64,000 nucleotides of DNA, from positions 310,001 through 374,000 of the forward strand of contig NZ_JABAHI010000008.1 of assembly GCF_012584445.1 (NCBI RefSeq), written 5' to 3'. This document shows positions 1 through 64,000 of the stretch, in pieces (position 1 is the stretch's first letter; each line of letters begins with the position of its first letter). Source of the stretch: Olsenella sp. KGMB02461 (lineage in GTDB: Bacteria; Actinomycetota; Coriobacteriia; Coriobacteriales; Atopobiaceae). Under the pieces are notes generated by a model. That model did not search any database. It was not told where the DNA came from and worked only from the letters and a program-made list of their open reading frames with translations. A program made the position numbers and the translations under genes.

Positions 1-75
1 CATGGCAGAGCGCTTCCCCTGCTTGAGGCGCACCACCTTGCCGCCAATGAGGTCGATGGCCGGAAAGAGAATCAT
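1..75 (-). CDS. hisA: HisA, N-terminal fragment (runs off window)
   Basis: First 25 codons of phosphoribosylformimino-5-aminoimidazole carboxamide ribotide isomerase, an early TIM-barrel enzyme of histidine synthesis. The visible protein starts MILFPAIDLIGGKVVRLKQG, the canonical HisA opening with the PAIDL strand and the G-G-K-V-V-R-L substrate loop. Its ATG overlaps the hisH TGA as ATGA, so the two are translationally coupled. The rest lies beyond the left edge. Confidence 0.93.
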   Translation of the reverse strand, partial: MILFPAIDLIGGKVVRLKQGKRSAM

Positions 76-722
76 GAGCGCCCCTCCCCTGCCTGAGCTA
101 CAAAGTTTTGAAGCACCTTAAGCCCTGCGCCGGAACTTTTCTCGGGATGGAACTGGCAGCCAAAGACAGAGGCGCCATCCCACACCACCGAGGCAAAGCT
201 ACGGCCGTAGTGGGTGTAGGCGCCCACGAGTTGGGCTGGGAAGTCTGAGGCAAGTGCATAAGAATGGGTGAAATACATATGCGTGCCCTCGGAGATGCCC
301 GAGAGCAGCGGACAATGGCGGCCCAGCGGCGTGATGTCCAACGTGTCCCAACCCACATGGGGCACTTTGAGCCTTGAGGATTCCAGGCGCGTGCAGCTTC
401 CGGGAAGCGCGCCTAGCCCCTCGACCCATTGATCATGCTGGGCGTTCTCGTTGCCTTTTGCCACCAAGAGCTGAAGCCCTAGGCAGATACCGAGAAACGC
501 AGCTCCCGCCTCCAGTGCTTCGACGATGGCTGCGGCCTGTCCGGAGCTCGTCATATAGTCCATGGCATCAGCAAAGGCGCCCACGCCGGGCACGACCAAT
601 GCGGAGGCTTTGGCGATGGCAGCCGGGTCGTCGGTGGCATGGGCGGAGGCTCCGGCGCGCTCAAGGCCACGCACGACAGAGGAGATATTGCCTTTGTGAT
701 AGTCGACCACAAGAATCTTCAT
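72..722 (-). CDS. hisH: Imidazole glycerol phosphate synthase glutaminase subunit HisH
   Basis: Class-I glutamine amidotransferase that feeds ammonia to HisF to make imidazole glycerol phosphate and AICAR. At 216 aa it has normal length. The catalytic triad is visible: nucleophile Cys80 in GICLG, and His192 and Glu194 in CQFHPEKS; the PGVGAF strand-loop lies near residue 45-50. The gene overlaps hisB by one base (TGATG) and hisA by four, typical of tight coupling inside a his operon. hisF is not in the window and presumably follows hisA. Confidence 0.96.
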   Translation of the reverse strand: MKILVVDYHKGNISSVVRGLERAGASAHATDDPAAIAKASALVVPGVGAFADAMDYMTSSGQAAAIVEALEAGAAFLGICLGLQLLVAKGNENAQHDQWVEGLGALPGSCTRLESSRLKVPHVGWDTLDITPLGRHCPLLSGISEGTHMYFTHSYALASDFPAQLVGAYTHYGRSFASVVWDGASVFGCQFHPEKSSGAGLKVLQNFVAQAGEGRS

Positions 723-1306
723 CAGAGACTGCCTTTGGTGGAGGGGATGCCGCTTACTCGAGAATCGAGCTCGCAGGCAAACCGCAATGCCCGGCCTGCA
801 GCCTTGAAACAGGCTTCGAGGATATGATGGGCGTTTTCGCCCGCAATCTCACGCATGTGCAAGGTAATGCCGCCATTGCGGGCAAGGCCTGCGAAAAACT
901 CATGGCCCAGCTGGGTGTCGAAGTTCCCTACCTGAGGTACTTGGATGGGCACGTCCCAGAAAAGATCGCCGCGACCAGAGATGTCCACCACAGAGAGCAC
1001 CAATGCCTCGTCCATGGGGACCATGGCGTGCGCAAAGCGGGTGACAGATTCCTTGGATCCCAGGGCAGCCGCAAAGCAATCCCCTAGCACGATGCCCACG
1101 TCTTCTACCGTATGGTGCGCGTCTACCTCAAGGTCTCCTTCACATTGGACCTTTAGGTCGAAGAGGCCATGACGTCCAAAGGCAGAGAGCATGTGGTCAA
1201 AGAACCCCACTCCGGTATGCACATCCACCTGGCCGGCGCCGTCAAGGTTCAAGCTGATGGTAATGGCGGTCTCTTGGGTGGCACGGGAAAGCGTGGCGCA
1301 TCTCAT
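722..1306 (-). CDS. hisB: Imidazoleglycerol-phosphate dehydratase HisB
   Basis: Monofunctional IGP dehydratase of 194 aa, converting imidazole glycerol phosphate to imidazole acetol phosphate. The metal-binding histidine motifs are present: FFDHML near residue 37, DAHHTVED near 63, and ENAHHILEA near 160. I chose the ATG at 1306 (MRCATLSRATQET) because an AAGGAGG lies 7 nt upstream. The in-frame TTG two codons earlier would sit against that ribosome site. No HisB phosphatase domain is fused. It lies between hisC and hisH in one minus-strand operon. Confidence 0.96.
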   Translation of the reverse strand: MRCATLSRATQETAITISLNLDGAGQVDVHTGVGFFDHMLSAFGRHGLFDLKVQCEGDLEVDAHHTVEDVGIVLGDCFAAALGSKESVTRFAHAMVPMDEALVLSVVDISGRGDLFWDVPIQVPQVGNFDTQLGHEFFAGLARNGGITLHMREIAGENAHHILEACFKAAGRALRFACELDSRVSGIPSTKGSL

Positions 1307-1343
1307 GGGCAACCTCCTTTGTCTTTAGGCATAGTAGATGGTT

Positions 1344-2435
1344 TTAGCTGGACGTGCCTTGGGATAAAAGCTCGCGAAACGCCTTGATCACAGACCGGTT
1401 TTCCTCTGGGGTGCCCACGGTGATGCGCAGGCAGTCCCTAAGGCCCGGGCTGTGGGAGAAATCGCGCACCAAAATGGAATACCTGTCGATGAGCGCCTGT
1501 CGGATTTGGTGCGCATGACGCAGGCGCACCATCAAGAAATTGGCCTCGGAGTCCCAGACTTCGCAGCCTAAGGCTCGCAATTGCTGGGCGAGAGAAGCCC
1601 GCTCTTGGCAGATAGAGGCCACCGTTTTCAACAATTCGCCTTTATGGCTCAATGCGACTTGTGCTGCCGCTTGGGACAGGCTGTTGACCGAATAGGGCTG
1701 GCGGACGGCTGCAAAGACGTCGATGACCTCAGGAGAGGCCACCACATATCCCAAGCGCGCTCCTGCAAGTCCAAAGGCTTTGGAGAGGGTTTTGAGCACC
1801 ATGAGTCGAGGATGGCGTCCAAGCAGCGGTATCGCCGAGCTGTTTGGAGGGGCAAATTCACCGTAGGCCTCGTCTACCATCACCACACCGGGACAGCACT
1901 CGCATAGCTCCTGAATCTTATCCAGCGGAGCCAGGTCTCCAGTAGGATTATTAGGCGAGGTCACCACAACAATATCTGCAGTGGCAGCCGCGCTGAGTGT
2001 CTGATCCCAAAGCGGTGCGAAGGTTTCAGGATCACGCCAGACATTGACTACCTGAGTGCCTAGCAGCTGGCTGTAAAGCTCATAGACAGAGAAAGTGGGG
2101 GGCAGGTTGACCAGCGTTTTGCCGGAACCTCCAAAGGCAAGGAAGAGATTGAAGAGCAGCTCGTCGCCGCCGTTTCCCACGATGAGGGCTTCTGGAGCCA
2201 CTCCCAGCCACTGAGCAAGGGAGTTTTTGAGATTATGGGCCAAAGGGTCTGGATAGCGATGGACTTGAACCTGAGACAGAGCCAAGTCCAAATCCTGCCT
2301 ATAGGCTTCTGAGTGCGGCCAGGTATTCTCATTGGCAGACAGATTGATATCGCAGGGAGTGAAGGCAGGGTCGTAAGGCTCCAGCGAAGCCACCTCGCTT
2401 CTTACCAATGACTGCACCCAGTGCGATAGAGCCAT
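1344..2435 (-). CDS. hisC: Histidinol-phosphate aminotransferase HisC
   Basis: PLP-dependent fold-type I aminotransferase of 363 aa that transaminates imidazole acetol phosphate with glutamate. Visible landmarks: the SANENTWP N-terminal substrate region (33-40), SPNNPTG (160-166), the MVDEAYGEF aspartate/tyrosine motif (186-194) and the PLP lysine Lys219 in TLSKAFGLAGARLGY. An AAAGGAGA ribosome site precedes the ATG. It is separated by 37 nt from hisB and 27 nt from hisD in the same operon. Confidence 0.95.
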   Translation of the reverse strand: MALSHWVQSLVRSEVASLEPYDPAFTPCDINLSANENTWPHSEAYRQDLDLALSQVQVHRYPDPLAHNLKNSLAQWLGVAPEALIVGNGGDELLFNLFLAFGGSGKTLVNLPPTFSVYELYSQLLGTQVVNVWRDPETFAPLWDQTLSAAATADIVVVTSPNNPTGDLAPLDKIQELCECCPGVVMVDEAYGEFAPPNSSAIPLLGRHPRLMVLKTLSKAFGLAGARLGYVVASPEVIDVFAAVRQPYSVNSLSQAAAQVALSHKGELLKTVASICQERASLAQQLRALGCEVWDSEANFLMVRLRHAHQIRQALIDRYSILVRDFSHSPGLRDCLRITVGTPEENRSVIKAFRELLSQGTSS

Positions 2436-2462
2436 AGCCTCTCCTTTGAAAATGATGTACAG

Positions 2463-3893
2463 CTAAAGGGTGGTATCCAGATCGAACTCCAGGGCAGGAC
2501 GCCCCGGCTCCTGAAGCGGCTCTGGCCAAGCTACCGTAAAGACGTCGGCGCAGATGGAATCCAGGGATGGGGAGGGCGCGTCCTTCTCGGCACCTTCTAG
2601 CTCACGGCGGCGCATGCCTACCGAGAGGGCATGGGCCCACAACCCCTCGCCTTGGGCCAGGGTTTGGGTGGCCTGGGCATCGGCCAGCATGCCTTCGGGG
2701 CTGTAGCAGATGACCGAAGAGCGTGTGACAAAGTCATCCACAGAAAGCGGGTTGGAGAAGGCGGCGGTGCCTCCGGTGGGAAGCGTGTGGTTTGGACCGG
2801 CCACATAGTCACCTAGAGGCTCAGAGCTCCAGGGGCCCACGAAGATGGCGCCCGCATTGCGGATGGATCCCAAGAGGTGGAGGGCATCGGCGCAGTGGAG
2901 CTCCAGGTGCTCGGGCGCCACCGCATTGGTGGCAGCCACTGCATCTTCTTTGTTGGCGGTGAGCACGATGAGGCCTTGGTCGGCCAAGGAGGCAGCAGTG
3001 ACCTGGGCGCGGGGAGATTGGGGCACCAAGAGGTCCAGCGCCTGCTGCACCTGACGGGCCAAGGTGGCAGACCAGGTCACCAGGTAGCAGGCAGCCAATG
3101 GGTCGTGCTCGGCCTGAGCCATGAGGTCTGCGGCCACAATGGCGGGGTTGGCGCTCTCATCTGCCAGCACGCACACCTCGGAGGGGCCGGCGATCATATC
3201 GATGCCCACATCACCGGACACGCAGCGCTTTGCTGCAGCTACATAGGCATTGCCGGGGCCGGTGATCTTGGAGACCGCGGGGATCTCTTGAGTGCCGTAG
3301 GCCAAAGCAGCGATGGCCTGGGCACCTCCTACGGCATAGACCTCATCGACCCCGGCTACCGCTGCGGCAGCCAACGTATAGGCCGATAGGGAGCCATCGC
3401 GCTGAGGCGGGGTTACCATGACCACGCGGTCGACACCGGCGACCTTGGCGGGCACTACGTTCATGAGCACGGTGGAAGGATACTGGGCGCGGCCTCCGGG
3501 CACATAGACGCCCACCGAAGCCAACGGAGAGATCTTCACTCCCAGCAACGTGCCGTCAGGACGGGTGGAAAACCAAGACTGCGCCACTTCGCGCTGATGG
3601 AACTCGGTGAGCTGGCGGTGGGCCTTGTGAAGCGCCTCTAAAAAGGCAGGGTCTACCAGGTCCAGGCTCTCTTGGATGATGCTCTGGGGAACCCGGAACT
3701 GCTTGGGACAGGCGCCATCGAACTTAAGGCAGAATCTACGCACCGCATCGTCGCCGTCTTCGCGCACCTGGGCCACGATCTTCTCGGCAGCCTCTACAAC
3801 CGATGCCGGCAGTGCCCCAGACCTGTGGAGCTGGGCTTTGGTGAGCTGCTGGCCCGCTTGTAGGGCGACCTGACGCATAGTGGGCGGCTTCAT
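2463..3893 (-). CDS. hisD: Histidinol dehydrogenase HisD
   Basis: Zn-dependent, NAD-linked enzyme that carries out the last two oxidations, L-histidinol to L-histidine. The 476 aa include GPGNAYVAAAK (about 213-223), the IDMIAGPSE loop (about 231-239), the catalytic APEHLELH histidine and GPNHTLPTGG. There is a C-terminal tail of roughly 25-30 residues beyond the usual end. Start ATG 3893 begins MKPPTMRQVAL with an AAGGAA just upstream. It is the second gene after hisZG. Confidence 0.95.
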   Translation of the reverse strand: MKPPTMRQVALQAGQQLTKAQLHRSGALPASVVEAAEKIVAQVREDGDDAVRRFCLKFDGACPKQFRVPQSIIQESLDLVDPAFLEALHKAHRQLTEFHQREVAQSWFSTRPDGTLLGVKISPLASVGVYVPGGRAQYPSTVLMNVVPAKVAGVDRVVMVTPPQRDGSLSAYTLAAAAVAGVDEVYAVGGAQAIAALAYGTQEIPAVSKITGPGNAYVAAAKRCVSGDVGIDMIAGPSEVCVLADESANPAIVAADLMAQAEHDPLAACYLVTWSATLARQVQQALDLLVPQSPRAQVTAASLADQGLIVLTANKEDAVAATNAVAPEHLELHCADALHLLGSIRNAGAIFVGPWSSEPLGDYVAGPNHTLPTGGTAAFSNPLSVDDFVTRSSVICYSPEGMLADAQATQTLAQGEGLWAHALSVGMRRRELEGAEKDAPSPSLDSICADVFTVAWPEPLQEPGRPALEFDLDTTL

Positions 3894-3931
3894 GGTGGGT
3901 TCCTTCCCTTCGAGGTAGCGGACGAGAGATT

Positions 3932-5557
3932 TTAAGAGATGAGAGAGAGGGCCTCTGCCAGCTTGCGGACCTGGGGATTTCTGCGATAGGCCGCAGGGCT
4001 CGCGAAGAAACGGGCAGAGCAGCTCATCACATCGTCGTCTACCACCACTAAGTCGTTCTCTTTGAGGGTGGTGCCCGTGGCAGTGATGTCCACAATGCGG
4101 TCGGCCATGCCCACGATGGGGCCAAGCTCGATGTTTCCGTGAAGCGCCACGATATCTACCGGGCAGCCTATGGAGTCATAGTAGGCCTGGGTGATGCGAG
4201 GGTACTTGGTGGCCACCCGATAAGAGCCTCGGCGGGCAAAGGCTTTCTCTGCGAAACCCTTGCGAGACGCTGGCTCTGCCACCACAAAATGGCAGGCGCC
4301 CACCTTGAGATCCACCAGTTGTATAAGGTCCAGATTCGCCTCGAAGAGCGAGTCGTTGCCGCAAATCCCGCAGTCAGCGCCACCATAGGCCACAAAAGCG
4401 GGCGCATCGCTGGCGCGTACGATGAGGTACTCCACCTCCCCTGCGTTGACGATAAGCTTTCGGCCCAGATCGTCGAGCTCCTCGGTGGGAAGCCCTGCAC
4501 GATTTAGCAGCTCGACCGTAGGCGCGAATAGGGAGCCTTTGGGCACTGCGATGCGCAGGGGGCGCTTGTGGGTGTCCTTCTCGGCATCCAAGGAAGCCTG
4601 CACCCGCTCTAGCGAGAGCGCGAACCCACAGGCGGCAGCCCTGGCGTCCAGATTGGAGAGAACGGCGTCATAGCGACCGCCAGAAGCCACCGAAGCCGAG
4701 CAGCCAGGCGCATAGGCCTTGAAGATCAACCCGGTGTAATAATCAAACGAGTTGATGATTGAGAAATCGAAGGAAGGTTTCCAGGGCGATCCACTGGCAT
4801 CCAGGCTACCCACCAGCCAGGAAAGCTCCTGGGTGCCCCTTTGGTCGGGTTCTACCTGGGCTTTTGCCAACAGGGCGTCGATAGCGCCTATGACTTCTGA
4901 ACCACCGGAGAGCCTTGGGATTTCGCGAATGGCCTGAGCGGCTGGTCCACAAAGCCCGCAGGCATCCAAATAGGCATCCAGGCCCACCAGGTCGCTCTCA
5001 TGAACCAAGGAGAGCACCTCTTGGATTTGCTCTCCCGATAAGCCCGAAGCATCCAGGGCTGCGCGCAACGGCTGCACCGAGCCGCATACGATGGTCCAAC
5101 CTTTAATTCCTGCAGCATCCAGTGCCTGGGCTAGAAGCTGGAGCACCTCTCGCTCGGCCTCGCCATCTGGAGCACCTACCAGCTCGATGCCTAGCTGGGT
5201 GAATTGGCGGGCCTCCCCTCGCAGCGACTGCTGCTCTCGCACCACCGGCGCCTGATAGCGCAGGCGCAGTGGAAATCCCGCAGGATCGCTCAAGCGGCTC
5301 GCCACCATGCGTGCAATGGGAAGTGTGAGGTCCGGCCTGAGCATGAGCAGGCGGTCATCGTCGTCGATCAACTGAAAGGGCACGCCTTTGATGCGCCCCG
5401 CTCGCTCCAACACTTCCCGAGACTCCAAAAGCGGCGTCTCAACAGGCAGATATCCGGCAGCCGAGAAGACCTCGCGTACGCGGCCAGCGATCTTTTCGCG
5501 AGTCAATGCCTCCTGAGGAAGTATGTCGCGGAACCCTCGGGGGGTGCTGTGAATCAT
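3932..5557 (-). CDS. hisG: HisZ-HisG fusion: ATP phosphoribosyltransferase with its regulatory subunit
   Basis: Single 541-aa reading frame that joins two proteins normally encoded apart. Residues 1 to about 330 are HisZ, a catalytically dead histidyl-tRNA-synthetase paralogue (STPRGFRDILPQEA, RPDLTLPIAR, SFDYYTG, SGGRYD). Residues from about 334 to the end are the short-form HisG (LRIAVPKGSLF, the VDITATGTTL PRPP loop). Short HisG needs HisZ for activity and histidine feedback, so the fusion fixes 1:1 stoichiometry. HisG catalyses ATP + PRPP to phosphoribosyl-ATP, the committed step. The ATG at 5557 has AAAGGAG 6 nt upstream; a Met nine codons earlier has no comparable site. First gene of the operon. 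Confidence 0.92.
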   Translation of the reverse strand: MIHSTPRGFRDILPQEALTREKIAGRVREVFSAAGYLPVETPLLESREVLERAGRIKGVPFQLIDDDDRLLMLRPDLTLPIARMVASRLSDPAGFPLRLRYQAPVVREQQSLRGEARQFTQLGIELVGAPDGEAEREVLQLLAQALDAAGIKGWTIVCGSVQPLRAALDASGLSGEQIQEVLSLVHESDLVGLDAYLDACGLCGPAAQAIREIPRLSGGSEVIGAIDALLAKAQVEPDQRGTQELSWLVGSLDASGSPWKPSFDFSIINSFDYYTGLIFKAYAPGCSASVASGGRYDAVLSNLDARAAACGFALSLERVQASLDAEKDTHKRPLRIAVPKGSLFAPTVELLNRAGLPTEELDDLGRKLIVNAGEVEYLIVRASDAPAFVAYGGADCGICGNDSLFEANLDLIQLVDLKVGACHFVVAEPASRKGFAEKAFARRGSYRVATKYPRITQAYYDSIGCPVDIVALHGNIELGPIVGMADRIVDITATGTTLKENDLVVVDDDVMSCSARFFASPAAYRRNPQVRKLAEALSLIS

Positions 5558-5605
5558 AGAGGCTCCTTTAAGCCAAACATCCAAAACTCGTGGATAGAGT
5601 CGATG

Positions 5606-5649
5606 CTTTACTATAGTAAAGTGTCTGCAAGCACTTTATCACAGTAAAG
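5606..5649. promoter_or_regulatory. Two palindromic operators upstream of the his operon
   Basis: A perfect 16-bp palindrome CTTTACTATAGTAAAG lies at 5606-5621. A second copy with the same arms, CTTTATCACAGTAAAG, lies at 5634-5649, 28 bp on. They sit 49-92 bp upstream of the hisZG start, where the promoter must be. The arrangement suggests cooperative binding of a dimeric repressor. A histidine- or tryptophan-type repressor of the TrpR/YerC family is a possible owner, but that is inference. No T-box or his-leader peptide was seen. Confidence 0.6.
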
Positions 5650-5685
5650 TCATGGGTTGCAGCCTGTGACCTATTGTTTACCAAA

Positions 5686-5720
5686 GCGCCTAGCCCGCAG
5701 AGAATCTGCCAGCTAGGCGC
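5686..5720 (-). terminator. Hairpin downstream of livF, probable liv operon end
   Basis: GCGCCTAGC (5686-5694) pairs with GCTAGGCGC (5712-5720). Read from livF the stem is followed by TTTGG, a poor U-tract. A second long-range pairing, GTTTCTTG (5743-5750) with CAAGAAAC (5785-5792), encloses a GGTGC/GCACC stem closer to the stop codon. Confidence 0.4.
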
Positions 5721-5805
5721 AGGGTGCAAGAATTGAGGCCGCGTTTCTTGGCAAGAGATGCGCCAGGTGCAAAGCCAGGCACCACAAGAAACAGAATCTT
5801 AGAGC

Positions 5806-6513
5806 TCAGCCGCCCAGGTAGGCCTTGCGCACGCGGTCATCCTGGGCTAGCTCGTCTGCGTTGCCGCTCATGGTGACGCGGCCCGTCTCGAGGACATAGG
5901 CGCGATCGGCGATGGAGAGCGCCTTGGCGGCGTTTTGCTCTACCAGCAGGATGGTGGTGCCGGACTGGTGAAGGCTGCGGATGATGTCGAAGATCTCATC
6001 CACCAGAATTGGGGCGAGGCCCATGGAGGGCTCGTCGAGCATGAGGAGCTTAGGACGACTCATAAGAGCGCGACCCATGGCAAGCATCTGCTGCTCGCCG
6101 CCGGAAAGGGTGCCGGCAGACTGGCCTTCGCGCTCCTTCAAGCGAGGGAAGCGCTCGTAGACCATCTCGAGGGTCTCCCCCACTTGATTGTCTTTGCGCA
6201 CAAACGCGCCCATCTCCAAGTTCTCGCGCACGCTCATGTTGAGGAAGACGCGGCGGCCTTCAGGGCAGAGGGCCATGCCTTTGGCTACCGTATGGTGAGC
6301 AGGCACATGCGCCAGATCCTCGCCATTGAAGGTAATGGCACCGCTGCGGGGCTTAAGCAGGCCCGAGACCGTGTTGAGCGTGGTGGTCTTGCCAGCGCCG
6401 TTGGCGCCGATGAGAGTGACGATCTCGCCTTCGTTTACCTCAAAGGAAACATCTTTGATGGCATGGATGTTGCCGTAGAAGACGTTGACTTTATCGGCTT
6501 CCAAAAGTGCCAT
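5806..6513 (-). CDS. livF: Branched-chain amino-acid ABC transporter ATPase LivF
   Basis: 235-aa cytoplasmic ATPase of the high-affinity Leu/Ile/Val importer (HAAT family). Walker A GANGAGKTT, signature LSGGEQQ and Walker B LLMLDEPSMGLAP are intact, followed by the switch-histidine region LLVEQNA. LivF-type features include the short Q-loop segment and absence of the insert seen in LivG. GGAGG lies 9 nt before the ATG. It is the last gene of livJHMGF, 4 nt after livG. Confidence 0.93.
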   Translation of the reverse strand: MALLEADKVNVFYGNIHAIKDVSFEVNEGEIVTLIGANGAGKTTTLNTVSGLLKPRSGAITFNGEDLAHVPAHHTVAKGMALCPEGRRVFLNMSVRENLEMGAFVRKDNQVGETLEMVYERFPRLKEREGQSAGTLSGGEQQMLAMGRALMSRPKLLMLDEPSMGLAPILVDEIFDIIRSLHQSGTTILLVEQNAAKALSIADRAYVLETGRVTMSGNADELAQDDRVRKAYLGG

Positions 6514-6517
6514 AGCC

Positions 6518-7483
6518 TTATGCCTCCTTTGCAGACGTGCCTAGGTAAGCCTCGATAACCTGGGGGTTACCCTGGATCTCTTGAGGCGTCCCCTTGGCGA
6601 TGATACGGCCAAAATTGAGCACTGCGATGCCTTCGCAGATGCCCATGACGAGGTTCATGTCATGCTCGATCAAGAGCACGGCGATCTTGAACTCGTCGCG
6701 GATCTTGCGGATGTTCTCCATGAGCTCAGCGGTCTCGCTGGGGTTCATGCCGGCTGCAGGCTCGTCCAACAGCAAAAGCTTGGGGCCGGTGGCGAGGGCG
6801 CGCACGATCTCCAGGCGGCGCTGGGCGCCATAAGGCAGGTTTCCTGCCTGGACATGAGCGAGATCTGCCATGCCAAAGACGTCCAGAAGCTCCAAGGAGC
6901 GATCGTGGAACTCCTTCTCGGAGAGCCAATAGCGAGGCAGGCGGAAGATCCCGCTCCACATGCCGCATTTCACTGAGTTATGCAGGCCGATAGTGACGTT
7001 CTCTTCCACTGTGAGGCTCGAGAAGAGACGGATGTTTTGGAAGGTGCGGGCGATGCCCATCTGGTTTACCTTGGCGACACCCATCCCTGCGGTGTCTTGG
7101 CCGTCCAAAAGAATGGTGCCTCGAGTGGGCTGGTAGACCTTGGTAAGCAGGTTGAACACCGTGGTCTTGCCAGCTCCGTTGGGTCCAATGAGCCCAGCGA
7201 TCTCGGTCTTTCCCACAATGAGGTTGAAGTCTTCTACGGCATGGAGGCCGCCAAAGTCTATGCCTAAGTGGCGGCATTCAAGCACGGGAGTGGAAAAGAC
7301 GTCGCGCTCGGGCACGATGCCGTCTGATGGCAGGGGCACCATGCGGGTATGCTGCTTTGCCGTGGCAGGTGCTGGAGCAGTAGACTCCACTTTGTCTCCA
7401 CGGGACCTGGCAGCCTGTGCCTTATAGGACCCTTGGGCAGCCCGGAAGGAGAGCTTCTTGTTGTCTTGAGAGTTCTTAGCCAC
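6518..7483 (-). CDS. livG: Branched-chain amino-acid ABC transporter ATPase LivG with N-terminal extension
   Basis: 321-aa partner ATPase of LivF. Walker A GPNGAGKTT (about 98-106), signature PYGAQRRLEI (in place of LSGG, normal for LivG) and Walker B LLLLDEPAAGMNP are visible. A basic, low-complexity N-terminal segment of about 65 residues (rich in K, R, Q, S) precedes the usual LivG start at VLECRHLGI. Typical LivG proteins are about 255 aa. Start is a GTG behind GAGGAAGGGGG. It overlaps livM by 8 nt. Confidence 0.92.
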   Translation of the reverse strand: MAKNSQDNKKLSFRAAQGSYKAQAARSRGDKVESTAPAPATAKQHTRMVPLPSDGIVPERDVFSTPVLECRHLGIDFGGLHAVEDFNLIVGKTEIAGLIGPNGAGKTTVFNLLTKVYQPTRGTILLDGQDTAGMGVAKVNQMGIARTFQNIRLFSSLTVEENVTIGLHNSVKCGMWSGIFRLPRYWLSEKEFHDRSLELLDVFGMADLAHVQAGNLPYGAQRRLEIVRALATGPKLLLLDEPAAGMNPSETAELMENIRKIRDEFKIAVLLIEHDMNLVMGICEGIAVLNFGRIIAKGTPQEIQGNPQVIEAYLGTSAKEA

Positions 7484-8606
7484 GATTGCCCCCTTCCTCT
7501 GCCAGATCGGGCTCTTCTAAGGCGTCCTTGTCGATTAGCCAAGGCACTTTGGCCTTGAAGGCTTCCATGAAGCGCTGGACTACAGGGACATTGGGGAGCA
7601 CCATGACGCAGATGAGCACGACGGCGTAGATAAGCATGCGGTAGTCGGCCATGAAGCGCAAGAACTCCGGCAGGATGGTGAGGATGGTGGCCGAGATGAT
7701 GGATCCGCGAATGTTGCCGATGCCGCCCAGCACCACGTAGACCAGGATGAGTATGGAGGTGTTGTAGTCAAAGCGACTGGCAACCACGCTGGAGAAGTTC
7801 ATGGCATAGAGGGTGCCTGCCATGCCCGCCAAAGCTGCGGAGACCACAAAGGCCATGAGGCGGTATTTGGTGACATTGATGCCCACCGACTCTGCCGCGA
7901 TGCGGTTGTCGCGCACGGCCATGATGGCGCGGCCAGAACGGCTGCGCACCAGGTTGGAGACCACAAAAAGGGTGAACATGATAAGCAGGAAGCCCATCAC
8001 GAAGGTGGAAAGCTTGGAGATGCCCACTGCGCCCTGGGGGCCGTTGATGATGACGGTGCCGTTGGTCATGCCCAGGTCCTGTACAGAGCTCATGGACACG
8101 TGGAGGCCAGAAGCGTCGGAACCCACATAGAGGTTGTTCAAGATGTTCTTGATGATCTCACCAAAGGCCAAGGTGACGATGGCCAGGTAGTCGCCGGAGA
8201 GCCTCATGACAGGCACGCCTACGACAAACCCTGCCACGGCGCCAAAGCAGCCGCCGGTAAGAATGGAGATCAAGAGCCTCAAAAAATCGTTGGGAATGAT
8301 CGGCGCGAGCATCGAGGCCATGATGCAGCCGGTAAAGGCGCCCACCGACATAAAGCCGGCATGTCCCAAAGAGAGCTCGCCCGAAATGCCCACTACTAGG
8401 TTAAGGGACACCGCCGCGCACACATAGACGCAGATAGGCACCAGCTGGCCTTGAAGGGCGCTAGACATGGAGCCGGTGGCAATGAAGCCTTGCACGATGA
8501 GGAAGGCCACCACTACCAAAAAATAAGTGCCAAAGGTCCCCTTGAGAGCCTCCAACAAACGATCCTTGAAGGAGGGAGCGCTTTTTGTCGCAGTCGTTGC
8601 TTGCAT
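7476..8606 (-). CDS. livM: Branched-chain amino-acid ABC transporter permease LivM
   Basis: Hydrophobic permease of about 376 aa, one of two membrane subunits of the importer. Multiple transmembrane segments are evident from about residue 30 on. The LivM loop motif region LSGDYLAIVTLAFGEI is present, as is the GGIGNIRG coupling-helix sequence. The ATG at 8606 (MQATTATKS) has AGGAGG 5 nt upstream, better placed than for the in-frame GTG two codons earlier. The C-terminal cytoplasmic tail is acidic (DALEEPDLAEEGG). Confidence 0.92.
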   Translation of the reverse strand: MQATTATKSAPSFKDRLLEALKGTFGTYFLVVVAFLIVQGFIATGSMSSALQGQLVPICVYVCAAVSLNLVVGISGELSLGHAGFMSVGAFTGCIMASMLAPIIPNDFLRLLISILTGGCFGAVAGFVVGVPVMRLSGDYLAIVTLAFGEIIKNILNNLYVGSDASGLHVSMSSVQDLGMTNGTVIINGPQGAVGISKLSTFVMGFLLIMFTLFVVSNLVRSRSGRAIMAVRDNRIAAESVGINVTKYRLMAFVVSAALAGMAGTLYAMNFSSVVASRFDYNTSILILVYVVLGGIGNIRGSIISATILTILPEFLRFMADYRMLIYAVVLICVMVLPNVPVVQRFMEAFKAKVPWLIDKDALEEPDLAEEGGNRG

Positions 8607-8615
8607 AGCCACCTC

Positions 8616-9500
8616 CTACACCTTCTCGGGCACGTACTTGCCCAAAAGCCCCGAAGGCTTGATGAGCAGCACGATGATGAGCACAGCGAATACCACCGCA
8701 TCGGCCAATTGCGTGCCGATATAAGCTTTGGCGAAGATCTCGATGATGCCGAGAAGCACGCCGCCTAGCACGGCGCCCGGAATCGAGCCGATACCGCCAA
8801 AGACGGCGGCGGTGAAGGCCTTGATGCCAGGCATGGCGCCGGTGGTGGGCATAAGGGTGGGATAAGAGCTGCAGAGAAGCACTCCTGCCACCGCTGCAAG
8901 GCCAGAGCCAATGGCAAAGGTGGTGGAGATGGTGGTATCCACGTTGATGCCCATGAGGCGAGCGGCGCCGGGATCCTCAGAGCAGGCGCGCATGGCCTTG
9001 CCCATCTTGGTTTTGGTGGTGAACAGGCCCAGCACGACCATGATGATGACGCTGGCGCCAATGGTGATGAGGGTCTCAGCAGAGATGTTGAGCTGCCCGT
9101 CGAAGAGCTGAAGGCTCGGCAGGCCTGCGGCAATGGAAGGAAACACCTTGGGATTGGAGCCCCAGATGAGCAGTGCCAGGTTTTGCAGCAGGTAGGAGAC
9201 GCCAATGGCGGTGATGAGCACCGTAAGGCTTGGGGATTGGCGCAGCGGCTTGTAGGCGACGCGCTCGATAACGATGCCCAAAAGGGTGCAGCCGCAAATG
9301 GCGATGAGGACGCAAATAAGGGGGTTCATCCCCAGGTAGAACAGGGTCATGAACGCGATGTAGCCACCAACCATGATGACGTCGCCGTGGGCAAAGTTAA
9401 GCATCTTCGCTATGCCGTAGACCATGGTGTAGCCCAAAGCGATAATGGCGTACACGCTGCCTAAGCTTATGCCGTTGATGAGGTTGGTCAAAAACTCCAT
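8616..9500 (-). CDS. livH: Branched-chain amino-acid ABC transporter permease LivH
   Basis: 294-aa permease, the second membrane subunit. Hallmarks include the opening FLTNLINGISLGSVYAIIALGYTMVYG, NFAHGDVIMVGGY, and the ABC-contact loop FGGIGSIPGA. The ATG at 9500 has GGGAGG just upstream, so it is preferred to a Met five codons earlier. It is followed by livM after 9 nt. The permease genes are separated from livJ by 227 nt containing hairpins, allowing more binding protein than permease to be made. Confidence 0.93.
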   Translation of the reverse strand: MEFLTNLINGISLGSVYAIIALGYTMVYGIAKMLNFAHGDVIMVGGYIAFMTLFYLGMNPLICVLIAICGCTLLGIVIERVAYKPLRQSPSLTVLITAIGVSYLLQNLALLIWGSNPKVFPSIAAGLPSLQLFDGQLNISAETLITIGASVIIMVVLGLFTTKTKMGKAMRACSEDPGAARLMGINVDTTISTTFAIGSGLAAVAGVLLCSSYPTLMPTTGAMPGIKAFTAAVFGGIGSIPGAVLGGVLLGIIEIFAKAYIGTQLADAVVFAVLIIVLLIKPSGLLGKYVPEKV

Positions 9501-9575
9501 GCATCCTCCCTTCATGCCGAACTATGGATAGTGAGATGCCGTTCTAAAGAGGAAAGCTCGCCGGTTGAGGCGAAA

Positions 9576-9587
9576 GGGTTTCTCGGC
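9576..9587 (+). repeat. Copy of 12-mer GGGTTTCTCGGC
   Basis: Exact copy in the livJ-livH gap, extended to GGGTTTCTCGGCTAGGAAA. Part of a dispersed family: see 23907, 28739, 33066 and 56986 and near-copies at 21679, 42192, 49845 and 54867. Confidence 0.7.
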
Positions 9588-9654
9588 TAGGAAAACTTAA
9601 ATGCATCTTAAAAGAACGCCATTTAAAGCCCCAAGAAACCGTCCTCTAAAGAAC

Positions 9655-9682
9655 GGAGGTCACCTGAATATAGGTGACCTCC
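9655..9682 (-). terminator. Hairpin after livJ
   Basis: GGAGGTCACCT (9655-9665) and AGGTGACCTCC (9672-9682) form an 11-bp stem 45 nt after the livJ stop. There is no U-run directly after it. On the minus strand a second small stem (CCGT...ACGG) and then TTTCTTGGGG follow. It probably attenuates or protects the livJ message rather than ending all transcription. Confidence 0.55.
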
Positions 9683-9727
9683 GCCACAGAGGGGGCACTA
9701 TGTTACGTAGGCCTTACAAAGTAAGAG

Positions 9728-10972
9728 TTACTCCATGCCCACGTAGGCGCCGTTCTGGATGACCATGCCCTTGGGCTCCTTGGTGGCCTCGCCCGTGTCA
9801 GACCAAGCGATGGACTCGCCGGTGAGGCCGTCGAAGACGAAGTCGGAGGAGGTGAAGACCTCTACGAGCTTGTCGCAGATATCGGAAGCGCTCATGTCAG
9901 GGGTGCACTCGGCCTTCTCCAGGGCAGCCTGGAGCACATAGACGCAGTCATAGGCGTCGGCGGCAAATTGGTTGGGGGTCTCGTTGAACTTCTCCTTGTA
10001 GGCCTTGACGAATGCCTGGGTCTTTTCGTCAGAGGCATCGGCGTTGAAGGGGGTCAGAAGCATGACGCCCTCGGCCAGAGAGGTATCGAATCCCTCGAGG
10101 GAGAGGATGCCGTCCATGCCGTCTACGCCGAAGAACTTAGGGGCATAGCCCATGTCCTTGGCCTGCTTCAGGATGATGGAAGCGGGAGTGTAGTAGATGG
10201 GGAGGAACAGGATGTCTGCTTCGGCGGACTTGCAGCTGTTGAGCTGGGCAGAGAAGTCGGTGGCGCTATCGGCGGTGAAGGCCTCGTTGGCAACGACTTC
10301 AAGGCTGACATTCTTAGCCTCAGACAGGAATTTTTGGTCGATGCCGGTGGAGTAGGCGTCGGAGCTGTCGTAGATGATGCCTACCTTGGTGCCAAGCTTT
10401 TGCTCGGAGATGTACTTAGCGGAGGCAACGCCCTGGTTGGGGTCGGTGAAGCACATCTGGAAGACGTTGGGCTTGCGCTGCTCAGCCACATTGCCGTCGG
10501 CATCGGGCTGGCCACCGATGACGTCGGTGGAGGAGGCCGAAGGAGTGAGCTCGAAGATGTTGTCGGCAGAAGCCTCCTTGGAGACAGCGATGCAGGGAGC
10601 CGTGGTGGTGGTGCCCATGAGCATCTGCATGCCCCAGTCCTTCAGGGTGTTGAAGGCGTTGACGGACTTCTCAGCGTTGTTCTCGTCGTCCTCGAAGCGA
10701 TAGTCAAATTTGAATGTGGAGTCCGAAGCGTTGATCTCGTCCACAGCGATCTGAGCTGCGTTCTTGCAGGCGTTGCCATAGATGGCAGCAGGGCCGGTGA
10801 TGGGGCCGATGCCGCCCAGCTTGAACTTGCCGTCGCCACCCTCGGAAGAGCTGCCGCCGTTGTCAGAGCCGCCGGCGGAGTTGCCGCAACCGGTAAGGGC
10901 CACAGCGCCGGCTGCGCCAGCGACGCCCATTGCCTGTACAAAGCCGCGGCGAGAGATGTTGCTAAAGCTCAT
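9728..10972 (-). CDS. livJ: Branched-chain amino-acid-binding lipoprotein LivJ
   Basis: 414-aa periplasmic-binding-protein type 1 (Leu/Ile/Val-binding) that delivers substrate to LivHM. The N-terminus has a twin-arginine motif (SRRGFVQAMG) and a hydrophobic stretch ending in the lipobox LTGC, so it is probably Tat-exported and lipid-anchored. A Gly/Ser-rich linker follows (about 30-48), then GGIGPITGPAAIYG, the start of the ligand-binding lobe. The ATG at 10972 has GAGGGGG upstream; the frame extends 8 codons further without one. Confidence 0.93.
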   Translation of the reverse strand: MSFSNISRRGFVQAMGVAGAAGAVALTGCGNSAGGSDNGGSSSEGGDGKFKLGGIGPITGPAAIYGNACKNAAQIAVDEINASDSTFKFDYRFEDDENNAEKSVNAFNTLKDWGMQMLMGTTTTAPCIAVSKEASADNIFELTPSASSTDVIGGQPDADGNVAEQRKPNVFQMCFTDPNQGVASAKYISEQKLGTKVGIIYDSSDAYSTGIDQKFLSEAKNVSLEVVANEAFTADSATDFSAQLNSCKSAEADILFLPIYYTPASIILKQAKDMGYAPKFFGVDGMDGILSLEGFDTSLAEGVMLLTPFNADASDEKTQAFVKAYKEKFNETPNQFAADAYDCVYVLQAALEKAECTPDMSASDICDKLVEVFTSSDFVFDGLTGESIAWSDTGEATKEPKGMVIQNGAYVGME

Positions 10973-11158
10973 GATTCCCCCTCTTTCCGCGCTCACCCTT
11001 CCTTTGAAAAACCTCTATGCATCGGTGAGCGTATTGATATGTGGGGCAAATGGTAAAGAAAGAGTCCTCAATGGAAAAGTAAGAATCGAGATTTAAAAGC
11101 ACCTGAAACATTTTGTTCACGGAACGGGATTCCTGGAAGTCTCGTATCTATTCATATA

Positions 11159-11174
11159 GATGCCGCTCGGCATC
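11159..11174 (-). terminator. Small hairpin after murJ
   Basis: GATGCC-GCTC-GGCATC, a 6-bp stem 9 nt beyond the murJ stop. The minus-strand tail is TATATGAATAG, so it is weak as an intrinsic terminator. Confidence 0.35.
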
Positions 11175-11182
11175 GAGAGGCC

Positions 11183-13654
11183 CTAGTGCCCGATGCGCGC
11201 CGTGAGAGCACGCAGGAACTGGGCTTCCGGCCACTTTAGCACCAAGGCCATGCCATAGGTCACCAATAGAGCCGGGATGCCTCCTGCGATACAGAGCGCT
11301 ACAGACCGCATGAAGCCTGTGGGGCCAAAGCCTATAGCCCCTAAGGCCCAGACGATGCCAAAGCCTACAAGTGCCCCCGCAGCCCCAGCCACAAGGCTGT
11401 GCAAGCTGGCTTTGACCACAGAGCGAAGCCCCAGCTGCCCCAAGCCAGCACGCAACTGGATAAAGGCCACGAGGTCGACAGCGATATAGAACGCCAGCGA
11501 AGAGAGCGCCACCACATCGATGCCAAAGATGGGCGTGAAGATCATGCAGATAAGCACTTGAAGCACACCTGCCACAATAGAGGCCCAAGCGAAGATGGTG
11601 AGCTTGCGGTAGCTAGAACATACTTTTTGCAGGTAGGTGCATACACCATAGAGCGGCAGAGACAGCGATAGGCTCACCAGGTAAGAGCCCATGAGATGGA
11701 GTCCTTCTTGGCTGAACTTGCCCGCCCCTAGGATAACCATGAGCTCTGGAGAGAAAACGATGAGGTAGAGCATGAAGGGCACTAAAAAGAACAGGATGCG
11801 ATTGGTGCCTGCAGTGATGCCGGCCTTGAACCCCTCCATATCGTTGGAGGAAAAAGCCTCAGAGAGCTCTGTGAACATAGCAGTGGTGATGGGGATGGCC
11901 AGAATGGCGTAGGGCAGCGTGTACCAAAGCCTGGCATAATACATGACCGCCGAGCCCTCAGCGGTCACCTGCAACGCGCAGCTAGACTGCACTGATACCG
12001 TCACAAAGCTCACTATGGTCACCACGATGGAAGGCACGCCGATAGAAAGCGTCTCTTTGATTGCCGGGTCATGAAGGTCCACATAGGGTCGAATCCGCAC
12101 GCCTAGCTCATGCAGGCTTGGCACCTGCATGGCCACTTGAATGAAGACGCCTAAGGGATTGCCCACCGCAAGCACCATCACCGCCGCCGATGGGTTTGCA
12201 GGCAGCAGCCACGCATAGCCAAAGAACGATGCCATGCATATGAAATTATTAAAGATAGGCGCAGCAGTAGACCAGAAATAATGACGCTCAGCATTTAGGA
12301 TGCCCGAGATAATAGATGAAAGGGCATAGAGGACGATCTCAATAGCGAAGAACCTAAAGAACATGGTGGCTTCGCCATGATCGAAGCCCTCAGCTGCCCC
12401 CATGGATTGAGTGAGCACCACTTGATAGGCAAAAACCCAGCCTATCACCGTGATCGCACCCATAAGGATGCATACCAGGCTCGTGAGGTTGGAAACGTAG
12501 CGGTTGGCGCCCTCACGGCCCAGCTTGCGTTTAACAGAGAGATAGACTGGCAAAAACGCCGTGATGAGCATTCCGCCCATCACCAATTCGTAGAGCTGAT
12601 TGGGAAGATTGTTCGCAACGGTATAGGTGGAGGCTACTGCAGTGAGTCCCAACGCATAGGCCTGAGCCCAGGTGCGCAGGAAGCCTGTGAGGCGGCTCAC
12701 AATAACAAGTACCGACATCATGGCAGCGCTGCGTCCTACAGATTGATCTATCTCAACATGTTCATCCAAGTTTCGTGCAGCTACGCCGCTCGCACTATTC
12801 ATGGAAGAGGGAGTCTCTGATGTTGGCACCACTTCGCTTCCCTCCAAAGAGAGCGACAGTGCCTCCCCATCAGACTCTGCCCATTGCTCGCGCGCTGGCT
12901 CTTTCCAGTGCGCCCCGATCACAGGCTGAGATGGCTCGGGCTTCTCGGCAGCCTCTTGAGCGAGGAGCTCGTCCCACTGTCTCGAAGCATGGGCTGGGCG
13001 ATCGGTGGGATCTTCTTGAAACTCTGCTGTCTCGTCAAAGAAATGCTGGGCTCCGGGCTTTTTGGGCTTCCATGAACGCGAGCTGTCAAAGGCTGCCATG
13101 AACACACCCGTAGAGCTGGGTGAGACGAAGCGGCGCTCCCGAAGCTGGTCGCTTGCAGGCTCAGGAATTTTTGGGATATAGGGAGACGGCGCCGGCGCCG
13201 AAGGCGTGTAGGGAAGCGCTACCCCCGGGTCGAAGGGATCGGGCACCGCTTCATCGATCTGCTGACTCTGTTGAACACGCAGGACATCGGCGCTAGGAGT
13301 GGCCGCGGTTTTTTGGGAGGTGCGGGATTTCTCGAATGCCGCCAAAAAGGCCATGGTGGAGCCGGGGTCTCCCCCGCCCGTCTCTGGAGAAATGCCCTGA
13401 GGCGCCATCGACGCCGCCTGTTGGGGGCGATGGTCCTTCTGGGTAACCGAGAAGGACCTACCCTCGCTGTCCACGGGCGCATCGAGAGGTCGTGAAGACT
13501 CAAGAGGAACTTGGGCATCGGAGAGACGAGAGGATGCCTCTGAAAACTCGAGGTCTTCCACCTTCCATTGGGCGGTATCTTGAAGTTTCTCTTCTGGGGA
13601 TTCTTTGACCTCAGAGTTTTTTGAGTGCGCGGACAGTCGATGCCAGAAGGCCAT
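11183..13654 (-). CDS. murJ: Lipid II flippase MurJ with long disordered cytoplasmic N-terminus
   Basis: 823-aa protein. From about residue 305 to the end it is a MOP-superfamily MurJ/MviN flippase, which moves lipid II across the membrane for peptidoglycan synthesis. Landmarks are SRLTGFLRTWAQAYALG and NNLPNQLYELVMGGMLITAFLPVY. The first 300 residues are polar, Pro/Ser/Glu-rich and predicted cytoplasmic. They contain a short repeated motif, STMAFLAAFEKSR (about 99-111) and STGVFMAAFDSSR (about 181-193). N-terminal regulatory tails on actinobacterial MurJ are known, but this repeat is not one I recognise. Start ATG 13654 has GGAG 9 nt upstream. Confidence 0.92.
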   Translation of the reverse strand: MAFWHRLSAHSKNSEVKESPEEKLQDTAQWKVEDLEFSEASSRLSDAQVPLESSRPLDAPVDSEGRSFSVTQKDHRPQQAASMAPQGISPETGGGDPGSTMAFLAAFEKSRTSQKTAATPSADVLRVQQSQQIDEAVPDPFDPGVALPYTPSAPAPSPYIPKIPEPASDQLRERRFVSPSSTGVFMAAFDSSRSWKPKKPGAQHFFDETAEFQEDPTDRPAHASRQWDELLAQEAAEKPEPSQPVIGAHWKEPAREQWAESDGEALSLSLEGSEVVPTSETPSSMNSASGVAARNLDEHVEIDQSVGRSAAMMSVLVIVSRLTGFLRTWAQAYALGLTAVASTYTVANNLPNQLYELVMGGMLITAFLPVYLSVKRKLGREGANRYVSNLTSLVCILMGAITVIGWVFAYQVVLTQSMGAAEGFDHGEATMFFRFFAIEIVLYALSSIISGILNAERHYFWSTAAPIFNNFICMASFFGYAWLLPANPSAAVMVLAVGNPLGVFIQVAMQVPSLHELGVRIRPYVDLHDPAIKETLSIGVPSIVVTIVSFVTVSVQSSCALQVTAEGSAVMYYARLWYTLPYAILAIPITTAMFTELSEAFSSNDMEGFKAGITAGTNRILFFLVPFMLYLIVFSPELMVILGAGKFSQEGLHLMGSYLVSLSLSLPLYGVCTYLQKVCSSYRKLTIFAWASIVAGVLQVLICMIFTPIFGIDVVALSSLAFYIAVDLVAFIQLRAGLGQLGLRSVVKASLHSLVAGAAGALVGFGIVWALGAIGFGPTGFMRSVALCIAGGIPALLVTYGMALVLKWPEAQFLRALTARIGH

Positions 13655-13704
13655 GGATCTTACTCCGTTATAGAAATTGGCTGGCATATATGCCAGGCGA
13701 GAGG

Positions 13705-14199
13705 CTAGGTGATGTCTGCCACTATGGCACCTAAAAAGCCTATGAGCTGCTGAGGTTCGAGAATCAATTGGAGCCCTCGACGGCCAGCAGAGACTTCGAT
13801 GGTGTCATAGAGGAGAGCGGTCTCATCAATGATAGTCGGGAAAGGCCTCTTCATCCCTATAGGAGAGCACCCTCCACGAACATAGCCCGTGACCTCCTCC
13901 AAGTCTGCAAGTGGCAGTAACTCCAAGCGCTTTTCTTTTGCCGCTATAGCTGCCTTTTTGAGGTCTACAGAACAGGAGCAAGGGACACAGCACACCACCA
14001 CATCGCCATTGGAGCTTTTGCAGGTAATGGTCTTAAAGGCAGAGTCTGGGTCTTCTCCTAAGGCTTCAGCGACCGAGAGGCCGTAATCTCTATTGGCCAT
14101 CTGAGCATCGTCGTAGCATTTGAGCTCGTAGGCTATCTTGGCCCTATCCAGCTCTCGGCAGGCGTTCGTTTTATCAATCTTTTGAGATCGCTTAGACAT
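13705..14199 (-). CDS. ybaK: YbaK/EbsC family Cys-tRNA(Pro) deacylase
   Basis: 164-aa freestanding aminoacyl-tRNA editing domain homologous to the ProRS insertion domain. YbaK hydrolyses Cys-tRNA(Pro) mischarged by prolyl-tRNA synthetase. Recognisable are FKTITCKSSNGDVVVCCVP with the conserved lysine, the LADLEEVTGYVRGGCSPIGMKRPFPTIIDETA loop and the C-terminal SAGRRGLQLIL strand. It sits between murJ and uvrA on the same strand. Its start (ATG 14199) follows GAGGA. The genome-specific substrate cannot be told from sequence alone. Confidence 0.9.
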   Translation of the reverse strand: MSKRSQKIDKTNACRELDRAKIAYELKCYDDAQMANRDYGLSVAEALGEDPDSAFKTITCKSSNGDVVVCCVPCSCSVDLKKAAIAAKEKRLELLPLADLEEVTGYVRGGCSPIGMKRPFPTIIDETALLYDTIEVSAGRRGLQLILEPQQLIGFLGAIVADIT

Positions 14200-14227
14200 A
14201 GGGTTAGTCCTCTTGTTTGAATGGCAA

Positions 14228-14251
14228 GGCTCTAGGCATATGCCTAGAGCC
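14228..14251 (-). terminator. Perfect palindrome downstream of uvrA
   Basis: GGCTCTAGGCATATGCCTAGAGCC, 24 bp and fully self-complementary, 9 nt after the uvrA stop. The tail TTGCC is not a proper U-tract, so function as terminator or RNA-stability hairpin is uncertain. Confidence 0.45.
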
Positions 14252-14260
14252 TATACCCTC

Positions 14261-17134
14261 CTACCGAGCCACCTCTTCAAAAGCAGCGGTACGCTCAAGA
14301 ACAGGAGCCAAGAACTTTCCTGTCACAGAAGCTGGGTTCGCCGCCACCTCTTCTGGGATGCCTTGAGCGATGATCTGGCCGCCGCCGTCGCCTCCATCTG
14401 GGCCTAAGTCGATAATGTGATCCGCCACTTTGATGACATCCAGATTATGCTCGATCACCAAAACGGTATTGCCTGCATCCACCAATCGCTGAAGCACATC
14501 CAGAAGCTGTCGCACATCATCGAAGGAAAGGCCCGTGGTGGGCTCGTCGAGGATATAAAAGGTCTTGCCGGTTTGGCGTCTGTGAAGCTCTTTGGCCAGT
14601 TTGACTCGCTGGGCCTCGCCGCCAGAGAGAGTGGTGGCTGGCTGGCCTAGGCGAATATAGCCCAAGCCCACGTCATAGAGGGTTTGGAGCTTATTCTTGA
14701 TGGCAGGGATGGCGCCAAAAAACGCTAAGGCCTCTGTGACAGACATATCCAGGACATCGCTGATGGTCTTGTCATGATAGGTGATCTGCAAGGTTTCGCG
14801 GTTATAGCGCTTGCCGTGGCACACCTCGCAAGGAACGTAGACGTCGGGCAAGAAATTCATCTCAATCTTGATTTGCCCATCGCCCTTGCAGGCTTCGCAA
14901 CGGCCACCTGGCACATTGAAGGAGAATCGTCCTGGGGAGTAGCCCCTAAGCCGGCTCTCGGGAGTCGAGGCAAAAAGGGCGCGAAGATCGTCCCAAAGCC
15001 CAATATAGGTGGCAGGATTCGAGCGCGGAGTGCGTCCAATGGGCGCCTGGTCGATATCGATGACCTTATCGATCTGATCGATGCCGGTGAGGGATTTGTA
15101 GGGGCCCACGGGGCGCTGCGAGCGATGCACCGCGTTGGTGAGGGCAGGCGCCAGAGTATCGGTGACCAGCGAAGACTTGCCCGATCCAGAGACGCCGGTG
15201 ACCACCGTGAGGGTTCCTAGGTCAATGGTGCAGTCTATGTCTTTGAGATTGTGATGAGTGGCCCCCTTGAGCACCAGCTGGCCCTTATGGGGACAGCGAC
15301 GCTTCTGGGGCAGCGGAATGATCTTTCGCCCTGAGAGATAAGCTCCTGTGAGGGACTCGGGGCAGGCCATGATCTCTTGAGGCGTGCCGGCACATACCAC
15401 ATGGCCGCCCAGCTCGCCTGCACCCGGGCCCATATCCACCACGTAGTCTGCAGCACGAATAGTATCCTCGTCGTGCTCCACCACGATAACGGTATTGCCA
15501 AGATCTCTCAGGCGCTCAAGGGTGCCGATAAGACGATCATTATCCCTTTGATGAAGGCCAATGGAAGGCTCGTCCAGAATATAGAGCACGCCCATAAGGC
15601 CTGCGCCAATTTGAGTGGCTAGGCGAATACGCTGAGCCTCGCCGCCAGAAAGGGTGGCGCTGGCACGGGAAAGCGTGAGATAGTCGAGACCCACATCCAC
15701 CAAGAAGCGCAGGCGCTCGGCGATCTCGCGGACAATGCGCTCGCCAATAAATGATTGGCGCTCGGTGAGTTTGAGGTTTTGGAAGAACTCCAAGGAATTT
15801 CTGCAGCTCATCTGGCATACATCCCAGATGGATTTATCCCCCACTGTGACCGCAAGCATCTCTGGCTTAAGGCGCGCGCCACCGCAAGTAGAGCAGGGCT
15901 CTTCACGGATGTACTTCTCTAAACGCGCCTTGACGTTGTCATTGCTCGTCTCGTGGTAGCGTTCGAAGAGAATGGAGCGTATGCCAGAGAAGGTGGTGGT
16001 CCAGTGAGTGTCACGACCGTCTTTGGTGCGGTAATCCACGCGAATCTTTCGAGTGCCCAAGCCCTCCAGCAAGGCACGCTTGACCTTGGCAGGCAAGTCC
16101 TTCCAAGGAGTGGCAGGATCTTCGCCAAAATGGGTGACCACCGCATTGAAGATCTGCGGATAGTAGTTGGAACGGCTGAAGAAGGAGCCAAACACACCAT
16201 CGGCTACAGATTTGGCGGGGTCCTCGATAAGTGCCTCTGCGTCTACCACACGACGCATGCCCAAACCGTCGCAGTCGGGGCAAGCGCCATAGGGAGCGTT
16301 AAACGAGAAGTCACGTGGCTGCAGATCATCCATGGAGTGGCCATGGATGGGGCAAGCCAATGCCAGCGAGTAATTGAGCAATTGCTCAGGCATGGTCTCT
16401 GGATCCTGGCGATCAGGCAAGACATAGACAGCTACTTTGCCGGCTGCAAGTTTGGTGGCCTGCTCTACCGCCTCAGCCACTCGGCTACGCGCACTCTCGC
16501 GCACCACTACGCGATCGACTACCACGTCGATATCGTGCTTGTACTTTTTATCGAGACGAATCTCCTCTTCAAGCTCATAGACCTGGCCATCTACGCGCAC
16601 ACGTGAGAAGCCTTCGCGCTTGAGGTCGGCAAATAGCTTGGTGTATTCACCTTTGCGGCCCATGACCACAGGGGCAAGCACAAAGGCGCGGCGGCCATCA
16701 GCTGCCTCAAGAATCTTGTCCACCACTTGGTCTGTGGTTTGACGCTCGATCACTCGCCCGCATTCAGGGCAGTGAGGAATACCGATGCGAGCAAAAAGCA
16801 AGCGCAGATAATCATAGATTTCTGTAACCGTGCCAACCGTGGAGCGTGGGTTTTTGGAAGTGGTTTTCTGGTCGATGGACACTGCTGGAGACAAGCCTTC
16901 GATGGAATCAACGTCAGGCTTGTCCATTTGCCCTAAGAACTGCCTTGCATAGCTAGAGAGACTCTCCACATAGCGCCGCTGACCCTCCGCATAGATCGTG
17001 TCGAAGGCCAAAGAGCTTTTGCCTGAACCAGACAGTCCTGTGATCACGGCAAATTGGTTGCGCGGAATAGAGATATCTATATTTTGAAGGTTGTGCTCAC
17101 GTGCACCACGGATAACGATAGCTTCGGATGCCAA
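14261..17134 (-). CDS. uvrA: Excinuclease ABC subunit A
   Basis: 957-aa DNA damage sensor of nucleotide excision repair. It loads UvrB (encoded at 23928) on lesions. Two ABC ATPase modules are complete: Walker A GLSGSGKSS (about 33) and GVSGSGKSS (about 650), and signatures LSGGEAQRI and LSGGEAQRVKLA. Zinc-binding cysteine pairs are visible: CPECG, CPDC, CSTCGG, CEACKGDG and CEVCHG. Length is normal. It is preceded by the family-3 binding protein gene with a 170-nt gap, so it probably has its own promoter. Confidence 0.97.
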   Translation of the reverse strand: MASEAIVIRGAREHNLQNIDISIPRNQFAVITGLSGSGKSSLAFDTIYAEGQRRYVESLSSYARQFLGQMDKPDVDSIEGLSPAVSIDQKTTSKNPRSTVGTVTEIYDYLRLLFARIGIPHCPECGRVIERQTTDQVVDKILEAADGRRAFVLAPVVMGRKGEYTKLFADLKREGFSRVRVDGQVYELEEEIRLDKKYKHDIDVVVDRVVVRESARSRVAEAVEQATKLAAGKVAVYVLPDRQDPETMPEQLLNYSLALACPIHGHSMDDLQPRDFSFNAPYGACPDCDGLGMRRVVDAEALIEDPAKSVADGVFGSFFSRSNYYPQIFNAVVTHFGEDPATPWKDLPAKVKRALLEGLGTRKIRVDYRTKDGRDTHWTTTFSGIRSILFERYHETSNDNVKARLEKYIREEPCSTCGGARLKPEMLAVTVGDKSIWDVCQMSCRNSLEFFQNLKLTERQSFIGERIVREIAERLRFLVDVGLDYLTLSRASATLSGGEAQRIRLATQIGAGLMGVLYILDEPSIGLHQRDNDRLIGTLERLRDLGNTVIVVEHDEDTIRAADYVVDMGPGAGELGGHVVCAGTPQEIMACPESLTGAYLSGRKIIPLPQKRRCPHKGQLVLKGATHHNLKDIDCTIDLGTLTVVTGVSGSGKSSLVTDTLAPALTNAVHRSQRPVGPYKSLTGIDQIDKVIDIDQAPIGRTPRSNPATYIGLWDDLRALFASTPESRLRGYSPGRFSFNVPGGRCEACKGDGQIKIEMNFLPDVYVPCEVCHGKRYNRETLQITYHDKTISDVLDMSVTEALAFFGAIPAIKNKLQTLYDVGLGYIRLGQPATTLSGGEAQRVKLAKELHRRQTGKTFYILDEPTTGLSFDDVRQLLDVLQRLVDAGNTVLVIEHNLDVIKVADHIIDLGPDGGDGGGQIIAQGIPEEVAANPASVTGKFLAPVLERTAAFEEVAR

Positions 17135-17304
17135 GAAGCTGCCTCCTCAAAAGTACGGGCGACCTAAAACCGCGTCATGGCTTTAAGTTCGATAGGGAAC
17201 GGATTCGAAGATAGGAATTTTCCAGAAGCAACAGGATCGCTTCGCATAGGACCCTGCAATCTACCAGAAAATAAATCCTCGACCGTTATGCCCGAACAAT
17301 TGTA

Positions 17305-18219
17305 CTACTCTGATTCCAACATAGTCGCGTCGGCAGCTTCTTTAGCGTCTTTCCACATTGCTTGCGCATCGCTTTCGCTTATTGAGGCAAGTCCGCTGTT
17401 GATGCCGTCCAAAAGGGCTGCGTCGTCTCGGCGCACTGCCATGCGCACCCATTGTGCGCTCACCTTGTCCAGTGCTCCCTCGGGCAGAGGCACTAAAGTA
17501 AGCTCTGGAAACAGCTCGGCAGCACTTTCAAAGCCACGGCGATCTACCACCGTTGCATCGATCTCTTTATCCCGCACTTTCACGCATGCGTTGGTGCGAT
17601 TCGAATAAGGCATCAAATGCACTGCACCAGGAATAGCTCCAATGGCTGCATCAAGATCCGTATTTGCACGAGCAGCCATGAGAGCGCCGCTAAGCTGTTC
17701 TACCTGAGATGCCTGAGCATAAGGTGAGTCAACACGCGTCACCACGGCCAGCTCTACTGGCGCATAGGCATCGCTGAAAGACAAGCTGGTGTCGTTGGAA
17801 TCATTGTAGACAGCAGATACCGCAACGTCGATATAGCCACGCTTGAGGTATTCAGCCAGATCAGCATGGTCAACATCCAAGATGCACGCCCGGCATCCAA
17901 GTCTATGGGCCAGATAGGTGACTACCGCCACATCAAAACCGGCGGCGTAATGCTTGCTGTTTTCTAGAGGGACTGCCCCCTGGACCTCCTTGTCCACCAG
18001 CATCTCGTAGGCAGGGTTAAAGCAGTCAACGCCCACACGCAAGGAGGCCTGAGAAGGTGTGAGCGCTTCCACAGGAGACATGCAGCCTGAAATAGGAGCC
18101 ATTGCAGCGGCGCCCACTAATGCAGCGCCCAATTTAGTGCATACTGAGAGGAATTGCCTGCGGTCCATAGAGCGTGGGCAGGAATCGAGTTGCGCCCGTT
18201 GTGGTTCGAGAAAACCCAT
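17305..18219 (-). CDS. Family-3 solute-binding lipoprotein (amino-acid type)
   Basis: 304-aa extracytoplasmic protein resembling polar amino-acid ABC transporter binding proteins (SBP family 3): LRVGVDCFNPAYEM, then AGFDVAVVTYLAHRLG, AEYLKRGYIDVAVSAV and FSDAYAPVELAVV. The N-terminus carries DRRQFLSV and, 20 residues on, the lipobox ISGC, that is, a twin-arginine lipoprotein signal. The start at 18219 has AGGGGGT 7 nt upstream. A Met 17 codons later (MDRRQF) is closer to the signal but lacks a ribosome site. No permease or ATPase is adjacent, so it is an orphan receptor. Confidence 0.82.
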   Translation of the reverse strand: MGFLEPQRAQLDSCPRSMDRRQFLSVCTKLGAALVGAAAMAPISGCMSPVEALTPSQASLRVGVDCFNPAYEMLVDKEVQGAVPLENSKHYAAGFDVAVVTYLAHRLGCRACILDVDHADLAEYLKRGYIDVAVSAVYNDSNDTSLSFSDAYAPVELAVVTRVDSPYAQASQVEQLSGALMAARANTDLDAAIGAIPGAVHLMPYSNRTNACVKVRDKEIDATVVDRRGFESAAELFPELTLVPLPEGALDKVSAQWVRMAVRRDDAALLDGINSGLASISESDAQAMWKDAKEAADATMLESE

Positions 18220-18417
18220 GACGCACCCCCTAAATTCAAGTTACACTACATTACCTGAATGCCGTCTTAAAGATATAGTAGGCACTTGAGTGGCACCTGT
18301 CAAACAACTAAAGTTGCGCATTTTGCCAATTACCTGGGTATTTGGGCAATTGGTTTCATTTATGTCCTAATTCTCACACCTTTCAGATCCCTGTATTTCC
18401 CCCATCTTTTTACTTTG

Positions 18418-18446
18418 TTTACAGGTTTGGAAGGGTTCACTATCCT
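18418..18446 (+). promoter_or_regulatory. Sigma-70-type promoter for the SDR gene
   Basis: -35 TTTACA (18418-18423), 17-bp spacer, -10 TATCCT (18441-18446). It lies 46 nt before the ATG at 18492 in an AT-rich 270-nt divergent intergenic region. The remaining part of that region (18220-18417) holds the presumed minus-strand promoter of the binding-protein gene; I see no other gene in it. Confidence 0.55.
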
Positions 18447-18491
18447 TATGCACCAGCGACCCAGTTTAGGCACAAAAAAGGAGTGATTGCT

Positions 18492-19238
18492 ATGTTGCTC
18501 GAAGGAAAAGTGGCCATCGTTACTGGAGGCACCCGAGGAATCGGCCTCTCCATTGTGAAATCCTTCCTGGCAGAAGGAGCGAAAGTAGCCTTTTGCGGCT
18601 CTCGCGAAGAGACGGTCGCCAAGGCTTTGGACGCTATTAAAGCCGAGAACCCCGATGCTCCCGTCCTGGGCTATTGGCCGGACCTCACCAGCAACGAAGC
18701 GGTGTCTGCCATGGTGGACGCCGTGGTAGAAGCCTGGGGCACCCTGGACATCATGGTGAACAATGCAGGCATCTCCCAGTCCACCCCACTTCTCGACTAC
18801 ACGCCCGAAGAGTTCCAAAAAGCTATGGATCTCAATGTGACTGCAGTATTCAATGGCTGCCAGGCTGCCGCTCGCGTCATGGTTCCCAAGGGGACAGGCG
18901 TCATCCTTAACACCAGTTCCATGGTCTCCATCTATGGCCAAAAGTCCGGCGTGGGCTATCCTACTTCCAAATTTGCAGTCAACGGCCTCACCAAGTCGCT
19001 GGCACGCGAGCTTGCCCCTCAAGGCGTACGCGTTAATGCTGTGGCTCCCGGCGTCACCTCCACCGATATGGTGGCGGCGTTGCCCGAGGCGGTCGTTCAG
19101 CGCATCTCCATGGGCATCGCTATGGGGCGCCCCGGCGAGCCTCAAGAAGTAGCCGATGCTTTCGTGTACTTGGCAAGCGACAAGGCCAGCTATGTCACCG
19201 GCGCAGTGCTCTCAGTGGATGGCGGGGCGCTGTTCTAA
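18492..19238 (+). CDS. Short-chain dehydrogenase/reductase (FabG-like)
   Basis: 248-aa classical SDR oxidoreductase using NAD(P)H. The dinucleotide motif TGGTRGIG (about 11-18), NNAGIS, catalytic serine in NTSSMVS, YPTSK (Tyr-x-x-x-Lys) and the C-terminal YVTGAVLSVDGG are all present. Family members include 3-oxoacyl-ACP reductase and hydroxysteroid dehydrogenases. Being monocistronic and away from other fatty-acid genes, its substrate stays open. ATG 18492 follows AAAAAGGAG; the frame stays open about 50 codons upstream without a ribosome site. Confidence 0.85.
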   Translation: MLLEGKVAIVTGGTRGIGLSIVKSFLAEGAKVAFCGSREETVAKALDAIKAENPDAPVLGYWPDLTSNEAVSAMVDAVVEAWGTLDIMVNNAGISQSTPLLDYTPEEFQKAMDLNVTAVFNGCQAAARVMVPKGTGVILNTSSMVSIYGQKSGVGYPTSKFAVNGLTKSLARELAPQGVRVNAVAPGVTSTDMVAALPEAVVQRISMGIAMGRPGEPQEVADAFVYLASDKASYVTGAVLSVDGGALF

Positions 19239-19270
19239 TCTTTGTCCCCTCAGGCCCCTCGCCTCCCTAA

Positions 19271-19309
19271 GGCCCCAAGCAGGTTGCCCAACCTGCTTGG
19301 GGCCTTTTT
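19271..19309 (+). terminator. Strong intrinsic terminator after the SDR gene
   Basis: 14-bp stem GGCCCCAAGCAGGT / ACCTGCTTGGGGCC with a 6-nt loop, followed by TTTTT. It insulates the SDR gene from the mrp cluster. Confidence 0.9.
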
Positions 19310-19403
19310 CGAGGGGTAGAATGGGACCCATAAAACTGTTCTTTTTACTTTTCGCAGTCCAAAGCTTCGATGGGCGTCGGATTGCGAATACGAAAGGAGT
19401 CCC

Positions 19404-20348
19404 ATGGCTTGCAACACCCGGGATGCCGGTTCCCAGGACGCTCCTAAAGCGCCCCAGGTATTCGATTCAAACGATCTCTCCGAGGTAGGTCATGTCATAG
19501 GCGTGGTCTCTGGCAAGGGCGGCGTAGGAAAATCGCTGGTAAGCTGCTCTTTGGCCATTGGCCTTGCGCGGGCCGGCTACAAAGTAGGTATCTTGGACGC
19601 CGATATCACCGGCCCCTCCGTGCCCCACATGATGGGGCTCGATGATGAGCGCCTGCTGTCTTTGGGAAACCTTTTTTTGCCCTCCATCGCAACTGTGCCT
19701 GGAACTGAGGGCGTCAAGGTCATGAGTGCCAACCTGCTTTTGGCTCGCAAAGACGACCCCGTCCTGTGGCGCGGGCCGGTTCTTGCAGGGGCGCTCAAGC
19801 AGTTTTGGAGCGACACCTCCTGGGGTCCCATCGACTACCTCATCGTCGACATGCCTCCGGGAACTGGCGATGTGGCGCTCACGGTCTATCAATCGCTTCC
19901 TATCGATGGCGTAGTCATTGTGACCAGCCCTCAAGACCTGGTTTCCATGATCGTGGGCAAGGCAGTCAAGATGGCCGCCAAGATGGGCGTTGGCGTGTTG
20001 GGCATCACCGAGAACCTCTCCTACGTGGTCTGTCCCACCGACGGCACCCGCATCGACGTCTTTGGTCCTTCCCACCTGGAGCGCGACGCAGAGCTGGCCG
20101 GTGTGCCCGCCCTCGATCGCTTGCCTATCGAGCCGGCGCTGGCTGCCGCGTGCGACGCTGGCCAGCTTGCAGAAGCCCTGCCTGAAGGATATCTGGCTGC
20201 CACGGTCCAACGCGTGATCGATCTCGGCACCTATCCGGCTCAGGTGCCTTCTATCGAGGCTATGAACGCCCGAGCCGATGCCCTAGGCATGCCGCACACT
20301 CCCGCAGATCCCACGGATTCCTACGACGCCACCCCCGAGGAGATCTAA
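19404..20348 (+). CDS. Mrp/NBP35 family Fe-S cluster carrier ATPase
   Basis: 314-aa P-loop NTPase of the Mrp/ApbC family, which transfers iron-sulfur clusters to target proteins in the cytoplasm. The deviant Walker A GKGGVGKS is near residue 38, followed by ILDADITGPSVPHMMG and VDMPPGTGD, all diagnostic. The N-terminal DUF59 domain seen in some Mrp proteins is absent. The C-terminal CxxC pair usual in ApbC is not obvious. ATG 19404 follows AAAGGAG. The stop abuts the next ATG with no gap, so it is co-translated with the flavoprotein. Confidence 0.88.
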   Translation: MACNTRDAGSQDAPKAPQVFDSNDLSEVGHVIGVVSGKGGVGKSLVSCSLAIGLARAGYKVGILDADITGPSVPHMMGLDDERLLSLGNLFLPSIATVPGTEGVKVMSANLLLARKDDPVLWRGPVLAGALKQFWSDTSWGPIDYLIVDMPPGTGDVALTVYQSLPIDGVVIVTSPQDLVSMIVGKAVKMAAKMGVGVLGITENLSYVVCPTDGTRIDVFGPSHLERDAELAGVPALDRLPIEPALAAACDAGQLAEALPEGYLAATVQRVIDLGTYPAQVPSIEAMNARADALGMPHTPADPTDSYDATPEEI

Positions 20349-21656
20349 ATGGCCAAAGGCTCTGCAAAAAAGCAGCGCAAGTTTGCCCAGGCTCAGGCGC
20401 GAAAACTCGCCGCTTCCCAAGCGGTGCCCAGCTCCTGTGACGTGCTTATCGTAGGAGCGGGCGCCTCAGGGCTTCTCTGCGCCCTTGAAGCATCTTCTTT
20501 GGCTGCCGAGAAAAGCGTCCTTCTCATGGAGGCCAAGCCCACCTTAGGCGCGCCTATTCTGGCCACAGGCAATGGCCGTTGCAACTTTTGTCATGAGCCC
20601 TTGGAGCCCTCTGCCTACAACCACCCTTCCTGGATGGAAGAGTTTTTCTCGGCAGCAGCGAGGCTGTGGCCCAAGGCCACGCCTGGTCGGGTGGTGCAGG
20701 AATACTTTGGCAGGCTGGGGCTATTGGCTACCTGCCATGAGGGGCGGCTCTATCCCCGCAGCCTGGTAGCCGCCTCGGTACGAGATCTGCTGTTAACGCA
20801 GCTAGAGGCTTCCTCAGCCGAGGTTGCCACCCTGCGGCCAGTGGTGGCCGTCGAGCCTTGCGAGCAGGGTTTTTGCGTGCGCTACCAGGAGCGGTTCCGG
20901 GAAGACCCGTCGGCTCCGGAGGGGTGGGCTCAGCGCAGCCTCCATGCTCGCCGGGTCGTACTGGCTACCGGAGGCGATACCTTGGGCGCCATTGAGGGTC
21001 TCGATCTTCCTTTGGTACCCTGTGAGCCTGTGCTCTGTCCTGTAGAGATTGAGACAGAGCTGTGCCAACAGTTGGACGGCCATAGGGCCAAGGCTCGCGT
21101 GAGAGCCTATAGCCCTAGTTCAGAACCGCTTTTTGACGAGTGTGGGGAGGTCCTTTTTAGGTCCTCGGAGTCCTCTCAAAAAGGGGTGCTTTCGGGCATT
21201 GTGGCTTACAACCTTTCTCGCCAGGTGGCTCCCGGTGACTCGGTGGTGCTCGACCTTTTGCCAGAATGCACCCATGAGCAGGTGGCTGCCCTGCTTATGC
21301 GCGATGGCTCCTACAGCCCCCGCCATCTGGACGGCGCCTTGGATCCCGCCATCGCCCACGCGCTGCTTCCGCAGGGAATCGACGATGGCGCTACGACGCT
21401 GTTCTCCGCGGTGGAAGCGGTGAAATCTGCCCCCTTTTGCGTGAGCGGCAAGGCCTTTACCCAATCTGCCCAAGTGAGTCGAGGAGGCTTGAGCTTACAT
21501 GCACTCGCCCTCCCAACTCTTGAGGTAAGCGCCTATCCAGGCCTCTATGTGCTTGGCGAGGCGTTGGACATCGACGGTGCCTGTGGAGGGTACAATCTGG
21601 GCTTTGCCTGGCTCTCTGGACTCGTCTGCGGCCACGCATTGGCACAGAAGGACTAA
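20349..21656 (+). CDS. HI0933/BaiN family FAD-dependent oxidoreductase
   Basis: 435-aa flavoprotein. It has an N-terminal basic leader (KGSAKKQRKFAQAQARKL), then the FAD Rossmann motif VLIVGAGASGLLCALEAS, the family hallmark GNGRCNF (about 75-81) and the C-terminal FAD-closing segment GLYVLGEALDIDGACGGYNLGFAWLSG. BaiN of bile-acid-converting clostridia belongs here, but most members have no assigned substrate. Adjacent to the Mrp ATPase with zero spacing. Whether Mrp helps mature a partner enzyme is inference. Confidence 0.85.
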   Translation: MAKGSAKKQRKFAQAQARKLAASQAVPSSCDVLIVGAGASGLLCALEASSLAAEKSVLLMEAKPTLGAPILATGNGRCNFCHEPLEPSAYNHPSWMEEFFSAAARLWPKATPGRVVQEYFGRLGLLATCHEGRLYPRSLVAASVRDLLLTQLEASSAEVATLRPVVAVEPCEQGFCVRYQERFREDPSAPEGWAQRSLHARRVVLATGGDTLGAIEGLDLPLVPCEPVLCPVEIETELCQQLDGHRAKARVRAYSPSSEPLFDECGEVLFRSSESSQKGVLSGIVAYNLSRQVAPGDSVVLDLLPECTHEQVAALLMRDGSYSPRHLDGALDPAIAHALLPQGIDDGATTLFSAVEAVKSAPFCVSGKAFTQSAQVSRGGLSLHALALPTLEVSAYPGLYVLGEALDIDGACGGYNLGFAWLSGLVCGHALAQKD

Positions 21657-21678
21657 GCGCAGACAGGTAGCGAGGTGC

Positions 21679-21690
21679 GGGTTTTTCGGC
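21679..21690 (+). repeat. Near-copy of the GGGTTTCTCGGC word
   Basis: GGGTTTTTCGGC (one mismatch) followed by TAGGAA, 22 nt after the flavoprotein stop. It shares the leading GGTGCGGGTTT with the copy after uvrB. Confidence 0.5.
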
Positions 21691-21754
21691 TAGGAAGCAA
21701 AGGGCTGCACAGAGGTCACAGACTCATGGCTTTGCAGACATAAAAGGAGCGTTC

Positions 21755-23437
21755 ATGTTAGAGATTGCCAATGTCATCGTGCCCGTGAGCTCGATTCCTG
21801 AGGCAAGCCAGGAGGCCCGTGTGGTGCAGGAAGCAGTGCGGCGCAGGCTTCATCTGGCGCCTGATGCGATGGCAGGCATCGAAATCTGTCGGCGCTCCAT
21901 CGATGCGCGCAAGGGCCATTCGGTGAAGTTTGTCTACACGGTGCGCTTTGCGTTGCGGGCAGCAGAATCCGGAGAGCAGGCATTGTTGCGCAAGCTGTCC
22001 CGTCAAAGGAAGGCTCCTCAGGTGCAGGTCGCCTTGGACAGCCCAGAAGAGCTCCCCTCCTATACAGGGGCTGCCCCAGATGATCGCCCCCTGGTCGTGG
22101 GCGCAGGTTGTGCGGGGCTTTTTTGCGCGTGGGCGCTGGCTCGTCAGGGCTTGGCCCCCATCCTTATCGAACAGGGCGACGACGTGGTGCGCCGCCGCGA
22201 AGCCATCGACTGTTTCAATGAGACCGGTCAGCTGGACACGCGCTCGAACATCCAGTTTGGGTTGGGTGGGGCTGGCACCTTCTCTGACGGCAAGCTCACC
22301 ACCCGTACTCATGGGGCCCATCACGACCTCATTATGGAAACGCTCGTTAAGGCAGGCGCAAACCCTGAGATCTTGGTTGACGCCATGCCTCACATAGGGT
22401 CCGACGTGCTGCCGCAGGTGGTTTCCACCCTTATAAAGCAGATCGAAGCCTGGGGTGGGCAGGTTCGTTACCGCTGCAAGCTGGAGGAATTGGTCTTGGA
22501 AGGGTCTGGCGACCATCGTCGGATTGCGGGTGCGCGAGTAATGCAGTCGCAGGCTCCCAAAGCTCAGGGTGTCGAGCTTCTGCCTCGCCCAGAAGAGATC
22601 AAAGCCAGCCGAGTGATCATGGCTTGCGGGCACTCAGCCAGGGATGTCTTTGAAATGGCCCAAGCGCTTCAGGTGCCCCTGGAGCCCAAGACCTTCTCTA
22701 TGGGCGTGCGCATCGAGCACCTCCAGCGCGAAGTGGACCTTTGCCAGTACGGGGAAGAAGCCCAAAGTCCGCTTCTGGGGCCTGCCAGCTACAAGCTGGT
22801 GGCCAAAACCTCCACCGGACGGCGTGCCTACAGCTTTTGCATGTGCCCTGGCGGCTATGTGGTAGCCGCTGCCAGCGAGGCCTTTGGCGTGGTCACCAAT
22901 GGCATGAGCCTGGCTGCCAGAGATGGCGCCAATGCGAACGCGGGCCTTCTGGTCAATGTCTATCCCAAAGACTTGGATCCTCAGGATCCACTGGCAGGAG
23001 TCGCCCTGCAGCGCCGCTGCGAGCAAGCGGCCTACGAGGCTGGAGGCGGGGCGTTTAAGGCCCCCGCGCAACTGGTGGGCGATTTCTTAGAGAAGCGCCC
23101 CTCCTCTGGCCCAGGCGCTGTCGAGCCCACATATCCTCGAGGAGTCACTTGGGGATCCATCGACGGTCTTCTGCCTGGCTACATCGCCGACACCCTCAGA
23201 GAGGCCCTGCCGATTATGGGCAGAAAGCTTCGCTGCTTTAACAACCCGGAGGCGGTGCTCACCGGTGTGGAATCACGCTCCTCATCGCCTATACGCCTCT
23301 GCCGAGGTCAAGACTTCCAAAGCCTTGGGATCCGCGGCCTCTACCCCATTGGAGAGGGTGCGGGCTATGCCGGCGGCATCATGAGCGCAGCAGTGGACGG
23401 CGTCAACTGCGCGGTTGCCATCCTAAAAGAGGATTAG
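21755..23437 (+). CDS. FAD-dependent dehydrogenase, COG2509 type
   Basis: 560-aa flavoprotein of the uncharacterised FAD-dependent dehydrogenase group. An N-terminal ~90-residue domain precedes the FAD motif VVGAGCAGLFCAWALARQG (about 113-131). FGLGGAGTFSDGKL, MACGHSARD, CMCPGGYVV and the C-terminal LYPIGEGAGYAGGIMSAAVDG are family signatures. ATG 21755 follows AAAAGGAG. It starts 98 nt after the HI0933-type gene, with no terminator seen between, and may be read with it. Substrate unknown. Confidence 0.85.
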   Translation: MLEIANVIVPVSSIPEASQEARVVQEAVRRRLHLAPDAMAGIEICRRSIDARKGHSVKFVYTVRFALRAAESGEQALLRKLSRQRKAPQVQVALDSPEELPSYTGAAPDDRPLVVGAGCAGLFCAWALARQGLAPILIEQGDDVVRRREAIDCFNETGQLDTRSNIQFGLGGAGTFSDGKLTTRTHGAHHDLIMETLVKAGANPEILVDAMPHIGSDVLPQVVSTLIKQIEAWGGQVRYRCKLEELVLEGSGDHRRIAGARVMQSQAPKAQGVELLPRPEEIKASRVIMACGHSARDVFEMAQALQVPLEPKTFSMGVRIEHLQREVDLCQYGEEAQSPLLGPASYKLVAKTSTGRRAYSFCMCPGGYVVAAASEAFGVVTNGMSLAARDGANANAGLLVNVYPKDLDPQDPLAGVALQRRCEQAAYEAGGGAFKAPAQLVGDFLEKRPSSGPGAVEPTYPRGVTWGSIDGLLPGYIADTLREALPIMGRKLRCFNNPEAVLTGVESRSSSPIRLCRGQDFQSLGIRGLYPIGEGAGYAGGIMSAAVDGVNCAVAILKED

Positions 23438-23443
23438 CCCTTT

Positions 23444-23755
23444 TTACCAGCGATTATTCAGACGACGCTCCACAAAAGCACGCAGCTGGGAGAACTCCTC
23501 TGCCTGCCCAATGCCTGTCAGAAACGCCACGCCATTGAACACCGGCATGGTGCGCGAGGGGGTCTCAGTGCTCACTACAGAGATATAGGCGTCGGCTCCG
23601 CGCAGGGCGCTTCGAAGCTCTGTGATGGGCACTGCCTCTACCTGCACGTCTTCTGGGCTATAGCCGCACTCTGTCAACAGGTAACGCACCTTGCTCGCCA
23701 CTGTTTGGGAAGTAGCAGCGCCCGAGCCGCAGGCAACCACAATCCTTACTGTCAT
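23444..23755 (-). CDS. Orphan galactitol-type PTS IIB protein
   Basis: 103-aa cytoplasmic IIB domain. The phosphorylated cysteine lies in ACGSGAATS (Cys9), the loop that defines GatB-like IIB proteins. No IIA or IIC gene is next to it, in contrast to the complete system at 41.8-44.7 kb. It ends 7 nt from the end of the convergent flavoprotein gene. GGAGG precedes the ATG. It could serve a IIC elsewhere, or act as a regulatory phospho-acceptor; the sequence does not decide. Confidence 0.8.
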   Translation of the reverse strand: MTVRIVVACGSGAATSQTVASKVRYLLTECGYSPEDVQVEAVPITELRSALRGADAYISVVSTETPSRTMPVFNGVAFLTGIGQAEEFSQLRAFVERRLNNRW

Positions 23756-23906
23756 GAGCCCTCCATCCTGCTATGGACGCAAAGCCCACAAGCCAATGAG
23801 AAACCAACCTATGATAGCAGGCTTCCACTCCCTTAACCTCGGCGTTGGCCGTCGTGGCGGCCGGGTTATAGAGAGCTCGCACTGGTGTGGCACCCCTTCT
23901 TGCCTT

Positions 23907-23918
23907 GCCGAGAAACCC
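23907..23918 (-). repeat. Copy of 12-mer GGGTTTCTCGGC after uvrB
   Basis: Exact copy in gene-sense orientation, 9 nt past the uvrB stop, extended to GGGTTTCTCGGCAAGG. No hairpin of note precedes it. Confidence 0.7.
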
Positions 23919-23927
23919 GCACCGCCG

Positions 23928-26201
23928 CTATTTGGGATTTCTGTGGCCTCCCAAGCGCTTGCGAGAGGCGTGGGACGACCCTTTGCGGGCTCCAGAGCGC
24001 AGACGGGCGATGACCGCCTCTTCGTCAGTGCCGTCCAGAGCTCCTCGGATCTCGACGATCTGATCTCTCAAGGCTGCAGCGCGCTCAAAGTCGTAGGCTT
24101 CGCTGGCCGCTTTCATCTCCTCTTCCAGCGAGGCAAGCACCGCGTCGGCTTCTGCCCGAGGTAGCTCGGAGAGCTCTTGGGCAACCTGCTGTGCAGTAGT
24201 GGGGCCTTGGTTATGAGGAGCGCTTGCTGGGGTGTAAAACTCCCCATGGCCCAGCTCGTCGCCGTCGTAGCCATGATGGCGGCTGCGTTTGTCCAAGTTC
24301 TCTGTAGCCTCTTCGATAAAGCCTGAGATGTCATTGATAGTCTTTCGCACCGTCTGGGGCACAATGCCATGCTCCTGGTTATAGGCCTTCTGGATCCGGC
24401 GACGGCGCTCGGTCTCTGTGATGGCCTCCCGCATGGAGTCGGTAATGGTGTCGGCATACATGATCACCTGGCCATCGGCGTTGCGTGCAGCCCTGCCCAT
24501 AGTTTGGATAAGGGAGCGGCGGTTGCGCAGGAAGCCTTCCTTATCGGCATCGAGAATGGCCACCAGGGACACCTCGGGGATATCCAAGCCCTCGCGCAAA
24601 AGGTTGATGCCTACCAGCACGTCGATCTTGCCTTGACGCAGGTTGCGCACGATCTCCACGCGGTCCAGAGTGGCGGTGTCCGAGTGCATGTAGTTCACGC
24701 GGATGCCCTGGTCAAGCAGGTGGTCAGTGAGGTCTTCTGCCATGCGCTTGGTAAGCGTGGTCACCAGCACGCGCTCTTTGCGGGCCACTCGATCGCGGAT
24801 CTCAGAGGTCAGGTCATCGATCTGCCCACGGATGGGGCGCACGTCCACCTTTGGGTCCAAAAGCCCGGTGGGCCTAATGATCATCTCTACGTCCTGTTGG
24901 GAGACAGATTCCTCATAGTCGCCCGGAGTGGCAGACACGTAGACGAACTGGCCGATGCGCTCCTCGAACTCGTCAAAGCGCAAGGGGCGGTTGTCCAGGG
25001 CAGATGGCAGGCGGAATCCATGTTCCACCAAGGTGACCTTGCGAGAGCGGTCGCCTTCGTGCATGCCGCGGATTTGAGGGACCGTCACATGGCTCTCGTC
25101 GATGATGCACACCATGTCTTTGGGGAAGTAATCGATGAGAGTGTAGGGAGGCTGTCCCGGAGCGCGGCCGTCCAGATGGCGCGAGTAGTTCTCGATGCCA
25201 TTGCAAAAGCCCATGGTCTCTAGCATCTCAAGATCGTAGTCGGTGCGCTGAGCCAAGCGCTGGGCCTCCAGCAGCTTGTCGGCGCTCTTGAGTTCTGCCA
25301 CACGGGCTTCCAGCTCATCGGAGATGGTCTTCAAGGCATTGTTGATCTTGGGGCGCTCGGTGACATAGTGGGAGGCAGGCCAAATGGGCACGGCATCGAG
25401 CTCGCGGATGATCTCGCCGGTAAGCTCGTCGATCTCTGCGATGAGCTCCACTTCGTCGCCAAAGAACTCGATGCGCAAGGGATGCTCGGCATAGGGCGGA
25501 AAGACATCCACCGTGTCTCCGCGCACGCGAAACATGCCGCGGGCCAGATCCAAGTCATTGCGGTCGTACTGCACGTTGAGCAGCTCGCGAATAAAATCGT
25601 CGCGCTCCAATGGCTCGTCTTTGGTGACGTTGGGGGCCAGGCCTGCGTAATCTTCTGGGGAGCCGATGCCGTAGATGCAGCTCACCGAGGCCACCACAAT
25701 GGTATCCCGGCGAGACAGCAGGTTGGCAGTGGCCTGATGGCGAAGCTTCTCCACCTCCTCGTTGATGGAGGCATCTTTCTCGATATAGGTGTCGCTCTGG
25801 GGAACATAGGCCTCAGGCTGGTAATAGTCGTAGTAAGACACAAAGTAGACCACTGCATTGTCGGGGAACATCTCCCGCATCTCTGCGGCCACCTGGGCGG
25901 CCAGCGTCTTGTTAGGCTCCAAGATGAGTGCCGGCCGGTTCACCGCTTCGATGGTCTTTGCCATGGTATAGGTCTTGCCAGAACCCGTTACGCCCATCAA
26001 GGTTTGATAGCGCAGGCCCTCGTCAAGGCCCGCTTTAAGCTTGGCGATGGCCTGCGGTTGGTCGCCGGCAGGCTCATAGGGCATCACTACTTTGAATTGG
26101 GAATCGTCCTGCTCTCGCCCAAAGCGGCGCAGCTGGGCGCCTACCTTATGAGCGGGATCAAACGATGAGGCTGCGCCTTGGGCAGAGGTCTCTTGTGCCA
26201 C
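23928..26201 (-). CDS. uvrB: Excinuclease ABC subunit B
   Basis: 757-aa helicase-like damage verifier of nucleotide excision repair. Walker A GVTGSGKT (about 70), the beta-hairpin [21 protein letters not shown], the DESH-type helicase box [11 protein letters not shown], motif [11 protein letters not shown] and a C-terminal UVR/UvrC-binding motif (about 695-730, [23 protein letters not shown]) are complete. It has about 30 extra N-terminal residues and a basic C-terminal tail ([19 protein letters not shown]). Partner uvrA lies 7 kb away in the same orientation. Confidence 0.97.
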
Positions 26202-26269
26202 AGGATCGCTCCTTAAAAACTGGCTTCCTATATCTGTAACGTCTTGATTACCCTCGCGTAGCAGGGCTT

Positions 26270-27415
26270 TTAAGGTTGGCTGCCGTCATCTTGAAGCCCT
26301 TGAGGATAGAGCTCCCTGTAATGGTCCAAGGCAGACTGCACCTTTTCCAGATAGATGCGCGTCTCTGGATACTGGATGGCATCCGAGAAGCTGTCGCCCT
26401 CCCCTTCCCAATCCGAGACGGCGTTGGGACCCGCATTGTAAGAGGCAATGGCGCGTTCCTCAGAGCCAGTGGCCTTCATGAGCGATGCCAGGTAGGCGGT
26501 GCCGTAGGCGATATTGGTCTCGGGATCCATGAGGTCTGTGGGATCGTAGCGGGAACCATCCACATAGCCTCTACGTGCCAGATCGCGTGCAGTCTCAGGC
26601 ATCACCTGCATGAGCCCCTGAGCCCCGACCGAGCTCTCGGCATTGGGCACCCAATTGGACTCCGCCTTGATCACCGAGGCCACCAGCGTAGGATCGATGC
26701 CATAGCGCTCGGCCTGGGCCGTGATTTGCTGGGCATAGTGCACCGGGTAGAGCCAGTGGCGAAGATTGGCTCCCGAGAGATGGCTGAGCGCCGCAGATGC
26801 CACCGCCATCACCACAAGACAGAGGATGGGCAGAGTGCGGAACCAGCGCCAAAAGCGGAGTCTCTTGGCAGCCGAAGGCTCTCGTTGCCGAAAAACGCTT
26901 CCCCTCGCGATCCCATAGCCCTCATAGGCGCTGGCACTCTTAGGCGGCCTGCCAAAAGGGCCGTGCACGCTGGTTTGGGATGCCTGTTGGCCAAAGGCGT
27001 CGCGGTTGTCCAGAGCATTGCGCGCCACCTCTGCTCGAGCAACATCCACCGCTGGGGACGCCTGATGAGAGATGGGCGTTGACGGATCTACGTGAGGGCG
27101 GCCATGAGATGCAGCCCCATAGCCCATGAGGGAAGCATCCACTACCGTGGCATCGGTTGGAGCGGGAGGGCTCCCCGCGTTGATCATAGAAGTGGCATCC
27201 AAGGCTTCCGGCGCGCGTACCAGCTGGGTGGCATCGGCATCGGCAAGAACAGTAGGCTGCTCTGACATCATTCGAGTGGTGTCATCGTTCTCTTGCGGGT
27301 GAGATGGCGGCGCTTCTCGGCGAGGAAGGTCTTCCCAGCCGTCCACCTCTTTTGAGAGATAGGGGTTTTCTCCTTGAGGAGTCCAAGGGTGGGTGGTGTG
27401 TGGCTGGTCGCTCAT
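26270..27415 (-). CDS. Membrane-anchored soluble lytic transglycosylase (SLT domain)
   Basis: 381 aa. Residues 1 to about 180 are disordered and polar. A hydrophobic anchor ([19 protein letters not shown], about 195-213) is followed by an extracytoplasmic SLT/lysozyme-like domain with catalytic Glu in [29 protein letters not shown] and [11 protein letters not shown]. It cleaves the glycan strands of peptidoglycan. The cytoplasmic tail contains four Asp-x-Thr motifs (Thr47, 63, 75, 90), possible kinase/FHA sites. The ATG overlaps the coaE TGA (ATGA), so the two are coupled. Confidence 0.87.
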
Positions 27416-28182
27416 CCCTGAGATTCCTCCTTTGCCGCGTCTTTTCTTACGCAAGAAATTGTAACCTCTCCCCCGCTGGATGCCTCCTTAAGGCGGGCGT
27501 CGCCGGATGATTCTTGAGGCTTTGTAAGCTTTGCTGTGAGCACATCCCCCTGAAGCCAGTGCTCGTACCACTGGGTGACTCGAGATTCCAGCTGAGAGGC
27601 AGTGCCGTCGTTTTCGATGATGTCTGTGGCCGCAGAGACGCACCACTCGTCTGTGGGTTGATGGGCAATTCGCTCATCGAAGTCCTTGGGATCCATGCCG
27701 CGAGCCTGAGCCAGCTGGCGGCGGCGTTCAAGGGGCGTGCGCACATAGACGATGGCGTCGGCCAGCGGCATGAGGTCCCGAAGCCTGTCTGGCAGCGGCA
27801 CCTCCACCACCATGACGTCAGGTCCTGGGACCGAGCAGCTCACTGGCGTCAAAAGATCGGCCAAATGGGCCTTGATATAGGGCATCTCGATGGATTCCAG
27901 GCGCTGGGTGTCCTCTGAGCTGCCAAAGGCACAGCGAGCCAGTGCCGCCCGGTTGATGGAGGGCACTAAGTCTTGTGAGCCCTCTCCTCTCCAGGAGGCT
28001 GGATCATCCAAAATCTGCGGGCCAAAAGCCTCTACCAGCTCTGCCACACAATTGGGCTCTCTGGAGAGCACCGCGCGAGAGACCTGGTCCAAGTCGATGC
28101 GCTCTGCCCCCAAAGCAGCCAATGTGGCGCCTGCCAGCGATTTTCCAGAAGCCGTTCCTCCTATTAAGAATAGAACTTTCAT
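27412..28182 (-). CDS. coaE: Dephospho-CoA kinase
   Basis: Catalyses the last step of coenzyme A synthesis (3'-phosphorylation of dephospho-CoA). P-loop GGTASGKS (8-15), IDLDQVSRAVL (substrate-binding DxD-type region), VVEVPLPDRL and the lid region PLERRRQLAQARGM are present. At 256 aa it is about 50 residues longer than usual, the extra part being a C-terminal tail without recognised domain. It overlaps the downstream lytic transglycosylase gene by 4 nt and abuts the small zinc-ribbon gene upstream. Confidence 0.9.
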   Translation of the reverse strand: MKVLFLIGGTASGKSLAGATLAALGAERIDLDQVSRAVLSREPNCVAELVEAFGPQILDDPASWRGEGSQDLVPSINRAALARCAFGSSEDTQRLESIEMPYIKAHLADLLTPVSCSVPGPDVMVVEVPLPDRLRDLMPLADAIVYVRTPLERRRQLAQARGMDPKDFDERIAHQPTDEWCVSAATDIIENDGTASQLESRVTQWYEHWLQGDVLTAKLTKPQESSGDARLKEASSGGEVTISCVRKDAAKEESQG

Positions 28183-28593
28183 CTAAGCCTTGCCTTCGAA
28201 AGTGGTATGGCAGCGACGGCAACGCACCCGCACCTTACCTTTGCCGCGAGGCACGCGGGCTTTCTGGCCGCAGGAAGGGCAGGTGAGATAGGCAAAGGCC
28301 CTGCGGTCCTTGAAGGTAGCCACCGGAGCCGACACCCAGGGGCGCAAAGGCCCCAGCTTGCTCATGAAGGCCTCGTTTTCCCGCGCCCGAGCCGCCACAT
28401 CTTTAGAGGCAATACGGTACCAGGCGTAGCCAATAAGCACGAGGGCAATCAACGAGATCCACCAATGCGGCCAAATCACGTAGATCACGATGAGAATCAG
28501 CGCCGCGTTGGAGCAAAGCCGCGCAATATCGTCTGTGCCGTTGCGCCCCGCCATCCACTGAGTAAGCCTGTCTTGCCACGAACCGTTCGCCAT
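28183..28593 (-). CDS. Small membrane protein with C-terminal zinc ribbon
   Basis: 136 aa, function unknown. Two adjacent transmembrane segments (about 24-62, LILIVIYVIWPHWWISLIALVLIGYAWY) are followed by a cytoplasmic basic region and a four-cysteine zinc ribbon, CPSCGQKARVP...VRVRCRRCHTTFE. This is a common orphan type in Actinobacteria. ATG 28593 has AAGGAGG at good spacing. It abuts coaE and probably heads the coaE-transglycosylase operon. Confidence 0.75.
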   Translation of the reverse strand: MANGSWQDRLTQWMAGRNGTDDIARLCSNAALILIVIYVIWPHWWISLIALVLIGYAWYRIASKDVAARARENEAFMSKLGPLRPWVSAPVATFKDRRAFAYLTCPSCGQKARVPRGKGKVRVRCRRCHTTFEGKA

Positions 28594-28738
28594 GAACCCT
28601 CCTTGCATCATCTGTTGCTCTCAAGGGTTCATGCCCAACTCGCCAGAAAGACTAGCAGCCCTCCCTGCTCCCCCATAAAAAGACGAGCCTTTGGCTTTTA
28701 AGCCTCTAGCTCGTCCTTTGCACTTGCTCGTCGTTCCT

Positions 28739-28750
28739 GCCGAGAAACCC
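28739..28750 (-). repeat. Copy of 12-mer GGGTTTCTCGGC after M42 peptidase gene
   Basis: Exact copy in gene-sense orientation, 2 nt after the hairpin at 28753-28790, in the place where a terminator U-tract would be. Confidence 0.7.
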
Positions 28751-28752
28751 CT

Positions 28753-28790
28753 GCCTTCCAGGCCGCATCATCCAGGTGAGCCTGGAAGGC
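28753..28790 (-). terminator. Hairpin downstream of M42 peptidase gene
   Basis: 11-bp stem GCCTTCCAGGC / GCCTGGAAGGC, 16-nt loop. Minus-strand tail is AGGGGTTTCTCGGC instead of a U-run. A second inverted repeat at about 28683-28715 (GACGAGCCT.../AGCTCGTC) faces the zinc-ribbon gene. Confidence 0.6.
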
Positions 28791-28799
28791 TCTTAGGGG

Positions 28800-29843
28800 C
28801 TAGCAGGACATGATGAAGGCCTCGGTGACCTTCTGGAGCTTCTCCATGGCATCGATATGGGTGATCTCGCGGCCGTGGCTGTTGCGCGTCAAGGGACCCA
28901 TGGCCGCCGCAGCCACATTGTTGGAGGCAATGGTAGATCCCATGGCATCGGTGGAATACCTAAGGCATGCCTGGACCTCAGGACGCTCGCCCAAGGCCGT
29001 CACGCCTGCGTGGATGAGCGCGTTGGTGAGATCCCAGTCATAGGGACCATGATAGTCGTCTGCGATAACCGCCACGTCATGCTCGGTGCCCGGATAGTCC
29101 GGGCCCATAAGGGCGATGTCCAGGGATATGTAGCTCTCGACGTCATCAGGCAGGTAGGTGCCCCCAAAGCCCACCTCCTCGTAATAGGGGAACGCGAAGA
29201 GGATGTCGCAGGCAGGAGCGACGGGTTTCTCGGCAAGCCATTTGAGAACCCCTAAGAGCACTGCGACACAGGCTTTGTCGTCTATGAAGCGGCTTAGGAT
29301 GAAGCCGTTGTCGTGAATCTCCAGATGGGGATCGAAGGCCACCACGGCGCCGGGGGTGATGTCTAGGGCACGCGCCTCATCGGCATTGGTGACGTCTTCC
29401 AACAGGTGGACACGGATGGTTTCGTCATCGCGCTGGCGCTTCTTGGCGTCTGCCCAGGCATGGACCGAATGGTGGTCAAGCTCGATGACGCCTTCCACCA
29501 TGGTGTCGAAGCGCGTGTAGACGCGGCAGCTCACACCCTCTAGAGCTGCGTAATTGAGCCCACCGAGCTGTCGCACACGCAGGGTGCCATCGTCCTCGAT
29601 GCCAGAGATCGCCATGCCGATGGTATCCAGATGCGCCCCCAAACATACGGTGCGGGAGCGGTCCTTGCCTGCTACGCGCACATAGAAGGTATGCTTGCGG
29701 TCATGGAAGCCATGATATCCCATGGCTTCCACCAGCTCCTCCATCACCGGCTGCATGAGCTTGTAGTAGCCCACCGGCGAGTCGCAAGCGATGAGCTTAG
29801 CCATAGTCTCAAGCAGATAGTCTTTGTCGGCTTCAAAATTCAC
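28800..29843 (-). CDS. M42 family metallopeptidase
   Basis: 347-aa cytoplasmic metallo-aminopeptidase of the M42 (FrvX/PepA-like) group within clan MH. The metal ligands are in LGAHLDTIG (His/Asp), FIDDKACVAVLL, PYYEEVGFGG (catalytic Glu-Glu) and SLDIA. ITHIDAMEKL near the C-terminus supplies the last His. The GTG at 29843 has GGGGGA 6 nt upstream, better than an in-frame GTG 7 codons earlier. It precedes pepT's partner block; together with pepT and M18 it suits a peptide-fermenting lifestyle. Contains a chance or functional copy of GGGTTTCTCGGC (29223-29234) encoding LAEKP. Confidence 0.86.
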   Translation of the reverse strand: MNFEADKDYLLETMAKLIACDSPVGYYKLMQPVMEELVEAMGYHGFHDRKHTFYVRVAGKDRSRTVCLGAHLDTIGMAISGIEDDGTLRVRQLGGLNYAALEGVSCRVYTRFDTMVEGVIELDHHSVHAWADAKKRQRDDETIRVHLLEDVTNADEARALDITPGAVVAFDPHLEIHDNGFILSRFIDDKACVAVLLGVLKWLAEKPVAPACDILFAFPYYEEVGFGGTYLPDDVESYISLDIALMGPDYPGTEHDVAVIADDYHGPYDWDLTNALIHAGVTALGERPEVQACLRYSTDAMGSTIASNNVAAAAMGPLTRNSHGREITHIDAMEKLQKVTEAFIMSC

Positions 29844-29895
29844 AGCGGATCCCCCATCTCTCACTAGCCGGGTCTTCGTCTAACCCAAAGCCTTT

Positions 29896-31140
29896 TTACA
29901 AAGCCTGTTGTGCAAAACGCCTGCCCAGAGCCTCCAGCACGTCTACCATGGCGCGAAGATCGTGCACCGGCACAAACTCCAGCGGGCCGTGGGCATTGTA
30001 ATAACCGCTGGATATATTGGGGCAAGGAAGGCCCCTGAAGGTGAGCTGCGAGCCATCGGTACCGCCGCGCATGGCGATGACATGAGGCGTCACCCCGCAG
30101 TCCTCATAGGCTTGAAGCATCACGTCTACAAGCTCAGGGGTCTGCTCGATCTCTTCTCCCATATTGCGGTAGACATCCTCGAAGGCGAGCTTGAGCGTGC
30201 CTTCTCCTAAGAGCTCGTCGATATAGGCGGCAGCTGCCTCCATCTGATGCTTTCTCTTCTCAAACTTGGCCGGGTCATGGTCGCGCACCCCATAGGTCGC
30301 CTGGGCGTGCTCGACATTCCCCTGGCAAGAGACCAGCAAGAAGAAGCCCTCGCGCCCCTCGGTATACTCCGGGCGCTCAGATGCAGGCAAAAGCCTATGA
30401 AACGCCACGAGCACCTCCAGGGCGTTCACCAGGCGGCCCTTGGCCGTTCCCGGATGCACCGAGCACCCGGTCGCAGTCACCGTGGCAGTGGCTGCATTGA
30501 AGGTCTCATAGGCGCATTCCCCCAACGGGCCAGCGTCCAAGGTATATCCATAGGCAGCCCCAAAAGACTCCAAGTCAAGCAGGGCCGCGCCATGGCCTAT
30601 CTCCTCATCGGGAACGAACGCCACCGCCAACGGCGGATGCGGAATGTCTGGATGCTCCTTGAGCCTCTCCAGATACCCAAAGATCTCTGCGACGCCTGCT
30701 TTGTCGTCGCCTCCTAGAAGGGAGGTGCCGTCGCTGGTGACGATCTCCTGGCCGACAAACGCCTCCAACTCCGGGTTGAACTCAGATGTGAGCTGGACTT
30801 TTTTATCTCCCTGCTCACAGAGCACCAACGGCTTTCCCTCATAGAGGCGCAATTGAGGATGGACCGGGTCGCCTTTGGCCTGCCAGGCGGTGTCCAGATG
30901 GGCGATCAGGCCTAAGCAGGGGGCTTGCTCAAGGCCGGGGCTAGAGGGCCAATGGGCGATGACGTAGGCATGCTCGTCCCGGCACACATCAAGCGCCCCT
31001 AGGGCCAAAAGATCCTCCTCAAGCACCCGTGCCATGATGTGCTGGGCAGGAGTAGAGGGCACCTTGTCTGAGGAAGCGGGATTCGATTGCGACGGGATAG
31101 CGCAATACCGCATAAAACGCTCTGTTATGTCCTCAGCCAT
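29896..31140 (-). CDS. pepT: Peptidase T (tripeptide aminopeptidase)
   Basis: 414-aa M20B metallopeptidase that removes the N-terminal residue of tripeptides. Visible: LIAHLDTAW (metal His, catalytic Asp), LLGGDDKAGVAEI (bridging Asp), PDEEIGHGA (catalytic Glu-Glu), the dimerisation domain around VTATGCSVHPGTAKGRLVNA, and the terminal metal-binding AMRGGTDGSQLTFRGLPCPNI. Standard PepT length. Starts at 31140 (MAEDITERFMRYCAIPSQSN). Confidence 0.94.
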   Translation of the reverse strand: MAEDITERFMRYCAIPSQSNPASSDKVPSTPAQHIMARVLEEDLLALGALDVCRDEHAYVIAHWPSSPGLEQAPCLGLIAHLDTAWQAKGDPVHPQLRLYEGKPLVLCEQGDKKVQLTSEFNPELEAFVGQEIVTSDGTSLLGGDDKAGVAEIFGYLERLKEHPDIPHPPLAVAFVPDEEIGHGAALLDLESFGAAYGYTLDAGPLGECAYETFNAATATVTATGCSVHPGTAKGRLVNALEVLVAFHRLLPASERPEYTEGREGFFLLVSCQGNVEHAQATYGVRDHDPAKFEKRKHQMEAAAAYIDELLGEGTLKLAFEDVYRNMGEEIEQTPELVDVMLQAYEDCGVTPHVIAMRGGTDGSQLTFRGLPCPNISSGYYNAHGPLEFVPVHDLRAMVDVLEALGRRFAQQAL

Positions 31141-31417
31141 GAAGGCGCGCCCCTTTCGAAGAAAGCCATTGCTCCAAAAATCATTATGGTCGCCTTGAGC
31201 TGAACGGTCTCTGACTCCCCCACTTTGTCACCTCGATGAAATGAGCGTTTCTTATGAGTTGCATCATTGACTAGTTATCCAGGTCTCCTTGAAAGAATAA
31301 AAAGTCGCCAATGAGGTAGGTTTATAGGGATCTCTATCGATTGCCAAGGATGCGAAAGGGCCGTCGACCAGATCGCGCCTCTGACCAACGGCCCCCTGTG
31401 GCTTTGAAAGGAGCCTT
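31141..31417. other. Divergent intergenic region pepT / oligopeptide-binding protein
   Basis: 277 nt without a gene. It must hold both divergent promoters; a TTGACT at 31267-31272 faces right, but no convincing -10 at proper spacing was found. Near its right end GGGCCGT (31358-31364) and ACGGCCC (31388-31394) can pair in the 5' leader, 24 nt before the ATG. Confidence 0.4.
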
Positions 31418-32992
31418 ATGTCCCTAACTACTACTCGTCGCGGCTTTATCAAGGGCGGCGCAGGTCTCTCGTTGGCCGCGGCAGCCAGTCTCTATATGGC
31501 CGGGTGCTCCGGCCCCGCAGGCGAAGGCAAGGTGCTTCGCTATGGCTGCGCCAATCCCAAGGTGTCGCTGGACTTGCAAACCAACACTTCCAATGAGATC
31601 GGCGTGGCAGAGTCCATCTGCGAGCCCCTCATTCGCTTCAACGAGAAGCTCGAGATGGAGCCGGTGTTGCTCACCAAGATGCCGGAAATCTCTGCGGACG
31701 GCCTCACCTATACCTTTGAGCTCAAAGACAGGCTTCCGGTCCATGATGGCTCCAACCTCACCGCCAATGACGTGAAGTTCACCTTCACCCGCATGTTCTT
31801 GCCTTCTACCAAAAACCCCTCCACCAACGTCTATGACACCATTGTGGGAGCCAAAGACGTCATGGAGGGCAAGACAGAGGAGCTTGCGGGCCTCACTGTC
31901 CAAGACGACACCCACTTCACCATTGTGCTGGAGAGCGTTCAGGCCATCTTCCTGCCCATGCTCACCGAGTTTTACGCCCTTATCTACCCTGAGGCCGCCT
32001 GCAAAGCCGCTGGCGACTCCTGGGGAACCGGCACCAATTTTGTGGGCACTGGCCCCTTCAAGCTCACTGCCGAGAGCCCTACCGGCCTTACCTTGGAGAC
32101 CTTCGCCGACTACCACGACGGCCCGGCCAAGATCGACGGCATCGAAGTGAGCTATGTAGACGATCCTAACACTTTGGTGATGAACTACAAAGCCGGACAG
32201 ATCGACCTGTGCAACCTCGCTCCCTCCCTCTACGACCAGTACGTGGACGACGAGGAGGTCGCTGGCTCCATCGTAGCCTACACCCCGGCTAGCACCCGCT
32301 TTGTGAACCTCAACCTTCATGAGGACATGTTTAAGGATCCCCGCGTGCGCCAGGCCCTCTCCTTGGCCATCAATCGCGACGAATTGGTAAACACCGTGCT
32401 CCAAGGCGCATCCACTGCCTGCTCGCAGTTTTGCGCGCCTGGCGAGGAGGGCCATGACGACTCGCTTGAGACCCTTGCCTTCGATCCCGATAAGGCCAAA
32501 GCGCTGCTGGCTGATGCCGGTGTGTCAGGCCTGGCCTTTGACTTCCCTGTACGCTCTCGCGACGAAGCGGTAGCCACTGCCCTGCAGGAGTACTGGCGAA
32601 ACATCGGGGTCGCTGCCAACATCTCCATCATGGATGACGGCATGTGGGTTGACCAGCGCGCTGCCGGCGCCCTCCCCTGCACACTCATCACTTGGACCAC
32701 CCTCTGCTGGATTGGCGCCGAGCACATGCGCTCGTTCTTCTACTCATCCAAGGCCTCCCAGCGAAGCTCTTTCTACGATTCTCCCACCTTTGATTCGCTG
32801 GTGGATGAGGCCGAGGCCACCATGGACGCCGCCAAGCGCACCGATCTTACGCTGCAGGCAGACAACCAGTTGGTAAACGTCGACTTTGGCACCATCCCTG
32901 TGGACTGGCCGCAGACCCCTTATCTCAAAGATGAGGACTTCTCTGGCATCTACCGCGTCTACGACTTCAAGTTCACCAATCAGCTGGCCTAG
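31418..32992 (+). CDS. Solitary peptide-binding lipoprotein (SBP family 5)
   Basis: 524-aa extracytoplasmic binding protein of the OppA/DppA family. Its N-terminus TRRGFIKGGAGLSL plus lipobox MAGC is a twin-arginine lipoprotein signal. SBP_bac_5 features include YTFELKDRLPVHDGSNLTANDVKFTFTR and VRQALSLAINRDELV. It lies alone on the plus strand, tail to tail with the oppFDCBA operon, whose own receptor (37376-38995) is a clear relative. It probably feeds the same permease with other peptides. ATG follows AAAGGAG. Confidence 0.88.
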   Translation: MSLTTTRRGFIKGGAGLSLAAAASLYMAGCSGPAGEGKVLRYGCANPKVSLDLQTNTSNEIGVAESICEPLIRFNEKLEMEPVLLTKMPEISADGLTYTFELKDRLPVHDGSNLTANDVKFTFTRMFLPSTKNPSTNVYDTIVGAKDVMEGKTEELAGLTVQDDTHFTIVLESVQAIFLPMLTEFYALIYPEAACKAAGDSWGTGTNFVGTGPFKLTAESPTGLTLETFADYHDGPAKIDGIEVSYVDDPNTLVMNYKAGQIDLCNLAPSLYDQYVDDEEVAGSIVAYTPASTRFVNLNLHEDMFKDPRVRQALSLAINRDELVNTVLQGASTACSQFCAPGEEGHDDSLETLAFDPDKAKALLADAGVSGLAFDFPVRSRDEAVATALQEYWRNIGVAANISIMDDGMWVDQRAAGALPCTLITWTTLCWIGAEHMRSFFYSSKASQRSSFYDSPTFDSLVDEAEATMDAAKRTDLTLQADNQLVNVDFGTIPVDWPQTPYLKDEDFSGIYRVYDFKFTNQLA

Positions 32993-33021
32993 AAGTCCAG
33001 CTCCACTACCCAGATACAGCT

Positions 33022-33059
33022 ACAGGGGCCTTTCCTTTGAGGGAAAGGCCCCTGTTTTT
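33022..33059 (+). terminator. Intrinsic terminator between convergent peptide-transport genes
   Basis: 14-bp stem ACAGGGGCCTTTCC / GGAAAGGCCCCTGT with TTTGAG loop and TTTTT tail, 30 nt after the binding-protein stop. The 12-mer GGGTTTCTCGGC follows at 33066. Confidence 0.88.
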
Positions 33060-33065
33060 ATGGAA

Positions 33066-33077
33066 GGGTTTCTCGGC
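33066..33077 (+). repeat. Copy of 12-mer GGGTTTCTCGGC
   Basis: Exact copy, extended to GGGTTTCTCGGCAAG, about 7 nt after the U-tract of the terminator, between convergent genes. Confidence 0.7.
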
Positions 33078-33119
33078 AAGCCTCATGAGCGCTTCTGAAA
33101 AAGCTCGAGGGACTATGTC

Positions 33120-34169
<1,050 letters not shown>

Positions 34170-34175
34170 GGCTGT

Positions 34176-35198
34176 TTACGCCTCCTTCCAGGCATCGGTG
34201 TACATCCAACAAGCTACCTGGTGGTTCTCGTCGCCCTCAACCGGAGTGAAGCGGGGGCACTGCTTGGTGCAGATGCCTTTGGCAAAGGGGCAGCGAGGAT
34301 GGAAAAGACATCCCGAAGGAAGGTCTGAGAGCATAGGCACATTGCCAGGTATGGCATAGAGCTGGCCACCAGAGGATTCCATAGAGGGGATGGAGTCGAT
34401 GAGGCCTTGGGTATAGGGATGCGCCGGATGCTTGAAGAGCACTGGGGAACGGGTGTATTCCACTTGACGGCCTGCATACATGACCAGAACCCAGTCAGCC
34501 ATCTCGGAGACTACACCCATGTCGTGGGTGATGAGCATGACGGCAGTGTTTGTCTCCTCGCGCATCTTGTCGATGAGCTGGAGCACCTGAGCCTGAATGG
34601 TGACGTCCAAGGCGGTGGTGGGCTCGTCGCAGATAAGCATGGCAGGGCTGCAAGCCAGCGCCATTGCGATCATGATGCGCTGGCGCATACCGCCGGAAAG
34701 CTCAAAGGGATAGCTGTGGGCGACCTTCTCGGGAGCAGGAATGCCCACGAATTTGATCATCTCAAGAGCGCGCTCATCAGCCTCTTGCTTGGACATCTCC
34801 TTGTTGTGCACCAGGAGTCCCTCGGCGATCTGCTTGCCACAGAGCATCACGGGGTTAAGCGAGGTCATAGGCTCTTGGAAGATCATGGAGATGGCGTTGC
34901 CGCGATAGCTGCGCATCTGCTCTTCGCTGAGCTGCACTAAATCGGTGCCCTCGAAGCGTATGGCGCCACCCACGATCTTTGCAGGAGGCTTGGGGATAAG
35001 ATTCATGATGGAGAGGGCGGTCATAGATTTGCCGCAACCAGACTCCCCCACCACGGCCAACGTCTCTCCACGGCGCATCACAAAGGAGAGGTTCTGGATG
35101 CAGGGAAGCTCGCCTGCATCGGTGAAAAGAGTGACGCAGAGGTCATCAACCTCTAAGAGGTTCTCGCCCTGCGCGCCTCGCAAAGTGCTTTCTGCCAC
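34176..35198 (-). CDS. oppD: Oligopeptide ABC transporter ATPase OppD
   Basis: 340-aa ATPase. Walker [11 protein letters not shown]-loop [12 protein letters not shown], signature [15 protein letters not shown], Walker [17 protein letters not shown], and the C-terminal cysteine motif [20 protein letters not shown] chose the GTG at 35198 because AAGGAGGGAGGG precedes it at good spacing. The open frame continues upstream into oppC without another site. The ribosome site overlaps the oppC stop codon. Confidence 0.92.
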
Positions 35199-35211
35199 AG
35201 ACCCTCCCTCC

Positions 35212-36336
35212 TTAGGAACGCAGCTTGGGGTCAAGGGCGTCACGCATGGCGTCGCCCAACAGATTGAAGGCCATTACCGTGATGATGATGGCAATGCCAG
35301 GAATGACGGAGAAATAGGTAGAGCTTTGAATATAGGGCTGAGAAGCGCTGATCATCTGTCCCCAGCTCGACATAGGAGGCTGCACGCCCAGGCCTAAGAA
35401 GGAAAGGGAGGCTTCGCTCATAATGGCGCCGGGAATGCCCAGGGTAGCCATCACGATGATGGTGGAAACGCAGTTAGGCAACAGATGGCGCATGATGATG
35501 CGCAGAGGCTTTCCTCCAGAGATGATGCACGCCTGGATATACTCTGACCCTTTGAGGCGCTTAACGTCGCCACGCACCAATCGTGCCATAGAAGTCCAGC
35601 CCAAAAGACCCAATGCTACATAGAGGTTGGCAAGGCCCGGACCCATAACGAACATGACGATAATGGCGAAGAGCAGGAAGGGGAAGCTGGAAAAGACTTG
35701 GATGATAAAGGAGATCACCGAGTCGACTTTTCCGCCAAAGTAACCTGCGGCCACACCGGCGAAGAAGCCGATGGCCAATGCCAGAAGCTGAGAGACCACG
35801 CCTACAGAAAGAGATACGCGGCATCCGTAGATCACACGGGAGAACAGGTCGCGCCCGTAATTGTCGGTGCCAAACCAGTGCTCCGCCGAGGGCGGCTGCA
35901 ACATGGCTTGGAGGTTTTGGGTGTCTGGATCATAGGGTGCCAGAAGAGGGGCGCAGAGGGCAATGAGCACCAGCAGGCATACCACCACGAGACATACCAT
36001 GCCCAGCTTGTCCTTGCGGAAGATATTCCAGGAGACAGCCCAGTAGTTTTGAGCGATTTTCTTCTTTTTGCCTTGGGCCTCTGCCTTGAGAGAGGCGTCT
36101 AGGTTTTGGCGCGAGATTTCTGCTGAAAGCTTCTCGGCTTTTTGACGCTTGGTCTCAGGCACCCGATCGATATCGGGGTTAGCGTCATCAAGCATCTCAG
36201 GATAGCTTTCGCTATTGATGGGATTGGTCTCAGAGTTATAGCCATCGAACGAGCTAGGGGGCACGGCAACACCGTTATCCTCTAGCACTTCTTTATCTAT
36301 GGCCTCTTCGAACTTCTTTGGATCATTGACGCTCAT
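35212..36336 (-). CDS. oppC: Oligopeptide ABC transporter permease OppC with long N-terminus
   Basis: 374-aa inner-membrane subunit. An acidic then basic cytoplasmic N-terminus of about 110 residues precedes the first transmembrane helix (LGMVCLVVVCLLVLIALCAPLLAPYDPD). Typical OppC is about 300 aa. The binding-protein-dependent transport signature is in GGKPLRIIMRHLLPNCVSTIIV (EAA-like loop). It overlaps oppB by one base. Confidence 0.92.
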   Translation of the reverse strand: MSVNDPKKFEEAIDKEVLEDNGVAVPPSSFDGYNSETNPINSESYPEMLDDANPDIDRVPETKRQKAEKLSAEISRQNLDASLKAEAQGKKKKIAQNYWAVSWNIFRKDKLGMVCLVVVCLLVLIALCAPLLAPYDPDTQNLQAMLQPPSAEHWFGTDNYGRDLFSRVIYGCRVSLSVGVVSQLLALAIGFFAGVAAGYFGGKVDSVISFIIQVFSSFPFLLFAIIVMFVMGPGLANLYVALGLLGWTSMARLVRGDVKRLKGSEYIQACIISGGKPLRIIMRHLLPNCVSTIIVMATLGIPGAIMSEASLSFLGLGVQPPMSSWGQMISASQPYIQSSTYFSVIPGIAIIITVMAFNLLGDAMRDALDPKLRS

Positions 36337-37271
36337 CAGTTTGCTCCCTCCTCTCCCAGACGAATACGGGGATCGACCACGGCATAGAGCACGTCTACTA
36401 CGAAATAGACCACCACGCAGATAAGAGCGATGTACATCACGCCGCCCTGAATGAGAGGAAGGTCGCGAGCATTGATGGCATCCAGCATCATCTTGCCCAT
36501 GCCCGGCATCGAGAAGATAGACTCGATGAGGATGGAGCCAGTGAAGATATCGCCGAGCTGGGTGCCGGCAATGGTAATGATGGGAATCAATGCGTTGCGC
36601 ATGGCATGGCGGATCACGATGACCCAGTAGGCCAGACCTTTGGCCTCCGCCGTCCTCATGAAGTCTTGGGAGAGCACCTCCAGCATAGAGGTGCGGGTCA
36701 CGCGAGCGATGGACGCCGCATAGCGCACTCCCAATGCCACGGTGGGTAGCACAAAGTAGACAGGCGTTTTGATGCCTGAAAGCGGGAACAGGTGTAGATG
36801 TAGGGCAAAGATGATCTGCAAAATGATGGCCACCCAGAACACCGGCGCCGAGATGCCAAAGATGGAAAGGCTCATGAGGGTTTTATCCACCCAGGTACCG
36901 CGTTTGGCGGCAGACACCACGCCTATGATGAGGCCCAACACAAGGGCGAACACATAGGCAGCAAGTGCCAAGGCTGCCGTCACTTGGAAAGCCTGGCCCA
37001 TGAGCATGCCCACAGGTTTGCGCTGGGTATAGGAGCTTCCAAAATCTCCGGTGAGCATTCCTCCAAGCCAGGAGAAGTACTGCTCCACTACGGGACGATC
37101 AAGACCCATATTATGACGTACAGTCTCGATGGTAGCCTCATCCGCCATATCGCCCATCATGATGCGCACTGGGTCGCCAGGCACAATGTTGAGCATAAAG
37201 AAGGTAATGGCGGAGATGCACAGGATAATGCCAATGGCCTGCAGCAGGCGCTTGACCAAGTAATCCCGCAT
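36336..37271 (-). CDS. oppB: Oligopeptide ABC transporter permease OppB
   Basis: 311-aa integral membrane permease. Typical OppB/DppB start (RDYLVKRLLQAIGIILCISAITFFMLNIVPGDP), PVFWVAIILQIIFAL, and the EAA loop RTAEAKGLAYWVIVIRHAMRNALIPIITI that docks OppD/F. Starts at 37271 (ATG with GAAGGAGAACC upstream). Confidence 0.93.
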   Translation of the reverse strand: MRDYLVKRLLQAIGIILCISAITFFMLNIVPGDPVRIMMGDMADEATIETVRHNMGLDRPVVEQYFSWLGGMLTGDFGSSYTQRKPVGMLMGQAFQVTAALALAAYVFALVLGLIIGVVSAAKRGTWVDKTLMSLSIFGISAPVFWVAIILQIIFALHLHLFPLSGIKTPVYFVLPTVALGVRYAASIARVTRTSMLEVLSQDFMRTAEAKGLAYWVIVIRHAMRNALIPIITIAGTQLGDIFTGSILIESIFSMPGMGKMMLDAINARDLPLIQGGVMYIALICVVVYFVVDVLYAVVDPRIRLGEEGAN

Positions 37272-37297
37272 GGTTCTCCTTCCCCCATGGAAAACAA

Positions 37298-37332
37298 GCC
37301 GGGCGCCGAAACCTGTGGGATCGACGCCCGGC
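37298..37332 (-). terminator. Hairpin between oppA and oppB (attenuating terminator)
   Basis: GCCGGGCG (37298-37305) pairs with CGCCCGGC (37325-37332). Minus-strand tail is TTGTTTTCC. Placed between the binding-protein gene and the permease genes, it would let most transcripts stop after oppA, giving excess receptor. Confidence 0.65.
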
Positions 37333-37375
37333 CTGCAACGTTGGAGCTCAGGCCTCAGCCCTTATCACTTTGGCC

Positions 37376-38995
37376 TTACTGCTCAACATCCATATCGATA
37401 TCACGGAAGTGATAGATCAGATTACCAAGCTTAGCATTCTTTACGTTGGGCTTGGTCACAAACATGAGTTGTGGGTAGAACAGCGGCAAGCAAGCGTAAT
37501 CGGTACGAGACATGATGTTGTCAGCCTCGCGATAGAGCTCTGCGCGGTGCTTCTCGTCAGCAGAGCGACGAGCCTCATCCATGAGCGCGTCAAACTCTGG
37601 ATTGTTGTAGAAGCTGCCCTTGCCAGAAGCATTGGAGCTGTGGAAGTAGGTGTACATCTGGTTGTCGGCATCGGCATAGAGGGGATACCATGCCAGAGCA
37701 GTGACCTCATACTCGCCGGCCACCCAGTCGCTGGCCCACACGCCGTTGTCCACCGTCTGAACGTCCATGTCGATGCCTACCTCTTTGAGATAGTTCTGGA
37801 CAGCCACCATGATGGACTCGTACTGGCCAGTGCGCACGACACAGGAAAGCTTGACATTGGAGGCACCGGCCTCAGCCAGCAATGCCTTGGCCTTATCGGG
37901 GTCATAGGGGAACGCCTGGGCAGAGGAGTCAAAGCCGGGCACGCCTTGGTTAAGGAAGCCAGAGGCAGGCACGCCGGCACCGGAGAGCATGTTGTCGATG
38001 ATGGCCTGACGATCGATGGCCAAGCTCATGGCCTGACGCACGCGCACATCCTGGAGAGCAGGGGTATTGAGGTTGAGGTTTACAAACCAAGTGCCTAATC
38101 CGGTGGAATAATTGATGCAATCCTTCACATCGGGGTCCTGCTGATAAGTAGGCAGAAGGTCGATGGTGAGATCGCACATGTCGATGTCACCGTTCTTGAA
38201 CTTCATGAGCTTGGTGTTGTTGTCATCCTCAAAGGTGACGTCGATTCCGTCCAGATGGATCTCGTCGGCCAGGTGATACTCAGGGAAACGCTCGAAGACC
38301 ATGTGGGTGGAATCGTCGTTCTCAACCAGCTTGAAGGGGCCGGAACCTACATAGTTGAGCTCATAACCCCACTTGTCGCCAGCCTCCTCGCAGGCCTTCT
38401 GAGGGAAGACATTGGCATAGTTGATGCCAAGGTTCTTCACGAAAGTAGCCATGGGATATTGCAGGGTGATGGTGAAGTGGGTGTCATCCTCAACCGTCAC
38501 ACCGGTGAGATCGGTAGTGGTGCCGTCCATGACCTCCTGAGCACCCACGATCATGTCATACATATAAGTGGAAAGGCCAGCAGTCTGAGGCAGGAACATA
38601 CGGGTGAAGGAATACTTCACGTCATTGGCAGTGAGGGTGGAGCCATCGTGGCACTTGATGCCCTCTTTAAGGGTGCAGTGATAGGTCACCCCGTCATCCT
38701 CGACGGTAGGGATCTCGGTAAGCAGGCAAGGCACCAGCTCGTTGTCCTCGGTGAAGCGCAGAAGGGCCTCGACCACAGGGTCGGACACCGCGCTCATGCC
38801 GGAGTTGGTGTTCTTTTGCATGTCCAAGCCCTGCTTGGCGTTGGACTGGGCCCAGCGAAGGACCTTTTTGACCTCGTCTGCCTCTGCAGCCGGTGCTCCC
38901 CCGCAACCAGCCAAAACCGCAGAAGCAGCAGCACCGCAGGATAGCAGCCCGGCGCCCTTAACAAAGGAACGACGGGAAAGGTTGGTGAATGCCAT
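37376..38995 (-). CDS. oppA: Oligopeptide-binding lipoprotein OppA of the opp operon
   Basis: 539-aa SBP family 5 receptor. Signal is twin-arginine (SRRSFVKGAGLL) with lipobox LAGC. Family motifs: YHCTLKEGIKCHDGSTLTANDVKYSFTR and VRQAMSLAIDRQAIIDNML. It resembles the solitary receptor at 31418 over the whole length by eye. ATG 38995 has AAGGAG 6-7 nt upstream; the frame continues 12 codons further without a site. First gene of oppABCDF. Confidence 0.92.
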   Translation of the reverse strand: MAFTNLSRRSFVKGAGLLSCGAAASAVLAGCGGAPAAEADEVKKVLRWAQSNAKQGLDMQKNTNSGMSAVSDPVVEALLRFTEDNELVPCLLTEIPTVEDDGVTYHCTLKEGIKCHDGSTLTANDVKYSFTRMFLPQTAGLSTYMYDMIVGAQEVMDGTTTDLTGVTVEDDTHFTITLQYPMATFVKNLGINYANVFPQKACEEAGDKWGYELNYVGSGPFKLVENDDSTHMVFERFPEYHLADEIHLDGIDVTFEDDNNTKLMKFKNGDIDMCDLTIDLLPTYQQDPDVKDCINYSTGLGTWFVNLNLNTPALQDVRVRQAMSLAIDRQAIIDNMLSGAGVPASGFLNQGVPGFDSSAQAFPYDPDKAKALLAEAGASNVKLSCVVRTGQYESIMVAVQNYLKEVGIDMDVQTVDNGVWASDWVAGEYEVTALAWYPLYADADNQMYTYFHSSNASGKGSFYNNPEFDALMDEARRSADEKHRAELYREADNIMSRTDYACLPLFYPQLMFVTKPNVKNAKLGNLIYHFRDIDMDVEQ

Positions 38996-39220
38996 GAGTT
39001 TCTCCTTGTCTCTCCCCTTCGGGTGATGCAAAAACTATGCTTGAAGCCACCTGAATATGGGGCCTTTCACTCCACTGCGTTACAGAGGATTAACAGCTTA
39101 TAAGTACCTGAGAAATCTCTGGCCTAAAAAATGCTATTTTGCCTTCTACCTGCGTTGCATTGCTGAAATTTACGGTCATTCCCATTGATAGATGCAGATG
39201 AGTTCGCATTCATTACAGCA

Positions 39221-39254
39221 AAAGGCTCCAGAGATACAGATCTCTGGAGCCTTT
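39221..39254 (-). terminator. Terminator after rpsA
   Basis: 14-bp stem AAAGGCTCCAGAGA / TCTCTGGAGCCTTT with 6-nt loop. The minus-strand tail is TTTTGCTGT. It separates rpsA from the opp promoter region. Confidence 0.75.
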
Positions 39255-39289
39255 GAAAGCTCGCTTAGCTATGCAGATGTCGACAAGAG

Positions 39290-40492
39290 CTACTCGGCGT
39301 CCTCAGAGGTTTCAGGAACATCCTCGACCTCTACAACCTCGGCCTCTTTGGCCTCAGGAGTGTCGAGAGGAGTGACCTCTACGTCGAAGCCCAGCGTCTC
39401 TGCAGCAGCCTTCATGGAGAGGGAGATGCGGCGGCGGTCCAGATCGATCTCCATAACCTTGACCTGCACCTCATTGCCCACAGAAGTGACCTGTGCGGGA
39501 GCGTCGACGTGCTGGCGCGCCATCTCGGAGATGTGCACCAGGCCCTCGATGCCGTCGCCCAGATCCACGAAGGCGCCAAAGGGAACCAGCTTGGTTACGC
39601 GACCCTCGACGATAGCGCCCACAGGGTACTTCTTGACCAGGGTGCGCCAAGGATCCTCGGTGGTCTGCTTGAGGCCCAGGGAGATGCGCTCGCGGTTGAG
39701 ATCGACGTCGAGCACCAGCACCTCGACCTCCTGACCCACCTTGACCACCTCAGAGGGATGGTTGACGTGGTTCCAAGAGAGCTCGGAGATGTGGATGAGG
39801 CCGTCGATGCCGCCCAGGTCCACGAAGGCGCCAAAGTCCACGATGGAGGAGACGGTGCCCTTGAGGCGCATGCCAGGCTGCAGCTTGGAGAGGATCTCGG
39901 AGCGCTCGGCCTTGCGGGCCTCCTCGAGCACTACGCGGCGAGAGAGCACCACGTTGTTGCGGTTGCGATCCATCTCGATGACGCGGGCCTCGATGCGGGT
40001 GCCCAGGTAGGCATTGAGATCCTTGACGCGACGGAGGTCGACCAAGGATGCGGGCAAAAAGCCGCGCAGGCCGATGTCCAGGATCAGGCCGCCCTTAACG
40101 ACCTCGATGACCTCACCCTCGACGTTCTGGCCATTGTTGAAGTCTTCCTCAACACGGTTCCAGGCACGCTCGTACTCGGCGCGCTTCTTGGAGAGGATGA
40201 GACGGCCGTCCTTGTCCTCCTTCTGGAGCACCAAAGCCTCGATGGTCTCGCCCATCACCACGATATCGGAAGGATTGGCATCCTTGCGGATGGACAGCTC
40301 GCGCACAGGGATGACGCCCTCAGACTTGAATCCGATGTCGAGCAGCACCTCATCGCGCTCGATCTTAACGACGGTACCAGTGACCAGGTCGCCCTCGTCG
40401 AAGTCGGTGATGGTGCCGTCGATGAGGCTGTTCATTTCCTCATCAGAGACATCATCGAAGGAAAAGACGGACGAGTTTTGAATCTCACTCAA
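39290..40492 (-). CDS. rpsA: 30S ribosomal protein S1
   Basis: About 400 aa with four S1 RNA-binding OB-fold repeats: GDLVTGTVVKI (about 33-100), GQNVEGEVIEVVKGG (about 120-185), GMRLKGTVSSIVDFGAFVDLGG (about 205-273) and GAIVEGRVTKLVPFGAFVDLGDG (about 290-358). The four-domain form is usual for Actinobacteria and Firmicutes. An acidic tail of about 35 residues follows. I place the start at TTG 40492 (LSEIQNSSVFSFDD) because AAAGGGG lies 8 nt upstream; an ATG 15 codons further has no ribosome site. It helps mRNA bind the small subunit. Confidence 0.93.
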   Translation of the reverse strand: MSEIQNSSVFSFDDVSDEEMNSLIDGTITDFDEGDLVTGTVVKIERDEVLLDIGFKSEGVIPVRELSIRKDANPSDIVVMGETIEALVLQKEDKDGRLILSKKRAEYERAWNRVEEDFNNGQNVEGEVIEVVKGGLILDIGLRGFLPASLVDLRRVKDLNAYLGTRIEARVIEMDRNRNNVVLSRRVVLEEARKAERSEILSKLQPGMRLKGTVSSIVDFGAFVDLGGIDGLIHISELSWNHVNHPSEVVKVGQEVEVLVLDVDLNRERISLGLKQTTEDPWRTLVKKYPVGAIVEGRVTKLVPFGAFVDLGDGIEGLVHISEMARQHVDAPAQVTSVGNEVQVKVMEIDLDRRRISLSMKAAAETLGFDVEVTPLDTPEAKEAEVVEVEDVPETSEDAE

Positions 40493-40813
40493 GAGTGGAC
40501 CCCTTTCAGAACACGGGGCCCCGATGGTCATGGTCATCGAATTGCAAAGCTCACGGGGTGGGATGCGCCCATAGCTCGACGTCTGAATTGCATGCTCGGG
40601 GGCCGACAGATACTATGCATGAGCATCCGGCTCATGCACTCACTAGATTATCGTTACTCCCCACAGATTTTCAAGCCCAGATCAACAATCATGTATTGAA
40701 TTCACGGTCTTGTCGGCACTATTGGCGGTGCCAGCGGGTTTCTTGACCTTCAAGGCCAAAAGCTCGCCTAAAATAACAGGGGAATTGAACCGATTCTACC
40801 GAGAAGAGACCCC
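40493..40813. promoter_or_regulatory. Divergent rpsA / lacI-type intergenic region with rpsA leader
   Basis: 320-nt region. A minus-strand promoter for rpsA is likely: -35 TTGAAA and -10 GATAAT (+ strand 40647-40674, 16-bp spacer). The resulting leader of about 140 nt holds a perfect 9-bp hairpin, TGCATGAGC / GCTCATGCA (40616-40638), a candidate for S1 feedback control. The right part carries the lacI-type gene's promoter and operator (40785-40798). Confidence 0.5.
40785..40798. promoter_or_regulatory. Operator for the adjacent LacI regulator
   Basis: TTGAACCGATTCTA, a 14-bp imperfect palindrome centred on CG, 15 nt before the regulator ATG. It equals the reverse complement of the site at 47250-47263 except at the last bases. 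Position suggests autorepression. Confidence 0.65.
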
Positions 40814-41842
40814 ATGGCCACCATTCAGCAGGTTGCTGCCCTGGCAGGCGTGTCGACAGGCACAGTGTCGCGCTACCTCAACGGAGCGAAAATCAAAGAG
40901 AGCAACCGCCAGCGCATCGATGCCGCCGTAGCCGAGCTGGGTTATCACCGCAATCTTTTGGCCGGAAGCCTGAGGAGTCGAAAGAGCCGCTCGGTAGGCT
41001 TGCTGGTCAACAACATGCTCAACCACTTCGCCACTAGCGCCATCGCTGCCATCGAGCGCGAGATGGAGCTGGACAACTACATCATCTTGCTGGCTGGTTT
41101 TCGAAACGACCCTGAGGTCTTCGAGCAAAAGTTGGAGTTGCTCTTGGATCGCCAGGTAGATGGGCTGGTGCTTTTTGAAGGCGATGCTTCCTGGTCACCC
41201 TCTAAAATCCTCGAGCGCTCAGGGGTGCCGGTGGTCTCGGTCTCTGCGCTCTACGACTCCCCTTGCGTCGACTCTGTGTTGGCCGACAGCCGCACCAGCG
41301 CCAAACGCGTAGCCACCGAAATGCTTCGCGCAGGCCATGAGCGCCTGGGCGTCATTGCAGGCCCCCAGCATGAGCATGTGTCCCGCGAGCGCTTGGAGGG
41401 CATACGCGAAGCGGTGGCAGAGGCAGGCCTTGCCGAGAATAGCCTCACTGTCTACCTGGGAGATTACTCTCGCGAGAGCGGTTATGCCGGCCTGGTGGAC
41501 CTGGTAGAGGGCCATGGCTTGGACACGGTGTTTTGTTGCAACTACGGCATGGGCCAAGGGGCCCTTCAAGCCGTCGCCGAGCGCGGCCTGGTCATTGGCG
41601 AGGACTTCAACTACGCCAGCTATGACTACTTTGACCTGGCATCCCTATTCTATCCTCGCATCACCACCATCTGCCCGCCCACCGGGGCCATTGGCACCTA
41701 TGCAGCCTCGCATCTGCTTGAGCTGATCGAGGCCGGAACCCCTGCTTCGGGACAGGTGACCGCCTTCCCCGATCTCATCACTTGGCAGCCCTCTTTTACC
41801 GGCCTCGATCCAAGGCTGTTGGGAGAGAGCGAAAAAGCCTAG
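40814..41842 (+). CDS. LacI family transcriptional regulator of the PTS operon
   Basis: 342 aa. N-terminal LacI helix-turn-helix (ATIQQVAALAGVSTGTVSRYLNG, residues 2-24) and hinge (about 45-56) are followed by a periplasmic-binding-protein-like effector domain from about 60 (SVGLLVNNMLNHF). It lies convergent to the PTS operon and shares four bases with its last gene (CTAG stop codons on both strands). Identical palindromes at its own promoter and in front of the operon indicate local repression, presumably lifted by a phosphorylated sugar or other PTS substrate. Confidence 0.88.
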   Translation: MATIQQVAALAGVSTGTVSRYLNGAKIKESNRQRIDAAVAELGYHRNLLAGSLRSRKSRSVGLLVNNMLNHFATSAIAAIEREMELDNYIILLAGFRNDPEVFEQKLELLLDRQVDGLVLFEGDASWSPSKILERSGVPVVSVSALYDSPCVDSVLADSRTSAKRVATEMLRAGHERLGVIAGPQHEHVSRERLEGIREAVAEAGLAENSLTVYLGDYSRESGYAGLVDLVEGHGLDTVFCCNYGMGQGALQAVAERGLVIGEDFNYASYDYFDLASLFYPRITTICPPTGAIGTYAASHLLELIEAGTPASGQVTAFPDLITWQPSFTGLDPRLLGESEKA

Positions 41843-42165
41843 TGCTTGGCGCAGGCGTGTCGTGCCAGGTTGATGAAGCGCTCGGTCAAAATCTTGAAGT
41901 CCTCGGCGCTCATGAGCTGATCCTCTGCGTGCACTAACAGGATGTCTACTGGCACCGGCTCGCCTTGAGCTGCCCGGGTGATCAGTTGGGCATGAACCGT
42001 ATGGCCTGCCGAGAAGAACCCGTCCCCTTCTGCAGCTTTTGTTCGAGCCTGCTCGATATCTCCTGCAGAGGCCAAGTCCATGGCCTCTATGTAGCAACTT
42101 CTGGCCATTCCCACTTGAGAGATGATCTCGAAACAGGACAAATGCAGCTGTTCGTTTTCTTCCAT
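41839..42165 (-). CDS. PTS IIA component, lactose/cellobiose family
   Basis: 108-aa helical-bundle IIA protein that passes phosphate from HPr to IIB. The active-site helix GFFSAGHTVHAQLITRAA and the aspartate-containing VHAEDQLMSAEDFKI match the Lac/Chb IIA family. Start at 42165 (MEENEQLHLSCFEIISQVG); GGAAAG lies upstream. Last gene of the operon that includes IIB (44394) and IIC (42942). Confidence 0.9.
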   Translation of the reverse strand: MEENEQLHLSCFEIISQVGMARSCYIEAMDLASAGDIEQARTKAAEGDGFFSAGHTVHAQLITRAAQGEPVPVDILLVHAEDQLMSAEDFKILTERFINLARHACAKH

Positions 42166-42191
42166 GGAGAGCTTTCCAATCTTTTGCGGCA

Positions 42192-42203
42192 GGGTTTCTT
42201 GGC
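42192..42203 (+). repeat. Near-copy GGGTTTCTTGGC
   Basis: One mismatch to the 12-mer GGGTTTCTCGGC, in the 77-nt gap between the DUF3284 gene and IIA. Confidence 0.4.
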
Positions 42204-42242
42204 ACCCAGGCGATGAGGCAGAGGGCACGGGATGCAGCTCTC

Positions 42243-42683
42243 TTAGGAGCGCTGGGACGATGTGAGCTGAGCTTCGAGCGCATCCAGTTGAGCACGCATG
42301 CGCTTCTTGGAGCTTCGAGCCAGTAGGCCTTGCATGAGCTTTTGATTGAGCGAGCCCAGCGTCGAGGGGGTTTGGAAACGTTCTTCGTAAGCCACGAGCG
42401 ACCCTTGGGGGCAAGGAGCAATCTCGTAACGCACGATGTTGGTGCCCTCGGAGCTTTTGAAGGAGGCTTCATAGAGCGAGGGGGGCTCGAAGGCGTGTAT
42501 GCAGACGGTTACGCTGCGAGGCGCGCCGAGCTTGGTGCGCAGGGTTTTGGTGTAGCGGTCGCCTGACTTGAGACCGGACGCCTTGGAGGCATGGCCAGAT
42601 TGAGCCATGTCGGCCAAGACGGAGCGCTCGATGCACGCAAAGACTGCCTGAGGCGTGGCAGCCATGGTCTTCTCTACTCGCAT
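42243..42683 (-). CDS. DUF3284 domain protein (SRPBCC-like) in PTS operon
   Basis: 146 aa. It opens MRVEKTMAATPQAVFACIERSVLADM and continues with a strand-rich middle (YTKTLRTKLG, VRYEIAPCPQGSLVAYEERF), which matches the DUF3284 group, a START/polyketide-cyclase-like fold repeatedly found beside cellobiose-class PTS genes. No biochemical role is known for the family. Overlaps the small membrane-protein gene by 10 nt. GGGGAGG precedes the ATG. Confidence 0.7.
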   Translation of the reverse strand: MRVEKTMAATPQAVFACIERSVLADMAQSGHASKASGLKSGDRYTKTLRTKLGAPRSVTVCIHAFEPPSLYEASFKSSEGTNIVRYEIAPCPQGSLVAYEERFQTPSTLGSLNQKLMQGLLARSSKKRMRAQLDALEAQLTSSQRS

Positions 42684-42874
42684 GACTTCCTCCCCGGATG
42701 AGCGTGAGCCCTATGGGCATTGCGGATCATAGCCACAAGACCTGCAGCGGCAATAGCGAGGCCGCCCACAAGCAAGGGTGCATCCACAGTGCCTGCAGTA
42801 GCCACTGCTTGAGAGGCCATCACGAAGAGCAGGCCCACCACTACCACAAAGGCAGGCCAGGAACGCATAGCCAT
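42674..42874 (-). CDS. Small two-helix membrane protein in PTS operon
   Basis: 66 aa, unrecognised. Two hydrophobic segments (AFVVVVGLLFVMASQAVATAG and LLVGGLAIAAAGLVAMI) are followed by a short basic, His-rich tail (RNAHRAHAHPGRK). ATG 42874 has GAAGGAG upstream. Lies between IIC and the DUF3284 gene. Overlapping reading frames and a good ribosome site support that it is translated. Confidence 0.6.
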   Translation of the reverse strand: MAMRSWPAFVVVVGLLFVMASQAVATAGTVDAPLLVGGLAIAAAGLVAMIRNAHRAHAHPGRKSCE

Positions 42875-42941
42875 AGAAGACTCCTTCACAACGCAGGGGC
42901 GGACGCGAGGGCCCACCCCTCATGAGGTGCGTATCTATCGA

Positions 42942-44372
42942 TTACTGGTCGAACTTCTTATCAGCAGCAACTTCAGAGGCAATCTCACGGTTGGCCAGGA
43001 TCACGAAGGGAGTCCAGATGGCGAAGGAGATTGTTAGGTTGAGCAGGGCCACCAGGGCCGCCAACACATTGCCGCCGGTAGCAAAGAAGGCGTAGAGGCC
43101 CACAGGCATGATCCATGGCACCTGGATGAATACCGGAGGAATGAGGCCGGAGGCCGTAAAGAGCAGCGCCACGACGGTGGCTACTACAGGCACCAGCAGC
43201 CAGGGGATAAGGTAGAGAGGATTGAGCACGACGGGCATGCCAAAGACCACCGGCTCGTTGATGTTGAATACGCCCATGGGGGCAGAGAGCTTGGCGATGG
43301 TGCGGGAGTCTTCACGACGGGAGAACAGGAAGATGGCGATGAGCAGGCCAAGGGTGATGCCGGAGCCGCCCATCATGGTGTAGGCGTCGAAGGAGCCGCG
43401 GGTCCAGATATAGGGCATCTGGGAGACGTCGTGGGTGGCGTTCCATACCTGGAGGTTCTCCAACAGCGCAGGGGTGTAGATGCCCTCGGTCACAGGGGCC
43501 ATGACGTTGGAGCCGTGGATGCCGAAGAACCAGAAGAACTGCATCAAGAAGTTGGTGAGGATGACGGCAAAGAAGCTCTGGCTCATGCCCAGCAGGGGCT
43601 TTTGGATGAGCTCGCTGATAAGGGCGTTGGGGTATTGGCCTGTAGCGGTGACGCAGATCTGGGTGATTATGGCGCAGGCGTAGATGGCCACACAGCCTGG
43701 GATGATGGCGGTGAATGCATTGGAGACTGAAGGGGGCACGCCATCGGGGAGTTTGATGGTGATCTTCTTCTGGGTGAGCTTCACATAGATCATGGTGGAA
43801 ATCATGCCAAAGATCAGGCAGGTGAAAAGGCCGGTGGCACTGGTAAGCTCAGTGGAGATCATGCCACCGCCGGTCACCGCCAAACTCACCGCGCCGTCGG
43901 CCTCGGTGACTACAAGGCCTGCGGCCTGGAGCGCGGGCAAGGCGTCGGGAGTCACTTCGGGCAGCACATAGGAGAATGCCGGTGCCAGATTCATGGTGCA
44001 CACCACCGCAGACAGGGCGATGACGCCGCCTGCCACTGCATTGACCTCGTAGGATTTGGACAAGCAATAGCCCAGCGCAAAGGTGAAGCAGAGGCCGAGG
44101 ATTGCCAGCGACCCGTTCCATACCAGGCCGTTTATGGCGATGAGCTGGGAGCACGCCTCAGTGAAGCCGTTGCCCTCGCCCCACCACATGGTGGGAAGGT
44201 CGCGGAAGAACACGTTGAGCAGCACGGCGATGGAGCCCACCATGGTAACGGGCATGATGGAGATGAAGCCGTCGCGGATAGCCACCAGATGTCGCTGGTT
44301 GCCAATGCGGGTGGCCACGGGCATGAACTTGGTTTCCATCCAGTCCATGAACCCCTTCATGGGTGATGCCAT
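42942..44372 (-). CDS. PTS IIC component, lactose/cellobiose family
   Basis: 476-aa membrane channel of a CelB/ChbC-class PTS permease. Starts with the usual cytoplasmic helix (MKGFMDWMETKFMPVATRIGNQRHLVAIRDGFISIMPVTMVGS), contains FFWFFGIHGSNVM and the NINEPVVFGMPVVLNP substrate loop. About ten transmembrane segments. Substrates in the class are beta-linked disaccharides or amino-sugar dimers. AGGAGG precedes ATG 44372. Confidence 0.93.
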   Translation of the reverse strand: MASPMKGFMDWMETKFMPVATRIGNQRHLVAIRDGFISIMPVTMVGSIAVLLNVFFRDLPTMWWGEGNGFTEACSQLIAINGLVWNGSLAILGLCFTFALGYCLSKSYEVNAVAGGVIALSAVVCTMNLAPAFSYVLPEVTPDALPALQAAGLVVTEADGAVSLAVTGGGMISTELTSATGLFTCLIFGMISTMIYVKLTQKKITIKLPDGVPPSVSNAFTAIIPGCVAIYACAIITQICVTATGQYPNALISELIQKPLLGMSQSFFAVILTNFLMQFFWFFGIHGSNVMAPVTEGIYTPALLENLQVWNATHDVSQMPYIWTRGSFDAYTMMGGSGITLGLLIAIFLFSRREDSRTIAKLSAPMGVFNINEPVVFGMPVVLNPLYLIPWLLVPVVATVVALLFTASGLIPPVFIQVPWIMPVGLYAFFATGGNVLAALVALLNLTISFAIWTPFVILANREIASEVAADKKFDQ

Positions 44373-44393
44373 AGGTCTACCTCCTAAGAAATC

Positions 44394-44696
44394 CTACTGT
44401 CCAATGAGCGCGAGGGCTTGATCGAGGGCAGCCGCGCCGTTCATGGCGCCATAGACGCGCATGTCGATGACGTCCACGGGCGTGTCGCCTGCCAACGCCC
44501 GCATCTTGTCGAGCATGAAGCGCACCTGAGGTCCCAGCAGCATCACGTCTGCCTCCCCCACGTTCTCAGCGGCCTTGGCGTCAGCCACCGCCCAGATGCG
44601 AGTATCCAGGCCGCGTTTCTTGGCTTCTTGCTCCATCTTCTGCACAAGCATGCTGGTGGACATGCCTGCCGAGCACACTAAAAGGATGTTGGTCAT
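44394..44696 (-). CDS. PTS IIB component, lactose/cellobiose family
   Basis: 100-aa IIB with the phosphorylated Cys8 in LLVCSAGMSTSMLV and the partner loop MLLGPQVRFMLDKM. It takes phosphate from IIA and delivers it to the sugar bound by IIC. 21 nt upstream of the IIC start. AAAGGA before ATG. Confidence 0.93.
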   Translation of the reverse strand: MTNILLVCSAGMSTSMLVQKMEQEAKKRGLDTRIWAVADAKAAENVGEADVMLLGPQVRFMLDKMRALAGDTPVDVIDMRVYGAMNGAAALDQALALIGQ

Positions 44697-44783
44697 GATG
44701 GATCCTTTCTGTGAGGGGCGTATCTGCCCTCTAGGGTTCGACCTAACTCATCAGGTCTTTGATACCGAGAAGAACAATCGCTG

Positions 44784-46115
44784 CTAGCAGCAAAACTGGG
44801 GGAGATAGGCAGCGTGGGCGCGCAGAAGCTCGTCAATGACGGCCGCCGCCACCGACTCTGTGGGGCAAAGGGGGTTTTGGGCTAGGGCAGCTATGGCGAG
44901 GTCGCGATCTCCCGTGACCGCCGCTTCCACCACCATGCGCTCGAAGCCTTTGATCATGTGGATGGATCCGGCTATCCGGGGGTTGAGGCGGCCAGTGGCG
45001 AGTGGCTCGGCGCCCCCGGCAGTGATGCGGCAGGCCGCTTCCACGGCGCTGTCATAGGGCAAGTCGCAGATGGCGCCGCGGTTTTTCACATCCACATACT
45101 GGATGTCGCCCGCGTCGCTATGGATGGACGCCAAAAGATTGCAGGCAGCATCGCTATAGCGGGCGCCGCCTCGCTGGGCCAGCTCGGGCGGCTTCACGTC
45201 CAGACGCTCGTCGCGATAGGTCTCGAAGAGCGTTTCCTCCAGCCGGCCCACTACCTCCCCCCTCACGTTGCCAGTGGCGTATTCATCCAGCTCTTCTGCC
45301 AATTGCTCGGCGGTATGGAAGTAGTAATCGTGGTAGGGGCAGGGAATGGCACGGATGCCGCGAATGAACTCTGGCGAATAGGGCTTGGCCACAAAGTTGT
45401 TCATAGCCAGCGTCTCGTCGGAGGCAATGGTGGCGTAGCGCTCCACTGCCTCATCCATGACGGAGATGCCGTCTACCAAGACATCGGTGGCAAAGACAAA
45501 GTGGTTGACTCCTTGAAGCCTTAGCTCCAGCCTGTCTTCGGCCACCCCCATGATGACCGCGATGCCGGCATGCATGTTCACAGGCACATTGCACAGGCCA
45601 ATGGCGCGATCGAAGCCGCTGTAGGCAAGGACAGCCTCCTCGATCATGCCTGAGGGATTGGAGAAGTTGACCATCCACGCGTCTGGGCACAGCTCTTGGA
45701 TATCGCGGACAAAGTCGAGGATCACAGGGATGGTGCGAAAGGCCTTGAACATGCCGCCGGCACCGTTGGTCTCTTGCCCCATAAGCCCATGGGAGAGCGG
45801 GATGCGCTCATCCAAAATACGCGCCGGAAGCCTGCCCACGCGAATCTGCGTGGTGACATAGTCTGCACCGTCGAGGGCACGGCGGCGATCCAGGGTGGTG
45901 GTGATTTTCATGGGCACGCCTGCATGATCAACCATGCGTTTTGCCAAAGCGCCCACAATCTCGAGCTTCTCCTGGCCTTCTGGCACATCCACCAGCACCA
46001 ACTCAGACACCGGCATAGAGTCGTAACGCTTGATGAAACCCTCGACCAACTCAGGGGTATAGCTAGAACCGCCCCCGATGGTGACTACTTTGATGCCCGA
46101 TTCCCTATCGACCAT
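44784..46115 (-). CDS. GH4 family 6-phospho-beta-glucosidase
   Basis: 443-aa NAD- and Mn-dependent glycoside hydrolase of family 4 (LicH/CelF type). NAD motif TIGGGSSYTPELVEGF near the N-terminus, DYVTTQIRVGR, NPSGMIEEAV, the metal-binding Cys in GLCNVPVNM and His in GVNHFVFATDV are present. It hydrolyses the 6-phosphorylated disaccharide imported by the PTS via an oxidation-elimination mechanism. ATG 46115 has GAGGAGG 10 nt upstream; the frame extends 36 codons more without homology. Confidence 0.9.
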   Translation of the reverse strand: MVDRESGIKVVTIGGGSSYTPELVEGFIKRYDSMPVSELVLVDVPEGQEKLEIVGALAKRMVDHAGVPMKITTTLDRRRALDGADYVTTQIRVGRLPARILDERIPLSHGLMGQETNGAGGMFKAFRTIPVILDFVRDIQELCPDAWMVNFSNPSGMIEEAVLAYSGFDRAIGLCNVPVNMHAGIAVIMGVAEDRLELRLQGVNHFVFATDVLVDGISVMDEAVERYATIASDETLAMNNFVAKPYSPEFIRGIRAIPCPYHDYYFHTAEQLAEELDEYATGNVRGEVVGRLEETLFETYRDERLDVKPPELAQRGGARYSDAACNLLASIHSDAGDIQYVDVKNRGAICDLPYDSAVEAACRITAGGAEPLATGRLNPRIAGSIHMIKGFERMVVEAAVTGDRDLAIAALAQNPLCPTESVAAAVIDELLRAHAAYLPQFCC

Positions 46116-46119
46116 CTTT

Positions 46120-47205
46120 TTAGACCTCCTCAATGAATGCGAACGATGTCCACGAGTCCAGACAATCCAAAATGGGTGCTTCTCTGGCAGGGATGTGTGC
46201 CACCTTGTTGCGCGTGCCATCATTGGGGACAGGCTGGCGCACGATTTGAAGCTCCCCTTTATAGCGCCCTCCCCGCTCGTTGATCACCACCACGTCGCCG
46301 GCCACTAGATCGCAGGTGTCATGTGCCGGGAAATCCTCCTGGGCAAAGGCCACTCGCGAGGCAGTGCTGCGGAAGAGATAGGTTGAGAGGTCTCCTCGCA
46401 CCCTATGGTCGAACTGAAGCACCTCTCGTTCCTGACCAGTGATTGAAGGAGCGAGCTCCGCTGCCAACGTCACCCTTCCTGAGCAGGCATCAGACAAGGC
46501 CTCCAGCTCTTCTTGCGTGGCGAAGTCATTGGAGATGAGAATGTCGTCCACCAGGCCAAGCGCCCGAAGGTGGCGTGCCTGGAATGACACCGATCTATGA
46601 CGGTGCATCTCCAGCGTAGGCAACCCGTCAGATCCGGGCCAGGGGCCAAACGCATCAGGCACTTGGCTGGACACAAAAGCCGCAAGCCTCACTCCTGCCT
46701 GCTGGATCTTGGTGCTCTCCCGGCAAAAGAAGCCCAGATCCAAGCCGGTATAGCTTTGAGGGAAAAAGTTGTGGCAGGCCAGGAGGCGGTTCTTGTCGGC
46801 ACCTGAGGCAAGCGCTGACTCTAGGGTGCCGTCGGCCGTCGAGGCGTTGAGCTCCACTGCCAGCCCATAGGGATTGGCAGTCATTGCAGCCACCTGAGAG
46901 CCGGTGAAACCCTCGTCTAGACGGATGCCGTCTGCGCCGGCTTCAAAGAAGAAGGAAAGATCGTCGGGACGCGCCTCTACCTGGGAAAAGACGGCAGGAG
47001 CCACATCCAGCACCACTTCCATCCGATGCTTATGGCACAGCTGGGTAAGTGCCGAGAATTCCGCCACCAACGACGCACGGTCCCCCTTTGCGGAAAGCAG
47101 GCAGCTAAAGACGCGTGTATAGCCCAAACCTGCAGCTTGTTCTATATAGGCAGCGTTTCGCTCGAGGGAAGCATGCTCGGGATAGAGAGAGATGCCCAGT
47201 GCCAT
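46120..47205 (-). CDS. MupG/DUF871 family protein
   Basis: 361 aa. An N-terminal TIM barrel (ALGISLYPEHASLERNAAYIEQAAGLGYTRVFSCLL; later GADGIRLDEGFTG, LLACHNFFPQSYTGLD) is joined to a C-terminal small beta domain (about 240-361). This is the DUF871 family; the staphylococcal member MupG is a 6-phospho-N-acetylmuramidase acting on MurNAc-6P-GlcNAc. First gene of the PTS operon, directly behind the operators. ATG 47205 has AAGAAGG just upstream. Its presence hints at a muropeptide-derived or other amino-sugar disaccharide, but GH4 points to beta-glucosides, so the substrate is open. Confidence 0.82.
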   Translation of the reverse strand: MALGISLYPEHASLERNAAYIEQAAGLGYTRVFSCLLSAKGDRASLVAEFSALTQLCHKHRMEVVLDVAPAVFSQVEARPDDLSFFFEAGADGIRLDEGFTGSQVAAMTANPYGLAVELNASTADGTLESALASGADKNRLLACHNFFPQSYTGLDLGFFCRESTKIQQAGVRLAAFVSSQVPDAFGPWPGSDGLPTLEMHRHRSVSFQARHLRALGLVDDILISNDFATQEELEALSDACSGRVTLAAELAPSITGQEREVLQFDHRVRGDLSTYLFRSTASRVAFAQEDFPAHDTCDLVAGDVVVINERGGRYKGELQIVRQPVPNDGTRNKVAHIPAREAPILDCLDSWTSFAFIEEV

Positions 47206-47249
47206 GAGGCCTTCTTTCGAGAGTTGGTCAGAAAAGGATGTGAGCAATA

Positions 47250-47263
47250 TTGAATCGGTTCAA
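47250..47263. promoter_or_regulatory. LacI operator O1 of the PTS operon
   Basis: TTGAATCGGTTCAA, a nearly perfect palindrome with CG centre, 45 nt before the first gene. Confidence 0.7.
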
Positions 47264-47303
47264 GTTCTACGGCATGAATGTACCTCAGATTCCATCACTC
47301 GTA

Positions 47304-47317
47304 TTGAACCGTTTCAT
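47304..47317. promoter_or_regulatory. LacI operator O2 of the PTS operon
   Basis: TTGAACCGTTTCAT, matching O1 in both half-sites. Its centre is 54 bp from that of O1, close to five helical turns, compatible with looping by a LacI tetramer or dimer pair. Confidence 0.65.
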
Positions 47318-47381
47318 TTATCGCGGCAAGTGGGGGATTTTAAGAGGTGAACGGTACATTGGCCCAGCGTAAGGACAAAAT

Positions 47382-47407
47382 AAGCCACCTGATACTACAG
47401 GTGGCTT
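47382..47407 (-). terminator. Terminator after rnhA
   Basis: 10-bp stem AAGCCACCTG / CAGGTGGCTT, 6-nt loop; minus-strand tail TTATTTTG. Ends the ABC exporter-rnhA transcript. Confidence 0.75.
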
Positions 47408-47481
47408 TAAGAATAGCTGTCTGTACCATTGTCTAGGGAATCCCTGCTCTACGGGCACCAGCTCTCGCAGACAACTGGGCG

Positions 47482-47961
47482 CTAGGAGCTAAACCCCGCA
47501 TCTTCTGCGAGACGGCCTCCCAGGGCTGCCTCAACTGCCAGCTCATCGCAGCGCTCGTTGAGCTCTTCTCCCGCATGGCCCTTGACCCAAACATAGTGCA
47601 CATCGTGCGGGGCTTCGGCAGCTATAAGCCGCTGCCAGAGATCGGTGTTTTTCACCGGCTGCTTGGAAGCGGTCTTCCAGCCGTTCCTTTGCCAGCCCTT
47701 GATCCAGCCCTTCTCATGAGCGTTGACCAGATACTGCGAATCGCTGTGAAGCTCTACCTTGCAAGGACGCTTGAGCGCTTCGAGCGCCACGGCGGCAGCC
47801 ATCATCTCCATACGATTGTTGGTGGTGCAGCGAAACCCCTGGGACAGCTCCAGACGATGTTCATGGCCTGTCGCATCCACAAAGAGCAACACGGCGCCAT
47901 AGCCGCCAGGGCCAGGGTTTCCACGGCTGGAGCCGTCTGTGTATATGGTCACCAGGTCCAC
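47482..47961 (-). CDS. rnhA: Ribonuclease HI
   Basis: 159-aa endonuclease that removes RNA from RNA-DNA hybrids. Catalytic carboxylates Asp9 ([11 protein letters not shown]), Glu52 (NNRMEMMA) and Asp74 (HSDSQY) are in place, with the basic-protrusion region [22 protein letters not shown], typical of the E. coli-like enzyme. The start is GTG 47961, overlapping the stop of the ABC exporter gene (TAGTG), indicating coupling. Confidence 0.95.
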
Positions 47962-49778
47962 TAGTCATCGCCTTTCTCGTCCAGGAATGCGCCGGTTTGC
48001 CGATCCCACAATTTCTCATAGGGGCCGCCTGCCGTCACCAGCTGGCTATGGGTGCCATCCTCCACAATGGCGCCGTCTTGGAGCACCACGATGCGATCGA
48101 GGCTCGCCACCGTAGAAAGCCTGTGAGCGATCACGATAGCAGTACGCCCCTCCATAAGCGAGGCCAGCGCTTCCTGGATAAGCCGCTCGCTCTCTGAGTC
48201 CAGTGCGCTGGTCGCCTCGTCCAGCACCAAGATAGGGGCGTTGGCGAGGATAGCGCGAGCAATGGCCACACGTTGGCGCTGACCTCCCGAGAGCTTGACC
48301 CCTCGCTCCCCCACCATGGTGTCAAATCCCTGAGGCAGCTGCTGGATGAACTCCAGCGCGTTGGCCTTTTTGGCTGCCTCGATAATCTCTTGCTCTGTGG
48401 CCTCAGGCCTGCCGTAAGCTATATTGTCCCTGATAGACCTATGGAACAGTAGCGGCTCTTGAGGCACATAGGCGATGGAGCGCCGCAAGCTCTTTTGAGC
48501 GGCATCGGCGATGTTTTGCCCATCCACCAAGATCTCGCCGGCTTGCAGGTCTGCCAAACGCAAAAGCAACGTGGTAAGGGTGGTTTTGCCCGATCCACTC
48601 CTGCCCACCAGGCCCACTCGCTGCCCAGCAGGTACCGAGAAGTTCAATCCCTCAAATACCCTCTCGTTATCCTGGGCGTCAGGGTAATGAAAGGACACGT
48701 CCTTGAACTCCAGGGCGCCGCCGTCCACTTGCAAGTCTGGGGCGTTGGGTTTATCGGCAACCAACAGCGGCTCTCCTAAGGCAACCGTGAGGTCGTAGGC
48801 GTCGCCAAAGGATCGGTTGAGTGTGGAGAAAGTCGAGGAAAGCCGGTTGAACTGCATGGTGAGGCTATAGGTGTAGTTGAACATCATCACCAGCACGCCG
48901 GGCGTGACCCCAAACCAGGCGTTCCCGCCAGCCACAAAGATGGTGCATGCGCTCATGATGAGCACGATGATGGAGCTGGTGGCTGCTCCGCAGCGGATGT
49001 TGGCGCGCATGCGCTCGGAGTCGGCGGAGCGCACCTCTTGACTCGCTTTATCAAATCGAGCACGTTCAAAATCCTCGCGGCCGGTGGTCTTGACTGCCAG
49101 GATGTTGGTGATGGAGTCTGCCAGCTGACCTGAGAGTCTATTGCCCGCCGCTGCAGCCTTGGCGTTAGCCGGAAGGATTTTGCTGTAGAGCTTATAGACC
49201 ACTACCACATAGATCACCAAAAAGATGGAGAGCACTGCTACGTAGACAGGTACTTGAGCAGCCAAAAGGGTGATGGTGAAGATGACCGAGGAGCAAATGG
49301 GGATCACGGCGTACTGCACGCAATCCATCAAGGTGGAGTAGGCGCCGCAAAAGCGCTGCACCTGGGATACCAGCAAACCACCGAACCTATTGGCGTAGAA
49401 GGTCATGGATTGGCAGGACAGCGTGTCGAAAGCCTGGGTCGTGAGGTCGTAGGTGGTAAGGATCTCGATCTTTGCAGTGAAGTAGTCCTGGAGCTTCGAG
49501 CAGACCTGCCCTAGCGCATTGACCACCACCAGAGCCACAATAATGGGCCCGAATACGGCCATGACTTGGTTGGCTGCGGTGCTCCTGTCGCTCACCCGGT
49601 CGACGACCAACCCCATGAGGTAGGGGTTCATATAGGACAGGAAGAAGACGAATCCCAAGCTGGAGAGCACTGCCCCTAAAAACCACGGCCAATGTCTCTT
49701 GGTGGCCGCCCAGTAATAGCGAAGCGTCTGCACCGTCACCTTCGCCGAACCTTTTTGATTTGAAGACACTCCGCGCAC
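47961..49778 (-). CDS. ABC transporter, fused membrane and ATPase domains (exporter type)
   Basis: 605-aa half-transporter. Residues about 30-320 form an ABC exporter type-1 transmembrane domain (six helices). Residues about 350-590 are the ATPase: Walker [11 protein letters not shown]-loop [20 protein letters not shown], signature [15 protein letters not shown], Walker [13 protein letters not shown], switch His in IAHRLSTV. It must dimerise with itself, as no second half is nearby. Substrate unknown; MsbA/LmrA-like lipid or drug export is the family norm. GTG start 49778 has AAAGGAGG 6 nt upstream. Confidence 0.88.
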
Positions 49779-49844
49779 TGGCGCCTCCTTTGCTCAAACC
49801 ATTGCCAAGCCCTCTTCACAAGGACTCTTCCTATACCCTTGCCT

Positions 49845-49855
49845 GCCGAGAAAAG
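49845..49855 (-). repeat. Near-copy of the TTTCTCGGC word at terminator tail
   Basis: Minus-strand CTTTTCTCGGCAGG directly follows the stem at 49853-49887, so TTTTCTCGGC doubles as the terminator tail. Confidence 0.55.
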
Positions 49856-49887
49856 ACCTCATTGGCCAGGGCGGCCAATGAGGTCTT
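49853..49887 (-). terminator. Terminator after M18 aminopeptidase gene
   Basis: 15-bp perfect stem AAGACCTCATTGGCC / GGCCAATGAGGTCTT with a 5-nt loop. Minus-strand tail TTTTCTCGGC. Confidence 0.85.
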
Positions 49888-49913
49888 GCCAATTTCTTGT
49901 AACTGTAAAGTCT

Positions 49914-51317
49914 TTAGGCCTCAGGAGAGTTCAAGAAGGCCTTGTAGCCCTTGAAGGCCTCGAAGACATCGGCCTTGTTCACCACTTCCCAGAGGGAGTG
50001 CATGGAAAGCACCGCTACGCCGGAATCGATGACCTTCATGCCGTAGCGGGCGAGAATGAAGGCGATGGTGCCGCCACCGCCGACGTTCACGCGGCCCAAC
50101 TCACAGGTTTGAAAGGCTACCTGGGCGTTGTCCATGATGGCGCGAATCTGTGCAACGTACTCGGCGTCAGCATCGTTTGAACCGGTCTTGCCGCGTGAGC
50201 CGGTGAATTTGTTGAAACACAGGCCGCGACCCAAGAAAGCCGAGTTTTTCTCCTCGAAGCGATCTGCATAGGCAGGGTCGAAGCCTGCAGAGACGTCGCT
50301 TGAGAGCATACGAGAATTAGCCAGGGCACGGTGCAGCTTGAGAGAGCCGCCCTCCCCCGCCAGCTCCATGAGCTCTGCCAGAGCGTTTTCAAAATAGAGT
50401 GCCTGCATGCCGGTGGCGCCCACAGAACCGATCTCCTCTTTGTCTACCAGCAAGCAGGCACTGGTGCGTGAAGGAGCCTCCACTGCCAGCATAGCTTCCA
50501 GCGAGGTGTAGGCACATACGCGGTCGTCCTGGCCATAGCCTAGGATCATGGAGCGGTCGAAGCCCATTTCGCGTGCCGGGCCAGCAGGAACCACTTCGAG
50601 CTCTGCAGAGAGAAGATCCTCTTCTGCGATGTCGTAGCGCTCCCCGAGGATGGAAAGCAGCAGGTTTTTGACGGCTTCGCCCTTCTCGGCATCTTTGTCG
50701 CCCTCTTCCACCAGAGGACGGCCTCCTACGATGATGTCGAGGTTCTCGTGATCCACAGCTTCGGCATGGGTCTTTTTCATTTGATCTTGGGCTAGATGGA
50801 TAAGGATGTCGGAGATGCAAAAGACCGGGTCCTGCGGATCCTCTCCCACGCACACATTCACTACCGAGCCATCTTTTTTGGCCACCACGCCATGGATGGC
50901 CAGAGGAGTTGCCACCCAAAGGCTGCTCTTGAGGCCACCGTAGTAGTGGGTGTCCAGAAAGGCTAGGTCTGCCTTCTCGTAGACGGGATTTTGCTTGATG
51001 TCCAAGCGGGGGGAATCCACATGGGCGCCCAGTATGTTGAGGCCCGCCTCCAGAGGCTCTGTGCCCACACAAAAGAGGGTAAGGGCTTTGCCTCGGGTGT
51101 TCACATAGAACTTGTCTCCGGCTGCTACTGGCTGGCCTGCTGCTACCGCCTCAGCCAAATCTTTATAACCGGCATCCTTGGCCATTTTTACTGCAGCAGC
51201 AACACACTCACGCTCGGTCTTGTTTTCAGAGATAAACCTGCGATAGCGCTCGTTAAGAGCCTCGAGACACGCAAGGCTATCTGTGTCGTAGGAATTCCAC
51301 GCGCAAGGACGTTCCAT
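49914..51317 (-). CDS. M18 family aminopeptidase
   Basis: 467-aa Zn aminopeptidase of the aspartyl/PepC-like M18 family. Ligand motifs: GAHVDSPRLDIKQNP (His/Asp), DKEEIGSVGATGMQ (catalytic Glu-Glu), and the C-terminal SMHSLWEVV. It opens SYDTDSLACLEALNERYRRFIS. Third metallo-aminopeptidase of the window after M42 and PepT, consistent with breakdown of imported oligopeptides. AAAGGA before the ATG. Confidence 0.92.
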   Translation of the reverse strand: MERPCAWNSYDTDSLACLEALNERYRRFISENKTERECVAAAVKMAKDAGYKDLAEAVAAGQPVAAGDKFYVNTRGKALTLFCVGTEPLEAGLNILGAHVDSPRLDIKQNPVYEKADLAFLDTHYYGGLKSSLWVATPLAIHGVVAKKDGSVVNVCVGEDPQDPVFCISDILIHLAQDQMKKTHAEAVDHENLDIIVGGRPLVEEGDKDAEKGEAVKNLLLSILGERYDIAEEDLLSAELEVVPAGPAREMGFDRSMILGYGQDDRVCAYTSLEAMLAVEAPSRTSACLLVDKEEIGSVGATGMQALYFENALAELMELAGEGGSLKLHRALANSRMLSSDVSAGFDPAYADRFEEKNSAFLGRGLCFNKFTGSRGKTGSNDADAEYVAQIRAIMDNAQVAFQTCELGRVNVGGGGTIAFILARYGMKVIDSGVAVLSMHSLWEVVNKADVFEAFKGYKAFLNSPEA

Positions 51318-51401
51318 AGGATGGTTCCTTTCTCTGGAATCATGCTCACAAAAGCAATGGGACGGCCCTAGGATAAGGGCCGTCCCTTAAAGGTACCTCA
51401 C

Positions 51402-52730
51402 TTAGCTGGCCAGGTGATGGGCTTCTTTTGCCGTGATCCGACGCGGCTGCTCAAGGCCATCCACTGCCTCTTTGGTCACCACTACCTTGATCACGTTGTC
51501 CTCTGAAGGAATGTCGAACATGGTTTGCTCTAACGTGGCCTCCAGAATGGCGCGAAGGCCACGGGCTCCAGTGTCTCGTTCGAGGGTCTTGGCCGCAATC
51601 TCTCGCAGCGCGTCCTCCTCGAACTCCAGCTCCACACCCTCCAGCTCGAACATGCGCTTGTACTGCTTGATCAAGGCATTCTTGGGGCGTGTGAGGATAT
51701 CGATGAGGTCGTCTTCTGTGAGCTCCTTGGTGGAAGTGATCACAGGGATGCGGCCAATGAACTCAGGGATGAGGCCAAACTTGTGCAAGTCTTGAGGGGC
51801 TACCTGGCTCATCAGTTCATCTTCGGAGTCCTCGATGCGGGCGCCAAGGTCATTGCCAAAGCCAATGCCCTTCTTGCCAATGCGGTCGGCGATGATCTTA
51901 TCGAGCCCCACAAAGGCGCCGCCGCAAATGAAGAGGATGTTGGTGGTGTCTATATGGATAAGCTCCTGTTGAGGATGCTTGCGGCCACCCTGCTGAGGCA
52001 CTGCGGCATCGGTGCCCTCGAGAATCTTCAAGAGGGCTTGCTGCACGCCTTCGCCTGAGACGTCACGGGTAATAGAGACGTTCTCTGCTTTGCGGGCGAT
52101 CTTGTCGATCTCGTCCACATAGATGATGCCGGTTTGGGCACGTTCCACATCACCGTCTGCCGCATTGATAAGCTTAAGCAGGATGTTTTCCACATCCTCG
52201 CCCACATAGCCAGCTTCAGTAAGCGTGGTGGCGTCTGCGATAGCAAAGGGCACCTGCAAGAAACGCGCCAGCGTTTGAGCCAAAAGCGTCTTGCCGGTAC
52301 CCGTGGGGCCTAAAAGCAGAATGTTGCTCTTGGCAAGCTCCACGTCGTCAGTGTCATCCCCCGAAGGCTCCTGAGGCATCTGCAGCTCGTGGATGTCATT
52401 GTCGTCACTGTCGTTTTGACATTGGACGCGGCGATAGTGGTTGTAGACCGCCACTGACATGGCACGTTTGGCCGCCTCTTGCCCCATGACATACTGGCCC
52501 AGCTCCTCATAGATCTCATGGGGAGTAGGCAGCTCGTCAAAGATTGGATTGTTCCCAGAAGGGTCTTCAGACTTCTCCGCCTCATTGATGATGTCTGCGC
52601 AGGTCTCTACGCACTCATCGCAGATGTAGATGTCATCGGGTCCTTGGATCAGTTTGTTCACCTGATCGCGCGTCTTCCCACAGAAGGAGCAGCGCAGATC
52701 GTCAGAGTGAATATCGTCGAATCGGCTCAT
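51402..52730 (-). CDS. clpX: ATP-dependent Clp protease ATP-binding subunit ClpX
   Basis: 442-aa AAA+ unfoldase feeding ClpP. Zinc-binding domain with Cys14, Cys17, Cys37, Cys40; Walker A GPTGTGKT; Walker [10 protein letters not shown]; pore loop region [11 protein letters not shown]-type ClpP docking loop read here as IGFGND; sensor-2 GARGLRAI. Only 4 nt separate it from clpP. Standard actinobacterial/Firmicute order tig-clpP-clpX. Confidence 0.97.
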
Positions 52731-52734
52731 AGCA

Positions 52735-53352
52735 TTAGGCCTCGTTGACGTTGGCGCGGGCAGAGATGACCTTGTCTACCAAGCCGTACTCCAGAGCCTC
52801 CTGGGCACGCATGTAGTTGTCGCGCTCGGTGTCTTGCTGGATGCGATCGAAGGATTGCCCAGTGGCATCTGCGAGCATCTGATTGAGGTGCTCACGCAGG
52901 TAGGTGGTCTCTTTGGCTACGATGTTGATGTCTGTTTGCTGACCTTGGACGCCGCTCGAGGGCTGATGGATAAGCACCATGGAGTTAGGCAGCGCCAAAC
53001 GCTTGCCCTTGGCGCCCGAGGCCAAGATCATGGCGCCCATGGAGGCTGCCATACCCACGCAGATGGTGGAGACATCGGGCTTGATGTAGTTCATGGTGTC
53101 GATGATGCCCAGGCCAGAATAGACATCGCCTCCGGGTGAGTTGATGTAAAGGGAGATGTCCTTATCGGGATCCTGGCTCTCCAAGTGCAGCAGCTGGGCG
53201 ATGACCAGGTTGGCAGAGTTGGAATCCACTTGCTCGCCCAGAAAGACGATGCGGTCATTGAGCAGACGGCTATAAATGTCGTAGGAACGCTCGCCGCGAG
53301 GGGTCTGCTCGATGACGTAGGGAATATTAGGGATGTTAGTGGGATTGTGCAT
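52735..53352 (-). CDS. clpP: ATP-dependent Clp protease proteolytic subunit ClpP
   Basis: 205-aa serine protease. Catalytic triad Ser104 (GMAASMGA), His129 (LIHQPS) and Asp178 (TERDNYM) intact. The ATG at 53352 ([13 protein letters not shown]) has AAAGGAG at 6 nt; an in-frame GTG two codons before is too close to it. The single clpP here may have a paralogue elsewhere, as many Actinobacteria carry two. Follows tig after a terminator-like hairpin. Confidence 0.96.
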
Positions 53353-53375
53353 GCCCACTCCTTTCGTGCTTAAGA

Positions 53376-53406
53376 AAATGGCCGGATGTTTGATGTCCGG
53401 CCATTT
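53376..53406 (-). terminator. Intrinsic terminator between tig and clpP
   Basis: 11-bp stem AAATGGCCGGA / TCCGGCCATTT, minus-strand tail TTTTCTT, between the tig stop and the clpP ribosome site. clpP may rely on read-through or on a promoter within the short gap. Confidence 0.75.
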
Positions 53407-53416
53407 CCATCAAAGG

Positions 53417-54727
53417 TTACTCAGCGGAGTCGTTTTTCTCCGCCACTTCGTCGACCTCGGTGACCTGAGCGTTATCCAGCAGCCATTGAAGCGCCTTGGT
53501 GCGCTTGACCGTCTCGCGCACGGCAGGCATTTGGCCGGACTCTGTAAACTCTTTAAGCGCCTTGTCGAGATGCTTCTCGTCGTAGACGTTCTCGAACTCA
53601 GCACGCACGTCCTCCTGTGTGGCCTCGACGTTGAGGTGGCGTGCGAGGGCATCCAGAGCGATGGACTGACGAGCGTGCTCCACAGCCTGTGCCTGGAGGT
53701 CAGCCAGAAGCTGATCCATGGTGACACGACGGGCTTTGAGGAAGGAATCCACTGTCTGGCCGGAAGCCTGGAGGTCTTGGAGGAAAGAACGGGTGATCTC
53801 GCCGTTGATCTGCTTGACGTAGTCCTCAGGAACGGTCTCAAGCTCCAGGCGCTTCTCCAGCGCAGCCACAGCGCGATCCTCTTTGAGGGCAGGGAGATTC
53901 TGATCCTTGTCCTGCTGGATCTCCTTCTTGAGGGCTTCCTTCAAGGCATCGATGTTGTCGAAGCCAAAGACGTCGCTCACATACTCATCGGTGAGCTCGG
54001 GCACGGTCTTGACTTTGATGTCGTTGACCTTGACCTTCATCTTGATCTGGCTGCCGTCGGCGCCCTCGTACTCCACCTCTTTCTCGTCACCGGGCTTCAT
54101 GCCCGCCAAGGCCTCTTCGAGAGCCTGGGGAAGCATGCTGGAACCAGTGGGGAGCATGCGGCCTTCGCCTGCCAACTCAGAGGCGTTTTCGATATCCTCA
54201 ATGTCGACGTTCACAAAGTCGCCAGAGGCAACCTGGGTGTTCTCGTCGCCGTCCTCAAAACGAGCCTGGTAGCTCATGAGAAGATCCAGCTGAGAGGCCA
54301 CCTCTGCATCCGTAACCTCTGCAGGAGGCATCTGGATGTCTACGGGATCATAGGAGGAGAGCTCAGCGGTGGGAATGAGGGTGACGGTGACCTCTACTTC
54401 ATAGTCTTGCTTGTCGACCACAGGCTGAAGATCCTCGCCAAAGTCCAGCTCGCCCACAGGCACAACGCCCAGCTCATTGATGATGAAGGGCTCAGTCTTG
54501 GACAGAAGCTCATTGGTGGCATCTGCCATCACGGCCTCTTTACCCACAGCAGAGTCGATAACAGGACGAGGGGCGCGACCCTTGCGGAAGCCAGGGAAAT
54601 TGTAGCGACCGGCAATCTCCTTATAGGTGGCAGCCACGGCCTTCTTAACCTCGTCTGCAGGGACAGTGACACGGGCAACCAGCTTAGAATCCGCGGGCTC
54701 ACCAGCGGTAACGGTGATATCCAACAT
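53417..54727 (-). CDS. tig: Trigger factor
   Basis: 436-aa ribosome-associated chaperone and prolyl isomerase. Ribosome-binding signature FPGFRKGRAPRPVID (about 45-60), a PPIase domain around 150-240 (ASGDFVNVDIEDIENA) and a helical C-terminal domain. An acidic tail follows. The start ATG 54727 (MLDITVTAGEP) sits directly against GGAGGA, an unusually short spacing; the adjacent TTG codon is an alternative. The open frame continues 25 codons upstream with no homology. Confidence 0.94.
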   Translation of the reverse strand: MLDITVTAGEPADSKLVARVTVPADEVKKAVAATYKEIAGRYNFPGFRKGRAPRPVIDSAVGKEAVMADATNELLSKTEPFIINELGVVPVGELDFGEDLQPVVDKQDYEVEVTVTLIPTAELSSYDPVDIQMPPAEVTDAEVASQLDLLMSYQARFEDGDENTQVASGDFVNVDIEDIENASELAGEGRMLPTGSSMLPQALEEALAGMKPGDEKEVEYEGADGSQIKMKVKVNDIKVKTVPELTDEYVSDVFGFDNIDALKEALKKEIQQDKDQNLPALKEDRAVAALEKRLELETVPEDYVKQINGEITRSFLQDLQASGQTVDSFLKARRVTMDQLLADLQAQAVEHARQSIALDALARHLNVEATQEDVRAEFENVYDEKHLDKALKEFTESGQMPAVRETVKRTKALQWLLDNAQVTEVDEVAEKNDSAE

Positions 54728-54899
54728 TCCTCCTGATAATCTATGAGCCGCCCCTATGGCGGCGCTAGGGAGCACAAGGCACCTAACTTTACGAACGTAC
54801 ATTCTGATACTAAAGCGCGCTCAGGTCAAAGCAAAGTTGCTCAATGCGTGCACGCATCGTGTAGCTACCGAGAAACCCTTCCATCGCACTGCTCAATAA
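54728..54899 (-). promoter_or_regulatory. tig leader and promoter region
   Basis: Candidate promoter on the minus strand: -35 TTGACC and -10 CAGAAT (+ strand 54801-54829, 17-bp spacer). A GCCGCC/GGCGGC hairpin (54747-54763) lies in the leader, about 20 nt before the ATG. An 11-of-12 copy of GGGTTTCTCGGC lies at 54867-54878. The prophage fragment begins at its upstream end. Confidence 0.4.
54867..54878 (-). repeat. Near-copy of 12-mer GGGTTTCTCGGC
   Basis: Minus-strand GGGTTTCTCGGT, one mismatch, about 140 nt upstream of tig and just outside the prophage fragment. Confidence 0.5.
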
Positions 54900-55904
54900 C
54901 GTCTTGCGTCCCGACTTTTACCCTTTTCACAATGTATTGCTTCTTGGGATACCTCCACCGGCTACGGCACAGTGACGGGTCTGGCAGGCGCCAACTGCCG
55001 CCACACCATGACGCCCTACGTGCCCGGCCTCTCCAATCTCCCACGCACCGACTTCTCGGAAGAAGAGAGGCTCTTCGGCAAGACCTCCGACGAATACTAC
55101 GAGGCCACCCAGGTGCAGCGCCGCCTGGAGCGCCAGGTGAGAAAGTACAAGCGCCGCATAGCTTGCGGCGAGGAGCGGGGTCTCGACATGACAGGCGACC
55201 GGGCCCGTCTCGGCCAGGCCCAGAAGCGTGTGCGCCAGTGGTGCAAGCAGAACACGCTCCCCCGCCAGTATGAGCGGGAGAAGGCCTACGGCGTGGCCAA
55301 GCAGCCGAGAGCACTAGGCCCACAGAGGATCTACAAGGCCTCTCAGATCAAAACAAGGGAGAAGTTCTTGGAAGCACGCTGGAGGGGAGATCTGGCAGAC
55401 GAGTGGGGTGGAGTCTTCGATAGCCAGGGAAACCTTGTGGGCAAGATCGAGCGAGGCCATGGTGGAACCGTTACATTCATCTGCCCAGATGGATATGAGT
55501 GGAAAGATCTCAGGCCGGTACACACGCACCCTGGAGCCATCGGAGGGACATTCTCTGTGGGTAGCCGCGAGGAGGGTGGCGACATCTTCCATCTGACAGA
55601 CGCCAATTGTCTTGGATATGACGCCCGGTGCAACGAGGGCACTTATTCCATCTCGAGGACCCCAGCATCGAGGCCAAAAGAGTTCTATCTGGCTGCCAGG
55701 GAAGCAGAGTTGGATGCGAGAGATGCTGCATACAACGCTGTGTGTGACAGGTGGGAGCGACAAGGCATGTCGTTTTTAGCGGGACCTGGTCAGCAACAGT
55801 TTATCAGCGAAAACAAGGAAGCTATGAGCGATATAATGCATAAGTGGTTCAAGGATAATGCTGTACAATACGGTTATAAGTACAGTTTTAATCGGAGGGA
55901 GTAG
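54900..55904 (+). pseudogene. Truncated MuF-type phage minor head protein fused to JAB/JAMM-like domain
   Basis: The 334-codon open frame has homologous-looking sequence before its only usable start (GTG 54972): DTSTGYGTVTGLAGANCRH precedes and spans it. STGYG..GL.G.NCRH...P...G.S is the C-terminal signature of phage minor capsid proteins (SPP1 gp7/Mu gpF-like, Phage_min_cap2). So the N-terminal head domain is missing and the gene is 5'-truncated. Residues about 40-110 (from the GTG) are charged and coiled. A C-terminal domain follows: Glu144 in DEWGGVFDSQGNLV, then VHTHP (His184, His186), FS (Ser195) and Asp204, resembling the JAMM metal site E...HxH...S...D. This architecture is that of MuF polymorphic toxins. 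Truncation and an expanded Ser-Asp spacing make activity doubtful. Confidence 0.65.
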
Positions 55905-55906
55905 GG

Positions 55907-56098
55907 ATGCAAAGGGAGTATACAGTGCATAGCTACACCTTCCCATTTGGGAAGCCAGGAACTGACGAATGCACTTTAAAGATGGTGGCAGCCCGAGCAA
56001 AGAGTAAGGGAATTAGCGAAGAGCAGGCCGCGAAAACCATGCTCGGTGGCGAGCTGTTTAAACAGTGGAAGAAGGCAAAAGAGTCGGCCACCGTATAG
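55907..56098 (+). CDS. Small protein following the MuF fusion; candidate immunity or partner
   Basis: 63 aa, unrecognised: MQREYTVHSYTFPFGKPGTDE, then a helical basic C-terminal half (MVAARAKSKGISEEQAAKTMLGG, FKQWKKAKESA). The ATG lies 3 nt after the fusion's stop; GGAGGGAGTAGGG overlaps that stop, so the two are translationally linked. An intrinsic terminator closes the unit 38 nt later. In MuF polymorphic toxin loci the gene right after the toxin usually encodes immunity; assigning that here is inference only. Confidence 0.6.
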   Translation: MQREYTVHSYTFPFGKPGTDECTLKMVAARAKSKGISEEQAAKTMLGGELFKQWKKAKESATV

Positions 56099-56135
56099 CC
56101 CCCTCAAATCAACGCTTAAAAATTAACCAGATCCC

Positions 56136-56165
56136 AAAGGCATCGGAATCGATGCCTTTTCTTTT
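56136..56165 (+). terminator. Intrinsic terminator after the 63-codon gene
   Basis: Perfect 10-bp stem AAAGGCATCG / CGATGCCTTT, GAAT loop, tail TTTCTTTT. Unusual inside a phage structural module; it marks the fusion and the small gene as a cargo unit. Confidence 0.85.
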
Positions 56166-56185
56166 GGCGTTACAGCTCCCCCATC
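56166..56185 (+). repeat. 20-bp direct repeat, copy 1
   Basis: GGCGTTACAGCTCCCCCATC, right after the terminator and 33 nt before the 73-codon gene. Identical to copy 2 at 56440-56459. Confidence 0.9.
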
Positions 56186-56217
56186 TTTTGCACCATCAAG
56201 ACGGAAGGAGCCGACCG

Positions 56218-56439
56218 ATGAAACCTGAAGATGCCATCAACGAAGCCCTGCGACAGGCAGGTCTGGCCATAGCCGCAGATCCCGAAGCCCTCACCTGCAA
56301 CACGACCCATACCCATCGGTGCATGGACGATGACGATAACGGGACGCTTTGCATGCGTATGGAGATCCTGGCCTATCAGAGCGGCTACTGCGAGATCCGC
56401 ACCAACTCTCGCTGGGGGTTCCTGGTAGAGGAAGACTAA
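56218..56439 (+). CDS. Small protein of unknown function in prophage fragment
   Basis: 73 aa: MKPEDAINEALRQAGLAIAA, followed by a cysteine/histidine stretch (CNTTHTHRCMDDDD) and a strand-like end (GYCEIRTNSRWGFLVEED). AAGGAG lies 8 nt before the ATG. Lies where head-module accessory genes occur in temperate phages. I do not recognise the family. Confidence 0.55.
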   Translation: MKPEDAINEALRQAGLAIAADPEALTCNTTHTHRCMDDDDNGTLCMRMEILAYQSGYCEIRTNSRWGFLVEED

Positions 56440-56459
56440 GGCGTTACAGCTCCCCCATC
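56440..56459 (+). repeat. 20-bp direct repeat, copy 2
   Basis: GGCGTTACAGCTCCCCCATC, overlapping the last base after the 73-codon gene and 57 nt before the scaffold-like start. Same role as copy 1 is likely (phage intergenic control or recombination site). Confidence 0.9.
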
Positions 56460-56516
56460 ATCTCGGCTCAGAAGGGCACAGGATAGGCCCGTGCCCCAAA
56501 CGGTCGGGAGGTATCC

Positions 56517-56715
56517 ATGACTCTGAACGGTGCGCAACAGCAGACCCTAGGCGAGAGCGGCCAGCTCCAAGACCCTAAGGGCGGCGAGGGCAGCAAGCCC
56601 CAGGACCCGAATGCCGGCAGCACTGCACCCCAAGACCCAGGCCAAGGCGAGGGTGATTCCTAAGAGCCCAAGGTCGACCACAAGCTGGAGGTCGACAACC
56701 GACGCCTGCTAAGTT
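56517..56715 (+). pseudogene. Broken phage scaffold-like N-terminus
   Basis: ATG 56517 follows GGGAGGT. The first 48 codons encode a Gly/Gln/Asp/Pro-rich low-complexity start with three QDP motifs (QLQDPKGGEG, PQDPNAGS, PQDPGQG), as in the leading segment of many phage scaffold proteins. A TAA at 56661 interrupts. The same frame continues with EPKVDHKLEVDNRRLL and then loses coherent sequence at about 56712, where the DNA turns AT-rich. Both an internal stop and a 3' deletion are seen. The scaffold assignment is tentative, based on composition and order after the head protein. Confidence 0.45.
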
Positions 56716-56750
56716 TTCTACATTCGAATATTTATGTTGTAAAGCAAAAG

Positions 56751-56769
56751 ATCCGACACCATCCGACAC
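56751..56769. other. Possible attachment-site remnant
   Basis: Tandem ATCCGACAC (56751-56759 and 56761-56769), lying between the broken phage gene and tRNA-Leu. Tandem short repeats of this kind occur as integrase arm sites. No matching core duplicate was found at the left border, so this is only suggestive. Confidence 0.3.
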
Positions 56770-56790
56770 AGGATGCCAAAATGCATAATA

Positions 56791-56820
56791 AAAAAGGCAA
56801 ACGACACAAGGTCGTTTGCC
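56791..56820 (-). terminator. Terminator of tRNA-Leu
   Basis: Perfect 10-bp stem GGCAAACGAC / GTCGTTTGCC. Minus-strand tail TTTTTTATT, 12 nt beyond the tRNA CCA end. Confidence 0.88.
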
Positions 56821-56832
56821 CAGCTAGATGAC

Positions 56833-56919
56833 TGGTGCGGGCAAGAGGGCTCGAACCTCCACGGACAAAAGTCCACAAGAACCTAAATCTTGCGCGTCTG
56901 CCAATTCCGCCATGCCCGC
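56833..56919 (-). tRNA. tRNA-Leu (anticodon TAG)
   Basis: 87 nt class-II tRNA. Acceptor GCGGGC pairs with GCCCGC before ACCA; the CCA is encoded. Anticodon loop TTTAGGT on a CAAGA/TCTTG stem gives TAG, reading CUN leucine codons. The long variable arm (GGACTTTTGTCC) and GTTCGAGC T-loop are present. Its 3' end faces the prophage fragment. Confidence 0.95.
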
Positions 56920-56959
56920 GTCAAGAGTTTCTATCTTAGCGCTTGAACGCCTTCAAGAA

Positions 56960-56990
56960 AACCCATCCCTCCCAGAAGGAAGGATGGGTT
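56960..56990 (-). terminator. Terminator after gdhA
   Basis: Stem AACCCATCC / GGATGGGTT with extra TCC/GGA pairs. Minus-strand tail TTTTCTTG; on the plus strand the stem runs into TTTCTCGGC (56989-56997). Confidence 0.8.
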
Positions 56991-56997
56991 TCTCGGC
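56986..56997 (+). repeat. Copy of 12-mer GGGTTTCTCGGC
   Basis: Exact copy, extended to GGGTTTCTCGGCAG; its GGGTT is the 3' arm of the gdhA terminator stem. Confidence 0.7.
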
Positions 56998-57008
56998 AGA
57001 CAAAAGGA

Positions 57009-58364
<1,356 letters not shown>

Positions 58365-58581
58365 TTACCTTGGCAAAACTCTGACAGTGTGCCTTTAGGC
58401 CAAAGCGTTTTCATAGACGCTTAAGCTCGTCGAGCACCAGTCTATAAAGCGTGCGCGAAGAGCTTTTGCTTGAGAGGTGGGCGGTAACAATATGGACACC
58501 GGGAATGACACCAATCGTACTATCAATCAAAATTGGCTTGTGGCTTTTGCACACAAGGGTAGATATGTCGTCAGATTTCGC

Positions 58582-58587
58582 TATACT
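58582..58587 (+). promoter_or_regulatory. -10 element of the tRNA-Pro/tRNA-Gly transcript
   Basis: TATACT 13 nt before the tRNA-Pro 5' end. The matching -35 is poor (GTAGAT at 17 bp). Confidence 0.45.
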
Positions 58588-58599
58588 TTCTACCTACCT

Positions 58600-58676
58600 C
58601 GGGGCGTAGCGCAGCTTGGTAGCGCATCTGCTTTGGGAGCAGAGGGTCGCTGGTTCGAATCCAGTCGCCCCGACCA
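58600..58676 (+). tRNA. tRNA-Pro (anticodon TGG)
   Basis: 77 nt with encoded CCA. Acceptor CGGGGCG / CGCCCCG; anticodon stem-loop CTGCT-TTGGGA-GCAG gives TGG; GGTTCGAATCC T-arm. C at position 1 is typical of tRNA-Pro. Confidence 0.95.
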
Positions 58677-58683
58677 GGGTCTT

Positions 58684-58757
58684 GCGGGTGTAGTTCATCG
58701 GTAGAACCACAGCCTTCCAAGCTGTTGAGGCGGGTTCGACTCCCGTCACCCGCTCCA
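58684..58757 (+). tRNA. tRNA-Gly (anticodon TCC)
   Basis: 74 nt with encoded CCA. Acceptor GCGGGTG / CACCCGC; anticodon loop CTTCCAA gives TCC; T-arm GCGGGTTCGACTCCCGT. Seven nt after tRNA-Pro, one transcript. Confidence 0.95.
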
Positions 58758-58770
58758 TCACACGTAAAGG

Positions 58771-58798
58771 GCCCAGGCCTCAGTGCCTGGGCTTTTTT
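58771..58798 (+). terminator. Terminator of the tRNA-Pro/Gly transcript
   Basis: Stem GCCCAGGC / GCCTGGGC, 6-nt loop, tail TTTTTT. Confidence 0.9.
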
Positions 58799-58851
58799 CG
58801 GCCGATTTTTGGGTATCTTCGCACCGTCGGCACATCTTCAGAAGGAGCCAC

Positions 58852-59880
58852 ATGGCTACAAGCAAGTTGGGGCGCACGCTGGTGGTTTGCAATCCCGCCG
58901 CCCAGAGTGGCAAGGGTGCGCAAGGCGGCGCCTTTGTACAGCGCACGCTGGATGCCTATTCCAGTGCCGTATCTGGTTACAGCTATTATGAAACCACCTC
59001 GCCCGGCGACGGCCTGCGTAAAGCCAAGGCTGCCAAAAACTACGACACCGTGATCGCTGTGGGCGGCGACGGCCTCATCCACGAGATCGTCAACGGCTTG
59101 ATGGCCATCCCTGCCGAGAAACGCCCTCGCCTAGGCTTGGTGCCTATGGGTTCTGGCAACGACTATGCGCGCACCTTGCATCTGGCATTGAACGACCCCA
59201 TGGCAAGCCTGGGTCAGACCATCAACGGCACTCCCGTAAAGCTTGACTTGGGCCTTGTAAACGGCGTCTATTTTTGTGAGACCTGCTCTTTTGGCCTGGA
59301 TGCCGCCATTGCCCTCGACACCATGAAAACCCGTGTTCCCGGAGGCCCCCACGGCACCCGCCTCTTCGCTCAAAGCGGCTACCGCATCTTCAAGAACTTC
59401 ACTCACGGCTACAAATATAAGGCCACGGTGGATGGAACGTCCTTCTCGGGTGAAGAGATCGCGTTCGCCTGTCAAGTGGGCCCCACCTATGGGGGCGGTT
59501 ACCATATCTGCCCCAAGGCCTCCCCGGTAGATGGACTACTGAACCTGTGCTACAACACCAAGATTCCTTCCAAACCAGCCATTTTGGCGCTTTTCACAGG
59601 TGCGCGCATGGGTCTCCACGCCAAGAGCTCGGTTATCGCCTTCAAGCAGTTCAAGAAGCTCAAGGTCACCTTTGAAAAACAGCCGCCTTGCCAGGTAGAC
59701 GGCGAGCCGCTTGAGGGCAGCACCTTTGAGATCACCTCGGTGCCTGCCGCCCTCGAAGTGCTGGTGCCAAATTCCAGCCAATGGAATCCCAACCCCACCA
59801 AGGTGGATCGTCCTTCTGTGACAGACGGTCTTTTGGGCACCAAGCTTGCCGATAAACTCCGCAACTCCAGCCAGAAATAA
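58852..59880 (+). CDS. Diacylglycerol kinase family lipid kinase
   Basis: 342-aa cytoplasmic lipid kinase (YegS/DgkB group). ATP-site GGDGLIHEIVNGL (about 72-84), PMGSGNDYARTL, and the second beta domain ending in QVDGEPLEGSTFEI. Family members phosphorylate diacylglycerol or related lipids to recycle headgroup-transfer products. N-terminus VVCNPAAQSGKGA matches the phosphate-binding loop. ATG 58852 follows AGAAGGAG; the frame extends 23 codons upstream through the tRNA terminator, which is not coding. Confidence 0.9.
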   Translation: MATSKLGRTLVVCNPAAQSGKGAQGGAFVQRTLDAYSSAVSGYSYYETTSPGDGLRKAKAAKNYDTVIAVGGDGLIHEIVNGLMAIPAEKRPRLGLVPMGSGNDYARTLHLALNDPMASLGQTINGTPVKLDLGLVNGVYFCETCSFGLDAAIALDTMKTRVPGGPHGTRLFAQSGYRIFKNFTHGYKYKATVDGTSFSGEEIAFACQVGPTYGGGYHICPKASPVDGLLNLCYNTKIPSKPAILALFTGARMGLHAKSSVIAFKQFKKLKVTFEKQPPCQVDGEPLEGSTFEITSVPAALEVLVPNSSQWNPNPTKVDRPSVTDGLLGTKLADKLRNSSQK

Positions 59881-59958
59881 CCATTGGGCCCATAGCCTTA
59901 TTTGGCTGCAACGAGCGCATCTTCGCAGTAACGCCTAAATACTTCCCTCTCAGGATAG

Positions 59959-59996
59959 GCCACCTGAGCAACTCCAGGCTCAGGTGGCGTTTTTCT
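59959..59996 (+). terminator. Terminator after the lipid kinase gene
   Basis: 10-bp stem GCCACCTGAG / CTCAGGTGGC, 10-nt loop, tail GTTTTTCTT. Lies between convergent genes. Confidence 0.85.
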
Positions 59997-60016
59997 TAAG
60001 AGCTATGTCTTAAAGA

Positions 60017-60766
60017 TTAGCGTCCAGTTTTATTTTTGAACATGACGCCAAAGGTGGCCAGAAAGATCTCCACGTCAACCTTTAAACTGGCATGCTCTGC
60101 ATAGCCAAGCTCTGCCAGCTGACGTTGGCCATTTTGGAACGTAGCCTCATTGCGAGGTCCCACCTGCCAAGCCCCGGTTATCCCCTGAGGCACCGAAAGC
60201 AGCTTGTAGACATCGCTGCCAAAGTTGGGGAGCTCTTCTCGGGTGATAGCGCGAGGTCCAATAACGCTTATCTGCCCCAGCAGCACATTCACGAATTGAG
60301 GGATCTCATCCAGGCTAGTCTTGTGGAGCACGCTGCCCAACCGAGTGATGCGAGGATCGCTGGTAACCTTATGCTCGAGGCGCCATTCCTCCAACTGCTC
60401 TTGGTTGAGATATTTCTCTACATCGTCAGCGTCTGCCACCATGGTGCGAAATTTATAAAACGGCAGCGACTTGCCCAGGCGTCCGACTCGTTCTTGGGAG
60501 TAGATAGGAAACCCCTTGGTATCTACAGCAATTACAATTGCGAGGAGTATGCATGGAACCAGGGCTACAGCGATCACAATGAGACTGAACACAATATCAA
60601 AGGCACGCTTGACGGCTCGATAGCCCAAGTTGCGAGTATCCTGCGCCTTGCAGGCCTCAGCAAGCTCCGGTGTATCGATCTCATCCACGATGCTCTTAGT
60701 CACAGGGAGCGCTGTGACCTCCAGGGATGCTGGCCTAATTGGGTCCCCCATTGTGTTCTCGAACAA
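60017..60766 (-). CDS. Polyprenyl-phosphate sugar-1-phosphate transferase
   Basis: About 249 aa, the minimal catalytic form of the WbaP/PglC-like polyprenol phosphate transferase superfamily. A single N-terminal re-entrant or membrane helix (about 43-66, RAFDIVFSLIVIAVALVPCILLAIVIA) is followed by SQERVGRLGKSLPFYKFRTM, the catalytic Asp-Glu in LHKTSLDEIPQFVNVLLGQISVIGPR and QGITGAWQVGPRNE. It starts a cell-surface glycan by loading a sugar phosphate on undecaprenyl phosphate. The TTG at 60766 has AAGGAG 8 nt upstream; an ATG five codons later has none, and an ATG 11 codons earlier only a weak one. No glycosyltransferases are adjacent. Confidence 0.85.
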   Translation of the reverse strand: MFENTMGDPIRPASLEVTALPVTKSIVDEIDTPELAEACKAQDTRNLGYRAVKRAFDIVFSLIVIAVALVPCILLAIVIAVDTKGFPIYSQERVGRLGKSLPFYKFRTMVADADDVEKYLNQEQLEEWRLEHKVTSDPRITRLGSVLHKTSLDEIPQFVNVLLGQISVIGPRAITREELPNFGSDVYKLLSVPQGITGAWQVGPRNEATFQNGQRQLAELGYAEHASLKVDVEIFLATFGVMFKNKTGR

Positions 60767-60799
60767 TCTCCAGTCTCCTTGGGTGAGTCTCAAGCGCAT

Positions 60800-61222
60800 A
60801 CTCTCGAATCAGGGCCAAGTTGCAAGTTAACCCGCCTGCATACCTAAATTAGACATGCAGTGCTATCAATTCATTATTGATAATAACACCACCGTAAGGT
60901 ACTTCTTACGTTAAGCCTAGTTTTATTTTGCTGAAACTATCAAAGGGGCAATCATCCATACACCAGCCATCCCTAAGTCTTTCTTGCCGATAAGAACCTG
61001 CACCCACTTTATGGGCTCACCCTCGTAAAATATCGATTTTCTTTCATATGTAAGGCATCATCTTTGATGCCTCTTGATCTTTCATCTATGTGCAGATTGT
61101 CTTGTGCTCTTTAATAGATGCAGGAGCTAATAGGTACAGAACCTATCCCTCATAAAAAAGAGGTCCCTGCTTTTGATGCAAGGACCTCTTGAACTCAATG
61201 CGTAAATGCGAAGGAAAAAGAC
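60800..61222. promoter_or_regulatory. AT-rich intergenic region upstream of sugar transferase
   Basis: About 420 nt without a gene and clearly more AT-rich than its surroundings. A good minus-strand promoter for the sugar transferase is visible: -35 TTGATA and -10 TAGGTA (+ strand 60841-60869, 17-bp spacer). An 8-bp hairpin AGGCATCA / TGATGCCT lies at 61053-61072. The right end holds the ptsI terminator. The rest (60880-61050) shows nothing I can assign. Confidence 0.5.
61158..61190 (-). terminator. Terminator after ptsI
   Basis: Stem AAGAGGTCC / GGACCTCTT with inner TGC/GCA pairs, minus-strand tail TTTTTTAT. Confidence 0.88.
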
Positions 61223-62926
61223 TTACTTGGCAGCCTTTGCCAGTGCATCTTTTACCTCGCCGGCAGTCTTGAGTTTCATGACCTTCTCGGTCAGCTCGTC
61301 TGCCTCAGCTTTGGACCACTCGGAGATGATCTTGCGGGTACGTAGCACCGAGGGGGCGGACACGGAGTACTCGCCCAAGCCAAAGGAGATCAGCAGAGGG
61401 ATGAGCAGGGGGTCGGCAGCAGCCTCGCCGCACATACCCACCATGATGCCAGCCTCGTTGCCGCACTCGATGACGCGCTTGATGGAGCGAAGCACGGCAG
61501 GATTGTAGACGCTGTAGAGGTAAGCGATGCGGTCGTTGCCACGGTCGGCGCACATGGTGTAGCCGATAAGGTCGTTGGTGCCAATAGAGAAGAAGTCGCA
61601 CTCAGCGGCCAGATCGTCAGCGATAAGGGAGGCAGCGGGGGTCTCGATCATAGTGCCAACCTCAATGTTGGGGTTGTACTTGATGCCCTCGGCGTCCAGC
61701 TCCTTCTTGCACTCCTCCACCAAAGCCTTGACGTCGCGAATCTCCTCCAGGGAGGTGACCAGCGGCACCATGATCTTGATGTCGCCAAAGGCGCTGGCGC
61801 GAAGGAGGGCGCGCAGCTGTACCTTGTACTGGTCGGGGTTGGCTAGGCAGTAGCGCACAGCGCGATAGCCCATGAAGGGATTCTCTTCCTTCTGCAGGTC
61901 GAGATAGGGGATCTCCTTGTCGCCGCCCACATCCAGGGTGCGAATGATGACAGGTTGATCCTTCATGCGCAGAGCCACCTTCTGATAGGCAGCGAACTGC
62001 TCCTCCTCAGAGGGAAGCTCCTTGGAGTCCATGAACAGGAACTCGGAGCGGAACAGGCCTACGCCCTCGGCGTCATGCTCGATGGCGGAAGTCGCATCAT
62101 CGGGGTTGCCAATGTTGGCCACCAGCAGCACTTTGTCGCCGTCAGCAGTCTCGGTGGGCTTGCCGCGATAGGCGTTAAGGGCAGCCTTGGCCTCAGCAGC
62201 GGCCTTGGCCTCTGCCTCGAAGCGGGCCAGATCCTCCTCGCTGGGGTTCACAAAGACCTCGCCGCGGGTGCCGTCTACCACCACGGTGTCGCCGGAGCGG
62301 CAGATGGTGCAGGCATTGGGCACGGAGAGCACGGCGGGGATCTCCAGAGCGCGGGCGATAATGGCAGAGTGAGAAGTACGGCCACCGGTCTCGGTCACGA
62401 TGCCGGCCACGTTCTCCTTGTCGATGTCAGCGGTCATCGAGGGAGTAAGGTCCTTTACCACCACAATGGAACCCGCGGGCAATACAGAGAGGTCGACGAC
62501 CTCTTTACCCAGTAGGTTGGCCAGAAGGCCCACGCGGATGTCCTGGACGTCTGCAGCGCGCTCGCGCATGAGAGGATCGTCCATGCCGTCGAACATGCCA
62601 TAGAACATGTCGCAAACCTCATCCACGGCCTGCTCGGCGCTCATGCCGTTGTTGATGCGGTTGGTGATCTCGTCGATCATGAAGGGGTCGCGGGCCATGT
62701 TGATGTGGCCGATCATGATTTGCGACTCTTCCTCGCCCACGGTCACGGCCATGCGATCGGCCTGAGCCTGGGTGTGGTCGCAGAATGCGTCAAGAGCGCT
62801 GTTGTAGCGCTCGCGCTCTGCTTCAGGGTTATTGTGGGCCGTGGGGGTATAGCTCAGGTCAGGCTCGATAGCAACCTGCGCCTGGCCGATACCAATGCCA
62901 TCGGACCCGTTAATGCCCTGGAACAT
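61223..62926 (-). CDS. ptsI: PTS enzyme I (phosphoenolpyruvate-protein phosphotransferase)
   Basis: 567-aa general PTS kinase that takes phosphate from PEP and gives it to HPr. Phosphorylated His186 in GGRTSHSAIIAR; PEP-binding GVGLFRSEFLFMD, MVPLVTSLEEIRDVK, TMIETPAA, FFSIGTNDLIGYT and catalytic Cys in GMCGEAAAD are all present. It powers the Lac/Cel-class system at 41.8-44.7 kb and presumably a fructose PTS. Third gene after fruK and ptsH. Confidence 0.97.
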   Translation of the reverse strand: MFQGINGSDGIGIGQAQVAIEPDLSYTPTAHNNPEAERERYNSALDAFCDHTQAQADRMAVTVGEEESQIMIGHINMARDPFMIDEITNRINNGMSAEQAVDEVCDMFYGMFDGMDDPLMRERAADVQDIRVGLLANLLGKEVVDLSVLPAGSIVVVKDLTPSMTADIDKENVAGIVTETGGRTSHSAIIARALEIPAVLSVPNACTICRSGDTVVVDGTRGEVFVNPSEEDLARFEAEAKAAAEAKAALNAYRGKPTETADGDKVLLVANIGNPDDATSAIEHDAEGVGLFRSEFLFMDSKELPSEEEQFAAYQKVALRMKDQPVIIRTLDVGGDKEIPYLDLQKEENPFMGYRAVRYCLANPDQYKVQLRALLRASAFGDIKIMVPLVTSLEEIRDVKALVEECKKELDAEGIKYNPNIEVGTMIETPAASLIADDLAAECDFFSIGTNDLIGYTMCADRGNDRIAYLYSVYNPAVLRSIKRVIECGNEAGIMVGMCGEAAADPLLIPLLISFGLGEYSVSAPSVLRTRKIISEWSKAEADELTEKVMKLKTAGEVKDALAKAAK

Positions 62927-62968
62927 GTAAGCCTCCTCTTAAGAGGGAACCTTGCCCCTCTAAATAAA

Positions 62969-63006
62969 AAGGGCGCGCCCAGCCTTGGCTTTCTGCGCAC
63001 GCCCTT
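62969..63006 (-). terminator. Terminator-like hairpin between ptsH and ptsI
   Basis: AAGGGCG-TGCGC / GCGC-GCCCTT with minus-strand tail TTTTTATTT. It would make part of the transcripts end after ptsH, giving excess HPr over enzyme I. Confidence 0.7.
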
Positions 63007-63051
63007 ATGGTCATAAACTCTATTTATGGCACTAAAGAAACCAGGCGCCGT

Positions 63052-63315
63052 TTACTCGCCAAGACCAGACTCAACCAGGTCCACGGCGGCCTTCAGGGCC
63101 TCTTCCTCGTCAGCGCCGTCGCACACGATCTCGATCTCAGTGCCAGCACCAAGGCCACCGGCCATGATGGCCATGGGGGATTTGCCGTTGATCTCCTTGC
63201 CATTGCCCTTGATGGTGACGTTGGAGGAGAACTTGCCCATGGTAGAGGCAAAGAGCCCGGCGGGACGCATGTGCAGGCCGGTGGGGTTAATGATCGTAAC
63301 AGTCTGAGAAACCAT
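63052..63315 (-). CDS. ptsH: Phosphocarrier protein HPr
   Basis: 87-aa PTS phosphocarrier. His15 (NPTGLHMRPAG) is the phosphate acceptor from enzyme I, and Ser46 (NGKSPMAIMAGGLG) is the site used by HPr kinase in Gram-positive catabolite repression. ATG 63315 follows AAGGAG. Just before the ribosome site a stable stem GGGGCCTTG / CAAGGCCCC (63335-63355) could affect translation. Confidence 0.96.
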   Translation of the reverse strand: MVSQTVTIINPTGLHMRPAGLFASTMGKFSSNVTIKGNGKEINGKSPMAIMAGGLGAGTEIEIVCDGADEEEALKAAVDLVESGLGE

Positions 63316-63424
63316 AATCTTCTCCTTTGGGCGAGGGGCCTTGGGACAAGGCCCCGGTTTTCTATGCCTTGGGAGCAAGCTCCCTAAAAGCCGTAATGAT
63401 TGTACCAGTTAGCTTACAGGTGAC

Positions 63425-64000
63425 TTAAGACTCCTGGTCGTCCTCATCGTTCTCATCGAGAGTCTCCACGACCTCGACAACTTCCTGACCCACCTTGGTC
63501 TTCTCGTCTGCCAGCAGGTGGTTGAGCGCGGCGTAGAAGCGCTCGATGGTAGATCGGTTGGCCAAGCCGTTGGAAGCGGCAGTGGCAGAGCCGCAGGCAG
63601 AGGCAAAGTTCAAAGCCTCCCCGTAGCTCATGCCGCGATCCAGAGCGGCCAAAAAGCCAGCAACCATTGAGTCGCCAGCACCGGTAGCATTGACCAGACG
63701 GCAAGGCGGGACCTTGGTGGTGTGCTCGTTGCCCTCAGCATCTACCAAAGCAGCGCCGTAACCGCCACAGGACACCAGCACGTTTTGAGCGCCCTGCTCG
63801 TGGAGCTTGCGAGCGTAGGGCAACACTTCTTCCGGAGTCTCGGGATTGGCGCCAAAAATGCGGCCCACCTCGTGGTTGTTGGGCTTGATGAAGAAGGGGT
63901 GCGCTGCCAGCGCGTTCATGAGCAGGTTGCCGGGAGCGTCCACCACGAAGCGGATGCCGCGGTTCTCGAAGCGGCTCATCATGATGTCGTACATATCCTC
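63425..64000 (-). CDS. fruK: 1-phosphofructokinase (FruK/PfkB family), C-terminal part
   Basis: 191 visible codons of a PfkB-family sugar kinase that runs off the right edge. The frame is open at 64000, and an internal ATG at 63994 is not the start. FFIKPNNHEVGRIFG and the PfkB signature 2 VNATGAGDSMVAGFLAALD with catalytic Asp are present. Neighbouring ptsH and ptsI make fructose-1-phosphate the likely substrate; tagatose-6-phosphate kinase is the alternative. An acidic tail (ETLDENDEDDQES) ends the protein. Confidence 0.85.
   Translation of the reverse strand, partial: EDMYDIMMSRFENRGIRFVVDAPGNLLMNALAAHPFFIKPNNHEVGRIFGANPETPEEVLPYARKLHEQGAQNVLVSCGGYGAALVDAEGNEHTTKVPPCRLVNATGAGDSMVAGFLAALDRGMSYGEALNFASACGSATAASNGLANRSTIERFYAALNHLLADEKTKVGQEVVEVVETLDENDEDDQES

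What the first reader, a model, noticed from the sequence alone, without database searches (positions are those of the whole stretch)
54900..55904. Decapitated MuF-type phage head protein carrying a JAB/JAMM-like C-terminal domain
The frame is open and homologous-looking before its only usable start codon. The sequence DTSTGYGTV then GLAGANCRH...P...G.S is the end of phage minor head (gp7/MuF) proteins. Behind it lies a domain with Glu144, VHTHP, FS and Asp204 (numbered from the GTG), resembling a JAMM metal site. MuF proteins fused to variable toxin domains are a described phage weapon class; a JAB-like effector on this scaffold, preserved in a chromosome after loss of the head part, would be a notable variant. 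Basis: signature residues are seen; MuF toxin concept is known; effector role is inferred.
Basis: partly seen in the sequence, partly recalled or inferred. Interest (0 to 1): 0.78.

Follow-up and report, generated by a model that had tools for sequence, protein, structure and literature searches.

The report
Orphan phage-head toxin tail kept in chromosome
A bacterium has kept the back half of a phage head protein, with a zinc-enzyme-like (JAMM) domain and a small partner gene, long after the rest of the phage was lost; its sequence has been protected by selection since two species split, so it is a working gene of still unknown activity rather than debris.

Summary
54900-55904 is one open frame. 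Its first part is the last third of a Phage_min_cap2 (MuF-type) head protein (PF06152 positions 260-366 of 366, E 1.7e-23). Its last ~180 residues carry E144, H184xH186, S195 and D204. Nine related domains keep E, HxH and D, and most keep the full JAMM spacing HxH-x8-S-x2-D; the window copy has six extra residues between S and D. No Pfam model matches the domain. Predicted models match phage minor-capsid and large-DNA-virus JAB-like proteins well (E about 1e-8 to 1e-2) and solved JAMM/MPN structures only weakly (Z at most 4.4). JAMM domains on full-length MuF genes exist in three related prophages, so the fusion is not unique to this site.

What is new is the state of the gene. The sister species has the same truncation at the same site, and the truncated frame has dN/dS 0.095 (tig next door: 0.053). 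It is not decay. Similar truncated modules occur in four other genomes, two of them lying exactly between CRISPR repeats.

Best reading: an orphan MuF toxin-tail/partner module, comparable to orphan cdiA-CT/cdiI modules, probably acting as a toxin-immunity or addiction pair. Enzyme activity, toxicity and immunity are inferred, not shown.

The parts
54665..54961 (.). 297-bp stretch identical to the sister species, spanning the tig start and the upstream region of the truncated gene; presumed shared regulatory DNA
   Evidence: longest identical run in 14 kb aligned; tig promoter-like site 54829-54801 on the - strand
54945..54971 (+). MuF remnant read in frame before the GTG (WDTSTGYGTV; homology starts about here)
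   Evidence: PF06152 match starts at residue 18, phrog_581 at residue 16
54972..55904 (+). truncated MuF-JAMM gene, 310 aa from the GTG (open frame 54900-55904, 334 codons)
   Evidence: dN/dS 0.095 against the G001 ortholog
54951..55247 (+). last third of the Phage_min_cap2 (MuF-type) domain, including the terminal NCRH motif; model positions 1-259 are missing
   Evidence: PF06152 E 1.7e-23, positions 260-366 of 366
55302..55316 (+). QPRAL motif: the point where similarity to intact MuF relatives stops and the C-termini become unrelated (comparable to VENN in CdiA)
   Evidence: alignment with L074 and L075
55368..55901 (+). C-terminal JAMM-like domain
   Evidence: alignments A1 and A3; models; fold comparisons
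55401..55403 (+). Glu144, predicted JAMM glutamate
   Evidence: invariant in nine relatives
55521..55532 (+). H184-T-H186-P187, predicted metal ligands
   Evidence: HTH invariant in nine relatives
55554..55583 (+). S195 to D204: JAMM S and D with six extra residues between them compared with relatives
55907..56098 (+). 63-aa partner ORF, strong Shine-Dalgarno, 2 nt after the JAMM gene; candidate immunity/antitoxin
   Evidence: a small ORF follows the JAMM gene directly in all nine loci; no family match
56136..56159 (+). intrinsic terminator that closes the two-gene unit
   Evidence: 10-bp stem, T-rich tail
56166..56185 (+). direct repeat GGCGTTACAGCTCCCCCATC, copy 1
56218..56439 (+). 73-aa ORF in a block that is only about 64% identical to the sister species, bounded by the direct repeats
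56440..56459 (+). direct repeat GGCGTTACAGCTCCCCCATC, copy 2
56517..56663 (+). 48-aa remnant of a gene in the position where the phage scaffold gene starts (longer in the sister species); assignment by position only
   Evidence: no family match
56833..56919 (-). tRNA-Leu next to the phage remnant (likely old integration site, inferred)

Best explanation
This is an orphan MuF toxin-tail module: what remains of a temperate phage of which the host kept the end of the minor head (MuF) gene with its JAMM-type C-terminal domain, the small gene behind it, and little else. Shown: the homology, the truncation, the shared truncation in two species, and purifying selection on the truncated frame after the truncation. 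Inferred: the truncated protein is made in low amounts and has JAMM-type metal-dependent hydrolase activity (peptidase or nuclease, target unknown); the 63-aa partner restrains it; and the pair is kept as a toxin-immunity or addiction unit that protects the host against phages carrying the same MuF warhead, or that simply cannot be lost once both genes are active.
For: MuF identity: PF06152 E 1.7e-23, phrog_581 E 1.3e-31. Intact full-length MuF-JAMM genes behind a portal-like gene in G437 (PF06152 1-366/366, E 1.8e-53), and in G450 and G352. JAMM residues conserved in nine domains. Fold: the first 50 VIA rows are largely JAMM/MPN proteins (Rpn11 Z 4.4, RadC 4.1, AMSH, AF2198 3.8) and deaminases of the same fold; viral-library hits to minor capsid proteins and small phage proteins at E 1e-8 to 1e-5. 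Selection: dN/dS 0.095; 14 amino-acid changes against 42 expected neutrally (minimum 30 in 2000 simulations), and 93% of the simulations gain a stop. Polymorphic-toxin architecture: relatives 62-66% identical in the MuF part carry other C-termini (Ntox50 E 4.5e-18; another JAB) after the QPRAL motif. A small ORF follows in 9 of 9 loci and six of eight distinct ones form one family. Truncated copies recur in G052, G030, G191 and G249. Orphan cdiA-CT/cdiI modules show the same anatomy: CT fragment without translation signals, boundary motif kept, immunity gene expressible (PMC3150448).
Against: No activity, expression or toxicity was tested. The window's partner ORF is not detectably related to the partner family (E 35; pairwise p 0.05 or higher). 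There is no clear ribosome-binding site for the GTG and no consensus + strand promoter. Six extra residues between S and D could impair the metal site. Foldseek against solved structures found nothing significant and all VIA Z scores are below 5. Jamet et al. (PMC5576092) expect peptidase MuF domains to be only moderately toxic.
Confidence: 0.5

Rival explanations
1. Domesticated phage-interference protein: the kept MuF fragment (or the JAMM domain acting on head proteins) disturbs assembly or ejection of incoming related phages, so the host uses it as a defence gene rather than as a toxin-immunity pair.
For: The MuF remnant is itself conserved between species (dN/dS 0.105 over residues 16-140), more than a mere linker would need; the upstream region is the most conserved stretch of 14 kb. 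Phage-derived fragments that interfere with capsids are a known theme (own knowledge).
Against: Other orphan copies (G191, and nearly all of the MuF part in G249) keep almost no MuF sequence but do keep the JAMM domain and partner, so the constant part is the C-terminal domain.
Confidence: 0.2
2. Immunity reservoir only: selection acts on the partner gene, which protects against phages carrying this MuF domain, and the truncated toxin gene is a passive passenger.
For: Matches an explanation offered for orphan cdiI genes (PMC3150448); the partner has a strong Shine-Dalgarno and a terminator behind it.
Against: The toxin frame shows clear purifying selection (46 of 62 substitutions at third positions), whereas the partner has dN/dS 0.34 from few substitutions.
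Confidence: 0.15
3. The C-terminal domain keeps the fold but is not a working JAMM enzyme; it serves a structural or binding role.
For: Six-residue insertion between S and D; S replaced by G in two relatives; low Z to solved JAMM structures.
Against: E, HxH and D are invariant across nine divergent domains.
Confidence: 0.1
4. Neutral prophage debris that happens to remain open.
For: Phage remnant next to a tRNA gene; neighbouring phage genes are gone or broken.
Against: dN/dS 0.095, close to the neighbour tig (0.053); 93% of neutral simulations acquire a stop; same truncation in both species.
Confidence: 0.05

Closest known systems
MuF polymorphic toxins of temperate phages (Jamet et al. 2017, PMC5576092; Zhang et al. 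2012, PMC3482391)
   Same: MuF head domain with an exchangeable C-terminal enzyme domain, small ORF directly behind; metallopeptidase domains make up 20% of the 191 MuF toxins listed
   Different: Those are complete genes inside (pro)phages; here the head part is missing, no phage is left, and the truncated gene is under host-side selection
Orphan cdiA-CT/cdiI and rhs-CT modules (Poole et al. 2011, PMC3150448)
   Same: C-terminal toxin fragment cut upstream of a conserved boundary motif, no good translation start, followed by a small expressible immunity gene
   Different: Delivery platform is a phage head protein instead of a secreted CdiA; here the module stands alone with no intact parent gene nearby, and the CT frame is under purifying selection
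[quoted passage not shown]
   Same: JAB fold with E, HxH, S, D; Tox-JAB-2 also occurs in caudoviruses and large DNA viruses, which the window model matches
   Different: No Pfam match to DUF4329 or any other JAB model; long helical tail ending in a YG-[YF]-x-Y motif; MuF delivery
RadC-type and Rpn11/AMSH-type JAMM enzymes
   Same: Metal-site residues and overall fold by VIA alignment
   Different: Z at most 4.4, sequence identity 11-19%, different context

Membership tests
MuF polymorphic toxin | MuF / Phage_min_cap2 head domain at the N-terminus | tested here: not met
   only positions 260-366 of 366 remain in the window; intact in L030 (1-366). It derives from the family but is no longer a complete member
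MuF polymorphic toxin | C-terminal domain exchangeable behind a conserved MuF part | tested here: met
   62-66% identical MuF parts carry Ntox50 or another JAB after QPRAL
MuF polymorphic toxin | small ORF directly downstream (putative immunity) | tested here: met
   9 of 9 loci; neutralisation itself not testable
MuF polymorphic toxin | carried by a (pro)phage | tested here: not met
   tig on one side, tRNA-Leu/gdhA on the other; no other complete phage gene recognised
Orphan toxin-CT/immunity module (CDI/Rhs type) | CT fragment retaining the boundary motif, lacking the delivery part | tested here: met
   NCRH and QPRAL kept, head part lost
Orphan toxin-CT/immunity module (CDI/Rhs type) | cognate toxin activity and neutralisation | not testable with these tools
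   needs expression experiments
JAMM/MPN (JAB) metalloenzyme | E...HxH(P)-x7-S-x2-D signature | tested here: inconclusive
   G191 fits exactly; most others have HxHT; E, HxH and D invariant in nine; the window has S-x8-D
JAMM/MPN (JAB) metalloenzyme | JAB fold | tested here: inconclusive
   VIA top rows are JAMM/MPN and deaminase folds but Z at most 4.4; second model less specific; Foldseek PDB none significant
JAMM/MPN (JAB) metalloenzyme | metal-dependent hydrolase activity | not testable with these tools
   biochemistry needed
Tox-JAB-2 / DUF4329 | match to the family profile | tested here: inconclusive
   no Pfam hit at E up to 10 for P0001 or up to 1 for nine relatives; viral fold hits include large DNA virus proteins, in which the family is reported

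The most novel reading that the evidence does not exclude
Hosts repeatedly salvage and keep the toxin end of phage MuF genes plus the partner gene as stand-alone cassettes, and in one bacterial family CRISPR arrays serve as an integron-like store for them: gene-sized phage and toxin-antitoxin pieces (JAMM tails, a papain-type toxin, HicAB, HipA, SocA, YjcQ) sit exactly between intact CRISPR repeats. The window copy would be a chromosomal member of this salvage class that has become fixed and is under selection as an addiction or anti-phage gene.
Probability: 0.25. Interest if true: 0.82.

Novelty: new variant of a known kind. Interest (0 to 1): 0.57.

Why it matters
MuF toxins are known mostly from sequence surveys, as parts of complete phages. 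A truncated copy that two species have kept under strong selection without any phage gives a small, testable two-gene unit (JAMM domain plus 63-aa partner) in which the activity of this domain class can be studied away from head assembly. It also suggests that bacteria keep orphan phage-delivered toxin ends the way CDI and Rhs bacteria keep orphan toxin-immunity modules. The related copies lying between CRISPR repeats raise a separate question, whether CRISPR arrays can collect whole genes.

Tried and rejected
(1) Neutral decay: rejected by dN/dS and simulation. (2) Internal start at ATG 55188, which would exclude the MuF part: disfavoured, because codons 25-95 already show 14 synonymous to 3 non-synonymous differences. 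(3) JAMM domain as a known Pfam/PHROG/NCBIfam family: no match. (4) Solved-structure relatives by sequence: none. Foldseek against PDB: nothing significant; second model by VIA gave mixed folds. (5) Close relatives of the domain in phage and plasmid records: only E 2 and 7; IMG/VR gave one locus. (6) CRISPR repeats around the window copy: none found with up to 10 mismatches. (7) Homology of the window's partner ORF to the partner family: not supported. (8) Structured RNA in the conserved upstream stretch: no Rfam hit except the tRNA. (9) L007, L009, L010, L027 and L028 were judged chance hits. (10) Papers on gene-sized inserts in CRISPR arrays: three searches found none; absence from this open-access library is not proof of novelty.

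Full report
Observation. The window position 54900-55904 holds a frame of 334 codons without a stop, closed upstream by a stop at 54897-54899. Its residues 18-116 match Pfam Phage_min_cap2 (PF06152) at E 1.7e-23, but only model positions 260-366 of 366; PHROG 581 'minor head protein' matches at 1.3e-31. tblastn against 50,697 phage records finds 226 records with a similar stretch, mostly minor capsid or MuF-like proteins among the rows shown. So the STGYG...NCRH segment is the end of a MuF-type head protein, and the first 259 model positions are missing. The match begins seven codons before GTG 54972, the only ATG/GTG/TTG ahead of the NCRH motif; in-frame ATGs lie further in, at 55008 and 55188.

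C-terminal domain. The last ~180 residues match no Pfam, PHROG or NCBIfam model. Searching genomes of the same class and order with the domain brought in nine true loci. In the alignment of nine sequences E, H, H and D are invariant, and the G191 copy has the exact JAMM spacing HxHP-x7-S-x2-D; most others have the same spacing with T in place of P. The window and its sister carry six extra residues between S and D, and two relatives have G for S, so catalytic competence is not guaranteed. AlphaFold2 models from four-row alignments reached pLDDT 73 and 77, pTM about 0.7. Foldseek against PDB gave nothing significant. Re-alignment by VIA put Rpn11, RadC, AMSH, AF2198, CSN5 and BRCC36, all JAMM/MPN proteins, together with cytidine deaminases of the same fold, at the top, but with Z of 4.4 or less; the second model was less specific. 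Against predicted viral proteins both models hit phage minor capsid proteins and small phage proteins at E 1e-8 to 1e-5, and the window model also hits JAB-like proteins of large DNA viruses. I take a JAB-like fold as likely (about 85%), not proven.

Intact parents. Complete MuF-JAMM genes sit behind portal-like genes in prophages of G437 (full-length PF06152, E 1.8e-53), G450 and G352; gene names other than the Pfam matches were assigned by eye and by order. MuF genes whose MuF part is 62-66% identical to the window's carry other C-termini, Ntox50 in G019 and a different JAB in G059, and similarity stops at a QPRAL motif. This is the architecture of a polymorphic toxin, as described for MuF proteins (PMC5576092) and, with JAB toxins, for other delivery systems (PMC3482391).

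Truncated but under selection. The only other held genome of the genus has the same gene, truncated at the same point and lying between the same neighbours. The two differ at 62 sites, 46 of them third codon positions. dN/dS is 0.095 for the whole frame, 0.105 for the MuF remnant, 0.083 for the C-terminal part, and 0.053 for the neighbouring trigger factor gene. Placing the same substitutions at random gives 42 amino-acid changes on average (minimum 30 in 2000 trials) against 14 observed, and 93% of trials introduce a stop. As the junction is shared and identical, the truncation predates the split; selection has acted on the truncated form. The 297 bp ending at 54961 are the longest identical stretch in the 14 kb compared, which fits regulatory DNA in front of the gene, although recombination cannot be excluded. 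Limits: two genomes only, and a simple counting method.

The unit. Two bases after the gene a 63-aa ORF with a strong ribosome-binding site follows, then an intrinsic terminator at 56136-56159. A small ORF stands at this place in all nine loci; six of the eight distinct ones form one family in leave-one-out tests (E 6e-4 to 2e-15), but those of the window and of G191 are not detectably related to it. Behind the terminator lie a 73-aa ORF in a block that differs strongly between the species and is bounded by a 20-bp direct repeat, a short remnant where a scaffold gene would start, and tRNA-Leu.

Recurrence. Truncated JAMM modules with partner also occur in G052 (near a tRNA-Ala), in G030 (near integrase-like genes; here the Mu_F core domain is kept and only the part before it is missing), and in G191 and G249. 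In the last two the module lies exactly between CRISPR repeats: in G249, a single-contig genome, a 1,687-bp piece that begins in the MuF Cys motif (EQTADHAHAGCDCRIVP) and ends in what looks like a scaffold start is flanked by perfect 36-bp repeats of an array with cas1 beside it (Pfam PF01867; a cas9-like ORF by eye). Because these were found with the JAMM domain as query, their number says nothing about how often other phage genes are kept.

Mechanism. The best-supported reading is an orphan MuF toxin-tail module, comparable to orphan cdiA-CT/cdiI modules, whose CT fragments also keep the boundary motif and lack translation signals while the immunity gene is expressible (PMC3150448). Shown: origin, truncation, selection, pairing with a small ORF. 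Inferred: metal-dependent hydrolysis, toxicity, neutralisation by the partner, and benefit as an addiction or anti-phage unit. A main rival is a domesticated phage-interference protein, since the MuF remnant is also conserved; another is that only the partner matters. Neutral debris is effectively excluded.

Verdict. MuF plus a JAMM-like tail is a member of a known kind; a stand-alone, selected, truncated copy in a chromosome is a new variant. The related copies within CRISPR arrays are the most surprising lead and deserve their own study.

Noticed in passing
L012 9906-19501 with L013 1-3990 (G249); L011 minus strand (G191 C7 60197-65458); L068 (G396 C20); L069 (G304 C21); L070 (G191 C6): CRISPR arrays with inserts of 0.4-2.3 kb between intact 36-bp repeats, amid normal 30-bp spacers. 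Inserts hold HicA/HicB, HipA-like, HSDR_N, SocA/Panacea, YjcQ, DUF2513, a papain-type toxin (PF15644) and two kinds of JAB-like phage ends. G233, same genus as G249, has 56 repeats and no insert.
   Followed up: partly
L068 2776-3776 and 3813-4645 (G396): Two inserts between CRISPR repeats begin inside an open frame at the repeat edge: a JAB-like domain (HNHP-x5-S-x2-D) and a glutamine-deamidase papain toxin (PF15644 E 4.4e-13), i.e. further toxin ends without their heads.
   Followed up: partly
window 54665-54961: 297 bp identical to the sister species although the surrounding genes differ by 3-7%; more than the tig promoter alone would need.
   Followed up: partly
window 56166-56459: A 20-bp direct repeat flanks a 73-aa ORF whose version in the sister species is very different (about 64% nucleotide identity with indels), as if the block had been exchanged between the repeats.
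   Followed up: no
window 54865-54885 and 56979-56999: Inverted 21-nt repeat (86%) on the two sides of the phage remnant; one arm is part of a terminator-like hairpin downstream of gdhA.
   Followed up: no
L017 3896-4642 (MT835636.1): Stand-alone 248-aa phage protein from human faeces with a JAB-like motif HNHP-x17-S-x2-D and a similar YG-containing tail; a possible distant relative (tblastn E 2).
   Followed up: no
L078 658-2853 (G084): MuF gene with a C-terminal zincin-like motif HEYGHYIDH, another metalloenzyme tail on the same head part.
   Followed up: no
L030 7814-8269 (G437) and inserts in L012, L011: A YjcQ-family gene (PF09639) follows an intact MuF-JAMM gene in a prophage and also occurs in CRISPR inserts of two genomes, hinting that these inserts come from the MuF-scaffold stretch of phage genomes.
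   Followed up: partly
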